From an uncultured Eubacterium sp. (lineage in GTDB: Bacteria; Bacillota; Clostridia; Lachnospirales; Lachnospiraceae): a stretch of 64,000 nucleotides of DNA. The stretch spans positions 1-64,000 of the forward strand of contig CAMUML010000016.1 in assembly GCA_947089855.1 (NCBI GenBank). Direction: 5' to 3'. The translations under genes were made by a program, and so were the position numbers. A model generated the notes under the pieces. It did no database searches, had not been told where the DNA came from, and worked only from the letters and a program-made list of their open reading frames with translations. This document shows positions 1 through 64,000 of this stretch, in pieces (position 1 is the first letter of the stretch; every line of letters starts with the position of its first letter).

Positions 1-114
1 GTGAGCAGGCTCCAATTTGCAAGGCAAATTCTTTCAATGAGCCTGCGAATGTTACCATTTACAGCCTCATAACTTAGAATGCTTGTCAAGAGCAAATTGG
101 CTGTGAATAGTAAC
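1..114. repeat. Diverged, window-truncated copy of the palindromic MITE family
   Basis: The right end at 99-114 (GGCTGTGAATAGTAAC) matches the terminal repeat of the copies near 12.4, 27.8, 34.5 and 49.9 kb. A degenerate inverted partner lies at 51-66. Bases 1-50 resemble the inner hairpin of those copies in reverse orientation, but with stem AGGCTC/GAGCCT instead of the GGGGCGAT/ATCGCCCC stem. The left part lies outside the window. It sits directly upstream of the rpoB promoter. Confidence 0.6.
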
Positions 115-144
115 TGCCACAATTAACAGCGCAGAAAAAATTCC

Positions 145-174
145 TTGACAAACCCCATCCGCTTGTGCTATCAT
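145..174 (+). promoter_or_regulatory. Probable sigma-A promoter of rpoBC
   Basis: TTGACA at 145-150 and TATCAT at 169-174 are separated by 18 bp. They lie about 130 bp upstream of the rpoB start, after the repeat that separates rpoB from whatever lies upstream. rpoBC may also receive read-through from an upstream ribosomal protein operon outside the window. Confidence 0.6.
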
Positions 175-306
175 ATACGTTGCACTTATTGTGCCAAGGG
201 TATTTTTATGCATTTTTTCGGGCATACAACATATGGTAGACGGCCATTGGCACATAACTAAATATGCTTTTTTGTCAAGAATAAAGAACGAGAGGTGAAA
301 CGTCAT

Positions 307-3300
307 ATGGAGAAGAACAGAATACGTCCGGTAAATACTGGTAAAGGTATACGTATGAGCTACTCGAGACAAAAAGAGGTTCTGCCGATGCCGAATCTGA
401 TTGAAGTCCAAAAAGACTCCTATCAGTGGTTTTTAAAAGAAGGGCTGAAAGAAGTCTTTGCAGACATCTCTCCTATTTCGGACTATAGCGGGCACCTTAG
501 CTTGGACTTTGTTGATTTTACATTATGCGAAGATGATGTAAAATATACAATTCCGGAATGTAAGGAAAGGGACGCGACTTATGCAGCGCCTTTAAAAGTC
601 AAAGTCAGGCTGTATAATAAAGAAAATGGTGAGATCAACGACCATGAAATTTTCATGGGGGATCTACCGTTGATGACAGAGACTGGTACTTTTGTGATAA
701 ATGGCGCAGAACGTGTTATTGTAAGCCAGTTGGTGCGTTCGCCTGGTATCTACTATGCAATTTCTCATGATAAAGTCGGCAAGACTTTATATTCCTGTAC
801 CGTTATTCCAAACCGTGGTGCATGGCTGGAATACGAGACAGACTCCAATGACGTATTCTATGTCCGTGTGGACAGGACAAGAAAGGTTCCGATTACTGTA
901 CTGATTCGTGCGCTTGGCGTTGGGACGAATCAGGAAATTATAGATTTGTTTGGCGAAGAGCCAAAGATTGTTGCAAGTTTTGGCAAAGACGTTGCTACTA
1001 ATTATGAGCAGGGTCTTTTGGAATTATATAAAAAAATCCGTCCGGGCGAGCCACTGACGGTTGACAGTGCAGAAAGCTTGATCACAGCAATGTTTTTTGA
1101 CCCGCGCAGATACGACCTGGCAAAAGTAGGGAGGTATAAGTTTAATAAAAAGCTTCATTTTAAAAACCGTTTAAAAGGGCAGGTGCTTGCGGAGGCAGTT
1201 ACGTTTCCGGATCCGGAAACAGGGGAAGCAATTGAGCTGCAGCCAGGTACCGAACTGTCCCGGGAAGCGGCGGAGAAAATCCAGAATGCAGCGGTACCTT
1301 ATGTGTGGATACAGGCAGAGGAGCGTAATGTGAAGGTGCTGTCTTCCTTAATGGTAGATTTGCGCGTATGGTGCCCAGATATAGACCCTGAAGAAGCTGG
1401 TATCCGTGAACTGGTGTACTATCCGGCACTGAAGCAGATTTTGGAAGAAAATGCCGGGGCGGATACCGATGAATTAAAAGCAGAAATACGCAAGAATATC
1501 AGCCTACTGGTTCCAAAGCATGTAACAAAGGAAGATATTTTTGCTTCTATTAATTATAATATGCATCTGGAATGGGCCATCGGCAATGCCGATGATATTG
1601 ACCATTTGGGCAACCGGCGTATCCGTGCGGTTGGGGAGCTTTTGCAGAACCAGTACCGGATCGGGCTGTCCAGGCTGGAACGTGTTGTGCGGGAGCGTAT
1701 GACTACACAGGATCTGGAAGGGATCTCTCCGCAGAGCCTGATCAATATCAAGCCGGTAACGGCAGCCGTAAAAGAGTTTTTCGGTTCTTCCCAGTTGTCG
1801 CAGTTTATGGATCAGAATAACCCGCTTGGCGAACTGACGCATAAAAGGCGTTTGTCTGCATTAGGCCCTGGCGGTTTGTCAAGGGACCGTGCTGGATTTG
1901 AAGTCCGCGATGTACATTATTCCCATTATGGGAGGATGTGCCCGATAGAAACTCCTGAAGGACCGAATATTGGTTTGATCAATTCACTGGCTTGTTATGC
2001 GAGGATCAATGAATATGGCTTTGTGGAAGCGCCGTACCGCAGGATTGACAAATCAGATCCAAAAAATCCAAGGGTGACGAATGAAGTTGTATATATGACT
2101 GCGGATGAAGAGGATAATTACCATGTAGCGCAGGCAAATGAAAAATTGGATGCAGAAGGGCATTTTGTACGTAATTCTGTATCTGGCCGGTATCTGGAAG
2201 AGACGCAGGAGTATGATAAAACGATGTTTGATTATATGGATGTCTCTCCGAAAATGGTATTTTCCGTTGCAACGGCGCTGATCCCATTTTTGCAAAATGA
2301 CGATGCAAACCGTGCGCTGATGGGTTCCAACATGCAGCGGCAGGCGGTGCCGCTGTTAACAACGGAAGCGCCGGTAGTAGGTACGGGGATGGAGCCGAAA
2401 GCAGCTGTGGATTCCGGGGTCTGTGTGGTCGCAAAAAAAGCAGGGACAGTGGAAAGCTCTGTTTCCAATGAGATCCGGATACGCAACGACGATGGGACGC
2501 TTAGTACGTACCGCCTTTCAAAATTTACGAGGAGCAACCAGAGCAACTGTGTCAACCAAAGGCCGATTGTCTTTAAAGGGGAGCATGTGGAGGCTGGCGA
2601 AGTGATTGCAGACGGGCCGTCTACATCCCAAGGGGAACTGGCGCTTGGGAAGAACCCTTTGATCGGGTTTATGACTTGGGAAGGGTATAATTATGAAGAC
2701 GCCGTCCTATTAAGCGAGCGTCTGGTGCAGGATGATGTTTATACGTCGATCCATATCGAAGAATATGAAGCGGAAGCACGTGATACAAAGCTTGGGCCGG
2801 AAGAAATCACAAGGGATGTGCCAGGCGTCGGAGATGATGCGTTAAAAGACCTGGATGAACGCGGCATTATCCGTATTGGGGCCGAGGTGCGTGCCGGGGA
2901 CATCCTGGTAGGCAAGGTAACGCCGAAAGGGGAAACGGAGCTGACGGCGGAAGAGCGCCTGCTGCGTGCAATTTTTGGTGAAAAAGCGAGGGAAGTAAGG
3001 GATACTTCTTTAAAAGTGCCGCATGGGGAATACGGCATTGTTGTGGATGCAAAAGTATTTACCAGGGACAACGGCGACGAGCTTTCGCCGGGCGTGAACC
3101 AGGCAGTCCGTATTTATATTGCGCAGAAAAGGAAAATTTCCGTTGGCGATAAAATGGCAGGGCGCCATGGAAATAAGGGTGTTATCTCGCGTGTGCTTCC
3201 TGTAGAGGATATGCCGTTTTTGCCGAATGGGCGTCCGCTGGATATTGTATTAAACCCGTTAGGCGTGCCTTCCCGTATGAATATCGGCCAGGTACTGGAG

Positions 3301-4191
3301 ATCCATTTGAGCCTTGCAGCAAAAGCGCTTGGTTTCAATATCGAAACGCCGGTGTTTGACGGCGCAAAAGAAGTAGATATTCAGGATACGCTGGAACTGG
3401 CGAATGATTATGTAAATATGGAATGGGAAGCATTTGAGGAAAAATATAAGGACGAACTGCTTCCGGAGGTTATGCAGTATTTGTCTGACCATAGGGACCA
3501 CAGGGAGCTGTGGAAAGGTGTACCGATCTCCAGGGATGGCAAAGTAAGGCTGCGCGACGGGCGGACAGGCGAATATTTTGATTCGCCGGTTACGATCGGG
3601 CATATGCATTACCTGAAATTGCACCATTTGGTAGATGATAAGATCCATGCGCGTTCCACTGGGCCGTATTCGCTGGTTACCCAGCAGCCGTTGGGCGGCA
3701 AGGCGCAGTTTGGCGGACAGCGTTTTGGGGAGATGGAAGTATGGGCGTTGGAGGCATATGGTGCATCTTATACGTTGCAGGAAATCCTGACCGTAAAATC
3801 GGATGATGTAGTCGGGCGTGTAAAAACATATGAGGCAATTATTAAAGGGGAGAATATACCAGAGCCAGGGATTCCAGAATCTTTCAAGGTGCTTTTAAAA
3901 GAGCTCCAGTCGCTGTCGTTGGATGTCAGGGTGCTGGATGAGTACCGGAATGAAGTACAGCTAATGGAAACAAGTGAATATGGCAACACAGATTTGAATT
4001 CTATTATTTCCGGCGACAAGGATTTTGCATTTGAAAGCAGTGAATCGTTTAGTAAAATGGGCTTTACCAAGAAAGAATTTGATGCGGAGAGTGAAGAATT
4101 AGTCGATGCGGAAGACGACGAGCCGGAGGAGGATGAGGACGATTCTATATTTGTAGACGACTTTGATGACGACGGTATCGATATGGAATAG
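307..4191 (+). CDS. rpoB: DNA-directed RNA polymerase subunit beta
   Basis: Beta subunit of RNA polymerase; with beta' it forms the catalytic cleft and the rifampicin pocket. The predicted protein has 1294 residues. The ATG at 307 is preferred over the upstream GTG at 295 because a GAGGTGA ribosome binding site lies about 9 bases upstream and the protein then begins [13 protein letters not shown]. The rifampicin region near residues 493-520 has the usual Asp, His and Ser at the classical resistance positions, so it looks drug-sensitive. The C-terminus is a very acidic tail rich in Asp and Glu. rpoC follows after 15 bp, so the two are co-transcribed. Identification is very secure. Confidence 0.99.
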
Positions 4192-4206
4192 AAGGGAGCG
4201 CCATTT

Positions 4207-7200
4207 ATGTCAGAGATAATGAATGAAGAAACCAATCAGCCAATTCAGTTTGATGCGATTCAGATTGGTCTGGCCTCACCGGAAAAAATCAGGGAATGGT
4301 CAAAAGGGGAGGTAAAAAAGCCTGAGACAATTAATTACCGTACATTAAAACCGGAAAAAGACGGGCTGTACTGTGAAAAAATTTTTGGGCCGAGCAAAGA
4401 CTGGGAATGCCATTGTGGGAAATATAAGAAAATCCGCTATAAAGGAGTAGTCTGCGACCGCTGCGGCGTAGAGATTACAAAAGCAAGCGTCCGCAGGGAA
4501 CGTATGGGCCATATTGAACTGGCAGCCCCGGTTTCCCATATCTGGTATTTTAAGGGCATCCCGAGCCGGATGGGTTTAATCCTTGATTTATCGCCAAGGA
4601 CACTGGAAAAAGTACTGTATTTTGCGTCTTATATCGTGCTTGATCCTGGAACTACGAGCATGTCCTATAAACAGGTATTGTCAGAAAATGAATATCAGGA
4701 AGCAAGGGAAAAATATGGCAGTGCATTCCGTGTCGGCATGGGAGCGGAATCAATCCTTGAGCTGCTCCAAGCGATCGACTTGGAGAAAGATTCTGTTTCC
4801 CTAAAAGCTGCGTTAAAAGATGCTACTGGGCAGAAGCGTGCCAGGATCATCAAACGATTGGAAGTAGTGGATGCATTTTACAAATCAGGAAATAAGCCGG
4901 AATGGATGATCATGTCTGTTGTCCCGGTATTGCCGCCGGATTTGCGTCCAATGGTACAGTTGGATGGCGGGCGTTTTGCTACTTCTGACCTGAATGATTT
5001 GTATAGGAGGATTATTAACCGCAACAACCGTTTACGGAGGCTGCTGGAACTGGGGGCGCCGGATATTATTGTGCGTAATGAAAAGCGTATGCTCCAGGAA
5101 GCAGTGGATGCATTGATCGATAACGGAAGACGCGGGCGTCCAGTAACCGGGCCGGGCAACCGGGCCTTAAAGTCCTTGTCTGATATGTTAAAAGGAAAGG
5201 GCGGGCGGTTCCGTCAGAACCTGTTGGGCAAACGTGTGGACTATTCCGGCCGTTCTGTTATTGTCGTAGGGCCTGAGCTGAAGATCTACCAGTGCGGCCT
5301 GCCAAAAGAAATGGCAATTGAGCTGTTTAAGCCATTTGTAATGAAAGAGCTTGTATCGAATGGTACTGCGCATAATATAAAAAGTGCAAAGAAAATGGTA
5401 GAACGGCTGCAAACGGAAGTATGGGATGTATTGGAAGATGTTATTAAAGAACACCCAGTAATGCTAAACCGTGCGCCTACGCTCCACCGTCTTGGTATCC
5501 AGGCATTTGAGCCGATCTTGGTAGAAGGTAAGGCCATAAAGCTGCATCCATTGGTTTGTACAGCCTACAATGCCGATTTTGACGGCGACCAGATGGCAGC
5601 GCATCTTCCATTGTCGCAGGAAGCGCAGGCTGAATGCCGTTTTATGCTTCTGTCCCCGAATAACCTGTTAAAACCGTCAGATGGCGGGCCGGTGGCAGTC
5701 CCTTCACAGGATATGGTGCTTGGGATTTACTATCTGACACAGGAACGTCCGGGTTCGCTTGGAGAAGGCAGTTATTATAAAAATGTAAATGAAGCGATTT
5801 TAGCTTATGAAAACCAGGCATGTACCCTGCATAGCCGCATCCATGTACGTGTCAGCAAAAAAATGCCGGACGGCACGATGAAGACAGGTACGATTGAGTC
5901 CACGCTGGGCCGTTTTATTTTTAATGAAATTATCCCGCAGGATTTGGGTTTTGTAGACCGGAGTGTGCCAGAAAACGAGCTGCTGCTGGAAGTCGATTTC
6001 CATGTGGCGAAAAAGCAGTTAAAGCAAATCCTGGAAAAAGTTATTAATGTGCATGGCGCGACCAAAACAGCAGAAGTGCTGGATGATATAAAATCAATGG
6101 GATATAAATATTCCACCCGGGCAGCGATGACCGTGTCGATTTCCGATATGACCGTGCCGCCGCAAAAGCCGGAATTGATCAATTCTGCCCAGGATACTGT
6201 GGACAGGATTACAAAGCAGTATAAGCGTGGGTTGATTACCGAGGAAGAACGGTATAAGGAAGTTGTAGAGGTATGGAAAGAAACCGACGATGAACTGACG
6301 CATGCCTTGTTGTCCGGGTTGGATAAATACAACAATATTTTTATGATGGCCGATTCTGGTGCACGTGGTTCGGATAAGCAGATCAAACAGCTGGCCGGTA
6401 TGCGTGGGCTGATGGCAGATACGACCGGAAGGACAATCGAGATGCCGATCAAGTCCAATTTCCGTGAAGGATTGGACGTATTGGAATATTTTATGTCCGC
6501 ACACGGTGCAAGGAAAGGGATGTCGGATACGGCGTTGCGTACCGCGGATTCCGGATACCTTACAAGGCGTCTGGTAGACGTATCCCAGGATTTGATCGTA
6601 CGGGAATCCGACTGCAATGCCGGGAAAGACCGCGAAATCCCCGGTATGGTCGTTACGGAATTTGCAGACGGCAAGGAAGAGATTGAGAGCTTGCAGGAAC
6701 GCTTGACGGGGCGGTTTTCTTGTGAAACAGTCTGCGATAAAGACGGCAATGTGCTGGTAGAAGCAAACCATCTGATTACGCCAAGGCGTGCAGCAAAAAT
6801 TATGAGCATCGGTGTGGATGCGGATGGCCAGCCGATTACCAAGTTAAAAATCCGCACGATCTTGACCTGTAGGTCCCATGTCGGTGTCTGCGCAAAATGT
6901 TATGGAACTAATATGGCTACTGGGCAGTCGGTGCAGGTTGGGGAAGCGATCGGTATTATCGCGGCACAGTCTATTGGTGAGCCAGGTACACAGCTTACCA
7001 TGCGTACGTTCCACTCCGGCGGCGTTGCGGGCGATGATATTACACAAGGCCTTCCGCGTGTCGAGGAGCTGTTTGAAGCAAGGAAACCGAAAGGGCTTGC
7101 AATCATTACAGAGTTTGGCGGCGTTGCGACATTAAAGGACACAAAGAAGAAACGTGAGATTATTGTAACAAACCAAGAATCTGGTGAAACTAAAACGTAC

Positions 7201-8643
7201 CTTATCCCATACGGTTCACGTATAAAAGTAATGGACGGGGCAGTATTGGAGGCTGGCGACGAATTGACAGAAGGTTCCGTTAACCCGCATGACATTTTAA
7301 AGATTAAAGGAGTGCGTGCTGTGCAGGACTACCTGTTGCGTGAAGTACAGCGTGTATACCGCCTGCAAGGTGTGGAAATCAATGATAAGCACATTGAAGT
7401 GATCGTGCGCCAGATGTTAAAGAAAATACGGATTGAAAATAATGGGGATTCTGAATTCCTTCCAGGCACATTGGTAGATAACTTGGAATTTGAAGATGTC
7501 AATGACAAGCTGGAGAAGGAAGGGCTGGAACCAGCAGAAGGTGCGCAGGTACTGCTTGGGATTACCAAAGCATCATTGGCTACGAATTCCTTCCTTTCCG
7601 CAGCATCGTTCCAGGAAACAACGAAAGTGCTGACGGAAGCAGCGATTAAGGGCAAGATTGACCCGTTGATCGGTTTAAAAGAAAATGTACTGATTGGAAA
7701 GCTGATACCGGCAGGTACTGGCATGAAACGCTACCGCAGCATTAAGTTGGATTCTGACCTGAATGAAGACGAAGAGCTGTTTGGGGACGAAGATTTCATG
7801 GACTTTGATGAAGGAGCAGGGGCAGTGGAAAGCCGCCAGGAAGCCGAAGACGCAGAAGATGCGGCTGGCATGCACCGGAAAGGCACGTTTAACGGCCTGC
7901 GCACTTATGCGGAAGATGCCCAGGAAGCGCCATACGGCAACGGCCTGCGCACCTATGCAGATCCGGCTCAAGCTGGCTATCCAGGGCGGCAGCACAAGGC
8001 ATTTGCGTCTGAAGTGCAGCCATCCTATTCTGGTGGCTATCAGCCGCAGGATTTTGAGGCGGAAGGCGGAAGCTACGAAAGCGGTGTATATGGCCAAGGG
8101 GCATATGCCAACGGCACCGATTATGCATATGATGAGGATAGCCGGCAGTTATATGCCAATGGGCAGGAGCCGTATGCCGACAGCCAGCAGGATACAGTGT
8201 ATGCGGATGGCCAGGGACTATACGCAGCTGGCCAGGCAGATATGTATGCGGATGGCCAGGGGCCATATGTAAATAGCCAGCAAGGGGTATATGCGGATGG
8301 CCAAGAGCCATATGCAAAAGGCCAGGAAGATGTATACGGCGACGGCCAGGAGCCATATGTTGGCAGCCAGGAATATGCCGACGGCCAGGAGTTATATGCA
8401 GAAGGCCAGGCAGGGGCATATGCGGATGGCCAGGAGCCTTATGAAGAAGGTATGGCAGGGGTATATGGAGCTAGCCAGGAATCCGGATACCCTGACGGCA
8501 GCGGGCAGCAAGTTTATGGCCAGGATGGCGTATATGGATATGAAACAGGGCTGGCGGAAGACGGCCAAATGTATGAAACCGACCTTGACGAAGAAGAGGC
8601 TTATACGCAGCCAGCCAGTGAAGAGTATGCAGTAGTGAAATAA
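4207..8643 (+). CDS. rpoC: RNA polymerase subunit beta' with unusual repetitive C-terminal tail
   Basis: Beta' subunit of RNA polymerase, 1478 residues. A zinc-binding CxC...CxxC cluster lies near residues 68-86, and the absolutely conserved catalytic NADFDGD motif, which binds the active-site magnesium, begins at residue 455. The conserved protein ends near residue 1180 (around [17 protein letters not shown]), which matches the length of about 1200 usual in Firmicutes. The remaining ~300 residues are extra: first an acidic stretch, then two NGLRTYA units, then at residues 1316-1424 at least fourteen Tyr-x-x-Gly/Ser-Gln units such as YADGQ, then an acidic end. The tail is low-complexity and probably disordered. 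It is in frame with no stop and keeps the same codon style as the core. Start ATG follows AGGGAG. Function of the tail is unknown. Confidence 0.98.
8152..8478 (+). repeat. In-frame tandem repeat encoding YxxGQ units in the rpoC tail
   Basis: A degenerate DNA repeat built on TATGCGGATGGCCAG-like 15-mers and longer pairs. It encodes at least fourteen Y-x-x-[G/S]-Q pentapeptides, most often YADGQ, spaced by EP, GP, QD or similar. Units vary mainly at the second and third residue. Such repeats are prone to expansion and contraction, so the length may differ between strains. Confidence 0.9.
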
Positions 8644-8761
8644 GGGCTGATAGTTTCTGGCCGCTGTTTTTGAAAATAATTAGTAATATTAAAGATGGAA
8701 AGAAATGAGATAAGGAAATAAGAATTGTAGTACACTAAAAACAAATATCGGAAATTTCAAA

Positions 8762-8787
8762 ATCCCCCTGCCATATGGCAGGGGGAT
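8762..8787. terminator. Strong perfect hairpin after rpoC
   Basis: An 11-bp perfect stem (ATCCCCCTGCC / GGCAGGGGGAT) with a 4-base ATAT loop, 118 bp after the rpoC stop. On the + strand it lacks a clear U-tract. On the - strand it is followed by a short T-run. It may be a transcription stop, an RNA-processing site or a 3'-stabilising hairpin that separates rpoBC from rpsL. Confidence 0.6.
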
Positions 8788-8897
8788 AAATTAATCTCTG
8801 CCAATATGCATTTCTATTGTATTATTTTCTAAAAAATGGGAAAAATAGCATTGAAACAGTGCAACATGCCGAAATGCATAAAAAAGAAAAATCTTCC

Positions 8898-8926
8898 TTG
8901 ACATTCTTGAAAACTCTATATATAAT
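8898..8926 (+). promoter_or_regulatory. Consensus promoter of the rpsL-rpsG-fusA operon
   Basis: TTGACA at 8898-8903 and TATAAT at 8921-8926 with an optimal 17-bp spacer. It lies about 70 bp upstream of rpsL, so the str operon is transcribed separately from rpoBC. The rest of the 8644-8997 gap is AT-rich and shows no reading frame. Confidence 0.85.
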
Positions 8927-8997
8927 ATTCTAGCGTGTGAAAATATATATCCTATTTTTTATGGCACGCGTGATATAAAATACAGGAGGTGAAAATA

Positions 8998-9420
8998 ATG
9001 CCAACATTTAACCAATTAGTAAGAAAAGGAAGAAAGACGGCTGTCAAGAAGTCTACCGCTCCAGCACTTCAGAAAGGGTTTAATTCCCTGCATAAGAAGG
9101 CAACAGACACATCTTCTCCGCAGAAGCGCGGCGTCTGCACAGCTGTAAAAACAGCAACTCCTAAGAAACCGAACTCAGCTCTTAGAAAAATTGCAAGGGT
9201 ACGCCTTTCCAACGGAATCGAGGTTACCAGCTACATTCCAGGTGAAGGCCATAACCTGCAGGAGCATAGCGTTGTCTTGATCCGCGGCGGCAGGGTAAAG
9301 GATTTACCTGGTACAAGGTACCATATTATCAGGGGTACGCTCGATACGGCAGGTGTTGCGAACAGACGTCAGGCACGTTCAAAATACGGTGCTAAGAGGC
9401 CGAAAGACGCTAAAAAATAA
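8998..9420 (+). CDS. rpsL: 30S ribosomal protein S12
   Basis: S12 sits at the decoding centre of the 30S subunit. The protein has 140 residues and begins [13 protein letters not shown]. The conserved [11 protein letters not shown] and [11 protein letters not shown] motifs carry the lysines that are altered in streptomycin-resistant mutants; both are wild type here. The ATG at 8998 is chosen over the GTG at 8989 because AGGAGGTGA lies just upstream. It is first in the str operon with rpsG and fusA. Confidence 0.99.
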
Positions 9421-9458
9421 CAGTTAGTATTTTTAGCGGAGCAATAAGACTCAATGTA

Positions 9459-9481
9459 GGGCGCACCGTAGGAAAGCGCCC
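9459..9481 (+). promoter_or_regulatory. Small hairpin in the rpsL-rpsG leader
   Basis: GGGCGC at 9459-9464 pairs with GCGCCC at 9476-9481, in a 213-base gap between rpsL and rpsG. The gap has no gene. A structured leader here could be an S7-type feedback site as in other str operons, but only the hairpin is visible. Confidence 0.3.
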
Positions 9482-9633
9482 AGAAGGTTAGTGTTGGAAT
9501 TATTTGATGCCGTAGGTGGTGTTGGCATACCTATGGCAACCGATTGAAAATAAATATTTCCGCACGTAACACAACATGTGAGTACCGTTGAATTAATCGA
9601 ATTATAGTAAAAATGATTAAGGAGGGAAGTATC

Positions 9634-10104
9634 GTGCCACGTAAAGGACATACTCAGAAAAGAGAAGTATTAGCTGATCCAATATATAACAATACAGTTG
9701 TAACAAAGCTGATTAACAACATTATGCTGGATGGCAAAAAGGGTGTTGCGCAGAAAATTGTATACCATGCATTTGATAGGGTTGCAGATAAAACAGGCCG
9801 GCCGGCCCTTGAAGTGTTTGAAGATGCCATGAACAATATAATGCCAACGCTGGAAGTAAAAGCAAGGCGTATCGGTGGTGCTACCTACCAGGTTCCGATT
9901 GAAGTAAGGCCGGACCGTCGGCAGGCACTGGCCTTGCGTTGGCTTACAATGTTTTCCCGTAAAAGGTCCGAAAAAAGAATGGAAGAGCGTCTGGCAAATG
10001 AGATTATGGATGCAGCAAACAATACAGGTGCATCCGTTAAACGAAAAGAAGATATGCACAAAATGGCAGAAGCAAACAAGGCATTTGCCCATTACCGCTT
10101 CTAA
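9634..10104 (+). CDS. rpsG: 30S ribosomal protein S7
   Basis: S7 nucleates assembly of the 30S head domain by binding 16S rRNA and contacts the E-site tRNA. The true start is the GTG at 9634, since the protein then begins (M)[11 protein letters not shown] and has the standard 156 residues, with AGGAGGGAAG just upstream. An upstream ATG at 9613 would add seven residues not found in S7. The fusA start follows after 36 bp, so they are in one operon. Confidence 0.98.
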
Positions 10105-10140
10105 TGTGCATTTGGCAGTATAATGTAGGAGGAAAAAATC

Positions 10141-12258
10141 TTGGCTGGAAGAGAATATCCATTAGAGAGAACCAGAAATATTGGTATTATGGCGCATATT
10201 GATGCCGGCAAGACCACACTGACAGAGCGTATTTTGTATTATACCGGTATTAATTATAAGATTGGCGATACTCATGAAGGGACTGCTACAATGGATTGGA
10301 TGGAACAGGAGCAGGAAAGGGGTATCACAATTACTTCAGCCGCTACCACCTGTCACTGGACTTTGGAAGACCATACCAAAGTAAAGTCCGGTGCATTAGA
10401 GCATCGTATTAATATTATAGATACGCCGGGACACGTTGATTTTACAGTTGAAGTTGAACGTTCGCTCCGTGTATTAGACGGCGCAGTTGGTGTTTTCTGT
10501 GCAAAAGGGGGTGTTGAGCCTCAGTCAGAAAATGTTTGGCGCCAGGCAGACACTTACAATGTACCAAGAATGGCTTTCATCAATAAAATGGACATTCTTG
10601 GCGCTGACTTTTATGGCGCTGTCGGCCAGATCCGTACAAGGCTAGGAAAAAATGCCATAATCTTGCAGCTACCGATCGGAAGTGAAGATGATTTCAAAGG
10701 GATTATCGACCTGTTCGAAATGGAAGCATATATTTACAATGATGATAAGGGTGATGATATTTCTGTTACCGAAATTCCAGAAGATATGAAGGAAAAGGCA
10801 GAAGAATACCGCACCGAATTAATTGAAAAAATCTGTGAGTTAGACGACGATTTAATGATGCAGTACCTGGAAGGGGAAGAACCATCGGTAGAAGACCTGA
10901 AAAAAGTGCTGCGCAAAGCTACTTGTGAATGTACTGCAGTCCCAGTATGCTGTGGTTCTGCATACCGCAACAAAGGCGTACAAAAACTATTGGATGCGAT
11001 TTTGGAATTTATGCCAGCACCGACTGATGTATCTGCAATTAAAGGCATTGACCTAGATGGCAATGAAGTAGAGCGGCATTCTTCTGACGATGAACCGTTC
11101 TCTGCATTGGCATTCAAGATTATGACAGACCCATTTGTTGGTAAGCTTGCATTTATCCGTGTATATTCCGGTGTATTAAAATCCGGTTCCTATGTGCTGA
11201 ATGCTACAAAGGATAAAAAAGAGCGTGTCGGCCGCCTATTGCAGATGCATGCAAATAAGCGGGCAGAGTTGGAAAAGGTATATTCTGGCGATATTGCAGC
11301 AGCAGTTGGGTTTAAGCTTACAACGACAGGCGATACCATTTGTGACGACCAGCATCCAGTTATCCTGGAATCTATGGAATTCCCAGAACCGGTTATTGAA
11401 CTTGCTATTGAGCCAAAGACGAAAGCCGGCCAGGGTAAAATGGGTGAAGCGCTTGCTAAACTGGCAGAGGAAGACCCAACCTTCCGTGCGCATACAAACC
11501 AGGAAACAGGCCAGACGATCATTGCCGGAATGGGCGAACTGCATCTGGAAATTATTGTTGACCGCCTGCTCCGTGAGTTTAAGGTAGAAGCAAATGTAGG
11601 AGCACCGCAGGTTGCTTACAAAGAAACCTTTACGAAACCAGTTGACCAGGAATACAAATATGCAAAACAGTCCGGCGGACGCGGGCAGTACGGGCACTGT
11701 AAAGTTCGGTTTGAACCAATGGATGCCAACGGCGAAGAAATATTCAAATTTGAATCCGAAGTTGTCGGCGGTTCCATTCCGAAAGAATATATTCCAGCCG
11801 TTGGCCAGGGTATTGAAGAAGCTGCAAAAGCAGGTATCTTAGCAGGGTTCCCAGTGCTTGGTGTAAAGGCTGTTGTATATGACGGATCTTACCATGAAGT
11901 CGATTCATCGGAAATGGCATTCCATATTGCTGGTTCGATGTGTTTTAAAGAGGCAATGTCAAAAGCAGCGCCTGCTATATTAGAACCGATCATGAAGGTA
12001 GAAGTAACTATGCCGGAAGAGTACATGGGTGATGTCATCGGCGACTTAAATTCACGCCGTGGACGTATCGAAGGCATGGACGACCTTGGCGGCGGAAAAA
12101 TTGTACGTGCATACGTACCGCTGGCAGAAATGTTCGGCTACTCAACTGACCTGCGTTCCAGGACACAGGGGCGTGGCAACTACTCCATGTTCTTTGAGAA
12201 GTATGAGCAGGTACCAAAGTCTGTCCAGGAAAAAGTCATTTCTGCACAGTCGAAGTAA
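10141..12258 (+). CDS. fusA: Elongation factor G
   Basis: EF-G, the ribosomal translocase GTPase, 705 residues, full length. The G1 motif [10 protein letters not shown] lies near residue 18, DTPGH (G3) follows and NKMD (G4) comes after that; the EF-G domain IV/V sequence RGQYGHCK is present. The start is a TTG at 10141, placed after GGAGGAAAAAATC and giving (M)[15 protein letters not shown], the standard N-terminus. It is the last gene of the rpsL-rpsG-fusA operon; tuf has its own promoter. Confidence 0.98.
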
Positions 12259-12260
12259 AC

Positions 12261-12304
12261 GGCAACATTTACTGCACCAGGCCAACGGAGCCTGGGCAGT
12301 TGCC
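12261..12304 (+). terminator. Hairpin directly after fusA
   Basis: Nested pairing of GGCAAC with GTTGCC outside and ACTGC-CCAGGC with GCCTGG-GCAGT inside, two bases after the fusA stop. No U-run follows, so it may act as a processing or stabilising structure rather than a strong terminator. The MITE copy starts seven bases later. Confidence 0.45.
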
Positions 12305-12310
12305 AGTATT

Positions 12311-12453
12311 GTTGCTATTCACAGGCCAGGAATGCACATAAACCGCGCATTCCGTGAGAACATGATTCAGGAATTCGGGGCGATTTTGCAAAGCAAATTT
12401 TTCATATCGCCCTGGATGGCTATTATGAGCGTGCCCAGGCCGTGAATAGTAAC
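12311..12453. repeat. Palindromic MITE copy between fusA and tuf (reverse orientation)
   Basis: Left end GTTGCTATTCACAGGCC and right end GGCCGTGAATAGTAAC are inverted. Inside are the same parts as the 34.5 kb copy in the opposite orientation: the GGAATGC...GCATTCC hairpin, the ATGATTCAGGA linker and a GGGGCGAT-type hairpin, here partly degraded. No clean duplication flanks these ends. CCAGTATT occurs directly before the left end (12303-12310) and again at 12494-12501, 40 bp past the right end, which may mark a larger composite insertion. Confidence 0.75.
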
Positions 12454-12531
12454 CCGGCAGTAACAGTTCCATGGGTTATCTGAACTGTTACACCCAGTAT
12501 TGGTTCAAAATGAAAATATGTAAGGAATCAC

Positions 12532-12560
12532 TTGAAAAATTAGGTAATTTCTAATATAAT
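12532..12560 (+). promoter_or_regulatory. Promoter of tuf
   Basis: TTGAAA at 12532-12537 and TATAAT at 12555-12560 with a 17-bp spacer, about 60 bp before the tuf start and downstream of the repeat copy. It gives tuf an independent strong promoter. Confidence 0.75.
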
Positions 12561-12620
12561 ACGTGTTAGTCGATAAATTATATCCCAAAGGGAATCATTT
12601 TTTAAGGAGGACGTTTCAAC

Positions 12621-13808
12621 ATGGCAAAGGCTAAATTTGAAAGAACAAAACCACATTGTAATATCGGTACCATCGGTCACGTAGATCATGGTAAAACAAC
12701 TTTGACAGCGGCAATTACAAAAGTACTCTCCGAAAGAGTAGAAGGTAACGCAGCTGTAGATTTCGCTAATATTGATAAGGCTCCGGAAGAAAGAGAAAGA
12801 GGTATCACAATCTCTACTGCTCACGTTGAGTACGAAACAGGTAACAGACACTATGCACACGTTGACTGTCCTGGGCATGCTGACTATGTAAAGAACATGA
12901 TTACCGGTGCGGCTCAGATGGATGGCGCTATCCTTGTTGTAGCTGCAACTGACGGCGTTATGGCTCAGACAAAAGAGCATATCTTATTATCCCGTCAGGT
13001 AGGCGTTCCTTACATCGTTGTATTTATGAATAAGTGTGATATGGTAGACGATGAAGAATTGCTTGAATTAGTAGAAATGGAAATTACCGAACAGCTGGAA
13101 GAATATGAATTTGAAGGCTGCCCGATTATCAAAGGCTCCGCTTTAAAAGCGCTCGAAGATCCAACTAGCGAATGGGGCGATAAGGTTATGGAACTGATGG
13201 ATACCGTAGACAGCTATATTCCGGATCCAGAACGTGATACCGATAAACCATTCTTAATGCCAGTCGAAGACGTATTCACAATTACAGGCCGTGGTACTGT
13301 TGCAACTGGTAGGGTAGAAAGAGGTACATTGCATCTGAATGATGAACTGGAAATCTTAGGTGTAAAAGAAGATGTCCAGAAGACAGTTGTAACTGGTATC
13401 GAAATGTTCCGTAAACAGTTAGACGAAGCTATGGCTGGCGACAACATTGGTGCATTGCTTCGTGGTATTAACCGTGATCAGATTGAAAGGGGACAGGTTC
13501 TTGCAAAACCAGGTTCCGTTACCTGCCATAGAAAATTTACAGCACAGGTATACGTGTTGACAAAAGACGAAGGTGGCCGTCATACACCTTTCTTTAACAA
13601 CTACCGTCCGCAGTTTTATTTCAGGACAACTGACGTAACAGGTGTTTGCCAGTTGCCAGATGGTACAGAGATGTGTATGCCTGGTGACAATATTGAAATG
13701 ACAATTGAACTGATCCATCCAGTTGCTATGGAGCAGGGGCTTACGTTTGCTATCCGTGAGGGTGGTCGTACAGTAGGGTCTGGCCGTGTGGCTACAATTG
13801 TAGAGTAA
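12621..13808 (+). CDS. tuf: Elongation factor Tu, 3' end supplied by an integrated element
   Basis: EF-Tu delivers aminoacyl-tRNA to the ribosome. The protein is full length at 395 residues, with G1 [19 protein letters not shown] and NKCD, and ends SGRVATIVE. The ATG at 12621 follows AAGGAGGACG. The last ~55 bases (13754-13808) are part of the left attachment site of the mobile element; a second copy of the same stretch, differing at six bases, lies at 24101-24155 and would encode a C-terminus ending TIIE. Hence the present 3' end was probably brought by the element and keeps the gene functional. Confidence 0.98.
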
Positions 13809-13841
13809 TATAAACGAATAAGGTTAAACACTATATTATAT

Positions 13842-13873
13842 GGGGCTTTCCGAGAAATCGGGAAGCCCTTTTT
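13842..13873 (+). terminator. Rho-independent terminator of tuf
   Basis: GGGGCTTTCC pairs with GGGAAGCCC around a short loop, followed by a T-run. An almost identical terminator is present at the right junction (24178-24210), so the terminator is part of the duplicated att region. Confidence 0.9.
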
Positions 13874-13903
13874 AGAATTTTGTAACAGTAAAGATGTTGT
13901 TGG

Positions 13904-13921
13904 CGGTGCCAAAACGGTGCC
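13904..13921 (+). repeat. Left arm-type repeat of the tuf element
   Basis: Two CGGTGCC heptamers separated by AAAA. The same double unit recurs as a direct repeat at 23980-23997 near the other end, and a single heptamer lies at 24240-24246. Paired repeats near both ends of an integrase-bearing element are the layout expected of integrase arm-binding sites. Confidence 0.55.
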
Positions 13922-13967
13922 GAAAAATGAGTTTCTGATGAGTTTTGCTATTTATTGAGGCGAATTT

Positions 13968-14450
13968 TTACCAGCCTTTGATCTGTTTTACCTGTTCTGC
14001 CCGTTCTGGATCTCTGTGATACTGCAATTTTAACTGTATTGTTTCCACAATTTCTTTTCTGGCTTCATCATCTAACTGGTAAAAGGAAGTCAGAAGATTA
14101 TCCACATCCGGCATACTGTTTTTTCCAAACAAATACATAAGTGGGTATAGAGAATTTTTTAGATATGTTTTTACTCGGCCGCCATCAAGGGCACCGCTTA
14201 AACCATTTGGCAATGTTGGATATATTTCTTCTTCTTTGATGGCGCCAGAGAACGGACTGGTTTCACATATCTCATTTACATCGATTTCCAGTTCATTCGC
14301 GAGTCGCAGCGCAAAATCAAATCGAATATTAGAGTCCTTTTGAATAATAGAATATAATGTTGTGGCACTGATGCCAGTAGCCTTTGCAATTTGGCGTACA
14401 TTCGTTCCCTTATGATCCAGAATTTCTTTCAGCTTTTTGCCATCTCCCAT
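13968..14450 (-). CDS. Xre-family transcriptional regulator of the element
   Basis: Protein of 160 residues with an N-terminal helix-turn-helix (residues ~17-55, RQIAKATGISATTLYSIIQ) of the Cro/C1 type, followed by a charged region of unknown fold. It is transcribed away from xis-int, with about 245 bp of shared AT-rich control region holding TACGAAA-like repeats, including the palindrome GTACGAAAAACGTAC at 14623-14637. The position next to the attachment site and divergent from xis suggests control of excision. It could instead respond to a host signal; no sensor domain is recognised. Confidence 0.8.
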   Translation of the reverse strand: MGDGKKLKEILDHKGTNVRQIAKATGISATTLYSIIQKDSNIRFDFALRLANELEIDVNEICETSPFSGAIKEEEIYPTLPNGLSGALDGGRVKTYLKNSLYPLMYLFGKNSMPDVDNLLTSFYQLDDEARKEIVETIQLKLQYHRDPERAEQVKQIKGW

Positions 14451-14695
14451 AGTAACCTCCCGTTTTCATATTTACATTAATTACGAAATACATAAACTTA
14501 TAAAATATGATAACACATATAAGAAAAGTATAAAAGTATAGAATTAAATAAATGTGCATACGAAATCCGTAAAAAAATTTTTACGATATATAGACATATC
14601 AAATATATAGTGTTATCATAAATGTACGAAAAACGTACAGATAGTAAATACATAAAATGAAACAGAATTATAAACATCGAAAGGAGGACGTACAT

Positions 14696-14890
14696 ATGGT
14701 TAATTATCAATATATGATGAATACAGAGGATGTAGCAAAGGAATTAAACTGTTCTAAGTCTCATGCATACAAGATTGTTAAAGAATTAAATAAAAAACTT
14801 GCTGAACAGGGCTATATTACAATGGCTGGCAGAATTCCAAAAGTATATTGGGCAAAAAAGATGTATGGCTATGAATTGTCAGTGGGATAG
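14696..14890 (+). CDS. xis: Excisionase-like small DNA-binding protein
   Basis: A 64-residue protein with a winged-helix/helix-turn-helix of the MerR-like excisionase type (NTEDVAKELNCSKSHAYKIVKEL). The ATG at 14696 follows GGAGGACGTACAT; an upstream in-frame ATG at 14657 has no binding site. It lies 14 bp before the integrase, the usual place for the recombination directionality factor that bends DNA at the att arms. Confidence 0.8.
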   Translation: MVNYQYMMNTEDVAKELNCSKSHAYKIVKELNKKLAEQGYITMAGRIPKVYWAKKMYGYELSVG

Positions 14891-14904
14891 GAAAGGAGAA
14901 TGTT

Positions 14905-15993
14905 ATGGCATATAAAGAAAAAGATACAAAAAAGTGGACTGCCCAGTGGTTTGAAACGAATGCGAAAGGGGAAAAGAAGAAGCGCAGAAAGCGGGGTTTT
15001 GAAACAAAACGGGATGCGTTGGAATATGAACGTCAGAAAAAACTGAATAGTACAAGAAGTATGGATATGAAATTAGGTGAGTTTATGGAGGTTTATTTTG
15101 AGGATAAGAAAAATGAACTGAAAGACCGCACTATGAAAAATAAAAGATACATGATGGAGCAACATATCATTCCATATTTTGGCGGACAGATGATAAGTGA
15201 AATTACAGCATCACAAATCATTCAATGGCAGAATGAAATGCAGACAAAAGGATTTTCCGAGGCGTATCTGCGGATGATACAAAACCAGTTGACCAGTCTT
15301 TTTACGCATGCTTCACGTATTTATGATTTACATATTAATCCATGCAAGAAAGTAAAGCGAATGGGAAATTCTGATTCGCGAAGTCTGGACTTTTGGACAA
15401 CAGAGGAATACCAGAAATTTATTCAGACTATGGAACAGGGATCACGGTATTACTTGATATTTGAAATGCTTTTCTGGACAGGCTGCAGAATCGGTGAGCT
15501 TTTGGCGTTAACAAAGGAAGACATAAATTTTGACAGTAATCAAATCAGCATTACAAAAACGTATTATCGTACTAATCGGCAGGATGTTATTACAGAGCCA
15601 AAAACAAAGCAGTCTGTAAGGGTAGTTGAAATCCCAGAGTTTTTGAAGCAGGAAATTAAGGATTTTATTGACGGGCATTATGGAATGCCGGAGCATGAGC
15701 GGCTGTTTCCAATTGTGCCGGAGGCAGTACAGCATAAAATGAAGCGACAGATAGAAAAAGCGGGAGTAAAGAACATCAGAGTCCATGATCTTCGGCATTC
15801 ACACGTAGCATATCTCATTCATAAAGGAATCGAACCTATTTTGATTAAAGAGAGAGTAGGGCATAAGGACATTCGTATTACATTGAATACTTATGGACAT
15901 TTATATCCTAATCAGCAAAGACGGATTGCAAATCTTCTCGATAACGAGAAAGGAGTAGGTTCTGATAGTGATAACAGGGAGGAAATTGAATGA
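14905..15993 (+). CDS. int: Tyrosine site-specific integrase
   Basis: Phage-type tyrosine recombinase, 362 residues. An N-terminal arm-binding domain (residues ~1-50, rich in Lys/Arg) precedes a SAM-like core-binding domain and the catalytic domain. Catalytic residues seen: Arg in TGCRIGELLAL, the HxxR box in VHDLRHSH, His in GHKDI and the nucleophile Tyr in LNTYGHL. ATG follows GGAAAGGAGA. It is inferred to recognise the 3' end of tuf, since the element sits there. Its stop overlaps the next start (ATGA), so it is translationally coupled to the ATPase gene. A CTGCAG site occurs at 15483. Confidence 0.95.
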   Translation: MAYKEKDTKKWTAQWFETNAKGEKKKRRKRGFETKRDALEYERQKKLNSTRSMDMKLGEFMEVYFEDKKNELKDRTMKNKRYMMEQHIIPYFGGQMISEITASQIIQWQNEMQTKGFSEAYLRMIQNQLTSLFTHASRIYDLHINPCKKVKRMGNSDSRSLDFWTTEEYQKFIQTMEQGSRYYLIFEMLFWTGCRIGELLALTKEDINFDSNQISITKTYYRTNRQDVITEPKTKQSVRVVEIPEFLKQEIKDFIDGHYGMPEHERLFPIVPEAVQHKMKRQIEKAGVKNIRVHDLRHSHVAYLIHKGIEPILIKERVGHKDIRITLNTYGHLYPNQQRRIANLLDNEKGVGSDSDNREEIE

Positions 15994-17108
15994 CAAATAA
16001 AGAAAAAGTGACTGTTTCGGTTTCATCTGTTGGCGCAGATGGGAAACAGCCACCGACAAAATCTTACAATAAAAGTATAACAGATTTGCCCGGTAAGGGC
16101 AATCTGCAATCAATAAATAATGATAATCTTCAGGCTATATCTATGACTGAATTATATGATACGGCGTACCCACCTAAACTGCCTGTTATAGATGGATTTC
16201 TCTATAATGGAATATATTTGTTTGTTGGCGCGCCAAAAATTGGAAAATCATTTTTCATGGCTCAAATTGGTTATCACATTAGTATGGGTGCTCCTTTGTG
16301 GGGTCATCCTGTACGGCAAGGTACTGTACTGTATCTCGCATTGGAAGATGATTACGCAAGGCTTCAAAAAAGATTGTCCAAGATGTTTGGAATGGAAGGA
16401 AGTAAAAGATTTTATTTTGCAACAAAATCAAAGTCATTAAATAATGGATTGGAACAGCAGCTTATCCGGTTTGTGACAGAACATAAAGATGCAAGGCTGA
16501 TTATTATTGATACATTACAGAAAGTGCGTGAGGTTGGCGGGGATAAATTTAGTTATGCCAGTGATTATGAAATTGTAACAAAGCTGAAAGCTTTTAGTGA
16601 TACATATGGAATTTGTCTTCTGGTTGTTCATCATACAAGAAAAATGGAATCTTCGGATAGTTTTGATATGATTTCTGGAACAAATGGGCTTTTAGGTGCA
16701 GCGGATGGTGCCTTTGTAATGCAGAAAGAAAAGCGGACGGACAACAGAGCTGAACTGGATATTGCGGGGCGTGACCAGCAGGATCAGAAACTGTGGCTAA
16801 ATTTTAATCGGGAAACTTGTATATGGGAACTGATCAGGACAGAAATCGAACTTTGGAAAGAGCCGGATGATCCGATATTGGAGGCTATAACAGGATTGAT
16901 TACAGAGGGGCAGCCAGAATGGAGAGGAACAGCTGCGGAATTAATACAATAGCTGCATTTGGAAATACAACCAAATGTATTGAACAGAAAGCTGAATGTT
17001 AGTAGCGAACGTCTTTATGTGGAGCATGGCATACAATATGAGAATAGCAGGGGACACAGCGGATGGATAATTGTTTTAATGTTACAGAGCAGCAGAAAGC
17101 AAGAATAG
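15990..17108 (+). pseudogene. RepA-like AAA ATPase gene, interrupted by a TAG codon
   Basis: RecA/DnaB-like replication ATPase of mobile elements. Walker A is GAPKIGKSF (about residue 77) and Walker B is LIIIDTL; HHTRK follows. The frame stops at TAG 16950-16952 after 320 residues, but the same frame continues for another 51 codons to 17108 with a sensible winged-helix-like sequence (PNVLNRKLNVSSERL...). This indicates a nonsense mutation near the C-terminus rather than a natural end. The truncated product still holds the whole ATPase domain, so partial function is possible. Its likely role is replication or maintenance of the excised circle. Confidence 0.75.
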
Positions 17109-17118
17109 GAGAGCCGTA

Positions 17119-17292
17119 TTGACAAAAAAAGACTTATGCAGACAGATATTTGAAGATTTGTTAAATAGGGAGCTTTTGAATGAATCTGACGCTTTCAATA
17201 TTGCATTGTTACAGCAAGAAGTTGAAAGGCTGATTAGCGGGCATTTACAAGACCCTGCAATTGTCTGTAAAGCGGGAATCATGAGTGAATAA
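17119..17292 (+). CDS. Small hypothetical protein of the element
   Basis: 57-residue frame starting at TTG 17119 after AGGAGAGCCG, ending TAA at 17290. The sequence is mainly helical (FEDLLNRELLNESDAFNIALL) with no recognised domain. It lies between the ATPase and the iteron-like dyad. Spacing and ribosome binding site support translation; function unknown. Confidence 0.5.
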   Translation: MTKKDLCRQIFEDLLNRELLNESDAFNIALLQQEVERLISGHLQDPAIVCKAGIMSE

Positions 17293-17301
17293 TAGAATGA
17301 T

Positions 17302-17384
17302 GTGACGATATATGACGGTTGTGACGCTGTTTTATATAGCGGTCTGGTAGTAAAAATACCGTCATTATCGTCACAACCGTCACA
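17302..17384. other. Iteron-like dyad, candidate replication origin
   Basis: A block at 17302-17326 with three TGACG-containing units (GTGACGAT, ATGACGGT, TTGTGACG) is repeated in inverted orientation at 17360-17384 (CGTCATTATCGTCACAACCG). The loop is AT-rich. It follows the replication ATPase gene. Repeated short units in a dyad next to a Rep gene fit an origin or operator; a long hairpin terminator is the alternative. Confidence 0.45.
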
Positions 17385-17418
17385 AAATAAGATGTACAGA
17401 TAGAAAGGCTGGGTTGAT

Positions 17419-17652
17419 ATGAAAAAGGTACAAATTACACAGGAACTTTTCTTTTCAATTATGAAATATTTTCTGCTTGACGAGGAAGAACTGCTGCCAG
17501 AGATAAAGAAAGGTCTGGAGCAAAAACTGGATGCGCTGGTTATGAGGGAATTGTATACAAAATATAAAACAGCGCCCACAGAGCAGGAAAAGGAAGAAGC
17601 ACGCAGAAAGTATTTGGATAAACGGGGTGTGCCTGGCAGCTTTCGATGGTGA
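17419..17652 (+). CDS. Small mobile-element protein (complexin-like annotation group)
   Basis: 77-residue, highly charged helical protein (KKGLEQKLDALVMRELYTKYKTA... YLDKRGVPGSFRW). From memory, similar proteins sit just upstream of relaxase genes in many Lachnospiraceae elements and are often labelled 'complexin-2', a name without functional support. ATG follows GAAAGGCTGGGTTGAT. A possible accessory factor for mobilisation or replication; function unknown. Confidence 0.7.
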   Translation: MKKVQITQELFFSIMKYFLLDEEELLPEIKKGLEQKLDALVMRELYTKYKTAPTEQEKEEARRKYLDKRGVPGSFRW

Positions 17653-17674
17653 TTTTTTTTAGGTGCCAATAACA

Positions 17675-17691
17675 GGAGCGTGACACGCTCC
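17675..17691 (+). terminator. Palindromic hairpin after the small element gene
   Basis: GGAGCGTG and CACGCTCC flank a single A. There is no clear downstream T-run (GTTAAAT). It is either a terminator or part of the transfer-origin region just downstream. Confidence 0.45.
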
Positions 17692-17784
17692 CGTTAAATA
17701 CGGTTAACAAGAAAATTTGATGTGTTATATCATTAGCTGCAAGGACAATAAATGTCCGCCAGATGGAATAGGCTCCCGGCAGGG

Positions 17785-17867
17785 CGCAAGGCGCTTTTGA
17801 TACGGAGTGTCAAAAGTGCCTTTGCGTTACTTTCGGGAAAGTAACAAAGCCTGTGCCTGTCGGCACA
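17785..17867 (+). other. oriT-like cluster of hairpins upstream of the relaxase
   Basis: Three consecutive stem-loops: CGCAAGGCGCTTTTGA pairs with TCAAAAGTGCCTTTGCG (17785-17825), GTTACTTTC pairs with GAAAGTAAC (17826-17845), and TGTGCC pairs with GGCACA (17852-17867). They lie immediately upstream of a MobV relaxase, where oriT normally lies. The nick site cannot be assigned from sequence alone. Confidence 0.55.
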
Positions 17868-17893
17868 AAATAGAGCAGGGAGGGGGATTGCGA

Positions 17894-19264
17894 TTGGAAA
17901 GAACAATCAGCGGCATGATAGGAAAAGGATCTATCAATCATAATACAAGGGTATTCAGTGCAAAGAATGTTAATAAAGAGCGAAGTGGGAATAATGTAGA
18001 ATTTTGCCATGAGGATTTGCAGACAGTGTATCATCGGCTTTTTGATGAAGCACTGGAACGATATAATGAAAAGCAACAGAGAAAAGATCGTAGAATCGAT
18101 AATTATTATGAAAAAATTAGGCAGGGAAAGCAGGAAAAATTGTTTCATGAAGTTATTTTTCAAGTGGGCAACATGAAAGATATGAATGTCCAGAGTGATG
18201 GTGGAATGCTTGCAAAAGAAATATTGACATCATTTATGAATGATTTTTAGCGAAGAAATACAAATCTATATGTATTTTCAGCCCATCTGCATATGGATGA
18301 AGAAACGCCGCATTTGCATATAGATTTTGTTCCATTTGTCCGTAATAGTAAGCGTGGACTTGATACCAGGGTCACTTTGAAAGGTGCATTAGGAGAGCAG
18401 GGCTTTAAAGGCGGCACGAGAAGGGAAACGGAGTGGAACCAATGGATAACGGCAGAGAAACAGGAGCTTTCAAAAGTTGCAGAAAAATTTGGAGTACAGT
18501 GGAAACAGTTGGGAACACATAATCAGCATTTATCAGTATTGGATTATAAAAAACAGGAGCGGACAAAAGAAGTTGCTGAATTAGAACAGGTAATTTCTAG
18601 CAGTAAGGAAGAATTATCACATATTATTTATCAGCAGGTTTTGGCAGAACAGGAAACAGAGCAGATAAAGCAGGAGAATGAAGCTGTTCGAAATGAAACA
18701 ACAGAGATGTCGGAAACAAATGATTTATTAAGAGAACAGTCAGATACATTGGCGGAGAATAGGGAAAAACTGTTATCTGAAAATAAGAAGTTGGAACAGC
18801 AGCAGAAGAAATTACAGATGGAGATCAAACGAATGACTGACTCTAAAATGGTAATAGAACGTAATACATATGCTTATGATGAAGATGCAGAATGGCAGTT
18901 GCCGGAGCCGGGTATTTTAATGAGTGCAAAGGCTTACCGGGAAAAGAGCGCTGTGCCACTGGTGGAAAAGTTAAAAAGCAATATAAAAAACCTTACAATA
19001 AAATATGTTGGCCTTATGGAGCAGGCAAGGCGGCAAAAAACAAAGGTAACAAAGCAGGCGGAAGATATAGAATTGTATAAAGGAAAGATACAACAGCAGC
19101 GGTCTAAGATTGAACAGTTGCAAGAACAGTCAGATGATCTGGAGCGTGTGAAACAGTACATCGGGATTGATAAGGTTAATTCGATTGTGACGAATGTAAG
19201 GGAATGGGAACTGATAGAGCAAAGCAGGAAACGGCATAATAAAGAGTACGGAATGAGTCTATAA
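17894..19264 (+). pseudogene. mobV: MobV-type relaxase with internal TAG stop
   Basis: Relaxase that nicks oriT and pilots the strand during mobilisation. The catalytic histidine motif HMDEETPHLHIDFVP is clear (near residue 135), preceded by YYEKIRQGKQEKLFHEVIF and followed by a long coiled coil (residues ~220-430). The frame is broken by TAG at 18248-18250 between NDF and RRNTNLYVFS. The downstream part stays in the same frame, so a single glutamine codon (CAG to TAG) change is the simplest explanation. The start is probably TTG 17894 after GGGAGGGGG; the upstream frame runs through the oriT-like hairpins. Mobilisation by this copy is probably lost unless the stop is suppressed. Confidence 0.85.
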
Positions 19265-19503
19265 AAAAGCTATTTGGAGAGGGGTTACAATATGTCTATG
19301 GCAGAAGCATTGGCAAGAGAATTTTTCAGATATGAAAGTTGAGGTAAAAGGGTGTGGTGGTTACCATGCCCTATATTTTATAGTGGAAAATAGGATGGCA
19401 GAGTGATATAATCAAAATCAGAATTTATATAAAAACTCATATCATGATATAAACGGTAAAAGATTTTAACCAAAATTTTGAAAAGAGGAAGATTAAGAAG
19501 AAA

Positions 19504-20991
19504 ATGTTAGACTGTGTTGTGGAACGTACAAATCAATATATTGAAAGTATGCCTAAAAAAGAACGGAAAAAGTATGGTCAATTCTTCACAAGTAAAGACA
19601 CAGCTCGTTTTATGGCAGGTTTGTATGAATTGCCAATATGGAAACAGGAAATAAGAATTTTGGATGCAGGAGCTGGATCAGGAATATTATCATGTGCGCT
19701 TATTGAGAGATTAGAACAGGTTGATTCGATACAAAAAATAGAATTGACATGTTATGAAAATGATAACAATATTTTAGAGTTGTTAAGAAATAATCTGCAA
19801 ACTTGTCAGGGTAATTCTCAAAAGAAGATACAAATACAGATATTGACAGACAACTATATTACAAGTCAGTATTTAGATTTTAATTGTATGCTGGGGGGAA
19901 ATCCTGATCCTTTAAAATATGATTTAGTCATTGGGAATCCTCCGTATATGAAAATACCAAAAGATGCACCAGAAGCAACTGCTATGCCAGAGGTCTGTTA
20001 TGGAGCGCCAAATTTGTATTTTATTTTTGCTGCAATGGGTTTGTTTAATCTGGCTGATAATGGGGAAATGGTGTATATTATTCCTCGTTCATGGACTTCT
20101 GGGGCATATTTTAAACGTTTCAGACAGTATTTTCTGACAAAAGGAAAATTGGAGCATATCCATTTGTTTGTGAGCAGGAATAAAGTATTTGACAAAGAAG
20201 AAGTATTGCAGGAAACTATGATTATAAAGGTAAGAAAGACCGATAAAATACCAGAGACAGTTACAGTTACTTCTTCACAGTCAAATAATGATTTTAATAA
20301 TCTTACTTCTTTGATAGTGCCGTACAGTCTTGTTGTATCGGGAAAAAATTATTATGTGTATTTAGTAACGGACGAAGAAAAGGTATCTGTGTTAGAACGA
20401 TTGCATAGGTTTGATAATACATTGCCAGATATTGGATTAAAAATGAAAACAGGCCTGACAGTTGATTTTCGTAATCGGGAGATACTTCGTGATGAAGAGG
20501 AAGAAGGAGCAATTCCGCTTTTTTATTCACAGCATATCAAGCAGGGAAGAGTGCAGTTTCCTATTCAGAAAGAGCATGAATATGTTGTGACAGATCAGAG
20601 TGGGTTGATGCAAGAAAACCGAAATTATTTGTTTGTAAAGCGTTTTACAGCGAAAGAGGAGCGACGAAGACTACAGTGTGGTGTGTATTTATCAAGAGAT
20701 TATCCACAATACACCAAAATCAGCACACAAAACAAGATTAATTTTATAGATGGTTTGTTATTTGAAATGTCAGAGTGTATTGTTTATGGGCTGTATGTGC
20801 TTTTTAATTCTGCCTTATATGATGAATATTATAGGATTTTGAATGGGTCGACACAAGTTAACTCAACAGAAATTAATGCCATGCCGGTACCTGATTTGGA
20901 AAGTATACAAGAAATGGGAAGAATATTGCTGAAAAGTAAGGATATGTCGGAAGATAATTGCAATAAGATTTTGGAGGGATATTGTGGATAA
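19504..20991 (+). CDS. Type II N6-adenine DNA methyltransferase, PstI/BsuBI type
   Basis: 495-residue gamma-class adenine methyltransferase that would protect the host DNA. AdoMet motif I is LDAGAGSGIL (about residue 52) and catalytic motif IV is GNPPY (about residue 144). The C-terminal half should hold the target recognition region. Length and layout match M.PstI and M.BsuBI (about 500 residues). Its stop overlaps the start of the endonuclease gene by 8 bp, so both are expressed together, with the methylase first. CTGCAG is the recognition site of the family prototypes; the exact site here is inferred only. Confidence 0.85.
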   Translation: MLDCVVERTNQYIESMPKKERKKYGQFFTSKDTARFMAGLYELPIWKQEIRILDAGAGSGILSCALIERLEQVDSIQKIELTCYENDNNILELLRNNLQTCQGNSQKKIQIQILTDNYITSQYLDFNCMLGGNPDPLKYDLVIGNPPYMKIPKDAPEATAMPEVCYGAPNLYFIFAAMGLFNLADNGEMVYIIPRSWTSGAYFKRFRQYFLTKGKLEHIHLFVSRNKVFDKEEVLQETMIIKVRKTDKIPETVTVTSSQSNNDFNNLTSLIVPYSLVVSGKNYYVYLVTDEEKVSVLERLHRFDNTLPDIGLKMKTGLTVDFRNREILRDEEEEGAIPLFYSQHIKQGRVQFPIQKEHEYVVTDQSGLMQENRNYLFVKRFTAKEERRRLQCGVYLSRDYPQYTKISTQNKINFIDGLLFEMSECIVYGLYVLFNSALYDEYYRILNGSTQVNSTEINAMPVPDLESIQEMGRILLKSKDMSEDNCNKILEGYCG

Positions 20992-21901
20992 AGTTGAAGA
21001 AGCAAGAGAACTTTTGAGATTGCTTGGGATGCCGAAAGCACAGCAGACAGATATTTGTTGTTATGTTTTATTGGCAATGTCTAGAATAAAACTAGATACA
21101 GTATGGTCACATGCAGGAAATGAGTGGATTCGCATTCATGATATTATTCAGTTTGTGAATAAATATTATGGTACAACTTATGCAGAAAATAGCAGGGAAA
21201 CATTTCGTAAGCAGGCTCTGCATCATTTTCGTAATGCTGCATTAGTAGAGGATAACGGGAAAGCAACAAATAGTCCTAATTATAAATATAGACTTACCGA
21301 AGAAGCGTTGCAGGTGATAAGAGCATATCAGTCATTGGAGTGGCAGAGATCCATGAGCCGCTTTTTAAAATATCATGAAAGACTGGTAGATATTTATGCT
21401 TCAAAAAAGAAGATGACCATGATGCCAGTATGTATTAACGGAGTTGATTTTCAGTTTTCTATAGGGCAGCATAATGAGTTGCAAAAAGCTATTATTGAAG
21501 AATTTGCTCCGCGATTTGCACCTAATTCAGAGTGTCTGTACGTCGGAGATACGATACAAAAAGATTTAGTGAAAAATATTGATAAGTTGACCGAATTAGG
21601 GTTTGAGATAACTTTACATGATAAAATGCCGGATGTTGTTTTATATAGACAAGATAATGATTGGATTTATTTTGTGGAAGCGGTAACTACGGTTGGGCCG
21701 ATGGATTCTAAAAGAATATTAGAATTGACGGAGATGACGAAGAATGTAGCAGCAGGGAAAATATTTGTAACGGCATTTCTGGATTTTAAAACTTATAAGA
21801 GGTTTTCGGAAACACTGGCATGGGAAACGGAGGTCTGGATTGCAGAGATGCAGGAGCATATGATACATTTGAATGGGAATAAGTTTTTGGGACCTAGATA
21901 A
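20984..21901 (+). CDS. BsuBI/PstI-family restriction endonuclease
   Basis: 305-residue protein. The N-terminal half is a winged-helix-like DNA-binding region, the C-terminal half a PD-(D/E)xK-type nuclease. The hallmark sequence of the family is present: LYVGDT, HDKMPDVVLY, then WIYFVEAVTTVGPMD, then WETEVWIAE near the end and NGNKFLGP at the terminus. R.PstI and R.BsuBI are about 315-325 residues, so this is full length. GTG start after GGAGGG. It would cleave foreign DNA lacking the partner methylation. No stop or frameshift is seen, so the restriction-modification pair looks intact. Confidence 0.88.
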   Translation: MDKVEEARELLRLLGMPKAQQTDICCYVLLAMSRIKLDTVWSHAGNEWIRIHDIIQFVNKYYGTTYAENSRETFRKQALHHFRNAALVEDNGKATNSPNYKYRLTEEALQVIRAYQSLEWQRSMSRFLKYHERLVDIYASKKKMTMMPVCINGVDFQFSIGQHNELQKAIIEEFAPRFAPNSECLYVGDTIQKDLVKNIDKLTELGFEITLHDKMPDVVLYRQDNDWIYFVEAVTTVGPMDSKRILELTEMTKNVAAGKIFVTAFLDFKTYKRFSETLAWETEVWIAEMQEHMIHLNGNKFLGPR

Positions 21902-21938
21902 AGTTTAGAGTTAATTTGACGAAAGGATTGACAAGTAT

Positions 21939-23747
21939 ATGAATGATTTTGTTTTTGGAACACAGACGATAGTTATAAATAAAGAGCAATTAAGAAAGCC
22001 ACAGTATTAAGCATATGCGGTTATAAAAGAATATTATGAAAAAGGTGGAAATGAAAGGGAAATAGGTATAATTTTGCCTGTAGGGTGTGGAAAGTCAGGG
22101 TTAATAACATTAGTTCCATTTGCCGTTAAATCAAAAAGAACGTTAGTCGTTGCGCCAAATATAAAAATTTCAGAGCAGTTATCAAAGGATTTTAATATGT
22201 CAAATTCTAACATGTTTTATATAAAATGTGGTGCTCTTGATGAGATGAAAGACAATTTTCCTGAATCAGTAGAGATTCGTGGAACAACCGTAAATTATAG
22301 TGATTTAGAAAATGCGGACGTTGTAATTACGAATATTCAACAGCTACAAGGGGATGAGAATAAATGGCTTTCAACATTGAGTGAAGATTTTTATGATTTA
22401 ATTATTTTTGATGAAGCACATCATAATGTGGCTAGCAGTTGGACAGGGTTAAGAAACAAATTCAAAAATGCTAAAATTGTAAGCCTTAGCGCAACACCGA
22501 TGCGTGCTGATGGTAAATTAATGTCAGGAGAAATAATATATTCTTATCCTGTTTGTGAAGCAATAAAGAATGGTTATGTAAAAAAATTAAAAGCGATTGT
22601 ATTGAATCCTGCTACATTAAGATATGTCCGAGAAGATCAGGGAATCGAGACGGAAGTTCCACTAGAAGAAGTGCGCCGATTAGGTGAAAAGGATGCTGAT
22701 TTTAGGCGAAGTATAATTACATCTAAAGAAACAGCAAATACAATAGTTGATGCTTCTATTCGAGAATTACAAAAGATTAGAAATAATTCTAATAATAATA
22801 AACACAAAATTATTGCTTCTGCTTTAAATTATAGGCATTGCATACAAATAAAAGAAGCGTATTTAGCGAGAGGATTGAGAGCAGACTATATTCATTCAAA
22901 AGAAGATGGTAAATATAATAAAAAAGTGTTAGATAAATTAGAGAATGATGAATTAGATGTAATTGTGCAGGTTAAGAAATTGGGAGAAGGGTTTGATCAT
23001 CCATATTTGAGTGTGGCTGCGATCTTTAGTATTTTTAATAATCTTTCGCCGTTTATTCAGTTTGTAGGTCGTATAATGAGAGTTGTTGATCAAAACAATC
23101 CGGATAGCTCTAATAATATTGGAACAGTAGTGTTTCATGCAGGTGCTAATATTGCTAAAAGATGGGAGGATTTTCAGGAATATAGTCAGGCAGATCAGGA
23201 ATTTTTTGACCAATTATTACCTCTTGAAGGTTTAGATTTTGAAGATGCATCAGAACTGGAAATAAATCCAGATACCAGTAGGACGCCGCATATTAATAAT
23301 GTGAAGATAACAAGGCAAAATGGTGTTTTGTTACAAGAAATTCCATTAATGGAAGATGAAAATGTAAGAAATGCTTTTGATATATTTCTTGAGAAAGGAA
23401 TATCTCCAGAAATATATAAAGAAATGTATGAGCAGTTACGTCCTGTCAAAATTCCTAAGGCACAGAAAAGGCAAGCAGATAGGAAAGCTTTAGATGAATT
23501 AATCAAAACAATGACAGGGGAACTATTATATAGACATCATGTCAATCCAAAAGGAAAAAATTTGGATAATACATTTGTAAAAGATAATTTTGCTTTGATA
23601 AAATCTGCAATTGACAGAAAAATTTCAGATTTGGTTGGGATTGGGAAAGGAAAGCGTCATGAGATGACACAAGAACAGATTGATTTAGCGAATGATACAT
23701 TGCAAGAGATTTGCAATGAGGTAGAAAAGGAGTGGTTTAATGGCTAA
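21939..23747 (+). pseudogene. SF2 DEAH helicase of the restriction cassette, early TAA stop
   Basis: Superfamily 2 helicase resembling restriction-associated helicases. After an ATG at 21939, the frame meets TAA at 22008-22010 (codon 24), then runs open to 23747. Motif I is PVGCGKSG, motif II is FDEAHHN, motif III is LSATPMRADG and motif VI is QFVGRIMR. The codon before the stop is TAT and the next is GCA; a CAA-to-TAA change fits. A re-start would have to use the TTG at 22074, only a few residues before motif I and without a good binding site. The 3' end overlaps the next gene by 8 bp. It lies 37 bp after the endonuclease and may help the nuclease move on DNA, or be a separate defence part. 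Confidence 0.75.
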
Positions 23748-23970
23748 GCCAAAATCTTTTGTTAAAAATATTAGCATAGAAAATGCAAAGAAAGCACACA
23801 ATTGTCAGCATAATTCAAAGCATAGGATTTTTGCAGGGGATGTGCGTGTAAAATTAAAAGATGGTAGGACAGTGGAATACTTTTGTGTTAATTGTGCACT
23901 TGATACAATTCAACGTGATATAACTAGGTTGGAAGAAATAAAGCAATATTTAGAAATGAATAATTTATAA
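23740..23970 (+). CDS. Small zinc-finger-like protein at the end of the defence cassette
   Basis: 76-residue protein whose start overlaps the helicase gene end. It has His/Cys spacing suggestive of a zinc site: HNCQHNSKH early and CVNCA later (CxxC), then a helical tail. AAAAGGAGTGG precedes the ATG. No named family is recognised. The tight overlap with the helicase suggests it is a dedicated partner. Confidence 0.65.
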   Translation: MAKPKSFVKNISIENAKKAHNCQHNSKHRIFAGDVRVKLKDGRTVEYFCVNCALDTIQRDITRLEEIKQYLEMNNL

Positions 23971-23979
23971 TGGATATCT

Positions 23980-23997
23980 CGGTGCCAAAACGGTGCC
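23980..23997 (+). repeat. Right arm-type repeat of the tuf element
   Basis: Two CGGTGCC units separated by AAAA, identical in layout to 13904-13921 and in the same orientation. It lies about 100 bp inside the right junction. Confidence 0.55.
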
Positions 23998-24100
23998 AAG
24001 AAATCATATAAATAAAAATACGTTACATAAAAATAACGATTTTACGCTGTTTTCCGCAATAAAAAGCATAGAAAATACCACAAAAAACGCTATTCAAATA

Positions 24101-24155
24101 CCGTGAGGGTGGACGTACAGTAGGTTCTGGTCGTGTGGCTACGATTATTGAGTAA
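24101..24155 (+). pseudogene. Displaced 3' end of tuf (right attachment site)
   Basis: Encodes [17 protein letters not shown] followed by TAA, in a frame with no start. It matches the last 55 bases of the intact tuf except at six positions, five of them silent and one giving Val to Ile. It is the fragment expected when an element enters the 3' end of tuf and supplies a replacement end. Confidence 0.9.
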
Positions 24156-24177
24156 TCAGTAAAAAGCTAGATTTTAT

Positions 24178-24210
24178 GGGGCTTTCCGAGAAATCGGGAA
24201 GCCCTTTTTG
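24178..24210 (+). terminator. Second copy of the tuf terminator
   Basis: Same stem and loop as 13842-13873 (GGGGCTTTCC / GGGAAGCCC plus T-run). Similarity between the two junctions continues past it (TTTGCAACAGT, GCGGTGCC), which suggests this segment is the left end of another tuf-targeting element. Confidence 0.8.
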
Positions 24211-24294
24211 AAACTTTGCAACAGTGAAAATGTGTAAAGCGGTGCCATAAAGTAGAAACTTTATGAAGTTTGATTATGTATCAGAGAAAATTCT

Positions 24295-24418
24295 TTGACG
24301 TATTCATAGTATAGTGTTAATATGAATATAGAATGGGTGCTACCGATAGACGGTTAGCCCGGTATATAAGTGAAACAAAAATTGCTGCTTAGTTTACCAG
24401 ACAGGGCGGCTATTTTTG
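24295..24418 (+). ncRNA. Possible small RNA unit, antitoxin-RNA-like remnant
   Basis: A promoter-like pair TTGACG (24295) and TAATAT (24318) with a 17-bp spacer precedes a short segment with an ACCGATAGACGGT hairpin and ends near a T-run at 24412-24416. The sequence GGGTGCTACCGATAGACGGTT recalls, from memory, the antitoxin RNA region beside holin-like type I toxins in Firmicutes. No toxin frame remains on the opposite strand, so it would be an orphan remnant. Confidence 0.3.
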
Positions 24419-24512
24419 TGATTTATTGCTTCCGATGGTATATCCTCCAAACCCGAAAGAGGTCAAGCATAAGCTGATTATTGCAATCGGACTTTCAATA
24501 GTCAACATTATA

Positions 24513-24720
24513 ATTGATGATTATTATGAGAAAATCTGTTCTGGCAAACAGGAGAAGCCATTCCATGAGGTTATTTTGTAGATAGGCAGCAAGGACGGAC
24601 GATATGGGGGCAAAGACAGAGAACGGACAGCTTGCGGCAAAAATACTTGATGTATTCAAGGCGGGTAAGGTTGATGTCCTTTCCGTCTTGAAGTACCCGC
24701 CGTTGGTGATGTTTGTGAAG
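24513..24720 (+). pseudogene. Fragment of a second, decayed relaxase gene
   Basis: Reads IDDYYEKICSGKQEKPFHEVI, then a stop, then after a frameshift DDMGAKTENGQLAAKILD. This matches the N-terminal block of the MobV relaxase at 17894 (NYYEKIRQGKQEKLFHEVIF... LAKEIL) in order. It is too broken to be functional. It supports a former second mobilisable element on the right of the tuf junction. Confidence 0.7.
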
Positions 24721-24729
24721 TTCCATTTA

Positions 24730-25317
24730 TCAATCAATTTTTATTTCTAAAGATGCTAACAAACTTGTAACCTCTGGAAATGAAAATTTTGCTTGTTTCA
24801 TTTTATTTGAAGGAATATCTATTACATATCCTTTAGCTTCTCTGAAATCGGCTTTACGAATATCACATTTAAAAAATTGGGTAGCTTCTAATCGGCAATT
24901 CCTAAAATTGCTTTCTTGCAGGTCACATTCTTCAAATGCACTTTCATGTATTACGTTGCTTGAAAAATCAAATTTTCGGAAAGGTATCTCGATAAATGAG
25001 TTATATTTCATGTAACAGCTTTCTAGCTTTTCAATAGCGTGTGCATATTTCCCAATGGGCATGAGTTCGTTCCAACAATGTATTCCAATGAGATTACATT
25101 GTTGAAAAATTACATTTTTGACTTCTGAATGTTTGGAAGTTAAACTGATGATGTTACACTTGTAAAATTTGCAATTCACAAAAACACAGCCTAAAATTGT
25201 GCAATCTTCAAATGAACAGTTTTCAAAAGTGCAGTCTATAAATTTGCTTTGTTCTTTTGTTAAATTTTGATATTTTTGGCCTTTTATAACTTGTTCTTCG
25301 TAGTAATTTTCCTGCAT
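24730..25317 (-). CDS. Pentapeptide-repeat protein, Qnr-like fold
   Basis: 195-residue protein made largely of A/C-[D/N/F]-[L/F]-x-x units (CTFENCSFEDCTILGCVFVNCKFYKCN; later SAFEECDLQESNFRNCRLEATQFFKCD), forming a right-handed square beta-helix. A break of non-repeat residues lies at ~65-110, as in some Qnr/Mfp proteins. Many relatives are of unknown function; a few mimic DNA and protect gyrase from quinolones or toxins. The ATG at 25317 has AGGAGGG upstream. It follows a MarR regulator by 14 bp in one operon, so it is likely inducible. Quinolone protection is a hypothesis only. Confidence 0.85.
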   Translation of the reverse strand: MQENYYEEQVIKGQKYQNLTKEQSKFIDCTFENCSFEDCTILGCVFVNCKFYKCNIISLTSKHSEVKNVIFQQCNLIGIHCWNELMPIGKYAHAIEKLESCYMKYNSFIEIPFRKFDFSSNVIHESAFEECDLQESNFRNCRLEATQFFKCDIRKADFREAKGYVIDIPSNKMKQAKFSFPEVTSLLASLEIKID

Positions 25318-25331
25318 ATGATAGTACCCTC

Positions 25332-25766
25332 CTAATCATTTTTATATTCATTTTCTAAATATTCTACATATTTTTCAAAAACCATAATAAAGTCTGTTGA
25401 ATATTCTTTCTGAATTTTTTCCATAGAGTGTTGTACTGCCTTTTTCATTGTGTGTGTAACTTTATCTGCAAAAATTTGTCCGCTTTCAGTAAGGGAAATA
25501 AGTTTCTCTTTAGAGTTGCTTTGGGGCAGAAGGACGATATATCCCGACTTGACACATTCTTTTATGATAGTGTTAAGGGTTGTTCTAGGAATATGCCAAT
25601 CATCACATATTTGTTTTTGAGAATGTTGTTCTTTGTCACTTAAAATGTCAAGTAACAGCAAAGTATTTTCTTTTATTCCCATTTTTTTTGCAATTTCATA
25701 GTAAACTCTTATGCACCTGTTGGTTGTAAGCATTAAACGGTATACCTCGTTACGATAGTCATTCAT
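25332..25766 (-). CDS. MarR-family transcriptional regulator
   Basis: 144-residue winged-helix repressor. The helix-turn-helix region is KQICDDWHIPRTTLNTIIKECVKSGY and the wing LLPQSNSKEKLISLTESG. The start MNDYRNEVYRL at 25766 has AAAGGAGA upstream; a longer frame from 25829 would run through the operator region and is rejected. Two identical palindromes lie just upstream, so autoregulation of the marR-pentapeptide operon is expected. Confidence 0.9.
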   Translation of the reverse strand: MNDYRNEVYRLMLTTNRCIRVYYEIAKKMGIKENTLLLLDILSDKEQHSQKQICDDWHIPRTTLNTIIKECVKSGYIVLLPQSNSKEKLISLTESGQIFADKVTHTMKKAVQHSMEKIQKEYSTDFIMVFEKYVEYLENEYKND

Positions 25767-25783
25767 TGTTTTCTCCTTTCTCA

Positions 25784-25820
25784 ATACGAATTCGTATTTA
25801 ATGATAATACGAATTCGTAT
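25784..25820 (-). promoter_or_regulatory. Twin 14-bp palindromic operators of the MarR operon
   Basis: ATACGAATTCGTAT occurs twice, at 25784-25797 and 25807-25820, with centres 23 bp apart. Each is a perfect palindrome. They lie directly upstream of the MarR gene, where a dimeric repressor would bind. Confidence 0.85.
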
Positions 25821-25959
25821 CAAAGTCAAGAGAAGATTAAAATTTACTTTGAGGGATTAAAGGCTTGGTATCATAGGGGTATTTTCCTTAATGGCTATTT
25901 ATACATGGTGCTAGCACATGTAATGAGGGTGGATAAGGAGAAAATTGGTATTTTTTTAT

Positions 25960-26600
25960 GGCTCTATTTTGGCTCAAAATTTTTCAGAACAGTATTGCCG
26001 TATGGGAAAAAAATTTACACAACGGATGAACGGAATAATGCCAGTATAAACCGGCAAAATATGGCGAACTGGACCATCCAGTGCGCAGGCCGCTACCTTG
26101 CTATTTTGTATGGCCGCCTGCATAAGCTGCTGTACGGGTACCATGTGCTGTAGGCTGACGAACCCTCTGTGGAAGTCGCCAAAGACGGCAGGGCTGCTGG
26201 CGCAAAGAGTTGCATGGGAAAAAACACCAGGGTGAAGCCCCGTTAAAATCCCAAACCGGGAAAGCGTTCACCTATTCCATAAACCAGGAAACATACCTGT
26301 GTGTATTTCTGGATGATGCGAAGCCCCGCTGGATAACAATGCAACAGAATCCATCCTTCACGGGTTCTGCATCGGGAAACACAACTGGCGTTTGGTCGAC
26401 ACCGTACGTGGAGCAAAATCCAGCCCCATAATCTACAGCACACAGAAACAGCTAAGGCGAATGGATTAAAAGCCTATGAATGCGTGGAGCATCTCCTGAC
26501 AGAGATACCGAAACACTTGGATGACACAGGCCTGTCTTTCCTGGATAATCTGCTCCCATGGCCTCCGAATTTGCCAGAGCGCTGTCGGAAATCGAATAAA
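25960..26600 (+). pseudogene. Decayed IS66-family transposase
   Basis: Pieces of an IS66 TnpC protein read in several frames: INRQNMANWTIQCAGRYL, LYGRLHKLLYGYHVL then a stop, ADEPSVEV, and near the end AKANGLKAYECVEHLLTEIP and LPWPPNLPERC, the usual IS66 C-terminal block. Stops and frameshifts separate them. Terminal repeats were not found. Confidence 0.7.
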
Positions 26601-26617
26601 TATGATGTAAAATAAAG

Positions 26618-26662
26618 ACTGGAGCAAATCTGTTACCATGATACAGGTTTGCTCCAGTTTTG
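26618..26662 (+). terminator. Strong hairpin with T-run after the IS66 remnant
   Basis: ACTGGAGCAAA pairs with TTTGCTCCAGT with an additional CTGT/ACAG inner stem, followed by TTTG. It could stop transcription from the left. On the reverse strand it lies about 90 bp past the MerR stop and could serve that gene less well. Confidence 0.65.
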
Positions 26663-26748
26663 TATAGGTACCTACTATTTACCGTTTACTGCCGGAATCC
26701 TACTATTGTATGGGTGGGCGTTTATTGCGTTATATTCTTTGACACACA

Positions 26749-27588
26749 TTATACGCCATAATAATGTTGGATAGCATGTGCAACATATTCAGAACAGCCT
26801 TTTCCAAACTGGCTGTCGGTTGCTTCTGCAAGTTTTTCACTTTGCAAATACTCTTTTGCCAAATCGAGTAGGATATTTCTTGCATTATCAAGCGCAAACA
26901 TTGTCTTATAATTCTCTGCAAGCAGTTCAACAGCGGAATGTGCCATATCTATATCGTTAGCTTCTTTTGCAGTCATAAACTGTTTATAGATTTTGGCATT
27001 TTCTTCTTGCTCCTGCTTTCTTTCTTTGGCATTCCCGGTTGCCTGCATGACTGCTTCTATTGCCTTTTCTTTGCTTCCATACCATTTCAATAAGTCTGCG
27101 GTAGCTTGCTCGTTAGCAAAGCCGGACACCAAATGCTCTTTGTACTTTTCCATACTCCCGTATTTTTGTACCTGCCCATCAAGGATTTCCTTTGACATAC
27201 ATTCTAAAGTATGGTTTACTATTTTTTGTACTTCCTCGTTGTTAAATGCTCCAAAACTCATCGTATTGACTCCTTTCATTACATCTGTTATTAACTCAAT
27301 AATCCCATTTAGCCGATTTCGTTTCTGCTCCAATAAAGATTTTTGAGCTGATAAAGCCTGTTCTTTATCATAATTAGGGTTATCCATGATTTTTTTTATG
27401 TCCATCAATGGGATTTCTAATTCTCTAAAGAACATAATTTCCTGCAATTTTTCTAACGCTTTGTTGTCATAGAGCCGATAACCGGCTTCCGTTAGTTCCG
27501 TTGGTTTGAGTAAACCAATTTCGTCATAATATCTTAACGTCCTAATACTTACTCCGGTTATCTCTGACACGTCTTTTACGGTTTTCAT
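26749..27588 (-). CDS. MerR-family regulator with TipAS-type ligand domain
   Basis: 279-residue activator. The N-terminal MerR winged helix (VKDVSEITGVSIRTLRYYDEIGLLKP) is followed by a dimerisation coiled coil (residues ~75-110) and a C-terminal TipAS/antibiotic-binding-like helical domain ending QHYYGV. The family senses thiopeptides or other hydrophobic drugs. ATG at 27588 follows AAGGAGGAAATA; the longer frame from 27609 is not needed. No obvious target gene adjoins it, so it probably regulates itself and distant genes. Confidence 0.88.
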   Translation of the reverse strand: MKTVKDVSEITGVSIRTLRYYDEIGLLKPTELTEAGYRLYDNKALEKLQEIMFFRELEIPLMDIKKIMDNPNYDKEQALSAQKSLLEQKRNRLNGIIELITDVMKGVNTMSFGAFNNEEVQKIVNHTLECMSKEILDGQVQKYGSMEKYKEHLVSGFANEQATADLLKWYGSKEKAIEAVMQATGNAKERKQEQEENAKIYKQFMTAKEANDIDMAHSAVELLAENYKTMFALDNARNILLDLAKEYLQSEKLAEATDSQFGKGCSEYVAHAIQHYYGV

Positions 27589-27608
27589 TATTTCCTCCTT
27601 TCGGTTCA

Positions 27609-27639
27609 ATCGTAAACCGTTACGTTACGAGAGAGTCAA
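27609..27639 (-). promoter_or_regulatory. MerR-type promoter with 19-bp spacer
   Basis: On the minus strand TTGACT (27639-27634) and TACGAT (27614-27609) are 19 bp apart, longer than the usual 17 and typical of MerR-activated promoters. The spacer carries an imperfect dyad (CGTAAC...GGTTTACG). This supports autoregulation. Confidence 0.65.
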
Positions 27640-27765
27640 TACTGAATTTGAGTTTTTTCTGTTATATTATAAATAGTTTTTGGCAATATAGGAATAAGAT
27701 TTTAAGTGTTGTGCTTATATCTATACATAATCTTATTATGCAGGCAGCCATCACGCCCGTATCTG

Positions 27766-28031
27766 GTTACTATTCACGGCCTGGGGGCCGTTCACAGTAA
27801 CAATTCGGGGCGATATTGAAAGTTTGTTTCGCAAAATCGCCCCTCACTCCTGAATCATGTTCTCACGGAATGTGCAGTTTATGCGCATTCCTGGCCCGTG
27901 AATCAATGTCATCAACTTAGGCTCTTTCCTGCTGAAATTCAGCTATGAAAAGCCTTGAATTATCAGATGTTTTCTAATACTAGTCAAGGGCCAGATGGCT
28001 TAAGTAAATGACATTGCCCGTGAATAGTAAC
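27766..28031. repeat. Palindromic MITE, composite copy with perfect 8-bp target duplication
   Basis: Ends are GTTACTATTCACGG and CCGTGAATAGTAAC. CGTATCTG directly flanks both sides (27758-27765 and 28032-28039), a perfect target-site duplication. The left 120 bp match the 34.5 kb copy. A second module of ~135 bp follows, itself bounded by inverted CAATGTCAT...ATGACATTG sequences; part of this module also occurs in the 49.9 kb copy. No reading frame inside. Confidence 0.9.
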
Positions 28032-28128
28032 CGTATCTGGGACGCTTGCTGTATATTTTCGTTATATACTTGCCTTTTTCATCTTGATATGGTAGAGTAT
28101 AAAAAATAAAGACAAGGGAGGTGGCTTG

Positions 28129-28146
28129 ATGTCGTTTATTCGCTAA
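28129..28146 (+). CDS. Possible leader peptide MSFIR
   Basis: A five-codon frame (ATG TCG TTT ATT CGC TAA) with a strong GGGAGGTGG ribosome binding site. A weak promoter (TTGCCT at 28070, TAGAGT at 28093) lies upstream and a terminator at 28335 downstream. This is the layout of ribosome-stalling attenuators before antibiotic-resistance genes, but no such gene follows. It may be the remains of one. Confidence 0.35.
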   Translation: MSFIR

Positions 28147-28334
28147 TCTGGGGACCATATAAAATGGGTTTCTTATCCATAAGTTATGATGGGTTTTTTG
28201 TTGTACTTATTTTGCGAGTAAATTATTCAGGCTGACTTTGTATGTATTTGGTTTTTGTTAGAGTGCTTATATATTTTAGTGGATATATTATGTCTATTTC
28301 TAGGCTAAAGATTTAGGTATGCAAAATAGGTTAC

Positions 28335-28367
28335 GGATAACCCGGAATAATGGGTTATCCTTTTTTT
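28335..28367 (+). terminator. Rho-independent terminator, orphan
   Basis: GGATAACCC and GGGTTATCC flank a 7-base loop and are followed by seven T residues. No gene precedes it except the possible leader peptide 190 bp upstream, consistent with an attenuator. Confidence 0.8.
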
Positions 28368-28446
28368 GTCCTTTTTGTTGTGGCATTTCAATATTACTGT
28401 AGAAAGGTAATGTGCTTCTAAGGAAGGGAGGAAAACCGCTAAAAAT

Positions 28447-28491
28447 AAGGGTTTCTGGCACTTTGGGTGTTGCTGGAAGCCCTTGTTTTTT
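28447..28491 (+). terminator. Second orphan terminator-like hairpin
   Basis: AAGGGTTTC pairs with GGAAGCCCTT (one G-U pair), loop ~25 bases, then a T-run. The stretch 28147-28620 otherwise contains no convincing gene. Confidence 0.55.
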
Positions 28492-28621
28492 CTGTGCCTA
28501 TGGTCGTGCCGGTTTGAATGGTTACGGAAAGTGAACCCCCTCAAGGTAAAATCAAAAAATGCGCATTGTGATAAGTTTTTGAAACGGTTGTGTTCAGAGA
28601 GGAAAAATTTGAAAAACGTAT

Positions 28622-28672
28622 TGACACTATGTCAGAAAAGGTGTATAATACCTTTACTGACATAGTGTCAGA
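28622..28672 (+). promoter_or_regulatory. Consensus promoter bracketed by inverted operator half-sites
   Basis: TTGACA (28621-28626) and TATAAT (28645-28650) have a 17-bp spacer. TGACACTATGTCA at 28622-28634 overlaps the -35, and its exact reverse complement TGACATAGTGTCA lies at 28660-28672 just past the expected start site. This is a textbook repressor-controlled promoter, in the style of TetR-family operators. The regulator is not in this immediate neighbourhood. Confidence 0.8.
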
Positions 28673-28674
28673 AC

Positions 28675-28959
28675 AAAACGGGCAGGAGGACAACAGCCGG
28701 ATTGAGCGTCTGATTGAGTTTAAGGTAGTATATGGGAAGTCGCTGGCGGAGGTCAGAAATTGCCTGGATAAGTTTTTCCCGGAAATGACGGTTCAGGATA
28801 AGCAGAATTTTATATTTTCCTTTTATGTTCGGAATTTACCCTTATACGGTGGTGACAGAAAAACAGAGGGAAGCAATGACGCAGGCAAACGTGAATTATG
28901 TATATATGTCGGTTTATGAGATCACATTTGCTGAGGTAATAAAATTATTGGGCGTATGA
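28675..28959 (+). pseudogene. Short unknown gene downstream of the operator, probably frameshifted
   Basis: Frame 1 encodes EQNGQEDNSRIERLIEFKVV... FIFSFYVRNLPL, then around 28845 the coding potential moves to another frame reading TVVTEKQREAMTQ... VIKLLGV and ending at 28959. A one-base insertion would explain this. The in-frame ATG at 28629 lies inside the promoter, so it cannot be the start; AGGAGG at 28685 has no standard start codon in frame after it. Function unknown; similar to nothing I recognise. Confidence 0.4.
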
Positions 28960-29064
28960 TTGCGGTAAAGGATGGATGATTTCCGCCCGATCTTTGCTGC
29001 GGCAGCAAAGGTGGGGCTGCATCTATGGGATACCGCAACGGCTTACAGCAATAAGGAGAAACAT

Positions 29065-30126
29065 ATGAAATATACACAGCTTGGAAATTCGGATTTGAAA
29101 GTATCCCGCATTTGTATGGGGTGCATGGGCTTTGGGGATGCGTCAAATGGGCAGCATTCGTGGACAGTTGACGAGGAGCATTCCCGTGGGATCATAAGGT
29201 GCGGGCTTAATCTTGGCGTCAATTTCTTTGACACGGCGATTGGGTACCAGAGCGGCACCAGCGAGCAGTATGTGGGCAGGGCGCTGAAAGATTTTGCAAA
29301 GCGGGACGAGGTGGTAGTTGCAACTAAATTTCTGCCGAGGACCCCGGCCGACATTGAGGCAGGGATTACAGGGCAGCAGCATATCGAGCGCATGATAGAC
29401 AAAAGCCTTGAAAATCTTGGTATGGATTATGTGGATTTATACATTTACCATATGTGGGATTACCAGACGCCGCTTTATGACATCATGGAGGGATTGAACA
29501 ATATCGTAAAAGCGGGAAAAGCGAGATATATCGGCATTTCCAACTGTTTTGCGTGGCAGCTTGCGAAAGCGAATGCACTGGCGGAACGTGAGGGTTTTGC
29601 AAAATTTGTTTCCATTCAGGGACATTACAATCTGATTTTCCGTGAGGAGGAGCGGGAAATGGCGAAGCTGTGCGCAGAGGACAACATTGCCATGACGCCT
29701 TACAGTGCCCTTGCGGGAGGAAGGCTTGCAAAGCGTCCCGGCGAAACATCGAAGCGGTTGGAAGAAGACAGCTATGCGAAGGGTAAATATGACGCCACTG
29801 CAGGGCAGGACAGCGTTATCATAGGTCGTGTGGCAGAGCTTGCCGAAAAACACGGGGTTTCCATGACGGAGGTTTCCCTTGCATGGCTTCTGACGAAGGT
29901 GGCATCCCCGGTTGTGGGTGCGACAAAGCTGCATCATATTGAGGGCGCAGCGAAAGCGGTAGAGCTGATGCCTTCTGAGGAAGAATGTGTGTATCTGGAA
30001 GAGGCTTATGTTCCTCATGCCCTTGTGGGCGTTATGGCGCAGAATACCAAGGCAGCGTCAATGGAGAAACTTACATCTTTCCGATGCAGCAAAAGCGGTA
30101 ACGCAGATGATGGACCAACCGGTTAA
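29065..30126 (+). CDS. Aldo/keto reductase
   Basis: NADPH-dependent oxidoreductase with a TIM barrel, 353 residues. The catalytic tetrad is visible: Asp and Tyr in FFDTAIGYQSG, Lys in VVVATKF and His in YIYHMWD. The C-terminal GATKLHHIEGA region binds the cofactor. The ATG at 29065 has AAGGAGAAAC upstream. The frame is open further upstream to 28972 and reads VGLHLWDTATAYS, which resembles part of another aldo/keto reductase and looks like a leftover fragment. Followed by a flavodoxin gene; reductase, flavodoxin and LysR clusters are common in Clostridia. Substrate unknown. Confidence 0.93.
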   Translation: MKYTQLGNSDLKVSRICMGCMGFGDASNGQHSWTVDEEHSRGIIRCGLNLGVNFFDTAIGYQSGTSEQYVGRALKDFAKRDEVVVATKFLPRTPADIEAGITGQQHIERMIDKSLENLGMDYVDLYIYHMWDYQTPLYDIMEGLNNIVKAGKARYIGISNCFAWQLAKANALAEREGFAKFVSIQGHYNLIFREEEREMAKLCAEDNIAMTPYSALAGGRLAKRPGETSKRLEEDSYAKGKYDATAGQDSVIIGRVAELAEKHGVSMTEVSLAWLLTKVASPVVGATKLHHIEGAAKAVELMPSEEECVYLEEAYVPHALVGVMAQNTKAASMEKLTSFRCSKSGNADDGPTG

Positions 30127-30426
30127 TGGGGCTTCCGTTCCGGCATTTAAACCTGAGTGAAAAAACAGGAAAGCTTTGAATATAGAAAGAGTTATAACCT
30201 TTGGGTATCAATTGATGAACCAATCGAGACTTCTGCCGAAGCGCCGGTTTCTTTATAATATGATTATGACGATTGAAAGTTCGCAAAATGAAGTTTTGAT
30301 TGTATGGAAGAGACAACATGCAGGCAGATTATTTATTCAAGGCGGGAGGTGTGCAGATGGAACGGGCTTAAAGCAGCGGATGCAATTTTTATGGTATGAA
30401 AAATAAAAAGAAAGAAGGAAATCTGA
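30127..30426 (+). other. 300-bp gap without a recognisable gene
   Basis: No convincing frame with a ribosome binding site was found. The AGAAAGAAGGAAATCTG motif at its right end serves the flavodoxin gene. The rest shows nothing recognisable. Confidence 0.5.
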
Positions 30427-31068
30427 ATGAGTCAGTCAGGAAAAAGAAAGGGTATTGCCATACCGGCAGTAATAGTTCTTGCATTGGTTATGCTGTTTAT
30501 ATCTGCAGGGGCGGGAATGGGATATGTGCAGGCAAAAACAAACAGGAACACAAAGAAAAATACTACAGTGATTTATTTCTCAGCAACAGGCACAACAAAA
30601 ACGGCAGCGAAACGGATTGGGAAAAAGACGAAAGGAAAAGTAATTGAGATAAAGGCGGCAGACCCGTATACCGATGATGACCTTGATTATGGAGACAATG
30701 ACAGCCGGGTAACAACAGAGCACGAATCAGCAGCTTCACCGGCACTAAGCAGCGTCCGCCCGGAAATTTCTAATCTGAAAGCGATCAAAAAAGCTGTAAA
30801 AAATGCAGATGTTATCTATATCGGATATCCGATCTGGTGGGGAGAAGCGCCGCACATTGTCTATACGCTTGTGGAAAATATAAATCTGAAAGGGAAGACA
30901 GTTGTGCCTTTCTGCACTTCCATCAGCAGCGGGATTGGGGACAGCGGCGTCCATCTGGAAGAAATGGCAAAGACTTCCGCAAAAACCAACTGGCTGAAAG
31001 GACGCAATTTTTATAACGCGCCTTCACAGAAAACGGTTAATAAATGGATTGACCAGCTGAATATATAG
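30427..31068 (+). CDS. Membrane-anchored flavodoxin
   Basis: 213 residues. An N-terminal hydrophobic segment (residues ~10-30, IAIPAVIVLALVMLFISAG) acts as signal anchor. The rest is a flavodoxin fold: phosphate loop YFSATGTTKTAAK, then YIGYPIWWGEAP, the FMN-binding aromatic region, then PFCTSISSGIGDS. Unlike cytoplasmic flavodoxins it is probably displayed outside the membrane. ATG follows AAGAAGGAAATCTG. It is 300 bp after the aldo/keto reductase and convergent with another extracellular flavodoxin-containing protein at 31342. Confidence 0.9.
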   Translation: MSQSGKRKGIAIPAVIVLALVMLFISAGAGMGYVQAKTNRNTKKNTTVIYFSATGTTKTAAKRIGKKTKGKVIEIKAADPYTDDDLDYGDNDSRVTTEHESAASPALSSVRPEISNLKAIKKAVKNADVIYIGYPIWWGEAPHIVYTLVENINLKGKTVVPFCTSISSGIGDSGVHLEEMAKTSAKTNWLKGRNFYNAPSQKTVNKWIDQLNI

Positions 31069-31160
31069 GCAGCGGATATTTATTCTGCCGGGATAAAGCG
31101 GTTATGGGATGGCTGTTCGAACATGAAAGAAGCTAGATGTGCCAGATACAGACGAAACAA

Positions 31161-31200
31161 AATGGAGGGCCTTTTTGGAGGCGCTCCATTTTTTATGCAT
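31161..31200 (+). terminator. Terminator after the flavodoxin gene
   Basis: AAATGGAG at about 31161-31168 pairs with CTCCATTT at about 31185-31192, followed by TTTT. Lies between two convergent genes and may serve the flavodoxin gene. Confidence 0.6.
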
Positions 31201-31341
31201 AAAATGCTTTTATCTTAAAACGTTTTTCAAAAATCTGAGGCTCTCTGTTTCCTTATATAATACTAAGAAAGAACTAAATGATAATGAGCTATTGAAAGAG
31301 TTATGTTAAACCTGTTATGGCACAGGACGAATCATTTATCA

Positions 31342-33366
31342 TCAGTTTCCGAGTACCGTACTGGCAACATATGCTGTGACATCGGAGTCATTTTTTGAAA
31401 ATAATCCGGCATCTACGGCTGCGTTTCTGGCGCATCCTCTGATGAAGGCCAGTGATTCTTCATACTGTGAATTGCTCATGGAAGCGGATTGTGAAATCGG
31501 ATAAATGGTCTTTCCGGACCAGTCATACCGTTCCAAAAAGGTTCCGACAACCATTGGTGCAGTATGCCACCAGATTGGATAACAGAGTACAATTTTATCA
31601 TATTCGGATACGGATGAAAGCGGATCTTTTAATGGTGGCCTTGCATTTGCATCGGCTTCGTCTTTTGCTTCTCCATACGCAACCGTATTATAATCTGTGC
31701 TGTAAGGTGTCTCACGTTCGATCCGGTAAAGCTCCCCGCCTGTCTGGGTGGCAACGGCTTCTGCCTGCTTCTGGCTGGTTCCGCTCCAGGAAAAATAAGC
31801 GACTAAGATTTTATTTGAAGCTGCTGTGCCAGAGCTGGAATTAGTGCCAGTATTGTTATTGGAGCTGGAGTTACTGCCTGCATTGGCATTGGAACCGGAG
31901 TTACTGCCTGCATTGGCATTGGAGCCGGAATTAGCACCTGTACTGACATTGCCCTGTATCCAGTTTTGGATGTGATCTGCGATCACATCATTGTTCAGAT
32001 CCTGGAACATAAAATGGTCGTTTCCGGTAATTCCGATTTTCGGAAGGTCGATGACCGTGCTGTTTCCGCCTCCTGCGTTGTAGTTTTCGGAAAAACTGTA
32101 GCATGCCTGGCGCATCATCTGCCACATCCCGGTTGCCTGGATTGCAGGATCGCCATTGTCAATATAATCTCCGAAGTAGAACGTAACCGGGATCTTCTGC
32201 GTGAGTACTGCCTGAAAGTCTTCACTCTGTGCATCCGGCGCCCCGCCCGGTTCAATGGCTATGATGGCTGCGATATGCTGTGTGTATTTCGCTGCTGTCC
32301 AGCCCGGGCCGCCGCCCTGTGAATGCGTAACTAAAATGGAATTTTTCCCAGTCCTGCTATAAGCCTCATCAATGGTTGCGGCAACCGCTTTTGCCACTGT
32401 TTCATTGTCAAAATCGCTGCCCATGTCGGAAGACATCCCGGTATCAGGGGTCATCTGACGGAAAAACTGGTCAACAGCCTGGTCTGAATTTGGAAACTGT
32501 GAGCCTTCATTCGGGTTCGATTTTCCATTTTCCCATTTTCCGATACGGAACTGCGTATACCATCTTTGTTCCAGAGGTTTTGTGCTGATCGTTCCGCTGA
32601 CAGTGGATGATCCGGCTTCCCCGCGCCTTGGCTGGTCGATCAGGAATACGCTGTGGCCTTTTTTCAGAAACAGGTCTGACCATCCTTCCCTGCCGTCCGG
32701 CGTTGTCATCCATCCCATACGGGACTGGCCGTATCCGTGCAGGAATACCATAGGAAGCCCGGTTTCATTTTCCGGTATCTGATAGAAGACATTGGCGTGG
32801 TCCGCGTGCAGTGTCTGCCCCGCTCCGGTTTCTTCCCACTGGTTTGCCGGGTCAAAGGTTCCGTCTGCAGTGATGACAGTTCCGCCTGCAGAAAAAATCC
32901 CCTGTTCCTTAATCTGAAGGGAATTGCCAGAATTTCCGGAATCTGATGTGCCTGTATCTGGGGTTTTTGAAGTTTCTGGCCGGACATAAACAGTTACCCA
33001 GGTGGTTTTTCTTTGGTACCTTTTTGATGAAAGCGTTACTGTAATATTTGCGGCGCCTGCTTTTCGTGCGGTAATCACGCCTTTTTTGGATACAGACGCT
33101 ACAGCGCTGTTACTGGATTTGAATACTGCGTTCTTTCCTGCGGCTGCTGGTTTCGCAGTGGCTTTTACAGATGCTTTTTCATTTACATTCATGGAATAAG
33201 TTTTTTTTGTCACGTTTCTGTTTCCAATAGAAAGTTTTAATGAACTTACGGCTGTTTTGGCCGCCGCAGATGCTGTCCCGCTGCTGCCTGCAATACCCAG
33301 TATGCAGATGCACAGCGCAAGAAGCAGCGTCATCCATTTTTTGGTGCAGGTTTGTTTTCCTGTCAT
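31342..33366 (-). CDS. Secreted Ig-like / alpha-beta hydrolase / flavodoxin fusion
   Basis: 674-residue exported protein. Signal peptide at residues ~1-35 (KKWMTLLLALCICILGIAG). A BIG2-type Ig-like domain follows at ~38-130 (VFKSSNSAVASVSKKGVITA). Residues ~165-475 are an alpha/beta hydrolase with VFLHGYG and the nucleophile elbow THSQGGG; an acidic and a His residue (GNDHFMF) fit the triad. A Ser/Gly/Asn-rich linker with GSNSGSNANA units spans ~478-515. The C-terminus (~520-674) is a complete flavodoxin (AYFSWSGTSQKQAE, CYPIWWHTAP). ATG after GGGAGGAAACACA. It is divergent from a LysR gene that probably controls it. Combining a lipase/esterase-like domain with an FMN protein outside the cell is unusual. 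Confidence 0.9.
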   Translation of the reverse strand: MTGKQTCTKKWMTLLLALCICILGIAGSSGTASAAAKTAVSSLKLSIGNRNVTKKTYSMNVNEKASVKATAKPAAAGKNAVFKSSNSAVASVSKKGVITARKAGAANITVTLSSKRYQRKTTWVTVYVRPETSKTPDTGTSDSGNSGNSLQIKEQGIFSAGGTVITADGTFDPANQWEETGAGQTLHADHANVFYQIPENETGLPMVFLHGYGQSRMGWMTTPDGREGWSDLFLKKGHSVFLIDQPRRGEAGSSTVSGTISTKPLEQRWYTQFRIGKWENGKSNPNEGSQFPNSDQAVDQFFRQMTPDTGMSSDMGSDFDNETVAKAVAATIDEAYSRTGKNSILVTHSQGGGPGWTAAKYTQHIAAIIAIEPGGAPDAQSEDFQAVLTQKIPVTFYFGDYIDNGDPAIQATGMWQMMRQACYSFSENYNAGGGNSTVIDLPKIGITGNDHFMFQDLNNDVIADHIQNWIQGNVSTGANSGSNANAGSNSGSNANAGSNSSSNNNTGTNSSSGTAASNKILVAYFSWSGTSQKQAEAVATQTGGELYRIERETPYSTDYNTVAYGEAKDEADANARPPLKDPLSSVSEYDKIVLCYPIWWHTAPMVVGTFLERYDWSGKTIYPISQSASMSNSQYEESLAFIRGCARNAAVDAGLFSKNDSDVTAYVASTVLGN

Positions 33367-33636
33367 TTGTGTTTCCTCCCATCTTTATAGTATTGAAAGC
33401 GTGTTTGAAATTTTCAAATACGTCTTCCAGATAAGTTTAAATGAATTTAATAAAAATGTACAATATCAATTGTGCATTGTGTTATACTTACTGCGTATAC
33501 TGAGCAAAACGGAGCATTTTTAACCGTATTTTAAGAATTGCAGGTAAATATATAATGTACTTCACTGGATAGATTTGTCTAAGGAACGGTAAATAAATAA
33601 CTTTAGCAAGCGCTCCAAAAAATGGAGGAAAATATT

Positions 33637-34533
33637 ATGATTGAAATTTATTTGCTGGAACATCTGCTGGCATTTTATGAATATGGCACATTATCCGAAG
33701 CGGCATGCCATTTGAAGATTGCCCAGCCGTCTCTTTCCAGATCCATGAAAAAACTGGAGGGCCTCCTTGGCGTGGAACTATTTGAAAGGCGAAAAAACCG
33801 TATTATATTGAATGATACTGGAAAACTGGCAGCCAAATATGCGCAGCGCATCCTGGAAACAGAAAAGGAAATGGAACGCCAGATCCGGCTGTTTGACAGA
33901 AGTTTACATACAATAACGGTCGGCAGCTGCTGCCCCGGCCCGCTGCTTGAGTTTCTGCCGGGAGTGATGGGCGGGTTTTCCGGCATGGCTGTTTCATCTG
34001 AAGTTGATACATGCGAGCGGCTGGTCACGGGGCTGAAAACCCATAAATATAATATCGTGATCCTGCCGCAGCCGCTTGCCATGAATGGGATATCCTGCCG
34101 CAGATACCGGGAGGAGCAGCTTTTTCTTTCTGTCATGCCTGACCATCCGGCTGCATCACGTAAGGAAGTGTCTTTTGCAGAAATGGATGGACAGAATTTT
34201 ATTATGTATGCACATGTTGGATTCTGGGAAAAAATTGTCCGGGAAAAGATGCCGGAGAGCAGATTTTTTTTGCAGGAAGATATAGATGCGGTAGGCGAGC
34301 TTGGAAAATATTCCCAGCTTCCGCATTTTTCAAGCGATATTACCATACAGGCCATGCCGTCGCGGAGAAACGGGCGCGTGCATGTGCCGTTTTCTGACCC
34401 GGAAAGCCATGTGTGTTATTATCTGGCCTGTCTGGAACAAAACACCGAAAAGTATGAAAACATATTTGCACCGTTATATCCGGTGGATAATTCTGGCATT
34501 CGTTACTATTCACGGCCTGGGGGCCGCTCATAG
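33637..34533 (+). CDS. LysR-family regulator with MITE-rewritten C-terminus
   Basis: 298-residue regulator with an N-terminal winged helix (LSEAACHLKIAQPSLSRSMKKLEGLLGVELFER) and a C-terminal periplasmic-binding-like effector domain. ATG 33637 follows GGAGGAAAATATT; the ATG at 33622 precedes that site and is rejected. The last codons (RYYSRPGGRS then TAG) are read from a MITE inserted at 34502. Removing the insert and one target duplication restores a frame ending SGIQNQKEEQ at 34676. The core fold is kept, so it may still work. It likely controls the divergent hydrolase-flavodoxin gene. Confidence 0.92.
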   Translation: MIEIYLLEHLLAFYEYGTLSEAACHLKIAQPSLSRSMKKLEGLLGVELFERRKNRIILNDTGKLAAKYAQRILETEKEMERQIRLFDRSLHTITVGSCCPGPLLEFLPGVMGGFSGMAVSSEVDTCERLVTGLKTHKYNIVILPQPLAMNGISCRRYREEQLFLSVMPDHPAASRKEVSFAEMDGQNFIMYAHVGFWEKIVREKMPESRFFLQEDIDAVGELGKYSQLPHFSSDITIQAMPSRRNGRVHVPFSDPESHVCYYLACLEQNTEKYENIFAPLYPVDNSGIRYYSRPGGRS

Positions 34534-34645
34534 GAACCTTTCGGGGCGATATTGGAAGTTTGCTTCGCAAAATCGCCCCTCACTCCTGAATCATGTTCTC
34601 ACGGAATGCGCAGTTTATGCGCATTCCTGGCCCGTGAATAGTAAC
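34502..34645. repeat. Palindromic MITE with perfect 8-bp target duplication, inside lysR
   Basis: 144 bp. Ends are GTTACTATTCACGG and CCGTGAATAGTAAC. TGGCATTC directly flanks both ends (34494-34501 and 34646-34653). Inner hairpins: GGGGCGAT/ATCGCCCC (34543-34579) and GGAATGCGCA/TGCGCATTCC (34603-34627). No reading frame. This is the cleanest reference copy in the window. Confidence 0.93.
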
Positions 34646-34684
34646 TGGCATTCAAAATCAGAAAGAGGAACAGTAATGAGAAAC

Positions 34685-34713
34685 TTGTATTTATCCATTT
34701 CTTCATATATAAT
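34685..34713 (+). promoter_or_regulatory. Promoter of the second lysR gene
   Basis: TTGTAT at 34685-34690 and TATAAT at 34708-34713 with a 17-bp spacer, 50 bp upstream of the LysR start. Confidence 0.6.
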
Positions 34714-34763
34714 AAGGAACTGTGAATGGGCGGATAAGAAAAAAACAAGGGAGGGAATGTATC

Positions 34764-35666
34764 ATGTATAATCCACAATTAGATACATTTATCCGTGCGG
34801 CGGATGCAGGGAGTTTTAATAAGGCGGCAGATGCATCCTATATTACGCCAACGGCAGTTATTAAGCAGATGAACCTTTTAGAAGATTCACTAGGGATTAA
34901 ATTATTTGAACGGACGCATAGGGGGCTGATTTTAACAAAAGCCGGAAAATCTTTCTATCAGGACACAAAATATATTATCCAGTATTGCCGTGATTCCATT
35001 ACAAGGGCCAAAAATGCCATGCAGGACAATGTGAGTGTTATTCGGATTGGCAGCTCACCTATGACGCCAGCCCAGCTCTTAATGCAGTTATGGCCCAAAA
35101 TACAGGAATATTGTCCGGATTTAAAATTCCAAATTATTCCATTTGAGAATACGCCGGAAAATGCCAGGGAAATTTTGGCTAATCTTGGCAAAAATATAGA
35201 CGTGGTTGCCGGGATTTTTGATGAAACCATGCTGGATCTGCGCCGTTGCGCCGGGCTTCCACTATCCTGTGAGCCGTTTTGCTGTGCGGTTTCCATCCAT
35301 CACCAGCTTGCTGAAAAGGACAGGCTGGAAATAAAAGACCTTTATGGAGAAAACCTGATGCTGATGCGCCGGGACTGGAGCCACTATGTAGACAGGCTTA
35401 GGGATGAAATCTGGCAGAACCATAGCAGGATACATATTGTAGATTTCGATTTTTACAGCATGGAAGTTTTCAACCGGTGCGAAAACAGCAATGACGTTTT
35501 GCTGGCAATTCCAGGATGGGCTAACGTGCATCCGCTTTTAAAAGTGATTCCGGTTGAATGGGAGCATAGTATCCCGTTTGGACTGCTCCATTCTCCACAG
35601 CCATCCGAAACCGTAAAGAGATTTTTAGAAGCGGCACAAGCTGCTGTAAGTAAAAAGGAAAAATGA
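34764..35666 (+). CDS. LysR-family transcriptional regulator
   Basis: 300 residues. The helix-turn-helix is GSFNKAADASYITPTAVIKQMNLLEDSLGIKLFERT, followed by an effector-binding domain (IRIGSSPMTPAQ...). The ATG at 34764 follows AGGGAGGGAATG; an upstream ATG at 34722 has no site. It stands alone behind its own promoter; the next gene, a GNAT acetyltransferase, starts 72 bp downstream and could share the transcript. Target unknown. Confidence 0.92.
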   Translation: MYNPQLDTFIRAADAGSFNKAADASYITPTAVIKQMNLLEDSLGIKLFERTHRGLILTKAGKSFYQDTKYIIQYCRDSITRAKNAMQDNVSVIRIGSSPMTPAQLLMQLWPKIQEYCPDLKFQIIPFENTPENAREILANLGKNIDVVAGIFDETMLDLRRCAGLPLSCEPFCCAVSIHHQLAEKDRLEIKDLYGENLMLMRRDWSHYVDRLRDEIWQNHSRIHIVDFDFYSMEVFNRCENSNDVLLAIPGWANVHPLLKVIPVEWEHSIPFGLLHSPQPSETVKRFLEAAQAAVSKKEK

Positions 35667-35738
35667 GTTATAGCGAACAAAATATGATATTGAAGAGATA
35701 AAACAGAAATAGGCAAATTTTATATTTGAGGGGGAAGT

Positions 35739-36215
35739 ATGGAATATTTAACAGCGGATTTGGATATGGCGGATGGAATTTATCATGTTTTACATACAAC
35801 GATTAACATGGTATATCCAAAATATTACCCGATAGCAGTAGCAGAGTTTTTCTGCAGGCATCATAGCAAAGAGCATATTTTGGAAGGGATAGCGTCCGGA
35901 AATATGGGAATATTGCTGGATGGGGATGTTATTGCCGGAACGGGCTGTTTTGACGGGAACCATATTACAGGTGTATATGTGCTGCCGGAATACCAAAAGC
36001 AAGGCTGTGGCTCTAAAATTATGGATGTTTTGGAGGCGGAAATTGTAAAAAAGTATCAGGAAGCTATTTTGGATGCTTCGCTTCCGGCTGCGTGTTTCTA
36101 TGAGCATAGGGGGTACCGGACGATCGGGCATGGGATTTATGAGTTGGAAAATGATGTGAAGCTGGTTTATGAGATTATGGAGAAACCATTGAGGGTGGAT
36201 TGGCTTCAGGGTTAA
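35739..36215 (+). CDS. GNAT-family N-acetyltransferase
   Basis: 158 residues. The acetyl-CoA-binding motif A is GVYVLPEYQKQGCGSKIMDVLE (the signature Q/RxxGxG/A), followed by FYEHRGYRTIG. ATG after GGGGGAAGT. Followed at 13 bp by a second GNAT and then an ArsC-like protein, so probably a small operon. Substrate unknown. Confidence 0.88.
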   Translation: MEYLTADLDMADGIYHVLHTTINMVYPKYYPIAVAEFFCRHHSKEHILEGIASGNMGILLDGDVIAGTGCFDGNHITGVYVLPEYQKQGCGSKIMDVLEAEIVKKYQEAILDASLPAACFYEHRGYRTIGHGIYELENDVKLVYEIMEKPLRVDWLQG

Positions 36216-36228
36216 TGGGGAGATAAAA

Positions 36229-36759
36229 ATGGTTTGCAGGATTAGGAAATGGGAGTTATCAGACGCAAAGGACTTAGCGGCGGCACTTTCGAATCGAAAT
36301 GTACAGAAGAACCTCCGGGATGGCTTGCCATACCCTTACACAGAACAGGATGGGGTGGAGTTTATTTCTGCTATGCTTTCTTCTGATGGAAATGAAACAT
36401 TTGCGTTTGCTATTACAGTAGATGGTAAAGTAATTGGGAGTATTGGTGTTTTTCGGCAGGGGAATATCCATAGGCAAACTGCTGAGTTGGGGTATTATAT
36501 TGCAGAAGGCTATTGGGGGAAGGGGATTATGACGGAAGCGGTCAAGCAAATCTGTGCGTATGTTTTTGACAACAGTGATATAATCCGTATCTATGCAGAG
36601 CCGTTTGCGTATAATACGGCGTCCTGCAGGGTGCTTGAAAAAGCGGGCTTTCAATATGAGGGTACCTTGCGGGGGAATGCGGTAAAAGATGGTAAAATCA
36701 TTGATATGAAGATGTATTCTTTGCTGAACACAGAAGGAAAGCGGGCTTGCTATCGATAG
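36229..36759 (+). CDS. RimJ/RimL-type GNAT acetyltransferase
   Basis: 176 residues. Motif A is ELGYYIAEGYWGKGIMTEAVKQI, followed by IYAEPFAYNTASCRVLEKAGFQYEG, as in RimJ/RimL and related acetyltransferases acting on ribosomal protein N-termini, small molecules or drugs. ATG after GGGGAGATAAAA. It lies between another GNAT and an ArsC/Spx protein. Confidence 0.9.
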   Translation: MVCRIRKWELSDAKDLAAALSNRNVQKNLRDGLPYPYTEQDGVEFISAMLSSDGNETFAFAITVDGKVIGSIGVFRQGNIHRQTAELGYYIAEGYWGKGIMTEAVKQICAYVFDNSDIIRIYAEPFAYNTASCRVLEKAGFQYEGTLRGNAVKDGKIIDMKMYSLLNTEGKRACYR

Positions 36760-36773
36760 GGAGGAGAAAAAAT

Positions 36774-37127
36774 ATGTTATTTATACAATACCCAAAGTGT
36801 TCTACATGCCAAAAGGCTAAAAAGTGGCTGGACGCCCATAATATTTTATATACAAGCCGCCATATTGTGGAGGATAACCCTACTTATGACGAATTGAAAC
36901 AGTGGTATGAGGAAAGTGGTTTGCCGCTTAAACGGTTTTTTAATACAAGTGGGGTGTTGTACAAAGATATGAAGTTAAAAGACAAACTGCCTACTATGAG
37001 TGAGGAAGAGCAGTTAAAGCTGCTTGCTACAAATGGGATGCTCGTAAAGCGGCCGATTCTTGTGGAGGATAACCGGGCCATTACGGGGTTTAAGGAGCCG
37101 GAATGGGCAGAAAAGCTTTTGATGTAG
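36774..37127 (+). CDS. ArsC/Spx-family thioredoxin-fold protein
   Basis: 117 residues, starting MLFIQYPKCSTCQKAKKWL with a CxxC motif like that of Spx and related proteins. The ending FKEPEWAEKL is typical. The family includes arsenate reductases, Spx and MgsR. The start at 36774 has GGGAGGAGAAAA upstream, while the longer frame from 36747 overlaps the preceding gene. Likely redox-related; no arsenic genes nearby. Confidence 0.88.
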   Translation: MLFIQYPKCSTCQKAKKWLDAHNILYTSRHIVEDNPTYDELKQWYEESGLPLKRFFNTSGVLYKDMKLKDKLPTMSEEEQLKLLATNGMLVKRPILVEDNRAITGFKEPEWAEKLLM

Positions 37128-37230
37128 GCGGCTTCCCTGCTATGGTTCTGCAAAATTTTGACGGCAGTTGAAAAGATTAGTTGTAATAAGTGCAGGTATG
37201 GTGATGTGTAAAATAAAGTAGAGGGGATTT

Positions 37231-38301
37231 ATGGAAAGGCAAAAATCGGGGATACGGGAATATTACATAGATAATTTGAGGAACTTTACGATTCTGCTAT
37301 TATTTCCGGTACATACATTTATGGTCTGGAATGATTTTGGTACCCGGTTTTATATTTGGCAAGGGGAAAATAAAGTATTAAGTACGGCCATTGTTTTAAT
37401 AAATCCTTGGTTTATGCCGCTCTTGTTTTGTCTGGCAGGGATAAGTGTACGGTATGCGTTGGAAAAAAGGACTACGAAAGAATTTGTTATGGAAAGAGTC
37501 CATAAGTTGCTGGTTCCATTTATTTGTGGAACGATATTTTTAGTGCCGTTCCAAACATTGTATGCGAGAAAATATTTTTATCATTATAACGGAAGCTTTT
37601 TGGATAATTGGAAGTATTTTTTTACACATTTTACTGATTTTAGTGGTTATGATGGTGCATTTACGCCAGGGCATTTATGGTTTATTTTATATTTATTTGT
37701 AATATCAGTGGTTTCTTTGGGGGTGTTCCATTTTGTTCCGTATGGAAGGATGTCTGCCTATATAGAAAAAATGCCGGTTTTTGGCATAGTGCTATTATTT
37801 GTCCCTGTTTGGCTCATGTATTACGTGGGTAATTTCGGCGGGTTTAGTATAGGAAAATGCTTGGCGTTATATTTAATAGGTTATTATGTATTAAGCAATC
37901 GTTTGGCTATGGAAAAGCTGAAAAGAAATCTGATATGGCTAGGATGTTTCTGTGCCGCCGGTACGATAGGCTCCCTAATAGTATATTATAAATTTTCTTA
38001 CTATGGAGATTGTTGGGTGAATTTTATAGGGTGGATTACTGTTATAGTTTTCATTGCCGCTGGGAACAGGTTTTTGAATTGGAAAACGGGTTTTTCTGAA
38101 TATTTTAACCAGGCATCTTATCCGATCTATATCCTGCATCAATCGATTTTAGTTGTTTTTGCATATTATGTTTTGCGGATTTGCGGGATTTTATGGCTCC
38201 AGGTGCTTGTTATCTGTATTGGAAGTTTTTTGTTTACGGTGCTGGGGTATTGCATAATCAGGCATATACCGATTGTGAAAAAAGCGGTCGGCGTCCGGTA
38301 A
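37231..38301 (+). CDS. Acyltransferase-3 family membrane protein
   Basis: 356 residues with about ten hydrophobic segments. The N-terminus YIDNLRNFTILLLFPVHTF carries the His of acyltransferase-3 proteins, and GHLWFILYLF lies about residue 150. These enzymes O-acylate cell-surface polysaccharides or similar. ATG after AGAGGGGATTT. It stands alone between the ArsC-like gene and a chemoreceptor. Substrate unknown. Confidence 0.88.
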   Translation: MERQKSGIREYYIDNLRNFTILLLFPVHTFMVWNDFGTRFYIWQGENKVLSTAIVLINPWFMPLLFCLAGISVRYALEKRTTKEFVMERVHKLLVPFICGTIFLVPFQTLYARKYFYHYNGSFLDNWKYFFTHFTDFSGYDGAFTPGHLWFILYLFVISVVSLGVFHFVPYGRMSAYIEKMPVFGIVLLFVPVWLMYYVGNFGGFSIGKCLALYLIGYYVLSNRLAMEKLKRNLIWLGCFCAAGTIGSLIVYYKFSYYGDCWVNFIGWITVIVFIAAGNRFLNWKTGFSEYFNQASYPIYILHQSILVVFAYYVLRICGILWLQVLVICIGSFLFTVLGYCIIRHIPIVKKAVGVR

Positions 38302-38330
38302 AGCTGGTTCTTTGTAGTATAAAGAAAGAA

Positions 38331-38359
38331 TTGTAATGGCGGTAAAAAAGGGGTACAAT
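38331..38359 (+). promoter_or_regulatory. Promoter of the chemoreceptor gene
   Basis: TTGTAA (38331-38336) and TACAAT (38354-38359) with 17-bp spacing, just before the AGGGAGGTTT site of the chemoreceptor gene. Confidence 0.6.
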
Positions 38360-38397
38360 AGAATCAGTGGATAAAGATACACTAGGGAGGTTTATGT

Positions 38398-40427
38398 ATG
38401 AAGCACCAAAAGAGGGAAACGGATTCCAAAAAAATAGCAGATGAAATCCTGCATCAGATTGGCGGGAGTGTAATATTAGTGCTGTTATTTTTGGCAGTTG
38501 CTGCAATCGGTATGGTGGGATGGCTAAGTATTTCATCAAAAAAGAAGGAGTTGGTACAAGAATCCAATGCGGCTGCGAACCAGCTGACCGGATTTTTAAA
38601 TGGGTATACCAAAAGTATGGAACAGCTTGCAGTCAATCCTCAGATCAAGGATGTTATGAGGGAAACGAAATCAGGCGGAGATTTATGGCAGAGTGAAAAA
38701 ATGGAAACGGTTATGGACAACCTTGTAAAAATAGCTAATACCGACACCGAAAATGTGATGTCTGCCTGGATTTCGGATTTGGATTCCAGTACGCTGGCGC
38801 AGTCTGATGGGTTTAACAGCGAGGAAGGCTGGGACATCACAGGGCGCGGATGGTATCCATGTATTGAAAATAAGGAAACATTTCTAACGGAACCATATGT
38901 TGATTCTTCTACGGAGAAAATCATTTTGAGCATTGCGTCTCCAGTAATAGATGATGAAACAGGGGCAGTCCTTGGGGCAGTGGGGGTGGACCTTTCGCTG
39001 GAACATATGACTGAAATTATGGAGGAGTATAAGATTGGACGTAATGGGTACATCCTGCTTATGTCAGAAAAAGGTACCTTCCTCTATCACCCGGATGGGG
39101 ATGTTATTCAAAAGAATATAAAAGAAACAAATATAACACAGAATGTAGTCGATGCAGTATTATCGAAAAAAAGTGAATTTTTGAAATATAAAGCAGATGG
39201 GCATACAAAATACGGTTTTATACAGCTTGCCGGGGATACTGGATATATTGTCCTTAGCAGCCTAGATTTTTCAGAATACTACGAAGTTTTGGCATTTATG
39301 GTAATTGTACTGATCTTCATCTTTGCAGTTGGAATTATACTAATTGCCATCCGGATCCGGAAAAGTACGGCGAGCCTTACAAAGCCGATTATGGAACTAA
39401 ATCTTACGGCGCAGCAGCTTGCAGATGGAGATTTGGATGTAAACCTTGATATTACCAGCAAAAATGAAATTGGAGAGCTGGGCGAGTCGTTTCAAAAGAC
39501 GGTCAGCCGCCTCAAAGAGTATATTGGCTACATAGATGAAACCGCAGAAGTATTGGCGCAGATTGCTGACGGCAAGCTGAGTATTGATTTAAAACGTGAT
39601 TATGCCGGCGAATTCCAGAAGGTAAAAACGGCTCTTTTGAATATTTCCGGTTCTATGAACCAGGTTATGGTAGGTATTAACGAAAGTTCCGAACGGGTGT
39701 CGGTTGGAGCCAATGACTTGCTACAGCTTCCCAAGTATTGGCGGAAGGTGCAGAAGAGCAGGCTACATCGATTGAGCAGATAGCGGATACGACGAATGTT
39801 GTTACCGAACAGGTTGAGGAAAGCCGCAGGAAAGCTGAAGATTCTGCCAAAGCGACGGCACAGGCTGCCGCTATGATTGAGCAGAACCAGGAAAAAGTAA
39901 AACAGATGATGGATGCAATGGATGAAATCCACCAGACATCGCAGCAGGTCGTTGGGATTATCCAGACAATTGAAGATATTGCGTCACAGACAAATCTGTT
40001 GTCGTTAAATGCTTCGATTGAGGCTGCCCGTGCCGGGGAAGCAGGAAAAGGGTTTGCGGTTGTTGCGGATGAAATTGGAAAACTGGCATTGGAAAGTTCC
40101 AAGGCAGCAAGTACCACAAAAGAATTAATCGAGATTTCCATGCAGGAAATTAACAAAGGGAATACAATTGCGGTAGGTGCTGTGAATTCTCTTAAAGAGT
40201 CGGTCAGCGCGGTTAGCCATGTCAATGCAATGATCCACGAAACAGCAGAAACAGCGGCTGTACAGGCGGAAAATATGAAACAGCTGCGTGAAGGGATTGA
40301 AGAAATTGCCCACGGGATCCAGGATAACTCAGCCGCTTCCCAGGAAACCTCTGCAACCTCAGAAGAACTGGCTTGCCAGGCAGAGCGGCTGAATAAAATG
40401 GTACAGAAATTCGAGGTGTGCCAATAA
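38398..40427 (+). pseudogene. Methyl-accepting chemotaxis protein with one-base frameshift
   Basis: Chemoreceptor. The first part (461 codons) holds a transmembrane segment at ~20-45, a dCache-type ligand domain with WDITGRGWYP and DSSTEKIILSIASPV, a second membrane segment near ~300 and a HAMP region. At about 39720 the frame breaks: the signalling domain continues in another frame from 39738 ([15 protein letters not shown]... to QKFEVCQ at 40427). The conserved MCP hairpin tip, [21 protein letters not shown], lies there. Restoring one G after GACTTG would fuse them. It is either a true frameshift or a sequencing error; the rest is well conserved. Confidence 0.88.
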
Positions 40428-40453
40428 AAGTATCCGAATGCTTCTGGAACCCG

Positions 40454-43111
40454 TTAATGGATAAAGCGGCATCTACAGCCCGTCAATTTCAAAAATTCAT
40501 CCATCAGTTTTTGCATTCCATCTGCATCCGCCTGTTCCAGCAGTTTCAACTGCACAGCTTTCTCATTGGGCAGATAAGAAGGGTTTTTGGCCAAGGTTAA
40601 CCCATAGTTTATACAGAGCATTTGTGCAGTCTTGGTTAATGCATTCTGGTTTATTTTATCAGCAATACGGATACGCCATCCAGTCTGGCTGGCCAGCGCC
40701 TGTAGGACTTTACGGTATTTTTGGCCAATAAAGGGTGAGATAAAGCTGATCTCCAGATACTTCCCTTTTGCATCTGTTTTCAGGCTTTTTTTGTCCGGCT
40801 TATGCGGCTGGCTGGCAAACGCCTGGTCAATGTGCTGAAGGGCAAGGTTTTGTTCCATTGCTGTGGCATTTGCATTAGCAGGGATGATAAAGCTGTCCTG
40901 TGATGTTTCGTAGACGGCTGTTATTGCTGGCTGCCCATGAACCTCCTGCCTATCAAGCCGCTGGCCATTGACCAGTAAGGTCCAGCCGGTTTCTTGATAA
41001 AATTTTTCAGCTGCCTGCAAATCAGTAAGCGGCTGCGCGGTAAGCAGGTTTGGGCTGTCCGGCTTGCGGTCCACAAGCGTAACGGCGTAGCATTTCTTAT
41101 CTGTATAGTATGAAGTTTTAGAAATCCTGTCTCCAAAAAGCATAGAAAGCAGGATGGAAGCTGCATTGTGGTTCATGGATGGGTGGATGGCAATGTCCCA
41201 GCCTGTTGCAGTGTGGAACTGTTCCGCTTTTTTTTGAAATGCCTGCATATCCTGGCTGTCTGGATAGTCAAATTGGAGGACGACTTCTTTGCGGCTGCTG
41301 TGGTAGCTGATCTTGCGGTAGCCAGTTTCCTGGAACAGTTTTTGTACGTGTACTTCCAATTCCTGGATGGTCAGTTCTTTTGGGGCAAGTGCCTGTGCGG
41401 CATTTTCTGGTGTATTTGCCTGGAATAAAAACAGCCGCTGGGTATTGGCCGAAAAATAGGGGCTGTTTAGGAATATCTTCTGCATGTTTTCGTGGATGGC
41501 TTCGTCTGCCTGTATTGCTGTTTCTGTATCGGAGTGCCCCAAATAATTGGCTGGTTTTCCGTACCAGATATGGGCCAGCTGCGGAATCGAAAAGGATTTC
41601 CCCAAATAATGTTCCTGCCAGTAGCCCCAGAACTGTTTTTCATCTTCTTTTGTGAATGCGCGGTCCATCTGCATAGTGTTAAGCGGCTGGAACAGGAGCT
41701 GTTTGCGTTTGCTGCGCAGGGAGATTTCATACGCCTGTCCACAGTCTGGCAGGTAAATATTCCGGCGGTAGTCTTCCTGGGCCAGCTGCGTTCCAAGTTC
41801 GTTAATAACGTCTTGGTTCCCATGTACCAAGAAGACGTGACGTGAGGAAAGGCGTTCCAGTAGCGATATAATCTCAGATTTGTCGCCGTGGGCAGATAGG
41901 CCGACTTGTTCTATACGGCACTTTACCGGGACGGTAACGCCGTTTATTAGGAGTGAGCGTGCGGCATTATTTGCCGGAGTGCCGGTTTGTAGCTGTGTAT
42001 CGGTGCCGCCAACAGGTTCCAGCAGGTTTAAAAGCTGCCGCCCAGGGGATTCTTCGTCCTGGTATCCGGTAATAATAATGCAGGCATTTTCAGAAGGGGC
42101 AAGCAGGCTGGCGTATTGGGAACTTGGGCCGCCTGTGAGCATTCCGGAGCTTGCTAACAGGATCAGGGGGCCGGTGGTATTTAATAGTTCCTCACGGTTC
42201 TGCATCGGGGCTACGGGCTGGATTTCTTTTGTATAGAATGGTTCATTGCCTTTTAAGACCCGTTTCCCAAGCGTATTTCTAAGGTAGGTAGGATTGCGGG
42301 TATACATAATATTAATGTCCCGGACCATACCGTCTACATAGAGCGGGACAGCGGGTATTTCTTTATTTTGGATGGCTGCGCGCAGGATCAGAAGGACTTC
42401 TTGGGCACGGCCGAGGGCAAAGGCAGGGATTAAAACTTTCTTGTTTTCCAGGATACATTCTTTTACCAGATCTACGAGCCGCTTTTCTTCGGCCTGGCGG
42501 TTTGCATGCAGGCGGTTTCCATAAGTTGTTTCTACAATGGAGACATCCGGGCGCAGTTTTGGGATACGTATGCCTTCGATGGTGCGCTGGGGAAAGGAGG
42601 AAAAGTCTCCAGAATAAAACAGGCTCCCATCTGTGGTAACCAGGTATACGCAGGCAGCCCCTGCAATATGGCCAGCTGGATAAAAGGTCAACGAAAAACC
42701 GTCAAATAGTTCAAATGGGCGCTGGAAACCGATTGGGACAATACGGTTTAGCATAGCAAGGACGTCTTGTTCCGAGTAATGGGGGATTTCATCTTCTTTG
42801 TAGCGCATAATCTTAAGGCTGTCGTATAACAGAACGCGTGTTAAGTCTGCGGTCATAGCAGTCATATATATCCGGGCCTGTGGGTATGCTTTGCTGATCA
42901 TTGGCAATGTGCCGATATGGTCCATATGGGCGTGGCTGATTATAATAGCGTCAAGGCCGCCCTGCTCTTGTATGGTGCAAAAGTCAGGGATAGGGTCTTT
43001 GGTGGTAGTTTGGCGGATGCCGCAGTCGAGGAGGATGTTTTTTCCTGCAATTTTAATATAAATGCAGCTTCCGCCAATTTCCATAGCACCTCCGAGAAAA
43101 TATAAGTTCAT
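40454..43111 (-). CDS. MBL-fold beta-CASP RNA-processing nuclease with long C-terminal extension
   Basis: 885 residues. The metallo-beta-lactamase motif is SHAHMDHIG; the zinc ligands are completed by PAGHIAGA and GDFSS. The beta-CASP domain and the ALGRAQE and GMLTGG signatures follow, then HGDK and LVHGN as in CPSF73-like exonucleases. Bacterial members act on RNA as endo/exonucleases. The core ends by about residue 450, and the last ~430 residues, with a likely nucleic-acid-binding fold, are extra. ATG 43111 after GGAGCC; a longer frame to 43156 starts in unrelated sequence. Convergent with the chemoreceptor. Confidence 0.88.
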   Translation of the reverse strand: MNLYFLGGAMEIGGSCIYIKIAGKNILLDCGIRQTTTKDPIPDFCTIQEQGGLDAIIISHAHMDHIGTLPMISKAYPQARIYMTAMTADLTRVLLYDSLKIMRYKEDEIPHYSEQDVLAMLNRIVPIGFQRPFELFDGFSLTFYPAGHIAGAACVYLVTTDGSLFYSGDFSSFPQRTIEGIRIPKLRPDVSIVETTYGNRLHANRQAEEKRLVDLVKECILENKKVLIPAFALGRAQEVLLILRAAIQNKEIPAVPLYVDGMVRDINIMYTRNPTYLRNTLGKRVLKGNEPFYTKEIQPVAPMQNREELLNTTGPLILLASSGMLTGGPSSQYASLLAPSENACIIITGYQDEESPGRQLLNLLEPVGGTDTQLQTGTPANNAARSLLINGVTVPVKCRIEQVGLSAHGDKSEIISLLERLSSRHVFLVHGNQDVINELGTQLAQEDYRRNIYLPDCGQAYEISLRSKRKQLLFQPLNTMQMDRAFTKEDEKQFWGYWQEHYLGKSFSIPQLAHIWYGKPANYLGHSDTETAIQADEAIHENMQKIFLNSPYFSANTQRLFLFQANTPENAAQALAPKELTIQELEVHVQKLFQETGYRKISYHSSRKEVVLQFDYPDSQDMQAFQKKAEQFHTATGWDIAIHPSMNHNAASILLSMLFGDRISKTSYYTDKKCYAVTLVDRKPDSPNLLTAQPLTDLQAAEKFYQETGWTLLVNGQRLDRQEVHGQPAITAVYETSQDSFIIPANANATAMEQNLALQHIDQAFASQPHKPDKKSLKTDAKGKYLEISFISPFIGQKYRKVLQALASQTGWRIRIADKINQNALTKTAQMLCINYGLTLAKNPSYLPNEKAVQLKLLEQADADGMQKLMDEFLKLTGCRCRFIH

Positions 43112-43349
43112 ATATGCAAGGCTCCTTTCTGTGGACGCGCCATAGGCGCTGCCCAAGGTCTGATTTTATATGTAGTAGGTTTTGGTATCCGATACTTCCT
43201 AAGTATATTGAATCTAGAGGGAAAAAGCAATGGTGGGTATGGTAAAATTATTGTAATATTAAAAAGTAAGAAGTTTCCATGAAGGAGAGCTTATACTGCA
43301 TACCAGTTAAATTTTAAAACAGCCCCATAGCAGGGAAAAGGAGGATAGT

Positions 43350-45857
43350 ATGATACAGCAGCAATACGCCAGTTTAAATGGCGAATGGACCCTAAAGGAC
43401 GGAAATGGGCTGGAATGCCCGGTGGATATACCAGGGTCAGTGCTTTCGGCAGCAGTGCAGCATGGTATTTTAGAAGATCCGTATTACCGTATGAATGAAT
43501 ATCCTACTAGGGAATTTCTGCGGCAGGATTTTGAATTTTGCCGTACATTTTCATTGGAAAAGCGGCAGGGCTATGTTTATGAATTGTGTTGTGATGGTAT
43601 TGATACGGTTGCGGATATTTTTATAAACGGGATACTGGTCAAACAAGTGGATAATATGCATCAGCGTTACCGTATCCTGTGTACAGGGGCCTTAAAAAAC
43701 GGGGAAAATACATTGCGCGTCCATATTCATTCTGCCATCCGTTATATTGAAGAATATGTGCCCCAGCCTGGAAAAGAGATCCACTATACCGCTTGTGGGG
43801 CAATGGAAGGGAACCAGTATATCCGCAAAGCGCATTCCATGTTTGGCTGGGATTGGGGCCCTCAGCTTCCGGATATGGGGATTTGGCGCGATATTTTTAT
43901 CGAAGGGACTGCAGTTGCGCGCATAGCGGAGTTAAAGATCCATCAGAAACATACAGGCGGGCAGGTAGAATTGTCGGTAGAACCGTTTCTGTCTGTGCGG
44001 GCCGATATAATGCGGGAAGCAGAGCAGGATACTGGCAGCATGGCGTTAAACGGGCTTCCCTTTGCCGAAGCGCAAACGTGTATTCCTAGTTTGGAGCTGG
44101 TGCTTACGTTGCATACGCCGGACGGTGAAAAAATCCCATTTTCCAATGGCAGGTGTATGGTAGCACAGCCGCAGCTATGGTGGCCGAACGGATATGGAAA
44201 GCAGCCGCTTTATACGGTCCATGCTGCACTTTGGGCTGACGGTGTAGTGCTGCATGAAAAGCAGTACCGTATCGGCCTGCGTACACTGGCTGTCAGCCAG
44301 GAAAAAGATGACTGGGGAGAGGAATTTGCTTTTTGCGTTAACGGTATAAAGATATTTGCCAAAGGCGCTGATTATATTCCGGAAGACTGTATTTATCAGC
44401 GTATCACACCAGGCCGCATACGGTTTCTTTTGGATACAGCGGCGGATTGTGGGTTTAACTGTATCCGTGTATGGGGCGGCGGGTATTACCCGTCGGATGT
44501 TTTTTATGATTACTGCGATGAAAAAGGGCTGCTGGTATGGCAGGATTTTATGTTTGCCTGCAATGTTTACGGGCTGACTGATAAATGGAGGCAAACAATT
44601 ACGGACGAAGTAACGGATAATGTAAGGCGCCTGCGCCACCATGCCAGCCTGGCCCTTTGGTGCGGCAATAATGAGATGGAATCGGCGTGGAATAGCTGGG
44701 CAGGTTTTTGTGACCATCCGCAGCCACTGCGTCAGGATTATCTGGAGATATTTGAGGAAATCATTCCAAAAGCAGTCAGGAGCGAAGATGACGTTACCTT
44801 TTACTGGCCATCTTCGCCGTCTTCAGGCGGAGGGTTCCAAAATCCGGACAGCGATCATGCCGGGGACCGCCATTATTGGGATGTATGGCATGGGGAAAAA
44901 CCGTTTTCCGATTATGAGAATTATTATTTCCGGTTCTGCTCGGAGTTTGGGTTCCAGTCGTTTCCATGCAGGAAAACGGTCGAATCCTTTACACTGCCAA
45001 GTGACCGCAATATTTTTACGGAAGTTATGGAAAGCCATCAGAAAAACGGTGCGGCAAACGGAAAGATTATGCGATATATTTCGGACAATTTCCTATATCC
45101 AAAAGATTTTCGAAGCTTACTATATATCAGCCAGGTGCTGCAGGGGATTGCAGTAAAAGAAGGCGTAGAGCATTGGCGCAGGAACCGGGGCCGTTGTATG
45201 GGGGCTATTTACTGGCAGCTGAACGACAACTGGCCAGTGGCGTCATGGGCCAGTGTAGACTATTATGGCCGGTGGAAAGCACTGCAGTATATGGCAAGGC
45301 ATTTTTATGCTGATTTGCTTGGGACCTTACGTATCATAGAAGGGGAAAGCTGCCAGCTGACAGTGCAAAATGAAACACTACAGCCATCACAGACGAACGT
45401 GCAGCTGTTTGTCAAAGATATGTCAGGTGCGGTTTTGTACAAGTCAAGCGGGCAGATTGACTGTGCGGCGCTTTCTGTAGCATCTATTGATAGAAAAGGG
45501 TTTGGTGCTATTATAAAAGGAAGGGAAAATGCTGTATTTATTGAAGCCGTTTTTTTGCATTCTAATGGTACTGTAAGCCGCCAGGTACACATGCCAAAGC
45601 CATATAAACATATGATGTTGAAAAAAGCATCTATTACTTGCAGCTGCGAACGGGAAGGGGATCTGCTTGCACTTGTATTAAAAAGCGATGTCCCGGCATT
45701 TTTTGTAGAAATCGAAACAGATGTGGATATGGTATTATCCGATAATTTTATGCATCTGACAGGGCAGGAGGAGTACCGGGTGACGGGGAAGCTGCCAGAG
45801 GGTTATGCAGGTATTCCGAAAGTAAAAGTGTGGTCTTTGCGGGATTCTTACGAATAA
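43350..45857 (+). CDS. Glycoside hydrolase family 2, beta-mannosidase type
   Basis: 835 residues, cytoplasmic (no signal peptide). The N-terminal sugar-binding domain is followed by an Ig-like domain and the TIM barrel. Catalytic acid/base Glu in WCGNNEME (~residue 440) and nucleophile Glu in YYFRFCSEFGFQSFP (~residue 532) are those of beta-mannosidases; WGGGYYPSDVFYDYCDEKG is also diagnostic. It removes terminal beta-mannose from oligosaccharides imported from plant or host glycans. ATG after AAAGGAGGATAGT. No transporter or other glycan gene adjoins it. Confidence 0.93.
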   Translation: MIQQQYASLNGEWTLKDGNGLECPVDIPGSVLSAAVQHGILEDPYYRMNEYPTREFLRQDFEFCRTFSLEKRQGYVYELCCDGIDTVADIFINGILVKQVDNMHQRYRILCTGALKNGENTLRVHIHSAIRYIEEYVPQPGKEIHYTACGAMEGNQYIRKAHSMFGWDWGPQLPDMGIWRDIFIEGTAVARIAELKIHQKHTGGQVELSVEPFLSVRADIMREAEQDTGSMALNGLPFAEAQTCIPSLELVLTLHTPDGEKIPFSNGRCMVAQPQLWWPNGYGKQPLYTVHAALWADGVVLHEKQYRIGLRTLAVSQEKDDWGEEFAFCVNGIKIFAKGADYIPEDCIYQRITPGRIRFLLDTAADCGFNCIRVWGGGYYPSDVFYDYCDEKGLLVWQDFMFACNVYGLTDKWRQTITDEVTDNVRRLRHHASLALWCGNNEMESAWNSWAGFCDHPQPLRQDYLEIFEEIIPKAVRSEDDVTFYWPSSPSSGGGFQNPDSDHAGDRHYWDVWHGEKPFSDYENYYFRFCSEFGFQSFPCRKTVESFTLPSDRNIFTEVMESHQKNGAANGKIMRYISDNFLYPKDFRSLLYISQVLQGIAVKEGVEHWRRNRGRCMGAIYWQLNDNWPVASWASVDYYGRWKALQYMARHFYADLLGTLRIIEGESCQLTVQNETLQPSQTNVQLFVKDMSGAVLYKSSGQIDCAALSVASIDRKGFGAIIKGRENAVFIEAVFLHSNGTVSRQVHMPKPYKHMMLKKASITCSCEREGDLLALVLKSDVPAFFVEIETDVDMVLSDNFMHLTGQEEYRVTGKLPEGYAGIPKVKVWSLRDSYE

Positions 45858-45928
45858 CAAGTGGGCGAGTATATGATTTGTACTGCTAGGAGGGCAGGAT
45901 GTGGGGGTATGAGGCTGTAACCAAGCGT

Positions 45929-46093
45929 CTAGTATATCGGCCACAAAATAACTCATAGGTAGGCGCAGGATATTTTTTCGAGCGTGCATGGCAAAAACCG
46001 GAAGTGTACCGGGGTACATTGAGGATTTTTGCCATATGCGCCCGGAAAAATAGACAAGCATAACAGTGAGTTATTTTGTAATCGATGTACTAG
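45929..46093. repeat. Second type of palindromic repeat, 165 bp
   Basis: CTAGTATATCGGCCACAAAA at the left end matches the inverted right end (ATTACAAAATAACTCA in reverse; TACTAG at 46088-46093), giving about 27-bp imperfect terminal repeats. Inner inverted parts include GCATGGCAAAAA versus TTTTTGCCATATGC around a GTGTACC-GGGTACAT hairpin. The whole element can fold. There is no reading frame. Only one copy is in the window; the rest of 45858-46182 is empty. Confidence 0.75.
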
Positions 46094-46182
46094 TACTGTG
46101 TTGCAGAAATAACAGCGAATCTGGTACTAGCTAAAACTTATATCTGGAAATGGTTTTGGCGGTATTAAGGCATAGTTATAGG

Positions 46183-47184
46183 TTAACAGCTTTGGAACAT
46201 GCTTCGTGCATAATTTCTTATATCATTTGGATTGATCATATGGTATTTATTTTTAACCGAAGCAAAATATTCCCCGATTGCCTCCTGCGGAATGACATGT
46301 TCCGACAATGCGTTTACCGGCAAACTGCCTCTGGCGGAAAGCCAAGGGGTTTCTTTATGGGTAAAGCATTCCAGTACCTTGCCGCTGTAACAGCAGAGGT
46401 TGTCGACCACACTGTCGAAAATAGCTTTCTCGGCAGCAGTTAGGGATGAAGTGTCAAACCCTTCCGGCCGGGCAATCGGGTCAAACCGGTAATTGCGGTA
46501 GCGGAAATAAATATCCCGGTAAACCGGTCCATGTACCCATGCTTCGCAGTCTTCCGAAAATAGGAAGGTGTGGTAAAACGCATAATAAAAACCCTGAATA
46601 TAATAAAGTGCCTTTTGCAATGCCAGCGGCGTAATATCTTCACATTGGTGCAGCAGGTATTTAATCGCCAGGGAGATTTTGGGTTCGTCAGGCCCTGTTT
46701 TGCCAACCAGCGCATCTACCGCTTTCCTGCTTTTTTCATAGGAAGTTTGGGATTTTAGGTTGTTCTTGCCCGCTTCCAGCAGGCTGGCATAGTAGTTGGG
46801 GTCGTTATAAATCTTTATCAGTATATCAGAATACTGTTTTGTCGGTATATCGCCATCGCAATAGCGGGAAAAAGTCTGTTCCCCCCAGCCAAGCAGCAAG
46901 GAGAGCGGGCGTTTTCCTATTGCATATTTTTCAGGGATAGCAAGTACTGTTTCCAGAGGGACAATATTGTTTTGCCTGCGGTAGCTGTCATAGAGCGATT
47001 TTAAATTAGCGTCATTGATTTCCGGCACATAGACCAGGGATCCGCAAGCCATGCACCGGGCTTCTTTTCCTTGGTAATAATAGGTTTCACCTTTTAAGGT
47101 GCCGCAAAGGGATGTTTCAGTTACCTTATAGGCCGTATCGTTTCGGCATATTTCGCAGAAAGCAGGCGTTTTTTCTGTCTCCAT
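46183..47184 (-). CDS. MqsA-like antitoxin with Panacea (DUF4065) domain
   Basis: 333 residues. The N-terminal zinc-binding region FCEICRNDT... RCMACGS carries two CxxC pairs as in MqsA/YgiT. A Xre helix-turn-helix follows (residues ~85-130, LGWGEQTFSRYCDG). The C-terminal half is a Panacea/SocA-like domain: ALQKALYYIQGFYYAFYHTFLFSEDCEAWVHGPV is characteristic. Panacea antitoxins can neutralise diverse toxins. The start METEK at 47184 has AAGGAGAAATGG just upstream. It lies 35 bp downstream of a likely toxin gene on the same strand, so the pair is a TA operon that would be autoregulated. Confidence 0.88.
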   Translation of the reverse strand: METEKTPAFCEICRNDTAYKVTETSLCGTLKGETYYYQGKEARCMACGSLVYVPEINDANLKSLYDSYRRQNNIVPLETVLAIPEKYAIGKRPLSLLLGWGEQTFSRYCDGDIPTKQYSDILIKIYNDPNYYASLLEAGKNNLKSQTSYEKSRKAVDALVGKTGPDEPKISLAIKYLLHQCEDITPLALQKALYYIQGFYYAFYHTFLFSEDCEAWVHGPVYRDIYFRYRNYRFDPIARPEGFDTSSLTAAEKAIFDSVVDNLCCYSGKVLECFTHKETPWLSARGSLPVNALSEHVIPQEAIGEYFASVKNKYHMINPNDIRNYARSMFQSC

Positions 47185-47219
47185 AACCATTTCTCCTTTC
47201 ATAAATGCCCGATGGTACT

Positions 47220-47630
47220 TTATCGGAACAGGTAATCAACCGGTTTTTTGCACCTGTGGAATGAGATGATTACCGTATGGTTCCTGCCAGGTATTGCAAT
47301 GAGGTTGCACTTTATATATATATCGACGGTTTCCGGCATACCGGCCACATGATAAAGACGCACTTGTGGGACGAATACATATAAAATTTCATGTTCATAC
47401 CCTGTTTTTGTATTATACAGGGAATAGCAGAAATCGTCTGGTTCCATCTGCATTAGGATGGATGACTGCTTACGGCTGCGGATTTGATATTCATTGATAA
47501 AGTCTATATTTTCCTGCCGGTTTTCATTTTGGGAAATCGTATATCTGTTGGCAGAAACGCATGTTTTGATCTGTTCCAGAACAGATACAATTTCTTTTTT
47601 CGTATGGTTTCGGTTATAGTGTGGATTCAT
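47220..47630 (-). CDS. Probable MqsR-like toxin, partner of the Panacea antitoxin
   Basis: 136 residues, no membrane segment. The central and C-terminal part (MEPDDFCYSLYN... HEILYVFVPQVRL, VDIYIKCNLI, TVIISFHRCKKP) resembles the MqsR/RelE-like RNase fold, in which a DFYxS-type motif and terminal VSFK/H strand occur. It is placed upstream of an MqsA-type antitoxin, the gene order seen with MqsR-MqsA. The assignment is by weak sequence resemblance plus context. Target mRNA cleavage is inferred, not shown. Confidence 0.6.
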   Translation of the reverse strand: MNPHYNRNHTKKEIVSVLEQIKTCVSANRYTISQNENRQENIDFINEYQIRSRKQSSILMQMEPDDFCYSLYNTKTGYEHEILYVFVPQVRLYHVAGMPETVDIYIKCNLIAIPGRNHTVIISFHRCKKPVDYLFR

Positions 47631-47742
47631 AGGATGCCGCCTCTTATTAGATTATACAGGATGATTGTTAAGATGTCAATAGAAATGTATCAATTGATGC
47701 GATTTGACCAGGCGATTTTGCACTGGTTGATGCGTATGTTAA

Positions 47743-47795
47743 GGAACGGTACAAAATAACAGGTATTTGTTTTGTGCCGTTCCTTTTTTCAAAGC
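47743..47795. terminator. Bidirectional hairpin terminator
   Basis: AAGGAACGGTACAAAA pairs with TTTTGTGCCGTTCCTT and is followed by a T-run. It lies between the toxin start region and the secreted protein gene. The sequence upstream (to 47640) is short and holds no gene. Confidence 0.7.
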
Positions 47796-47877
47796 ATTTT
47801 GTTAAATGTGGCCAGTTATATTTGTAACATTTATTTACAGTTCCTTAGAGCCTAGCTTGCACAAATGCAGGGGTATT

Positions 47878-48741
47878 TTATTTGGAGACTTTAAATTTTG
47901 CCATTAACGTATGTGCGGTATATTCTCCAGTTTCCTCTGTAACCAAAAACCTTTTTGAAATCCGGTATGTCCCGGGCTTTAAGCTACCGTGCAATGATTT
48001 CCAATTAACGTTCCATGATACGGGGGTGTTTTGCTTTGCAGCGTATCCAATATCATGAAAACCGTAATTTGAAATGATATAAGGGACAAAATTCCACTCG
48101 TTCGTCTTTTTATCCAGTTTTTCCAGTGAATAGTCGTCGCTGAATATTATGTCAGAGTCCGACTTGTTGGTGACCGTTAGCTTGGCGGCGTTTGCTGTGT
48201 TCTTTGCTACTTTCATAGATACGCCGTCCAAGTCGTTTTCGTGGTATGCAAATATTGTCCAGGTATCATCAATACATACTTCCAGGCGGTTTTCCCTGGA
48301 GCTAAATTGGAAACCATATTTTCCGAAATTGGACTGAAGCTCTTTTGCAGGTGTTTTATTTGATGGGCAGGTTTTCGTGATTTTCCCATCCATTACGCCG
48401 CAACGGGCAGCCGTTGATCTTTCGCCAGTATCGATATATAGCCTGCCCTTATATCGAAACATGCGTTTAGTTTTGGATGTTTTTTTGGCAGATAGGGCGG
48501 CTGTGGTATTTTGGGCTTTATTTGCTGCATAGTTAAAACCTGCGGCCTGTGAATCCATTTTATTAGATGCCGGCGCAGCTGCCTGTTTCGCATCCGTACC
48601 GGAAGGCAGGGAAAGGTGTGGCAGGCTTGCTTTTAAAGGGGCCACAGCAGGTTTTGCATCTGTTAAGCTTATAGGCGGCATGGCAGCAGTTCCGATGCCC
48701 GCCATCAGCAGGAAAGATAATTTAGCCAAAAAAGTTTTCAT
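47878..48741 (-). CDS. Secreted protein with C-terminal Ig-like domain
   Basis: 287 residues. Signal peptide (KTFLAKLSFLLMAGIGTAAM), then a low-complexity Ala/Lys/Pro-rich region (~30-95), then YKGRLYIDTGERS, and a beta-rich domain at ~190-287 (VTNKSDSDIIFSDDYSLEKLD... LKPGTYRISKRF), which matches bacterial Ig-like domains found in Clostridial exported proteins. ATG after GGAGGTTTC. It stands alone with no obvious partner. Role unknown; perhaps a surface or stress-responsive protein. Confidence 0.8.
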   Translation of the reverse strand: MKTFLAKLSFLLMAGIGTAAMPPISLTDAKPAVAPLKASLPHLSLPSGTDAKQAAAPASNKMDSQAAGFNYAANKAQNTTAALSAKKTSKTKRMFRYKGRLYIDTGERSTAARCGVMDGKITKTCPSNKTPAKELQSNFGKYGFQFSSRENRLEVCIDDTWTIFAYHENDLDGVSMKVAKNTANAAKLTVTNKSDSDIIFSDDYSLEKLDKKTNEWNFVPYIISNYGFHDIGYAAKQNTPVSWNVNWKSLHGSLKPGTYRISKRFLVTEETGEYTAHTLMAKFKVSK

Positions 48742-49196
48742 AGAAACCTCCTTTTGTAGATGGATGAAACCTTCTGTTATTATTTTGCGGACAGCTATTT
48801 TATCTTTGATTCTTCCGAGGGCTGCAAAACAATTTAGAAGGGATCATGTAAATAGTAGTTTTTATTTGCAGCTTCATAGTAATAGTGTAGCGGGGGCGGC
48901 CTTTTGTTGCAGGCAGTCCTAAAAATTATGTTTTTCTCTATAGAAATAACAGTTTGGATTCCGGAGCTTTGTGCTGCAACACAATATAGTGCGTCTATTT
49001 TATTCTTTTTTAGACTGCGGAACATTGTTACATTTCCATATATTGTATAAAATGTTAAAAAAGATAGAAAAACAGATGCAAAATCATGCAAATTTAACAA
49101 TATAAATGATGAAAATCTGTGGAATGTGCAGATAAAAAGCACAGAATCTATCGAATTGTTATAATGATTAAAGTGTTTATGTACAAGGAGGTAAGT
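48742..49196. other. 455-bp AT-rich gap
   Basis: No coding frame with a ribosome binding site and no clear repeat or RNA structure was found. It holds the control regions of the divergent genes at 48741 and 49197. A convincing promoter pair could not be fixed. Confidence 0.4.
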
Positions 49197-49664
49197 ATGC
49201 AGAAAACATCAACAAGGGTATGTAATACGTTATTAATGAATGTTCCGATCACGATTGTGCTTTGTTTATTTGCGCAAATGCTTTCGGTCTGGAAAGGGCA
49301 AGTGGAAAGTTTCAGCTGGTTTGTATTTGGGTTAAATTGTGTTGTGGCATATATTTCGGCTACAATTGTGGGCCTTGGAATACCAAGCGTGCCGTTAGGC
49401 ATGGCATTTGCACGGAAATGTGGTACAAAAGAGGGGACGTTGCCGTTTGCGCTGCTATTAAATCTTATTGTAAATACAGTGTTCACACTTTTCCTAAGTA
49501 TTGTTATGACATTTGTGAATGTGTATCTGCTTGCAGGGGCGCCGCTTCCGGCAGTATTTTTTGGTGTTATTGAAAATTTTATTCCAATCTGGATTGTCTG
49601 TTACATAGTAAGTTTTATCAGTTCGCCTATTTGCCAGAAACTAGCTATCAGACTTACCACATAG
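49197..49664 (+). CDS. Small four-helix membrane protein
   Basis: 155 residues, four predicted hydrophobic segments (~13-30, 38-60, 80-108, 120-145). The second and third segments flank VPLGMAFARKCGTKEG. It may belong to the DUF2798-type group, but this is uncertain. ATG 49197 is preferred over upstream starts because of AAGGAGGTAAGT. Function unknown. Confidence 0.75.
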   Translation: MQKTSTRVCNTLLMNVPITIVLCLFAQMLSVWKGQVESFSWFVFGLNCVVAYISATIVGLGIPSVPLGMAFARKCGTKEGTLPFALLLNLIVNTVFTLFLSIVMTFVNVYLLAGAPLPAVFFGVIENFIPIWIVCYIVSFISSPICQKLAIRLTT

Positions 49665-49914
49665 AAGTGTGAAATGGGATGTTCCATTGCCCATTTTCAA
49701 TAATATACTGGAATTCATTTAAATTGTCATCTAACATTACCTGCAAAAGCTCATTGAAATTTGGAAGAAACCAGTTCCCCTACAAAGGTCAATTCAGCCT
49801 TTTCAGTGAGTGCCATAACGAAACCCCTCTCTTGATAGAGTGTCTGTAAAATACAATTCATATAAGTAATTTATACGATTTCCATTATAGCTGCTTTCCA
49901 TAAAAAAAGCAATG
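49665..49914 (-). other. Gap with a possible broken small gene
   Basis: On the minus strand an ATG at 49816 with AGAGGGG upstream begins MALTEKAELTFVGELVSSKF, then meets a stop after 21 codons. A one-base shift would extend it to about 53 codons (NELLQVMLDDNLNEFQ...), ending at 49654 inside the previous gene. It is weak evidence for a decayed small gene; nothing else is seen. Confidence 0.3.
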
Positions 49915-50001
49915 ATTACTATTCACGGCCAATGTCATTTACTTAAGACATCCCTCACACTATGCGCAGTTTATGCGCATTCCTGGCCCGTGAATAGTAA
50001 C
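49915..50001. repeat. Short palindromic MITE copy upstream of sbcD
   Basis: Left end TTACTATTCACGGCC and right end GGCCCGTGAATAGTAAC. Hairpin A is replaced by AATGTCATTTACTTAAG, which matches the second module of the 27.8 kb copy in inverse orientation. The TATGCGCAG...GCGCAT hairpin remains. No clean target duplication. Confidence 0.8.
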
Positions 50002-50175
50002 AAAACACCACCTAAATTGCTTTGTCTGCCACGCATCCCTTTACACTTTTAACGCCATACGATATAATAACTTTAGCAAACATTAATTCAACCGATACAA
50101 AATTTCACTACCTCAACTTATCTGCGCCACAAAAAACAGTGTACATAATTTTAAGAAAGGGCGGCATTGCAACCA

Positions 50176-51330
50176 ATGAAATTCCTCCATATCTCAGACC
50201 TCCACATCGGAAAGCGGCTCAATGAATTCTCTCTGATAGAAGACCAAAAGTATATCCTTGCCCAAATTACACAAATAGCACAAAGCCAACAGGTGGACGG
50301 TATTTTGATTGCTGGCGATATTTATGATAAGCCGGTGCCGTCTGCAGAAGCAGTCCAGGTATTTGACCAGTTCCTGACTGGGCTGGCAGACTGTAATATG
50401 AAAGTATTTGCAGTAAGCGGCAATCATGATTCGGCGGAGCGGATTGCATTTGGGGCACAGCTAATGAGCCGAAGGGGGGTTTATATTTCTCCAGTGTATG
50501 ATGGGGAAGCCGCGGATATTGTATTGGAAGATGCATATGGCAAATTGCATGTTCACCTGCTGCCGTTTTTAAAACCGGCTACCGTGCGCCATGCGTTGGA
50601 ACACGCACCAGATGCCAGCCTGCCGGAGAGTTACCACGATGCGGTAAAGTTGGCAGTCGGGCGGATGGAGGTGGATCCTGCCCAGAGGAACTTGCTGGTA
50701 GCGCATCAGTTTGTGACGGGGGCTGGGCGGTGTGATTCGGAAGAAATCTCGGTGGGTGGCATTGACAATGTAGACGCAGAAGTGTTTGAAGCGTTTGATT
50801 ATGTGGCATTGGGGCATATACACAGCCCGCAGAAAATGAAACGGGAAACGGTGCGTTATTGCGGGACACCGTTAAAGTATTCTTTTTCAGAAGCAGGGCA
50901 GGAAAAGTCGGTTACGGTTGTGGAATGCAGGGAAAAAGGGCAGGTTGTGGTTTCTGTTGTGCCGCTTGTACCGCTTCATGATATGAGGAAGCTGCGGGGG
51001 ACGTATCTGGAAGTAACGGCCAGGGATTTTTATGAAAATATGGATACCCAAGATTATGTGCAAATGACACTGACGGATGAAGAAGATGTTCCGGATGGCC
51101 TACAGAAGCTGCGGATCATTTATCCGAATTTGATGCAGCTAGCTTATGACAACAGCCGCACGAAACAAAACCGTGTGATGGATAAAGCAGAGGAAATGGA
51201 GCGTAAAACGGAACTGGAATTATTTGAGGAATTTTACGAATTGCAGAATAACCAGCCGATGAGCGAAAAGCAGCGGGCGTTTGCAGCCCGGCTGATGGAA
51301 AGCAGCAGGCAATCTGGAGGGGCGGTATGA
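50176..51330 (+). CDS. sbcD: SbcD exonuclease subunit
   Basis: 384 residues. Calcineurin-like phosphoesterase motifs: SDLHIGK, GDIYDKP, SGNHDS and GHIH, which bind two metal ions. With SbcC it forms an Mre11-Rad50 type nuclease that opens DNA hairpins and trims breaks. ATG 50176 is preferred over a TTG nine bases upstream, giving MKFLHISDLHIG. Its end overlaps sbcC by 4 bp. Confidence 0.96.
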   Translation: MKFLHISDLHIGKRLNEFSLIEDQKYILAQITQIAQSQQVDGILIAGDIYDKPVPSAEAVQVFDQFLTGLADCNMKVFAVSGNHDSAERIAFGAQLMSRRGVYISPVYDGEAADIVLEDAYGKLHVHLLPFLKPATVRHALEHAPDASLPESYHDAVKLAVGRMEVDPAQRNLLVAHQFVTGAGRCDSEEISVGGIDNVDAEVFEAFDYVALGHIHSPQKMKRETVRYCGTPLKYSFSEAGQEKSVTVVECREKGQVVVSVVPLVPLHDMRKLRGTYLEVTARDFYENMDTQDYVQMTLTDEEDVPDGLQKLRIIYPNLMQLAYDNSRTKQNRVMDKAEEMERKTELELFEEFYELQNNQPMSEKQRAFAARLMESSRQSGGAV

Positions 51331-54300
51331 AACCGGTAATACTTACGATAAGCGCATTTGGGCCTTATGCGGGAAATACACAGATAGATTTTGAACAGTT
51401 CGGCGGGCAGGGGCTGTATTTAATTACCGGTGATACCGGGGCGGGGAAGACGACGATTTTTGATGCAATCGCATTTGCGCTGTATGGGGAGGCCAGCGGC
51501 GATGTGCGCAGGGCAGATATGTTCCGCAGCAAATATGCAAAGGATGAGGTGCCTACGTTTGTATCCTTTACTTTTGATTACCGGGGGAAACGTTATATGG
51601 TAAAGCGTAATCCAGAGTATCTGCGCCCGAAGGGGCGGGGGAGCGGGTATACGCTGCAAAAAGCGGAGGCGGAACTGGTTTATCCGGATGAACGCCAGCC
51701 GGTTACAAAGTCCAAAGAAGTCACACGTGCAATAACAGAGCTGATTGGGCTTGACCGCAGGCAATTTACGCAGATTGCGATGATTGCGCAGGGCGATTTC
51801 CAAAAACTGCTCCTTGCGGGTACGGAAGAGCGCAGCAATATTTTCCGGCAGATTTTTAAAACGGGTATTTACCAGAAATTCCAGGAGCAGCTTCGGGCGG
51901 CGGTAAAAGTGCAGTGGAAGGAATATGGGGAATTAAAGCGTAGTATCAATCAATATATGGATGGTATGATCTGTTTGGAAGATACCCCGTTGGCACAGGA
52001 ATTAACGAAACTGCGCAAAGAAAAATTTGATGGCAGGATTGTGGAAGGGCTGGAGCTGCTAGGGCAGCTGTGCGGCGAAGATAAAAAGGCGCTGCAGATA
52101 TTGGATGGCCAGATCGATGCATTGGACCTGCAGATACAAAAGGATGACCAGCTGATCGGAAATATCCGAAAAATAAAGGAACAGCAGGAAAAATTACTGC
52201 ACAGCCAGCAGCTTTTGGAGGAATGCGCCCCGGAGTTTGAACAAGCCCAAAAACGTTATCAACAGGCGGTACAAAATGCGCAGGAATGTGCCGCACTGGC
52301 AATCCAGATCAAGGAACAGCAGGATCATTTGCAGCTGTTTGGCCAGCTCGGGCAGGAACAGCAATCCCGTATTTTAGAAGGGCAGGAAGTAGACAAAGAA
52401 ATATGCCGTAAACAGGGGCTGGACGCACAGAAGAAGGAAGTAGAAAAACAACGGGGCATAGATGCCCAGGCTTTAAAAAACCTGGCATCTGTAGGGGAGG
52501 AAAAGGAGCGTCTGGAAAACGCCGTCCAAAATACAAAACGGGATAAAGGCATCCTGCTACAGCAAAGGGAAGGGATGGTACAGGAAGCTGCAAAACGGCA
52601 AGAGGCAGAAAAAGAAGCTGCAGAGGTAAGAAAAAAAGAAGGGGAAACAGATATATGGATTAAGGGGCTGCAAGGCCAGATCTCCCAGCTGGAAGGCTGT
52701 GGGGACCGGCACGCCGAGGCATTGCGTATGCAAAATAAACTGAACCGGCAAAACAAGCTGCTGGAACAAGAAAAAGCCCATTATACGGAACTGGAAAAGC
52801 AGATCGCTGAGATGGCAGCGGATGTGGCGGTATTATCGGCGAAAGAAGAAGCGGTTTGTGCGCAGGAGGAAAAACGGGCCAGGCAGCAGGAACACTATAA
52901 AAATGCTGGAGAAGAGGAAATCACTTGCCGCCACAATCTGGAAGAAGCAAAAGAAAAGCTTAACCGGTTCCGTGTGCAGTCGGAAAACCTGGCGGCGCTT
53001 TCCAAAGAAGCAAAGGGGCAGGAAGCCGCTTTCGCGCAGGCGCAAAGGGAAGCGGAAAGGCATCAAAAGCAGCAGTCTGAATGGAAAGCGGAATGGGAAA
53101 CGGTAAAAGACGCACAGGCACAGAAGCTAAAGGCAGAACAGGCAAAAAAAGAACTGGAAGGACAAAAGCAGGGTCACGAAAACCTGCAAAACCAGATCCA
53201 TGACTTGGAAAAAAGCAGGGAGTCATTGCATCTCGCACAGGAGGCATACCGTGTAGCGGCAGCGGAAAAAGAATCCATCCGTAGCCATTGCAGCAGGATG
53301 GAGCAGCTTTTTTGGGATGCGCAGGCAGGTATTTTGGCACGGGGGCTGCTGGAAGGGGATGCTTGCCCAGTCTGTGGCGCTATACACCACCCGGCGCCTG
53401 CACGGATGCCAGATTCCGTTCCGGAAAGGGAAGAATTGGAACGGGAAAAAGGGCGTTTGGCCGGCGCAGAAACAAAAGCAGAACGCCTTAGCGTGCAGGC
53501 TGGGCATAAGGCACAGCAATTACAGGCACAGGCACGGGAAATATATGGGCAGGCACAGAAACTGTCATTGATGGAAGAAGCTGGCCCGGTTGATGCTGCG
53601 GCCGATATTGTGCCGGCCGATACCAGCGGGGTAGATGGTGCCGCCGATGCAGGTGATACCGTCGATTTGGTTACGATTGAAAAACTGAAACAGAGATTGG
53701 CAGAGCAGGCAAACTGGTTCCAGGCCCGGGAGGCAGAGCTTGCGAGGCAGGCAGAGCTTGCAGGGCAGGCAGAAATCCGTAAGGCCGAATTAGGCCAGCT
53801 GTTGGAAAAAGGGGAAATAGAACAGAAAAAATTAGACCTGCTGCTGCAGAAAACAAACCGCGAATCTGCTGCTGTAAAAGGCAAGCTGGATGAGCAGATG
53901 CACCAATGGCAAATTATGGTAGAACAAATGCAGTTTCCAGATACCATTGTTTATCAGCCGTTTCAAGCTGGTCTTAGTAAAAGTGGCCGGATTGATCAAA
54001 AACTGGAAATTCAGCAACAGGATAAAATGGGCAATAGGGAGGAGATGCTGCAATATCTTACACAGGTTTTGGAACAATGCGAAAATGAGCTAAAGCAGGC
54101 ACAACGAAATAAAAAACAGCAGGAAACCTTAGAACGGGAAGCGCAACGCAGCGAGGAGGAAAAATTCCAGTTAAGGCAGCAGATTGGCAAGATGCAGGAG
54201 CAGGTGGCTGAACGGAATGGAAAGGCGGGCCTTTTGGTACAGCAGATTAAAAGGGAATGCCAGCAGGCGGAAGAGATGCTGGAAGAAGCAGCAGGCTTAT

Positions 54301-55841
54301 TAAAACAGCATCCTTTGCTGCCGCCGCAAGAGCCGTCCCAGCCAACAGGGGCAGATGGGGGCCAAAGCAGTATAAAATGGACGGATGCGGACTGGATGCC
54401 AATATTTGAAACGGTATGGGGCCAAATACAGCAAACTTGTCAAAGCCTGGATGCCTTTATACAGCATAGTGTGCAGGAAATCCAGCAGCAAACCTATCTT
54501 AAAGGGCAACTACAGCAGGCGGAAGAACAGCTGTCTGCATGCAGGGGCCGTATTGCCGAACTGGAAAAAAATCTGGAAGGGATGAAAAACAGGCAGGGGG
54601 AAAAGGCCGCCCAGCTTTACCAGACCATTTGCATACGGGAACCGCAGTTGGCCGATACTTATGCCAGTGCTGAGGAGGTTCCGTTGGAAGTGCTGGAAGC
54701 AGCCAGTGCCCAAATGGAACAGCAGCTTCAGGAACAGTTGGATGGCTTGTATGAAAAAAGCAGGCAAAACCAGGAGAAGCAAAAGCAAAAGCAAAAGTTG
54801 GAACAACACATCCCACAGGCCGACGGGCGGATTCAAAAGCTGGCGCAGCAGATGCAGGAGTCAGAAATAACATTGGCAAGGCTAAAGGCCCAATGCCTTG
54901 CCAGGGATGAAAAGATCAGCCGGTTGTTGGAACAATTGGGGGAAAGGCAAAAAGCGGATGTGGAAGAAACCATCCATATGCTGCGTAACCGCAAGGCGGG
55001 GCTGGAAACAGCTTTGGAACAAGCCCGCCAGGTTTATACGGACAATAGTACAAAAAAGGAACGCCTTCTGGCAGCAGTGGAGACATTAAAAAGCCAGATA
55101 AACGATGCTGGGGAAACTGGCCATGTCCGGGAAGAAGATGTGCTTGCAGAAAAAGCCGGACGCCAGCAGGCAAAAAAAGGGCTGCTGGCCAAAAGGGATG
55201 AGCGGCAGAATGCGTATTTGACCAATCAAAATATCTGCCAGGCGGTAAAAGCAAAACAAAAGGATATTGCCGTTGTGGAAGAAAAATATGTCTGGATGCG
55301 TACACTATCCGATACGGCGAATGGTACGTTAAGCGGCAAGCCGAAAATTGAATTGGAAACTTATATCCAGATGGCATATTTCGACCGTATTTTAAGGCGG
55401 GCGAACCTGCGCCTGATGACTATGAGCAGTGGCCAGTATGAACTGAAACGGATCGAAGGCAGCGGGAACCTTAAAGGGAAAGCAGGGCTGGAATTAAGTG
55501 TGGTTGACCATTATAACGCGACGCAGCGCAGTGTGAAAACATTGTCTGGCGGGGAATCTTTTGAAGCGGCGCTGTCCCTTGCACTTGGGCTGTCCGATGA
55601 GATCCAGTCTTATGCCGGGGGGATCCAGATGGATTCTATGTTTGTAGACGAAGGGTTTGGCTCTTTGGACGAAGAATCATTGGGCCAGGCTATGAAGGCA
55701 TTGGTACGGCTTACCGAAGGGAACCGCCTAGTAGGCATTATTTCCCATGTGCCGCAGTTAAAAGAGCAGATTGAGCGTAAGATCATCGTCACAAAAGGGC
55801 GTGGCAAAGATGGGGTCAGCAGTTATGTAGAAGTCGAATAA
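51327..55841 (+). CDS. sbcC: SbcC ATPase subunit, unusually long
   Basis: 1504 residues, Rad50-like. Walker A GDTGAGKTTIFDA near residue 37; zinc-hook CPVCG with Cys680 and Cys683; signature LSGGESFEAALSLALGLSD and DEGFGSLDEE near the C-terminus. Two very long coiled-coil arms fill the rest. E. coli SbcC is about 1050 residues; here the arms are longer. A low-complexity Ala/Asp/Gly/Val insert lies ~85 residues past the hook. Works with SbcD on DNA ends and hairpins. Confidence 0.96.
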   Translation: MKPVILTISAFGPYAGNTQIDFEQFGGQGLYLITGDTGAGKTTIFDAIAFALYGEASGDVRRADMFRSKYAKDEVPTFVSFTFDYRGKRYMVKRNPEYLRPKGRGSGYTLQKAEAELVYPDERQPVTKSKEVTRAITELIGLDRRQFTQIAMIAQGDFQKLLLAGTEERSNIFRQIFKTGIYQKFQEQLRAAVKVQWKEYGELKRSINQYMDGMICLEDTPLAQELTKLRKEKFDGRIVEGLELLGQLCGEDKKALQILDGQIDALDLQIQKDDQLIGNIRKIKEQQEKLLHSQQLLEECAPEFEQAQKRYQQAVQNAQECAALAIQIKEQQDHLQLFGQLGQEQQSRILEGQEVDKEICRKQGLDAQKKEVEKQRGIDAQALKNLASVGEEKERLENAVQNTKRDKGILLQQREGMVQEAAKRQEAEKEAAEVRKKEGETDIWIKGLQGQISQLEGCGDRHAEALRMQNKLNRQNKLLEQEKAHYTELEKQIAEMAADVAVLSAKEEAVCAQEEKRARQQEHYKNAGEEEITCRHNLEEAKEKLNRFRVQSENLAALSKEAKGQEAAFAQAQREAERHQKQQSEWKAEWETVKDAQAQKLKAEQAKKELEGQKQGHENLQNQIHDLEKSRESLHLAQEAYRVAAAEKESIRSHCSRMEQLFWDAQAGILARGLLEGDACPVCGAIHHPAPARMPDSVPEREELEREKGRLAGAETKAERLSVQAGHKAQQLQAQAREIYGQAQKLSLMEEAGPVDAAADIVPADTSGVDGAADAGDTVDLVTIEKLKQRLAEQANWFQAREAELARQAELAGQAEIRKAELGQLLEKGEIEQKKLDLLLQKTNRESAAVKGKLDEQMHQWQIMVEQMQFPDTIVYQPFQAGLSKSGRIDQKLEIQQQDKMGNREEMLQYLTQVLEQCENELKQAQRNKKQQETLEREAQRSEEEKFQLRQQIGKMQEQVAERNGKAGLLVQQIKRECQQAEEMLEEAAGLLKQHPLLPPQEPSQPTGADGGQSSIKWTDADWMPIFETVWGQIQQTCQSLDAFIQHSVQEIQQQTYLKGQLQQAEEQLSACRGRIAELEKNLEGMKNRQGEKAAQLYQTICIREPQLADTYASAEEVPLEVLEAASAQMEQQLQEQLDGLYEKSRQNQEKQKQKQKLEQHIPQADGRIQKLAQQMQESEITLARLKAQCLARDEKISRLLEQLGERQKADVEETIHMLRNRKAGLETALEQARQVYTDNSTKKERLLAAVETLKSQINDAGETGHVREEDVLAEKAGRQQAKKGLLAKRDERQNAYLTNQNICQAVKAKQKDIAVVEEKYVWMRTLSDTANGTLSGKPKIELETYIQMAYFDRILRRANLRLMTMSSGQYELKRIEGSGNLKGKAGLELSVVDHYNATQRSVKTLSGGESFEAALSLALGLSDEIQSYAGGIQMDSMFVDEGFGSLDEESLGQAMKALVRLTEGNRLVGIISHVPQLKEQIERKIIVTKGRGKDGVSSYVEVE

Positions 55842-55886
55842 GAAAGCTGCCTGCTGGAAATCGTATGTAAAACAAAATCTTAAAGG

Positions 55887-55920
55887 TTTCTTAACCGTTT
55901 TCTTAATAGGTTTCTTAACC
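55887..55920 (+). promoter_or_regulatory. Three 12-bp-spaced direct repeats, response-regulator operator
   Basis: TTTCTTAACC at 55887 and 55911 and TTTCTTAATA at 55899 lie exactly 12 bp apart. TAAAAT at 55930-55935 may be the -10 with no good -35, typical of activator-dependent promoters. It lies ~75 bp upstream of the ABC transporter genes and is a plausible site for the OmpR-type regulator encoded at 60541. Confidence 0.6.
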
Positions 55921-55993
55921 CATATCGTTTAAAATGTCTTTCAATGCACAACCGCAAATTAGGGGTTTGCCAAAGAAAGATGGAGGTAATAAG

Positions 55994-56908
55994 ATGGAGT
56001 ATATTCTGTCAACAAATGTGCTTACCAAACAATATGGGCATTTTAAAGCACTGGACGCATTGTCCATGCATGTGCCAAAAGGGTCGATCTATGGGTTTGT
56101 AGGGAAAAACGGCGCAGGGAAAACAACATTGATACGCCTGATCTGCGGCCTGCAAAGGCCGACCAGCGGGGAATATTACCTGTATGGGGACTGCTTTAAA
56201 GAAAAAGGGATTATAGCGGCACGCAGGAGGATGGGTGCGGTTGTAGAGACGCCGTCCATTTTCCAGGATTTATCCGCAGTTGATAACATACGCCAGCAAT
56301 ACCAGGTACTTGGACGCCCTTCTTTCGATGGGATTGACGAGCTGCTGGACTTGGTTGGCCTGTCGGATACCGGCAAGAAGAAAGCGAAAAACTTTTCACT
56401 GGGGATGCGCCAGAGGCTGGGCATTGCAGTGGCGCTGGCAGGCAATCCGGATTTCCTTGTACTGGATGAGCCAACCAACGGGCTGGATCCGCAGGGTATT
56501 GTTGAAATCCGGGAACTGATCTTAAGGTTGAACCAGGAGCAGCAGATTACGGTGCTGATTTCCAGCCATATCCTGGATGAGCTTTCCAGGCTGGCTACGC
56601 ATTATGGGTTTATTGACCATGGGCATATGGTAAAAGAGATCAGTGCGCAGGAGCTGGAAGACGCATGCAGGAAATGTGTCAGCGTAGAAGTAACAAGCAC
56701 ACAGATATTGACGCATGTCCTGGATGAAATGGGCTTGGAATATGCGGTGCATTCTGATACCCAGGCGGATATATATGGTGCGGTTGGAGTAACCGGGTTA
56801 GTGATGCGGCTGGCTAAAGAACAATGCGAGGTGCTGCGGATGAGCGAAAAAGATGAAAGCCTGGAAAGTTATTATATCCGTCTGGTAGGAGGTGGGAAAG
56901 ATGCGTAA
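55994..56908 (+). CDS. ABC transporter ATP-binding protein, BcrA-like
   Basis: 304 residues. Walker A VGKNGAGKTT, Q-loop, signature FSLGMRQRLGIA, Walker B FLVLDEPTNGLDP and a C-terminal ~80-residue extension as in the BcrA/lantibiotic-immunity group. ATG 55994 follows ATGGAGGTAATAAG. Overlaps the permease by 8 bp. A likely drug or peptide exporter/immunity pump, regulated by the nearby sensor kinase system. Confidence 0.92.
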   Translation: MEYILSTNVLTKQYGHFKALDALSMHVPKGSIYGFVGKNGAGKTTLIRLICGLQRPTSGEYYLYGDCFKEKGIIAARRRMGAVVETPSIFQDLSAVDNIRQQYQVLGRPSFDGIDELLDLVGLSDTGKKKAKNFSLGMRQRLGIAVALAGNPDFLVLDEPTNGLDPQGIVEIRELILRLNQEQQITVLISSHILDELSRLATHYGFIDHGHMVKEISAQELEDACRKCVSVEVTSTQILTHVLDEMGLEYAVHSDTQADIYGAVGVTGLVMRLAKEQCEVLRMSEKDESLESYYIRLVGGGKDA

Positions 56909-57737
56909 ACTGCTGCGTGCGGGTTTTGTACGTACCCGGATGATGAAAGGGTTTTGGCTGGGTATGGTGGTGCTGGCTGGGTATGGACTGTTTGCTACGG
57001 CTATGAATTACCGGTCAGCGGTAAAATATGGGATGGATTTAGGGGTGATATTTACGGATTGCATGTTTCAGCCTATTATGATCTTAGGGTTAACGGCAGC
57101 GATCTATGGGACAATGTTTGTCGGGGCAGAATACAACGACGGGGTAGTCCGCAATAAGCTGGTGGTTGGCCAGTCCAGGACGTCAATTTATCTGTCAAAT
57201 TATATCAATTGTGCGGCAGTTGGGGTTTTGCATATCGCAACTGCTTATTTTATATCCTGGGCAGTTGGGTTTGTGCTTATGGGCAAGCCGGAAATCGGGA
57301 CAAGGAATTTGCTGGAGGCATGTGCCATTACGCTGCTGTTATGTCTGTCATATGCGGCGGTTTATAACTTTTGTTCTATGATGATCAACAGCAGGGCACA
57401 TGCGGCGATCGTAAACCTGCTGCTGTTTATTGGAATGCTTTTTGTTGCCAGTTATCTGTTTCAGATGCTGATGCAGCCGCCGACCTATGAACAGTATTCT
57501 GTGAATGAGGCGAATATGGCGACGGAAATTGTGGAAAACCCTCGTTATGTATCAGGCCTAAAACGCGATATTTATCAGTTTTTGATCGATTTTCTGCCTG
57601 GAGGGCAGGTGATGCAGCTTGTCGCTGGCAGCGGTGCCGTACAGCATCCAAGCCTGCAGTGCCTGTATTCGGGAATGATTGTAATCGTTTTCAACTTGGC
57701 AGGGATATTTTTCTTCCAGAGGAAAGATATTAAATAA
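56901..57737 (+). CDS. ABC-2 type permease subunit
   Basis: 278 residues with six membrane segments. The sequence FVGAEYNDGVVRNKLVVGQSR after the second segment is characteristic of ABC-2/BcrB-like permeases. ATG 56901 after TAGGAGGTGGG. Forms the pore with the preceding ATPase. Confidence 0.9.
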   Translation: MRKLLRAGFVRTRMMKGFWLGMVVLAGYGLFATAMNYRSAVKYGMDLGVIFTDCMFQPIMILGLTAAIYGTMFVGAEYNDGVVRNKLVVGQSRTSIYLSNYINCAAVGVLHIATAYFISWAVGFVLMGKPEIGTRNLLEACAITLLLCLSYAAVYNFCSMMINSRAHAAIVNLLLFIGMLFVASYLFQMLMQPPTYEQYSVNEANMATEIVENPRYVSGLKRDIYQFLIDFLPGGQVMQLVAGSGAVQHPSLQCLYSGMIVIVFNLAGIFFFQRKDIK

Positions 57738-57763
57738 AAACGTGTGAAATATGGGGGCAGGCC

Positions 57764-58651
57764 ATGTTTTGTGTATTGTCGGTCGTGCTTGCGGCGGTTG
57801 TAGCTGCCTTGTCAGCTAAAATTGCTGCAATCCACCATTCAGCAGATGAGCTGCGCATGCAGTTTGGGCAGCGGATACAAACAGATACCAATGTAGGAAT
57901 TGATATATCGTCTTCAGATAAAAAGATGAAACAGTTAGCTGCCGATTTAGACCGGCAGCTAAAACTGTTCAGGAAGCAGCAGATCCAATATACACTGGGC
58001 GACCGGGAGGTCAAAAAGGCAGTAACCAATATCTCGCATGACCTGCGTACCCCGTTAACAGCTATTTATGGGTATTTGGCGCTTATAAAGCAAGAGGAAC
58101 TGCCGGATAGCGTTTTGGAATATCTGAAAGTGTTGGAAAACCGGGTAGATGCGCTAAAAACACTGTCAGAAGAGCTCTTCCGCTATTCGGTCGTGTTGTC
58201 GGTAGATGCCTGTGGGCAGCGGGAAGAAGTATGCCTAAATGCGGTATTAGAAGAATGCCTAGCCGGATATTATGGGGCGATCATTAAGGCAGGTATCCAG
58301 CCGGATATACAGATTACCGTGCAGCCTGTGAAACGGATGCTAAACCAGCAGGCGCTGGCACGGGTTTTTTCCAATATTATCGGCAATGCCGTCAAATACA
58401 GCGACGGGGATTTCCAGGTTATTTTGGAACCGGACGGGGTGGTCCATTTTTATAACCAGGCGCAAAATCTGGACCCTATCCATGTGGGCCGTTTGTTTGA
58501 CCGGTTTTATACGGTAGAAGCCGGGCATAGTGCAACGGGCCTTGGCCTGTCAATCGCACGGACGTTGACGGAAGAAATGCAGGGCCAGGTGGAAGCAGAA
58601 CTTATCGAAGGGAGATTGCATATTTTTGTTTCTTTTCCGGAAAAAATATAG
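57764..58651 (+). CDS. Sensor histidine kinase
   Basis: 295 residues. One N-terminal membrane segment (~1-20, CVLSVVLAAVVAALSA), then a short linker, HisKA with NISHDLRTPLTAI and HATPase (NIIGNAVKYSDGD; GLGLSIARTL). It has almost no sensory domain, the intramembrane-sensing type common beside BcrAB/BceAB transporters. Starts 26 bp after the permease. Its partner regulator may be the one at 60541. Confidence 0.92.
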   Translation: MFCVLSVVLAAVVAALSAKIAAIHHSADELRMQFGQRIQTDTNVGIDISSSDKKMKQLAADLDRQLKLFRKQQIQYTLGDREVKKAVTNISHDLRTPLTAIYGYLALIKQEELPDSVLEYLKVLENRVDALKTLSEELFRYSVVLSVDACGQREEVCLNAVLEECLAGYYGAIIKAGIQPDIQITVQPVKRMLNQQALARVFSNIIGNAVKYSDGDFQVILEPDGVVHFYNQAQNLDPIHVGRLFDRFYTVEAGHSATGLGLSIARTLTEEMQGQVEAELIEGRLHIFVSFPEKI

Positions 58652-58737
58652 TAGACTATATAGGCGGGTTGCCAGGAGGTTATTTTTATAAGTTCTGGCT
58701 GCCTGTGGAAATTTTTGAAGGGAAGGAAGGTTAAAAT

Positions 58738-60513
58738 ATGGATGCAGTTACAATGAAAACAGGAAAGGCAGCGCAAAAGCCTTCCAAATGGGATATGCTG
58801 CGGCGGCTTGCAGCCTACTATAAGCCATACCGCAGGGTATTTTGGACCGATATGTTTTTTGCATTTGTGTCCGCGGCAGTTGCGCTGGTGATCCCGCTTG
58901 TTGTGCGGTATGTTACTTCAACAATATTGGCAATGGATGCCGGGCAGGCGCGGAGTATGATTATAAAAATCGGCGTTATGCTGTTTTTCCTGGTACTGGT
59001 GCAGTGGTACAGCAATTTTTATATTACAAATTATGGGCATGTGATGGGGGCAAAGATTGAGTACGATATGCGTGCAGAGATTTTCGGGCATTACCAGAAG
59101 ATGTCCTTTTCCTTTTATGATGAGCGCAAGGTTGGGCAGCTGATGTCACGTGTTACAAGCGACCTGTTTGACATTACGGAGCTTTTGCATCACGGGCCGG
59201 AGAATATAGCAATTTCACTGATCAAAATTATCGGTGCATTTGTAATCCTGCTTTCAATCAATCCATACCTGGTAATTGCTGCGTTTGCGCTTGTGCCGTT
59301 TATGCTGGTATTTGCTTATATCTGCAATGGGCATATGAAGCAGGCGTTTCGGAAAAACCGGGAAAAAATAGCAGACATCAACAGCCAGATCGAAGACAAC
59401 CTGTCCGGGATACGTGCGGTAAAATCATTTGCAAACGAAGAGGTAGAAAACGCAAAGTTTAAGGTTGGCAACGATGGGTTTGTAGAAGCAAAGAAAAACA
59501 GCTATCATTATATGGGCCAATACCATTCCGGGCTGACGGCATTTACAACGATGATAAATGTACTTGTAATTGTAAGCGGCGGGCTAATGGCTACGGAAGG
59601 GGTGGTCAGTGTAACAGACCTGGTTACCTTTTTGCTGTACATAAACGTATTTACCGACCCGGTGAAGACGTTGATTGATTTTACGGAGCAGTTTCAAAAT
59701 GGGTATTCCGGTTATGAGCGCTTTATCCAGATGCTAGATATAACGCCGGATATTCAAGATGCGCCGGATGCAACAGAACTGGCCGATGTAAAAGGGGATA
59801 TACGGTTTGAAGACGTATCGTTCCAATATTCAAAAGAAAACGGGACGGTACTGGCCCATATTAATCTGGATGTACCGGCAGGGGAATATGTGGCGCTAGT
59901 GGGGCCTTCGGGAATCGGCAAGAGTACGTTGTGCAGCCTGATCCCAAGGTTTTATGAAGTGTCTGCCGGACGGGTTTTGGTAGATGGGAAGGATATACGC
60001 AGCCTGAAGTTAAGGAGCCTGCGCGGCAATATTGGTATGGTACAGCAGGATGTGTATTTATTTGCCGGTACGGTATTTGACAATATTGCATATGGCAGGC
60101 CGGGTGCAAGCCGGGAAGAAGTAATTGCGGCGGCTAAAAATGCAAATGCACATGATTTTATTATGGAACTGCCGCAAAGGTATGATACGGATATTGGGCA
60201 GCGCGGCATTAAATTGTCCGGCGGGCAGAAACAGCGGCTTTCGATTGCGCGGGTATTTTTAAAAAACCCGCCTATCTTGATTTTTGATGAGGCAACTTCA
60301 GCGCTGGATAATGAAAGCGAGAAGGTAGTACAGGAATCTTTGGAACGATTGGCGGCAGACCGGACCACATTCGTGATTGCCCACCGGCTTTCGACGATAC
60401 GGAATGCACAAAAGATCCTTGTTTTGACAGAGCGCGGTATTGAGGAACAAGGGACGCATGAGGAGCTGTTGAAAAAGGGAGGTATTTATGCGGGGCTTTA
60501 TCATATGAGGTAA
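58738..60513 (+). CDS. ABC exporter (fused permease-ATPase)
   Basis: 591 residues. Six membrane helices at ~30-310 (type I exporter fold) then the nucleotide-binding domain at ~340-591: Walker A VGPSGIGKSTL, signature KLSGGQKQRLSIA, Walker B LIFDEATSALD. It is a half-transporter likely acting as a homodimer to export lipids, peptides or drugs. ATG after GAAGGAAGG. It lies in the middle of the two-component cluster and the next gene starts 27 bp later. Confidence 0.94.
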   Translation: MDAVTMKTGKAAQKPSKWDMLRRLAAYYKPYRRVFWTDMFFAFVSAAVALVIPLVVRYVTSTILAMDAGQARSMIIKIGVMLFFLVLVQWYSNFYITNYGHVMGAKIEYDMRAEIFGHYQKMSFSFYDERKVGQLMSRVTSDLFDITELLHHGPENIAISLIKIIGAFVILLSINPYLVIAAFALVPFMLVFAYICNGHMKQAFRKNREKIADINSQIEDNLSGIRAVKSFANEEVENAKFKVGNDGFVEAKKNSYHYMGQYHSGLTAFTTMINVLVIVSGGLMATEGVVSVTDLVTFLLYINVFTDPVKTLIDFTEQFQNGYSGYERFIQMLDITPDIQDAPDATELADVKGDIRFEDVSFQYSKENGTVLAHINLDVPAGEYVALVGPSGIGKSTLCSLIPRFYEVSAGRVLVDGKDIRSLKLRSLRGNIGMVQQDVYLFAGTVFDNIAYGRPGASREEVIAAAKNANAHDFIMELPQRYDTDIGQRGIKLSGGQKQRLSIARVFLKNPPILIFDEATSALDNESEKVVQESLERLAADRTTFVIAHRLSTIRNAQKILVLTERGIEEQGTHEELLKKGGIYAGLYHMR

Positions 60514-60540
60514 GACGTATGTTTATATATGGGGGCAGGC

Positions 60541-61233
60541 ATGGGAAAAATATTAATTTTAGAAGACGAACAAAATGTAAACAGGGGAATTGCATTTTCA
60601 CTGGAAAAAGCGGGCCATGAAACCTGCTGCTGCGAAACAGTCCAGGACGCGATAGGGCAGGCACGGTTTTTCCAGCCGGATATTGCCTTGTGTGACATTA
60701 ACCTTCCGGATAAAAGCGGGCTTGCTTTTATTACATGGCTGCGCAGGGAATTGGATGTGTATATTATCTGCCTGACCGCGTTGAGCCAGGAACTCGACCA
60801 GGTACTGGGTTATGAAGCCGGGGCAGACGACTATATTACCAAACCATTCAGCCTGTCTGTGCTTTTGCTGAAAATAGAGGCTTTTTTTAAACGCAGTACA
60901 AGGGATGCGGGTGCAGGGGACGGTACCCTGCATTCCGGCGGGCTTTGCATTAACCAAAAAGAAATGAAGCTGCAGGCAGAAAGCCAGGAGGTTTCGCTTT
61001 CTAAAAATGAATGGAGGCTGCTTGGGTTTTTCTTAAAGTATCCCAAACAAATCCTGTCCAGGCGCCAGATTCTGGAGTATATGTTTGATGCCGAAGAGCA
61101 GTTTGTGGACGAAAATACATTGGCAGTCAATATCCGCAGGCTGCGGGAAAAAATAGAAGCCAACCCGGCAAAGCCGGTATATATTAAAAATATACGCGGC
61201 CTGGGGTATGTGTGGGATGTGGATGTCAAATGA
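60541..61233 (+). CDS. OmpR-family response regulator
   Basis: 230 residues. Receiver domain with phospho-acceptor Asp in LCDINLPDKSG (~residue 53) and the Lys of YITKPF; C-terminal winged helix (RRQILEYMFD... GLGYVWDV). ATG 60541 preferred (MGKILILEDEQ). Followed by a histidine kinase. Likely controls the cluster through the repeats at 55887. Confidence 0.93.
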   Translation: MGKILILEDEQNVNRGIAFSLEKAGHETCCCETVQDAIGQARFFQPDIALCDINLPDKSGLAFITWLRRELDVYIICLTALSQELDQVLGYEAGADDYITKPFSLSVLLLKIEAFFKRSTRDAGAGDGTLHSGGLCINQKEMKLQAESQEVSLSKNEWRLLGFFLKYPKQILSRRQILEYMFDAEEQFVDENTLAVNIRRLREKIEANPAKPVYIKNIRGLGYVWDVDVK

Positions 61234-61345
61234 TGCTATGTATGGCGGTTGATTTTGGGGGTTACATTGTCCGGGGTATGTGCCGGATGTGGATTTGATG
61301 AAAATGGACGAGGTACACTGCCTGGCAGAAAGGAAGCGTTATAGG

Positions 61346-62668
61346 ATGAAAGGTTTATCGAAACGTTTTTTTGGGTTTTTCGTGAATGGCCCTTTTCCAG
61401 CCGGGCTGTTTGTGCTGCTGTTTTTTTTTGAGGTGTGTTTTAGTTTATTCAGCTACTACAATTACCAGGATAAAATGTGCCTGTTAGGCCAGGTGGCGGC
61501 AGGCAGCAGCGAAGGGCTGGATATGGCCGCCCGCATATTAAAGGGGGAAAGGGGAAGTTACGGGCAGGGGCTCGCACAGCTACGGGCGTATGGATATACG
61601 GATGCGGTCCAGAACCGGTATTACCACGATTTTTTAAAGCAATGTTTGGCAGCGGCTGTGTGTTTTACAGCCGTTTTGCTGTTGGTTTGGATATTTGCAG
61701 CCTACAAAAAGATGCTCTGGTGTGCGGCGGCACAAACTTATATGGAACAGCAGGCACAGCATTTGCAGGAATTTTTTGAACAAGGGGAACCTTGTAATGG
61801 ACAGCGTTTCCAGGCAGAAGATTTCCAGGCGGATTGGGAAGGTTTCCGGCATTTAGCAGGGAGGGCTGCTGCAAAACGGCTGCAGGAAGCAGCAGTCCGG
61901 GTGGGCAGCCAATGGGTACGGCTGGCGGAAAGGATTGAGGCGGTACGTGAACAGTCACAGGAAGAAAAAGAGAAAACGAAACGGATGGTCACCGATATTT
62001 CCCATCAGCTCAAAACGCCTGCAGCAGCGCTGGATACCTGCCTTAGCGTGCTGGAGGATTTCTCTTTAAATGATGCACAGCGGCTGGAATTTCAGCAGCG
62101 CTGCCGGTACGAGCTGGAAGCATTAAAAACGCTTTTGGATGCGCTGCTGCAGGTTTCACGGATGGAAGCAGGCATGATCCAGATTGTACGTAAGCCAGTG
62201 AAAATTTTGGATACAGTGGTTGCGGCCGTAAACCGCATCTATCCGAAAATTTCTGCAAAGCAGATGTCGGCTTCTTTTGATTATCAGCCAGAGTTTGAGC
62301 AGCTGGTGATTATGCATGATGAAAAATGGCTGTGTGAAGCGTTTATCAATATTTTGGATAATGCGGTAAAATATAGTCCAAATGCGGGTGAAGTCCATAT
62401 AGCGCTGCACAGGCGCAGCAGTTTTGTACGGATTGAATTTGCAGATGAAGGGATTGGCATCCCAAAAACAGACTACCATAAAATATTCAAACGCTTTTAC
62501 CGCGGCAAAGGCAAGCTGGTAAGCAGGGAAAATGGGTCAGGGGTCGGGCTATATCTGGCACGGGAGATTATAAACAGGCATCATGGGCTGGTTTCCGTAA
62601 AGTCAGCAGGCAGAAGCAAAGAAGGTTATCCTGGGAGTGTGTTCGTAGTCCGGATACCGCTGGGATAA
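61346..62668 (+). CDS. Sensor histidine kinase, partner of the preceding regulator
   Basis: 440 residues. Two membrane helices (~16-37 and ~92-114) enclose an extracytoplasmic loop of about 55 residues. HisKA has VTDISHQLKTPAAALD; HATPase has NILDNAVKYSPNAG and NGSGVGLYLAREI. The start at 61346 (MKGLSKRFF) is chosen since the longer frame from 61280 has no ribosome binding site; certainty is moderate. Confidence 0.9.
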   Translation: MKGLSKRFFGFFVNGPFPAGLFVLLFFFEVCFSLFSYYNYQDKMCLLGQVAAGSSEGLDMAARILKGERGSYGQGLAQLRAYGYTDAVQNRYYHDFLKQCLAAAVCFTAVLLLVWIFAAYKKMLWCAAAQTYMEQQAQHLQEFFEQGEPCNGQRFQAEDFQADWEGFRHLAGRAAAKRLQEAAVRVGSQWVRLAERIEAVREQSQEEKEKTKRMVTDISHQLKTPAAALDTCLSVLEDFSLNDAQRLEFQQRCRYELEALKTLLDALLQVSRMEAGMIQIVRKPVKILDTVVAAVNRIYPKISAKQMSASFDYQPEFEQLVIMHDEKWLCEAFINILDNAVKYSPNAGEVHIALHRRSSFVRIEFADEGIGIPKTDYHKIFKRFYRGKGKLVSRENGSGVGLYLAREIINRHHGLVSVKSAGRSKEGYPGSVFVVRIPLG

Positions 62669-62679
62669 AACCGGTGCAA

Positions 62680-62721
62680 AACCTGTCGGCAGGCTGGAAT
62701 CAAGCAGGCTGCCTGCAGGTT
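62680..62721. terminator. Hairpin between convergent kinase genes
   Basis: AACCTG-GGCAG pairs with CTGCC-CAGGTT at 62680-62721, overlapping the last codons of the minus-strand kinase. A T-run is not clear on either side. Confidence 0.35.
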
Positions 62722-63956
62722 GGAAAACAAAGCTGGATCTGGTATACGTCTTTTGTGCGGCTTACTTGCATATCCCCGCCCATCTGTTCCATCATCATGG
62801 CGATGTTTTTTAGGCCGATCCCACTTCCTTCTACAAATGTCCCAGGCGCTGCAATCCGGTTTTTTATAGATATGCCCACCTGGCTTTGCCCATAAAGGAC
62901 GCTGATCTGTATGGCAGACTGTTTATCTGCATATTTTTCCAGATTTGAAATGAGGTTGTTTATAATCCTCCCCATATAGTCCGTATTGACCTGTACAAAG
63001 ACAGGCGCCCAATCCGGCATTGTGGCGTCGACGCAAAACCCGCTGCATGCTAACAGGGCGCATAGCTCGGAAAGGTAATCCCCCAATGCACTGCGGATCT
63101 CTTCAGCAGGTTCCAGCGGTGCGTGTTTATAGGAATCGATTAGAAAATATTCGAACATCTGGTCAGATAACGACTTTATCTGTAGGATTTTATCATAGGC
63201 TTTCTCAATGTATTCCCGGCTTACGCAGCCTTCCCGTTCCTGTTTTTTTAAGATTTCCATATAAGTTAGCAGGCCGGTCAGCGGGGTACGCAGGTCATGT
63301 GACATGCCAAGTACCAGTTTTTCCTGTGCTTCACGCAGTTCCCGTTCAATCCGTTCTTTTTGCCCCAGTTTTTGGCGCATCTGGTCTAAGCCGTATGCAA
63401 GCTGGGCCAGTTCGTCAGTACCTTGGACCGTTACCAGCTGCTGAAGGTCCCCCTGGCTGATAGCGGCAATTTCTGTTTGGAGGCGGCGGATATAAGCTAC
63501 ATCTTCCTGCATGCTGGATATAAAAATTCCAAGGCATGCTGCAAAACCAGCGGCGATGGATAAGCCAAGCAGAAAGTGGCTGTATGATTTATCATACCCT
63601 TCATAGACCGATACATCCGCGTCCCCATCCGCAAATGTAACAGTATGGTAAAATCTCCATAACTGGCGGTGTGCGGCCTGGCCGTAGGAAATATCCAGTA
63701 ACTTGCATGCATCTCTGGAGATGGTAAATTCCAGGATATTGCGTTCCTCGATCCAGCTGGTTAAGGCAGCGGAGTCGGAAGCGGACAGGCTGTTTTGGGA
63801 AACGAATGTTTGAAATTCGCGGATCCGGTGTGTTTCCCTATCCATAAAAGTGCCGTGTGAAAAGAAATATTGCTGTAATAAATTTGTGCTTCCCAGATAT
63901 AGGAAGGCCATTAAAAAGATGCCTGCAGATAGGCCGTCCAACAGGCGTTTTAGCAT
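62700..63956 (-). CDS. Sensor histidine kinase
   Basis: 418 residues. Membrane helices at ~10-28 and ~130-150, HAMP region ~155-205 (IAAISQGDLQQLV), HisKA GMSHDLRTPLTGL, and HATPase NNLISNLEKYAD, with GSGIGLKNIAMMME. The ATG at 63956 lies one base after the stop of the upstream response regulator, so both are translated together. Ligand unknown. Confidence 0.92.
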   Translation of the reverse strand: MLKRLLDGLSAGIFLMAFLYLGSTNLLQQYFFSHGTFMDRETHRIREFQTFVSQNSLSASDSAALTSWIEERNILEFTISRDACKLLDISYGQAAHRQLWRFYHTVTFADGDADVSVYEGYDKSYSHFLLGLSIAAGFAACLGIFISSMQEDVAYIRRLQTEIAAISQGDLQQLVTVQGTDELAQLAYGLDQMRQKLGQKERIERELREAQEKLVLGMSHDLRTPLTGLLTYMEILKKQEREGCVSREYIEKAYDKILQIKSLSDQMFEYFLIDSYKHAPLEPAEEIRSALGDYLSELCALLACSGFCVDATMPDWAPVFVQVNTDYMGRIINNLISNLEKYADKQSAIQISVLYGQSQVGISIKNRIAAPGTFVEGSGIGLKNIAMMMEQMGGDMQVSRTKDVYQIQLCFPTCRQPA

Positions 63957-63957
63957 T

Positions 63958-64000
63958 TTACGTTCCAAAGCGGTAGCCCTTTCCCCATACCGTTTCGATC
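63958..64000 (-). CDS. Response regulator, C-terminal end only
   Basis: Reads IETVWGKGYRFGT then TAA on the minus strand, the typical end of an OmpR-type winged helix (TVxGxGYRF). The rest of the gene lies beyond the right edge of the window. It precedes the kinase at 62700 in one operon. Confidence 0.85.
   Translation of the reverse strand, partial: IETVWGKGYRFGT

Follow-up and report, generated by a model that had tools for sequence, protein, structure and literature searches.

The window, the whole stretch of 64,000 nucleotides analysed here, belongs to a single draft genome (101 contigs, 89.7% complete; one strain) of an uncultured Eubacterium sp. of the Lachnospiraceae. Close to its beginning the genes of both large RNA polymerase subunits are found in the usual order rpoB, rpoC, rpsL, rpsG, fusA and tuf, the names after rpoC being read from the proteins. 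The product of rpoC is the β′ subunit, with the Rpb1 domains PF04997, PF00623, PF04983, PF05000 and PF04998 detected by Pfam in this order and chain 8i23_D as the nearest solved β′ structure (phmmer, E 4.7e-244). For the query spanning 6001-8640 the alignment to 8i23_D stops at query residue 584, i.e. RpoC residue 1182, in agreement with the original prediction, which had placed the end of the conserved part near residue 1180; the alignment to some remoter PDB chains reaches query residue 603 (RpoC residue 1201). Beyond the β′ homology about 300 further residues follow in frame, and the uninterrupted frame does extend to residue 1478 as claimed. A usual length of about 1200 residues for Firmicute RpoC, assumed at the same time, fits the stop-to-stop frames of the phylum, most of which measure approximately 1145-1300 residues (138 of 139 phylum genomes gave a match); the next longest frames comprise 1421, 1377 and 1351 residues versus 1483 here. 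The C-terminal tail of RpoB is likewise acidic, with 87 residues past the conserved motif, a net charge of −27 and two tyrosines.

Table 1. Coordinates of rpoB, rpoC and the segments of the RpoC tail in the window.
Feature	Position	Strand	Remarks
rpoB	295..4191	+	upstream of rpoC, same orientation
rpoC, β′ subunit of RNA polymerase, whole frame	4207..8643	+	1478 aa; open frame; Pfam Rpb1 domains 1-5
Junction, first ten residues past PAGTGM (residues 1174-1183)	7726..7755	+	strong conservation within the genus; most named relatives similar
Acidic stretch, no Tyr (residues 1184-1232)	7756..7902	+	first part alignable within the genus
Tyr-rich region, 33 Tyr in 245 residues (residues 1234-1478)	7906..8640	+	
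Repeat array, 16 Tyr-started units (residues 1316-1436)	8152..8514	+	DNA periods 45 and 84 nt
C-terminal end, acidic, Tyr-containing (residues 1437-1478)	8515..8640	+	last residues EEYAVVK

Downstream of rpoC the window harbors a perfect 26-base palindrome (8762-8787) and, ahead of rpsL, a promoter matching the sigma-70 consensus at 12 of 12 positions with 17-base spacing (8898-8926). The promoter scan of 7700-9050 yielded six matches versus 1.9 expected; the one situated within the tail (8105-8133, 9 of 12 positions) is taken as chance, and the others are all located downstream of rpoC. Downstream of tuf, segment 14905-23747 contains integrase-, RepA-like ATPase-, mobilisation-, DNA methyltransferase- and helicase-like frames, as read from the ORFs, and may represent an integrated mobile element that carries a restriction system. 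On the minus strand, frame 31342-33366 joins hydrolase-like and flavodoxin-like parts (names read from the sequence) by an Asn/Gly/Ser repeat, which corresponds to a tandem DNA repeat at 31832-31933 identified by Tandem Repeats Finder.

Past the conserved PAGTGM motif the tail of RpoC comprises residues 1174-1478, thus 305 amino acids, a count that varies by one or two residues depending on how the core end is set. Gly (45), Ala (38), Glu (35), Tyr (34), Asp (30) and Gln (30) dominate its composition, and 65 acidic and 14 basic residues give a net charge of −51. A loose Tyr/Gly region (residues 1234-1315) precedes the array, whose units mostly alternate between seven and eight residues, e.g. 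YADGQEP followed by YAEGQAGA; the heptad consensus is YADGQEP and the two unit types can be written YADGQEP and YAEGQAGV. With one tyrosine per 7.6 residues, no arginine and a single lysine, the array is built around a near-constant Y-x-x-G/S-Q motif present in 14 of the 16 units. The original prediction had counted at least fourteen YxxGQ-type units between residues 1316 and 1424. This number stands when the fourth position may be either Gly or Ser (14 occurrences in the tail, starting at residues 1316 to 1420) and drops to ten for the strict pattern Y..GQ.

Disorder prediction, proposed earlier as a check on the tail, was made by charge-hydropathy, which considers composition only; on this basis the tail is predicted to be disordered, with <R> amounting to 0.17 in the Tyr-rich part versus 0.27 in the acidic stretch. 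A foreign domain or gene fusion was rejected as origin of the extension. No Pfam match is found in 7771-8640 at E ≤ 0.1, and the three matches of the tail to PDB chains at E ≤ 1, the best being a lysozyme entry with E 0.027 and none a polymerase, are taken as chance.

The regularity of the array is far beyond that given by composition. In 20,000 shuffles of the tail Y..GQ occurred at most four times (mean 0.49) versus the ten observed, and the standard deviation of the tyrosine spacing is 2.59, a value as low as this being reached in 0 of 20,000 shuffles (minimum 3.36). A repeat of this kind could nevertheless have grown neutrally, without function, in a little-constrained tail, as the tandem DNA periods and the confinement of the array to one species among the genomes examined would permit. 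Against such neutral growth stands the pattern of substitutions. Compared with their consensus, the 16 units, chosen without motif selection beyond phasing on tyrosine, carry 22 synonymous and 23 nonsynonymous changes, while a synonymous share of 0.25 is expected (p = 0.0005), and most unit variation resides at third codon positions (25 changes versus 10 and 10 at the others). Tyrosine is present in 16 of 16 units and is encoded by both codons (TAT 13, TAC 3), its invariance being partly by construction since the units were phased on it.

When the units are split into their two alternating halves, only one shows the synonymous excess (9 synonymous, 5 nonsynonymous, p = 0.002); the other half lacks it (9 synonymous, 18 nonsynonymous, p = 0.21), as neutral growth would allow, and all these p-values are optimistic because the units share ancestry and are not independent. 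Similarly, the motif-selected heptads alone show 12 synonymous and 6 nonsynonymous changes (p = 0.0003), and the remaining seven units alone 5 and 13 (p = 0.34, no excess). Pairwise comparison of the 14 motif-selected pentads results in pS 0.57 and pN 0.16, a contrast helped by the motif selection. Taken together there is moderate evidence that the peptide encoded by the array is under constraint. Tandem Repeats Finder reports 72-74% matches for the periods of 45 and 84 nt and 65-69% for shorter arrays; as the copies have diverged, they are probably not recent. The notion that the underlying DNA repeat might easily vary in copy number is accordingly disfavoured by matches of 65-74% between copies and many synonymous differences, judged from one genome per species. 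The array, moreover, stays in frame within rpoC, an essential gene. On balance, growth without function appears quite improbable.

Within the genus, the RpoC tails of 12 congeners measure 81-139 residues and contain one to seven tyrosines; the Tyr array is present in 0 of 12. The start of the tail aligns well with that of the window in every one of the 12 congeners. Six of them (L003-L008) also have a similar tail end, e.g. DEAFALLD or EEYALLD, a short similarity which could be partly due to chance. With the start conserved and the end similar in six, the array most likely represents a lineage-specific insertion inside an older acidic tail. The tails of five congeners (L003-L006 and L008) contain a single RAYADG, from which, we suggest, the YADGQ unit may have grown. 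The same conservation of the start and similarity of the end disfavour an artefact of assembly or sequencing (a chimera, for instance, or a frame error), which the dependence on a single draft genome might raise; in addition, the copies are imperfect and rpsL (name read from the protein) follows downstream in the usual order. An artefact is therefore hardly credible.

When the tail alone was used in a protein search of 397 family genomes, of which 359 gave an RpoC core match and 38 did not, its own genome was the sole clear match. Two weak matches with E of about 0.003 are located in frames of 748 and 795 residues away from rpoC, and no other match to the tail is found within its own genome. 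At synonymous sites the RpoC core has diverged strongly from the congeners (pS 0.66-0.82 for 170 codons), hence the array could be old within its lineage.

A near-constant motif, in a tail without any other match in its own genome, would also be expected of a docking array. Each YxxGQ unit would then serve as a short linear motif for a single particular partner, with avidity increased by the repetition; putative partners include ribosomal, termination, RNA-decay or chaperone proteins. Since 0 of 12 congeners possess the array, such an interface would have to be lineage-specific, which counts against docking. A switch by tyrosine phosphorylation so far finds no support, two of five PF13614 matches having been inspected and read as MinD-like and FlhG-like, with the best match outside this pair. 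Docking to a single dedicated partner is thus considered improbable.

To place the tail in its family background, 172 loci were compiled from the 12 congeners, the 80 named loci nearest by sequence (mostly, not all, titled Lachnospiraceae or its genera) and 80 genomes picked from about 150 best of the 359 matched ones, 20 for their long frames and 60 mostly by similarity. All of the 160 distinct tails obtained, none of which was dropped, are net acidic, and in 158 the acidic exceed the basic residues by at least ten. Their median length is 63 residues, their median net charge −23 and their median number of tyrosines two. Tails of the 80 named loci range from 33 to 182 residues and are very variable in sequence. 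The 305 residues and 34 tyrosines of the window compare with a maximum of 182 residues and a median of two tyrosines in the relatives, among which only one distinct tail contains at least ten (L069, the same tail as in L105). The alignment of C-termini asked for earlier thus has a divided outcome: the acidic tail is widely shared, the Tyr array is found, among the genomes examined, only here. Across the phylum, 79 tails drawn from 138 matched genomes have a median length of 26 residues, a net charge of −4 and at most three tyrosines; as long frames were preferred in this sample, the contrast between family and phylum is conservative. Acidity also extends to the RpoB tails of the relatives, with a median of 83 residues and a net charge of −28 (59 of the 80 named loci readable).

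In Bacillus an acidic polypeptide is supplied to the polymerase by the delta subunit (RpoE), whose HARE-HTH domain, PF05066, lies above the cut-off in just three of 200 family genomes, in one of 21 relatives and in 36 of 139 phylum genomes; matches are not specific to delta, some being located in frames of 573-685 residues. In the genome studied here PF05066 matches neither RpoC nor any other sequence. The disordered C-terminal region of delta has a net charge of −47 (PMC7749165), and our proposal is therefore that β′ and β have taken over the acidic role of delta in this family. Congener G002 combines a PF05066 match with an RpoC tail of 118 residues and net charge −34 (L003), so that an acidic tail and a delta-like protein can coexist, which counts against a strict swap. 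This match (G002:C85:10567-10764, in a 172-residue frame) is the sole HARE-HTH, delta-like match among the 12 congeners, and the genome shows 7% contamination. Phylum tails are shorter where delta is present (24 versus 36 residues, p about 1e-5, kinship ignored); the comparison is not leaned on, because relatedness is uncorrected and the sampling is biased, long frames having been preferred in the delta-negative group and three sub-cut-off matches having been counted as delta-negative.

With acidity universal among the 160 distinct tails, sequence and length so variable and delta's domain so rare, acidic charge may be all that matters, the tail then being a delta-like electrostatic brush whose acidic spacer tolerates the YxxGQ units as an expansion devoid of any sticker role. 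Acidic repeats can indeed grow nearly without tyrosine, as in the RpoC tail of L031 with its Asp/Glu repeats (182 residues, net charge −83, two tyrosines). The insertion in the window, however, dilutes the charge density, as seen from the lower <R> of the Tyr-rich part, and every unit retains its tyrosine, in regular spacing. An explanation by charge alone is hence regarded as somewhat unlikely.

Tyrosine enrichment by itself is observed in other polymerase tails. The RpoC tail of L069/L105 contains 24 tyrosines in 136 residues and is unrelated in sequence to the array of the window; the similar tails of L042 and L088 contain seven and eight. The tyrosine spacing of L069 is irregular, 7,856 of 20,000 shuffles being at or below its value. 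In L087 it is the RpoB tail (109 residues, 13 tyrosines) that harbors repeats of the YSDDYHDDYSDDY type, a Tyr/Asp arrangement as in YSDDYHDDY. Tyr-rich polymerase tails therefore appear to have more than one origin, with cases in both large subunits.

Among known systems, the closest formal parallel is the CTD of Rpb1 in RNA polymerase II, which likewise prolongs the largest subunit C-terminally by repeats, namely Tyr-led tandem units with a period of 7-8 residues, and is, as here, predicted to be disordered. The YSPTSPS consensus with its Ser2 and Ser5 sites, on the other hand, is absent, the YADGQEP/YAEGQAGV units of residues 1316-1436 offering no regular Ser/Pro phosphorylation sites, and the tail of the window is acidic. 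Common descent with eukaryotic CTDs is not indicated, given that 0 of 12 congeners contain the array and no polymerase is found among the PDB matches; as the surrounding relatives lack the array, its origin would be independent of the Pol II CTD. Delta resembles the tail as an acidic polypeptide on the polymerase with a similar net charge (−47 versus −51 here, the former from PMC7749165) and differs in that the tail is part of β′, is Tyr-rich and lacks a HARE-HTH domain. By sequence comparison, then, the tail is neither a CTD by descent nor a delta subunit. The acidic RpoC tails of the relatives share its position, a KRYRSxKLDxD-type junction and, in the six congeners, a similar end; length, tyrosine content and the tandem array set the tail of the window apart. 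In FUS-type low-complexity regions Tyr, Gly and Gln are spaced along the chain as in the window's tail, which, unlike them, is acidic, bacterial and fused to a polymerase.

The explanation we put forward, tentatively and as somewhat less than probable, is a disordered tail of multivalent stickers, which would cluster polymerase or recruit partners and thereby resemble the Pol II CTD in its working, though not by descent. It would comprise two layers. The first, the acidic β′ tail common to the relatives, would act electrostatically in the manner of delta's acidic end, keeping nucleic acid from sticking and helping release and recycling as delta would. The second would be the lineage-specific insertion of 16 Tyr-started units of seven or eight residues with Gly, Gln, Asp and Glu in between, whose evenly spaced tyrosines may act as weak multivalent stickers bringing polymerases together or, alternatively, may hold a partner near the transcribing polymerase, while the negative charges would maintain the solubility of the chain and hold it off nucleic acid. 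Since the array has no arginine and one lysine, contacts would be Tyr-Tyr, Tyr-Gly/Gln/Pro or with an Arg-rich partner. The acidity of the array speaks against a sticker, as charge repulsion may oppose self-association.

Tyrosine is reported as a driver of Pol II CTD coacervation (PMC10519987; PMC11502803), and the tyrosine pattern of the tail is of this kind. E. coli RNA polymerase forms clusters with NusA involved (PMC10906006), and a weak and scattered signal of disorder at the C-terminus of RpoC has been described for a few bacteria (PMC5016991). The CTD parallel, the E. coli clusters and these reports of disorder make a sticker tail a reasonable first model. The original interpretation of the tail thus holds in that the tail is real, in frame, regular, predicted to be disordered and longer than that of every relative examined, and it requires amendment in that an acidic tail is not peculiar to this organism. 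From these comparisons we infer both that the array acts as a sticker and that the acidic tail substitutes for delta; that the two combine into an independently evolved, bacterial CTD-like tail, set within an acidic β′ tail replacing the missing delta and clustering polymerase or tethering partners, is an attractive but unproven reading of its role and as a whole unlikely. Within the open-access literature, which was covered in part and leaves most subscription papers outside, neither a Tyr-repeat RpoC tail nor a shift of the delta role was found described.

For the family, acidic RpoC tails in genomes where the domain of delta is rare lead to the testable idea that the job of delta's acidic end has moved to β′. 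For the organism itself, a tail working as a sticker would be a bacterial equivalent of the Pol II CTD with an origin of its own; if this proves true, its simple polymerase would allow one to ask what Tyr-repeat tails are good for.
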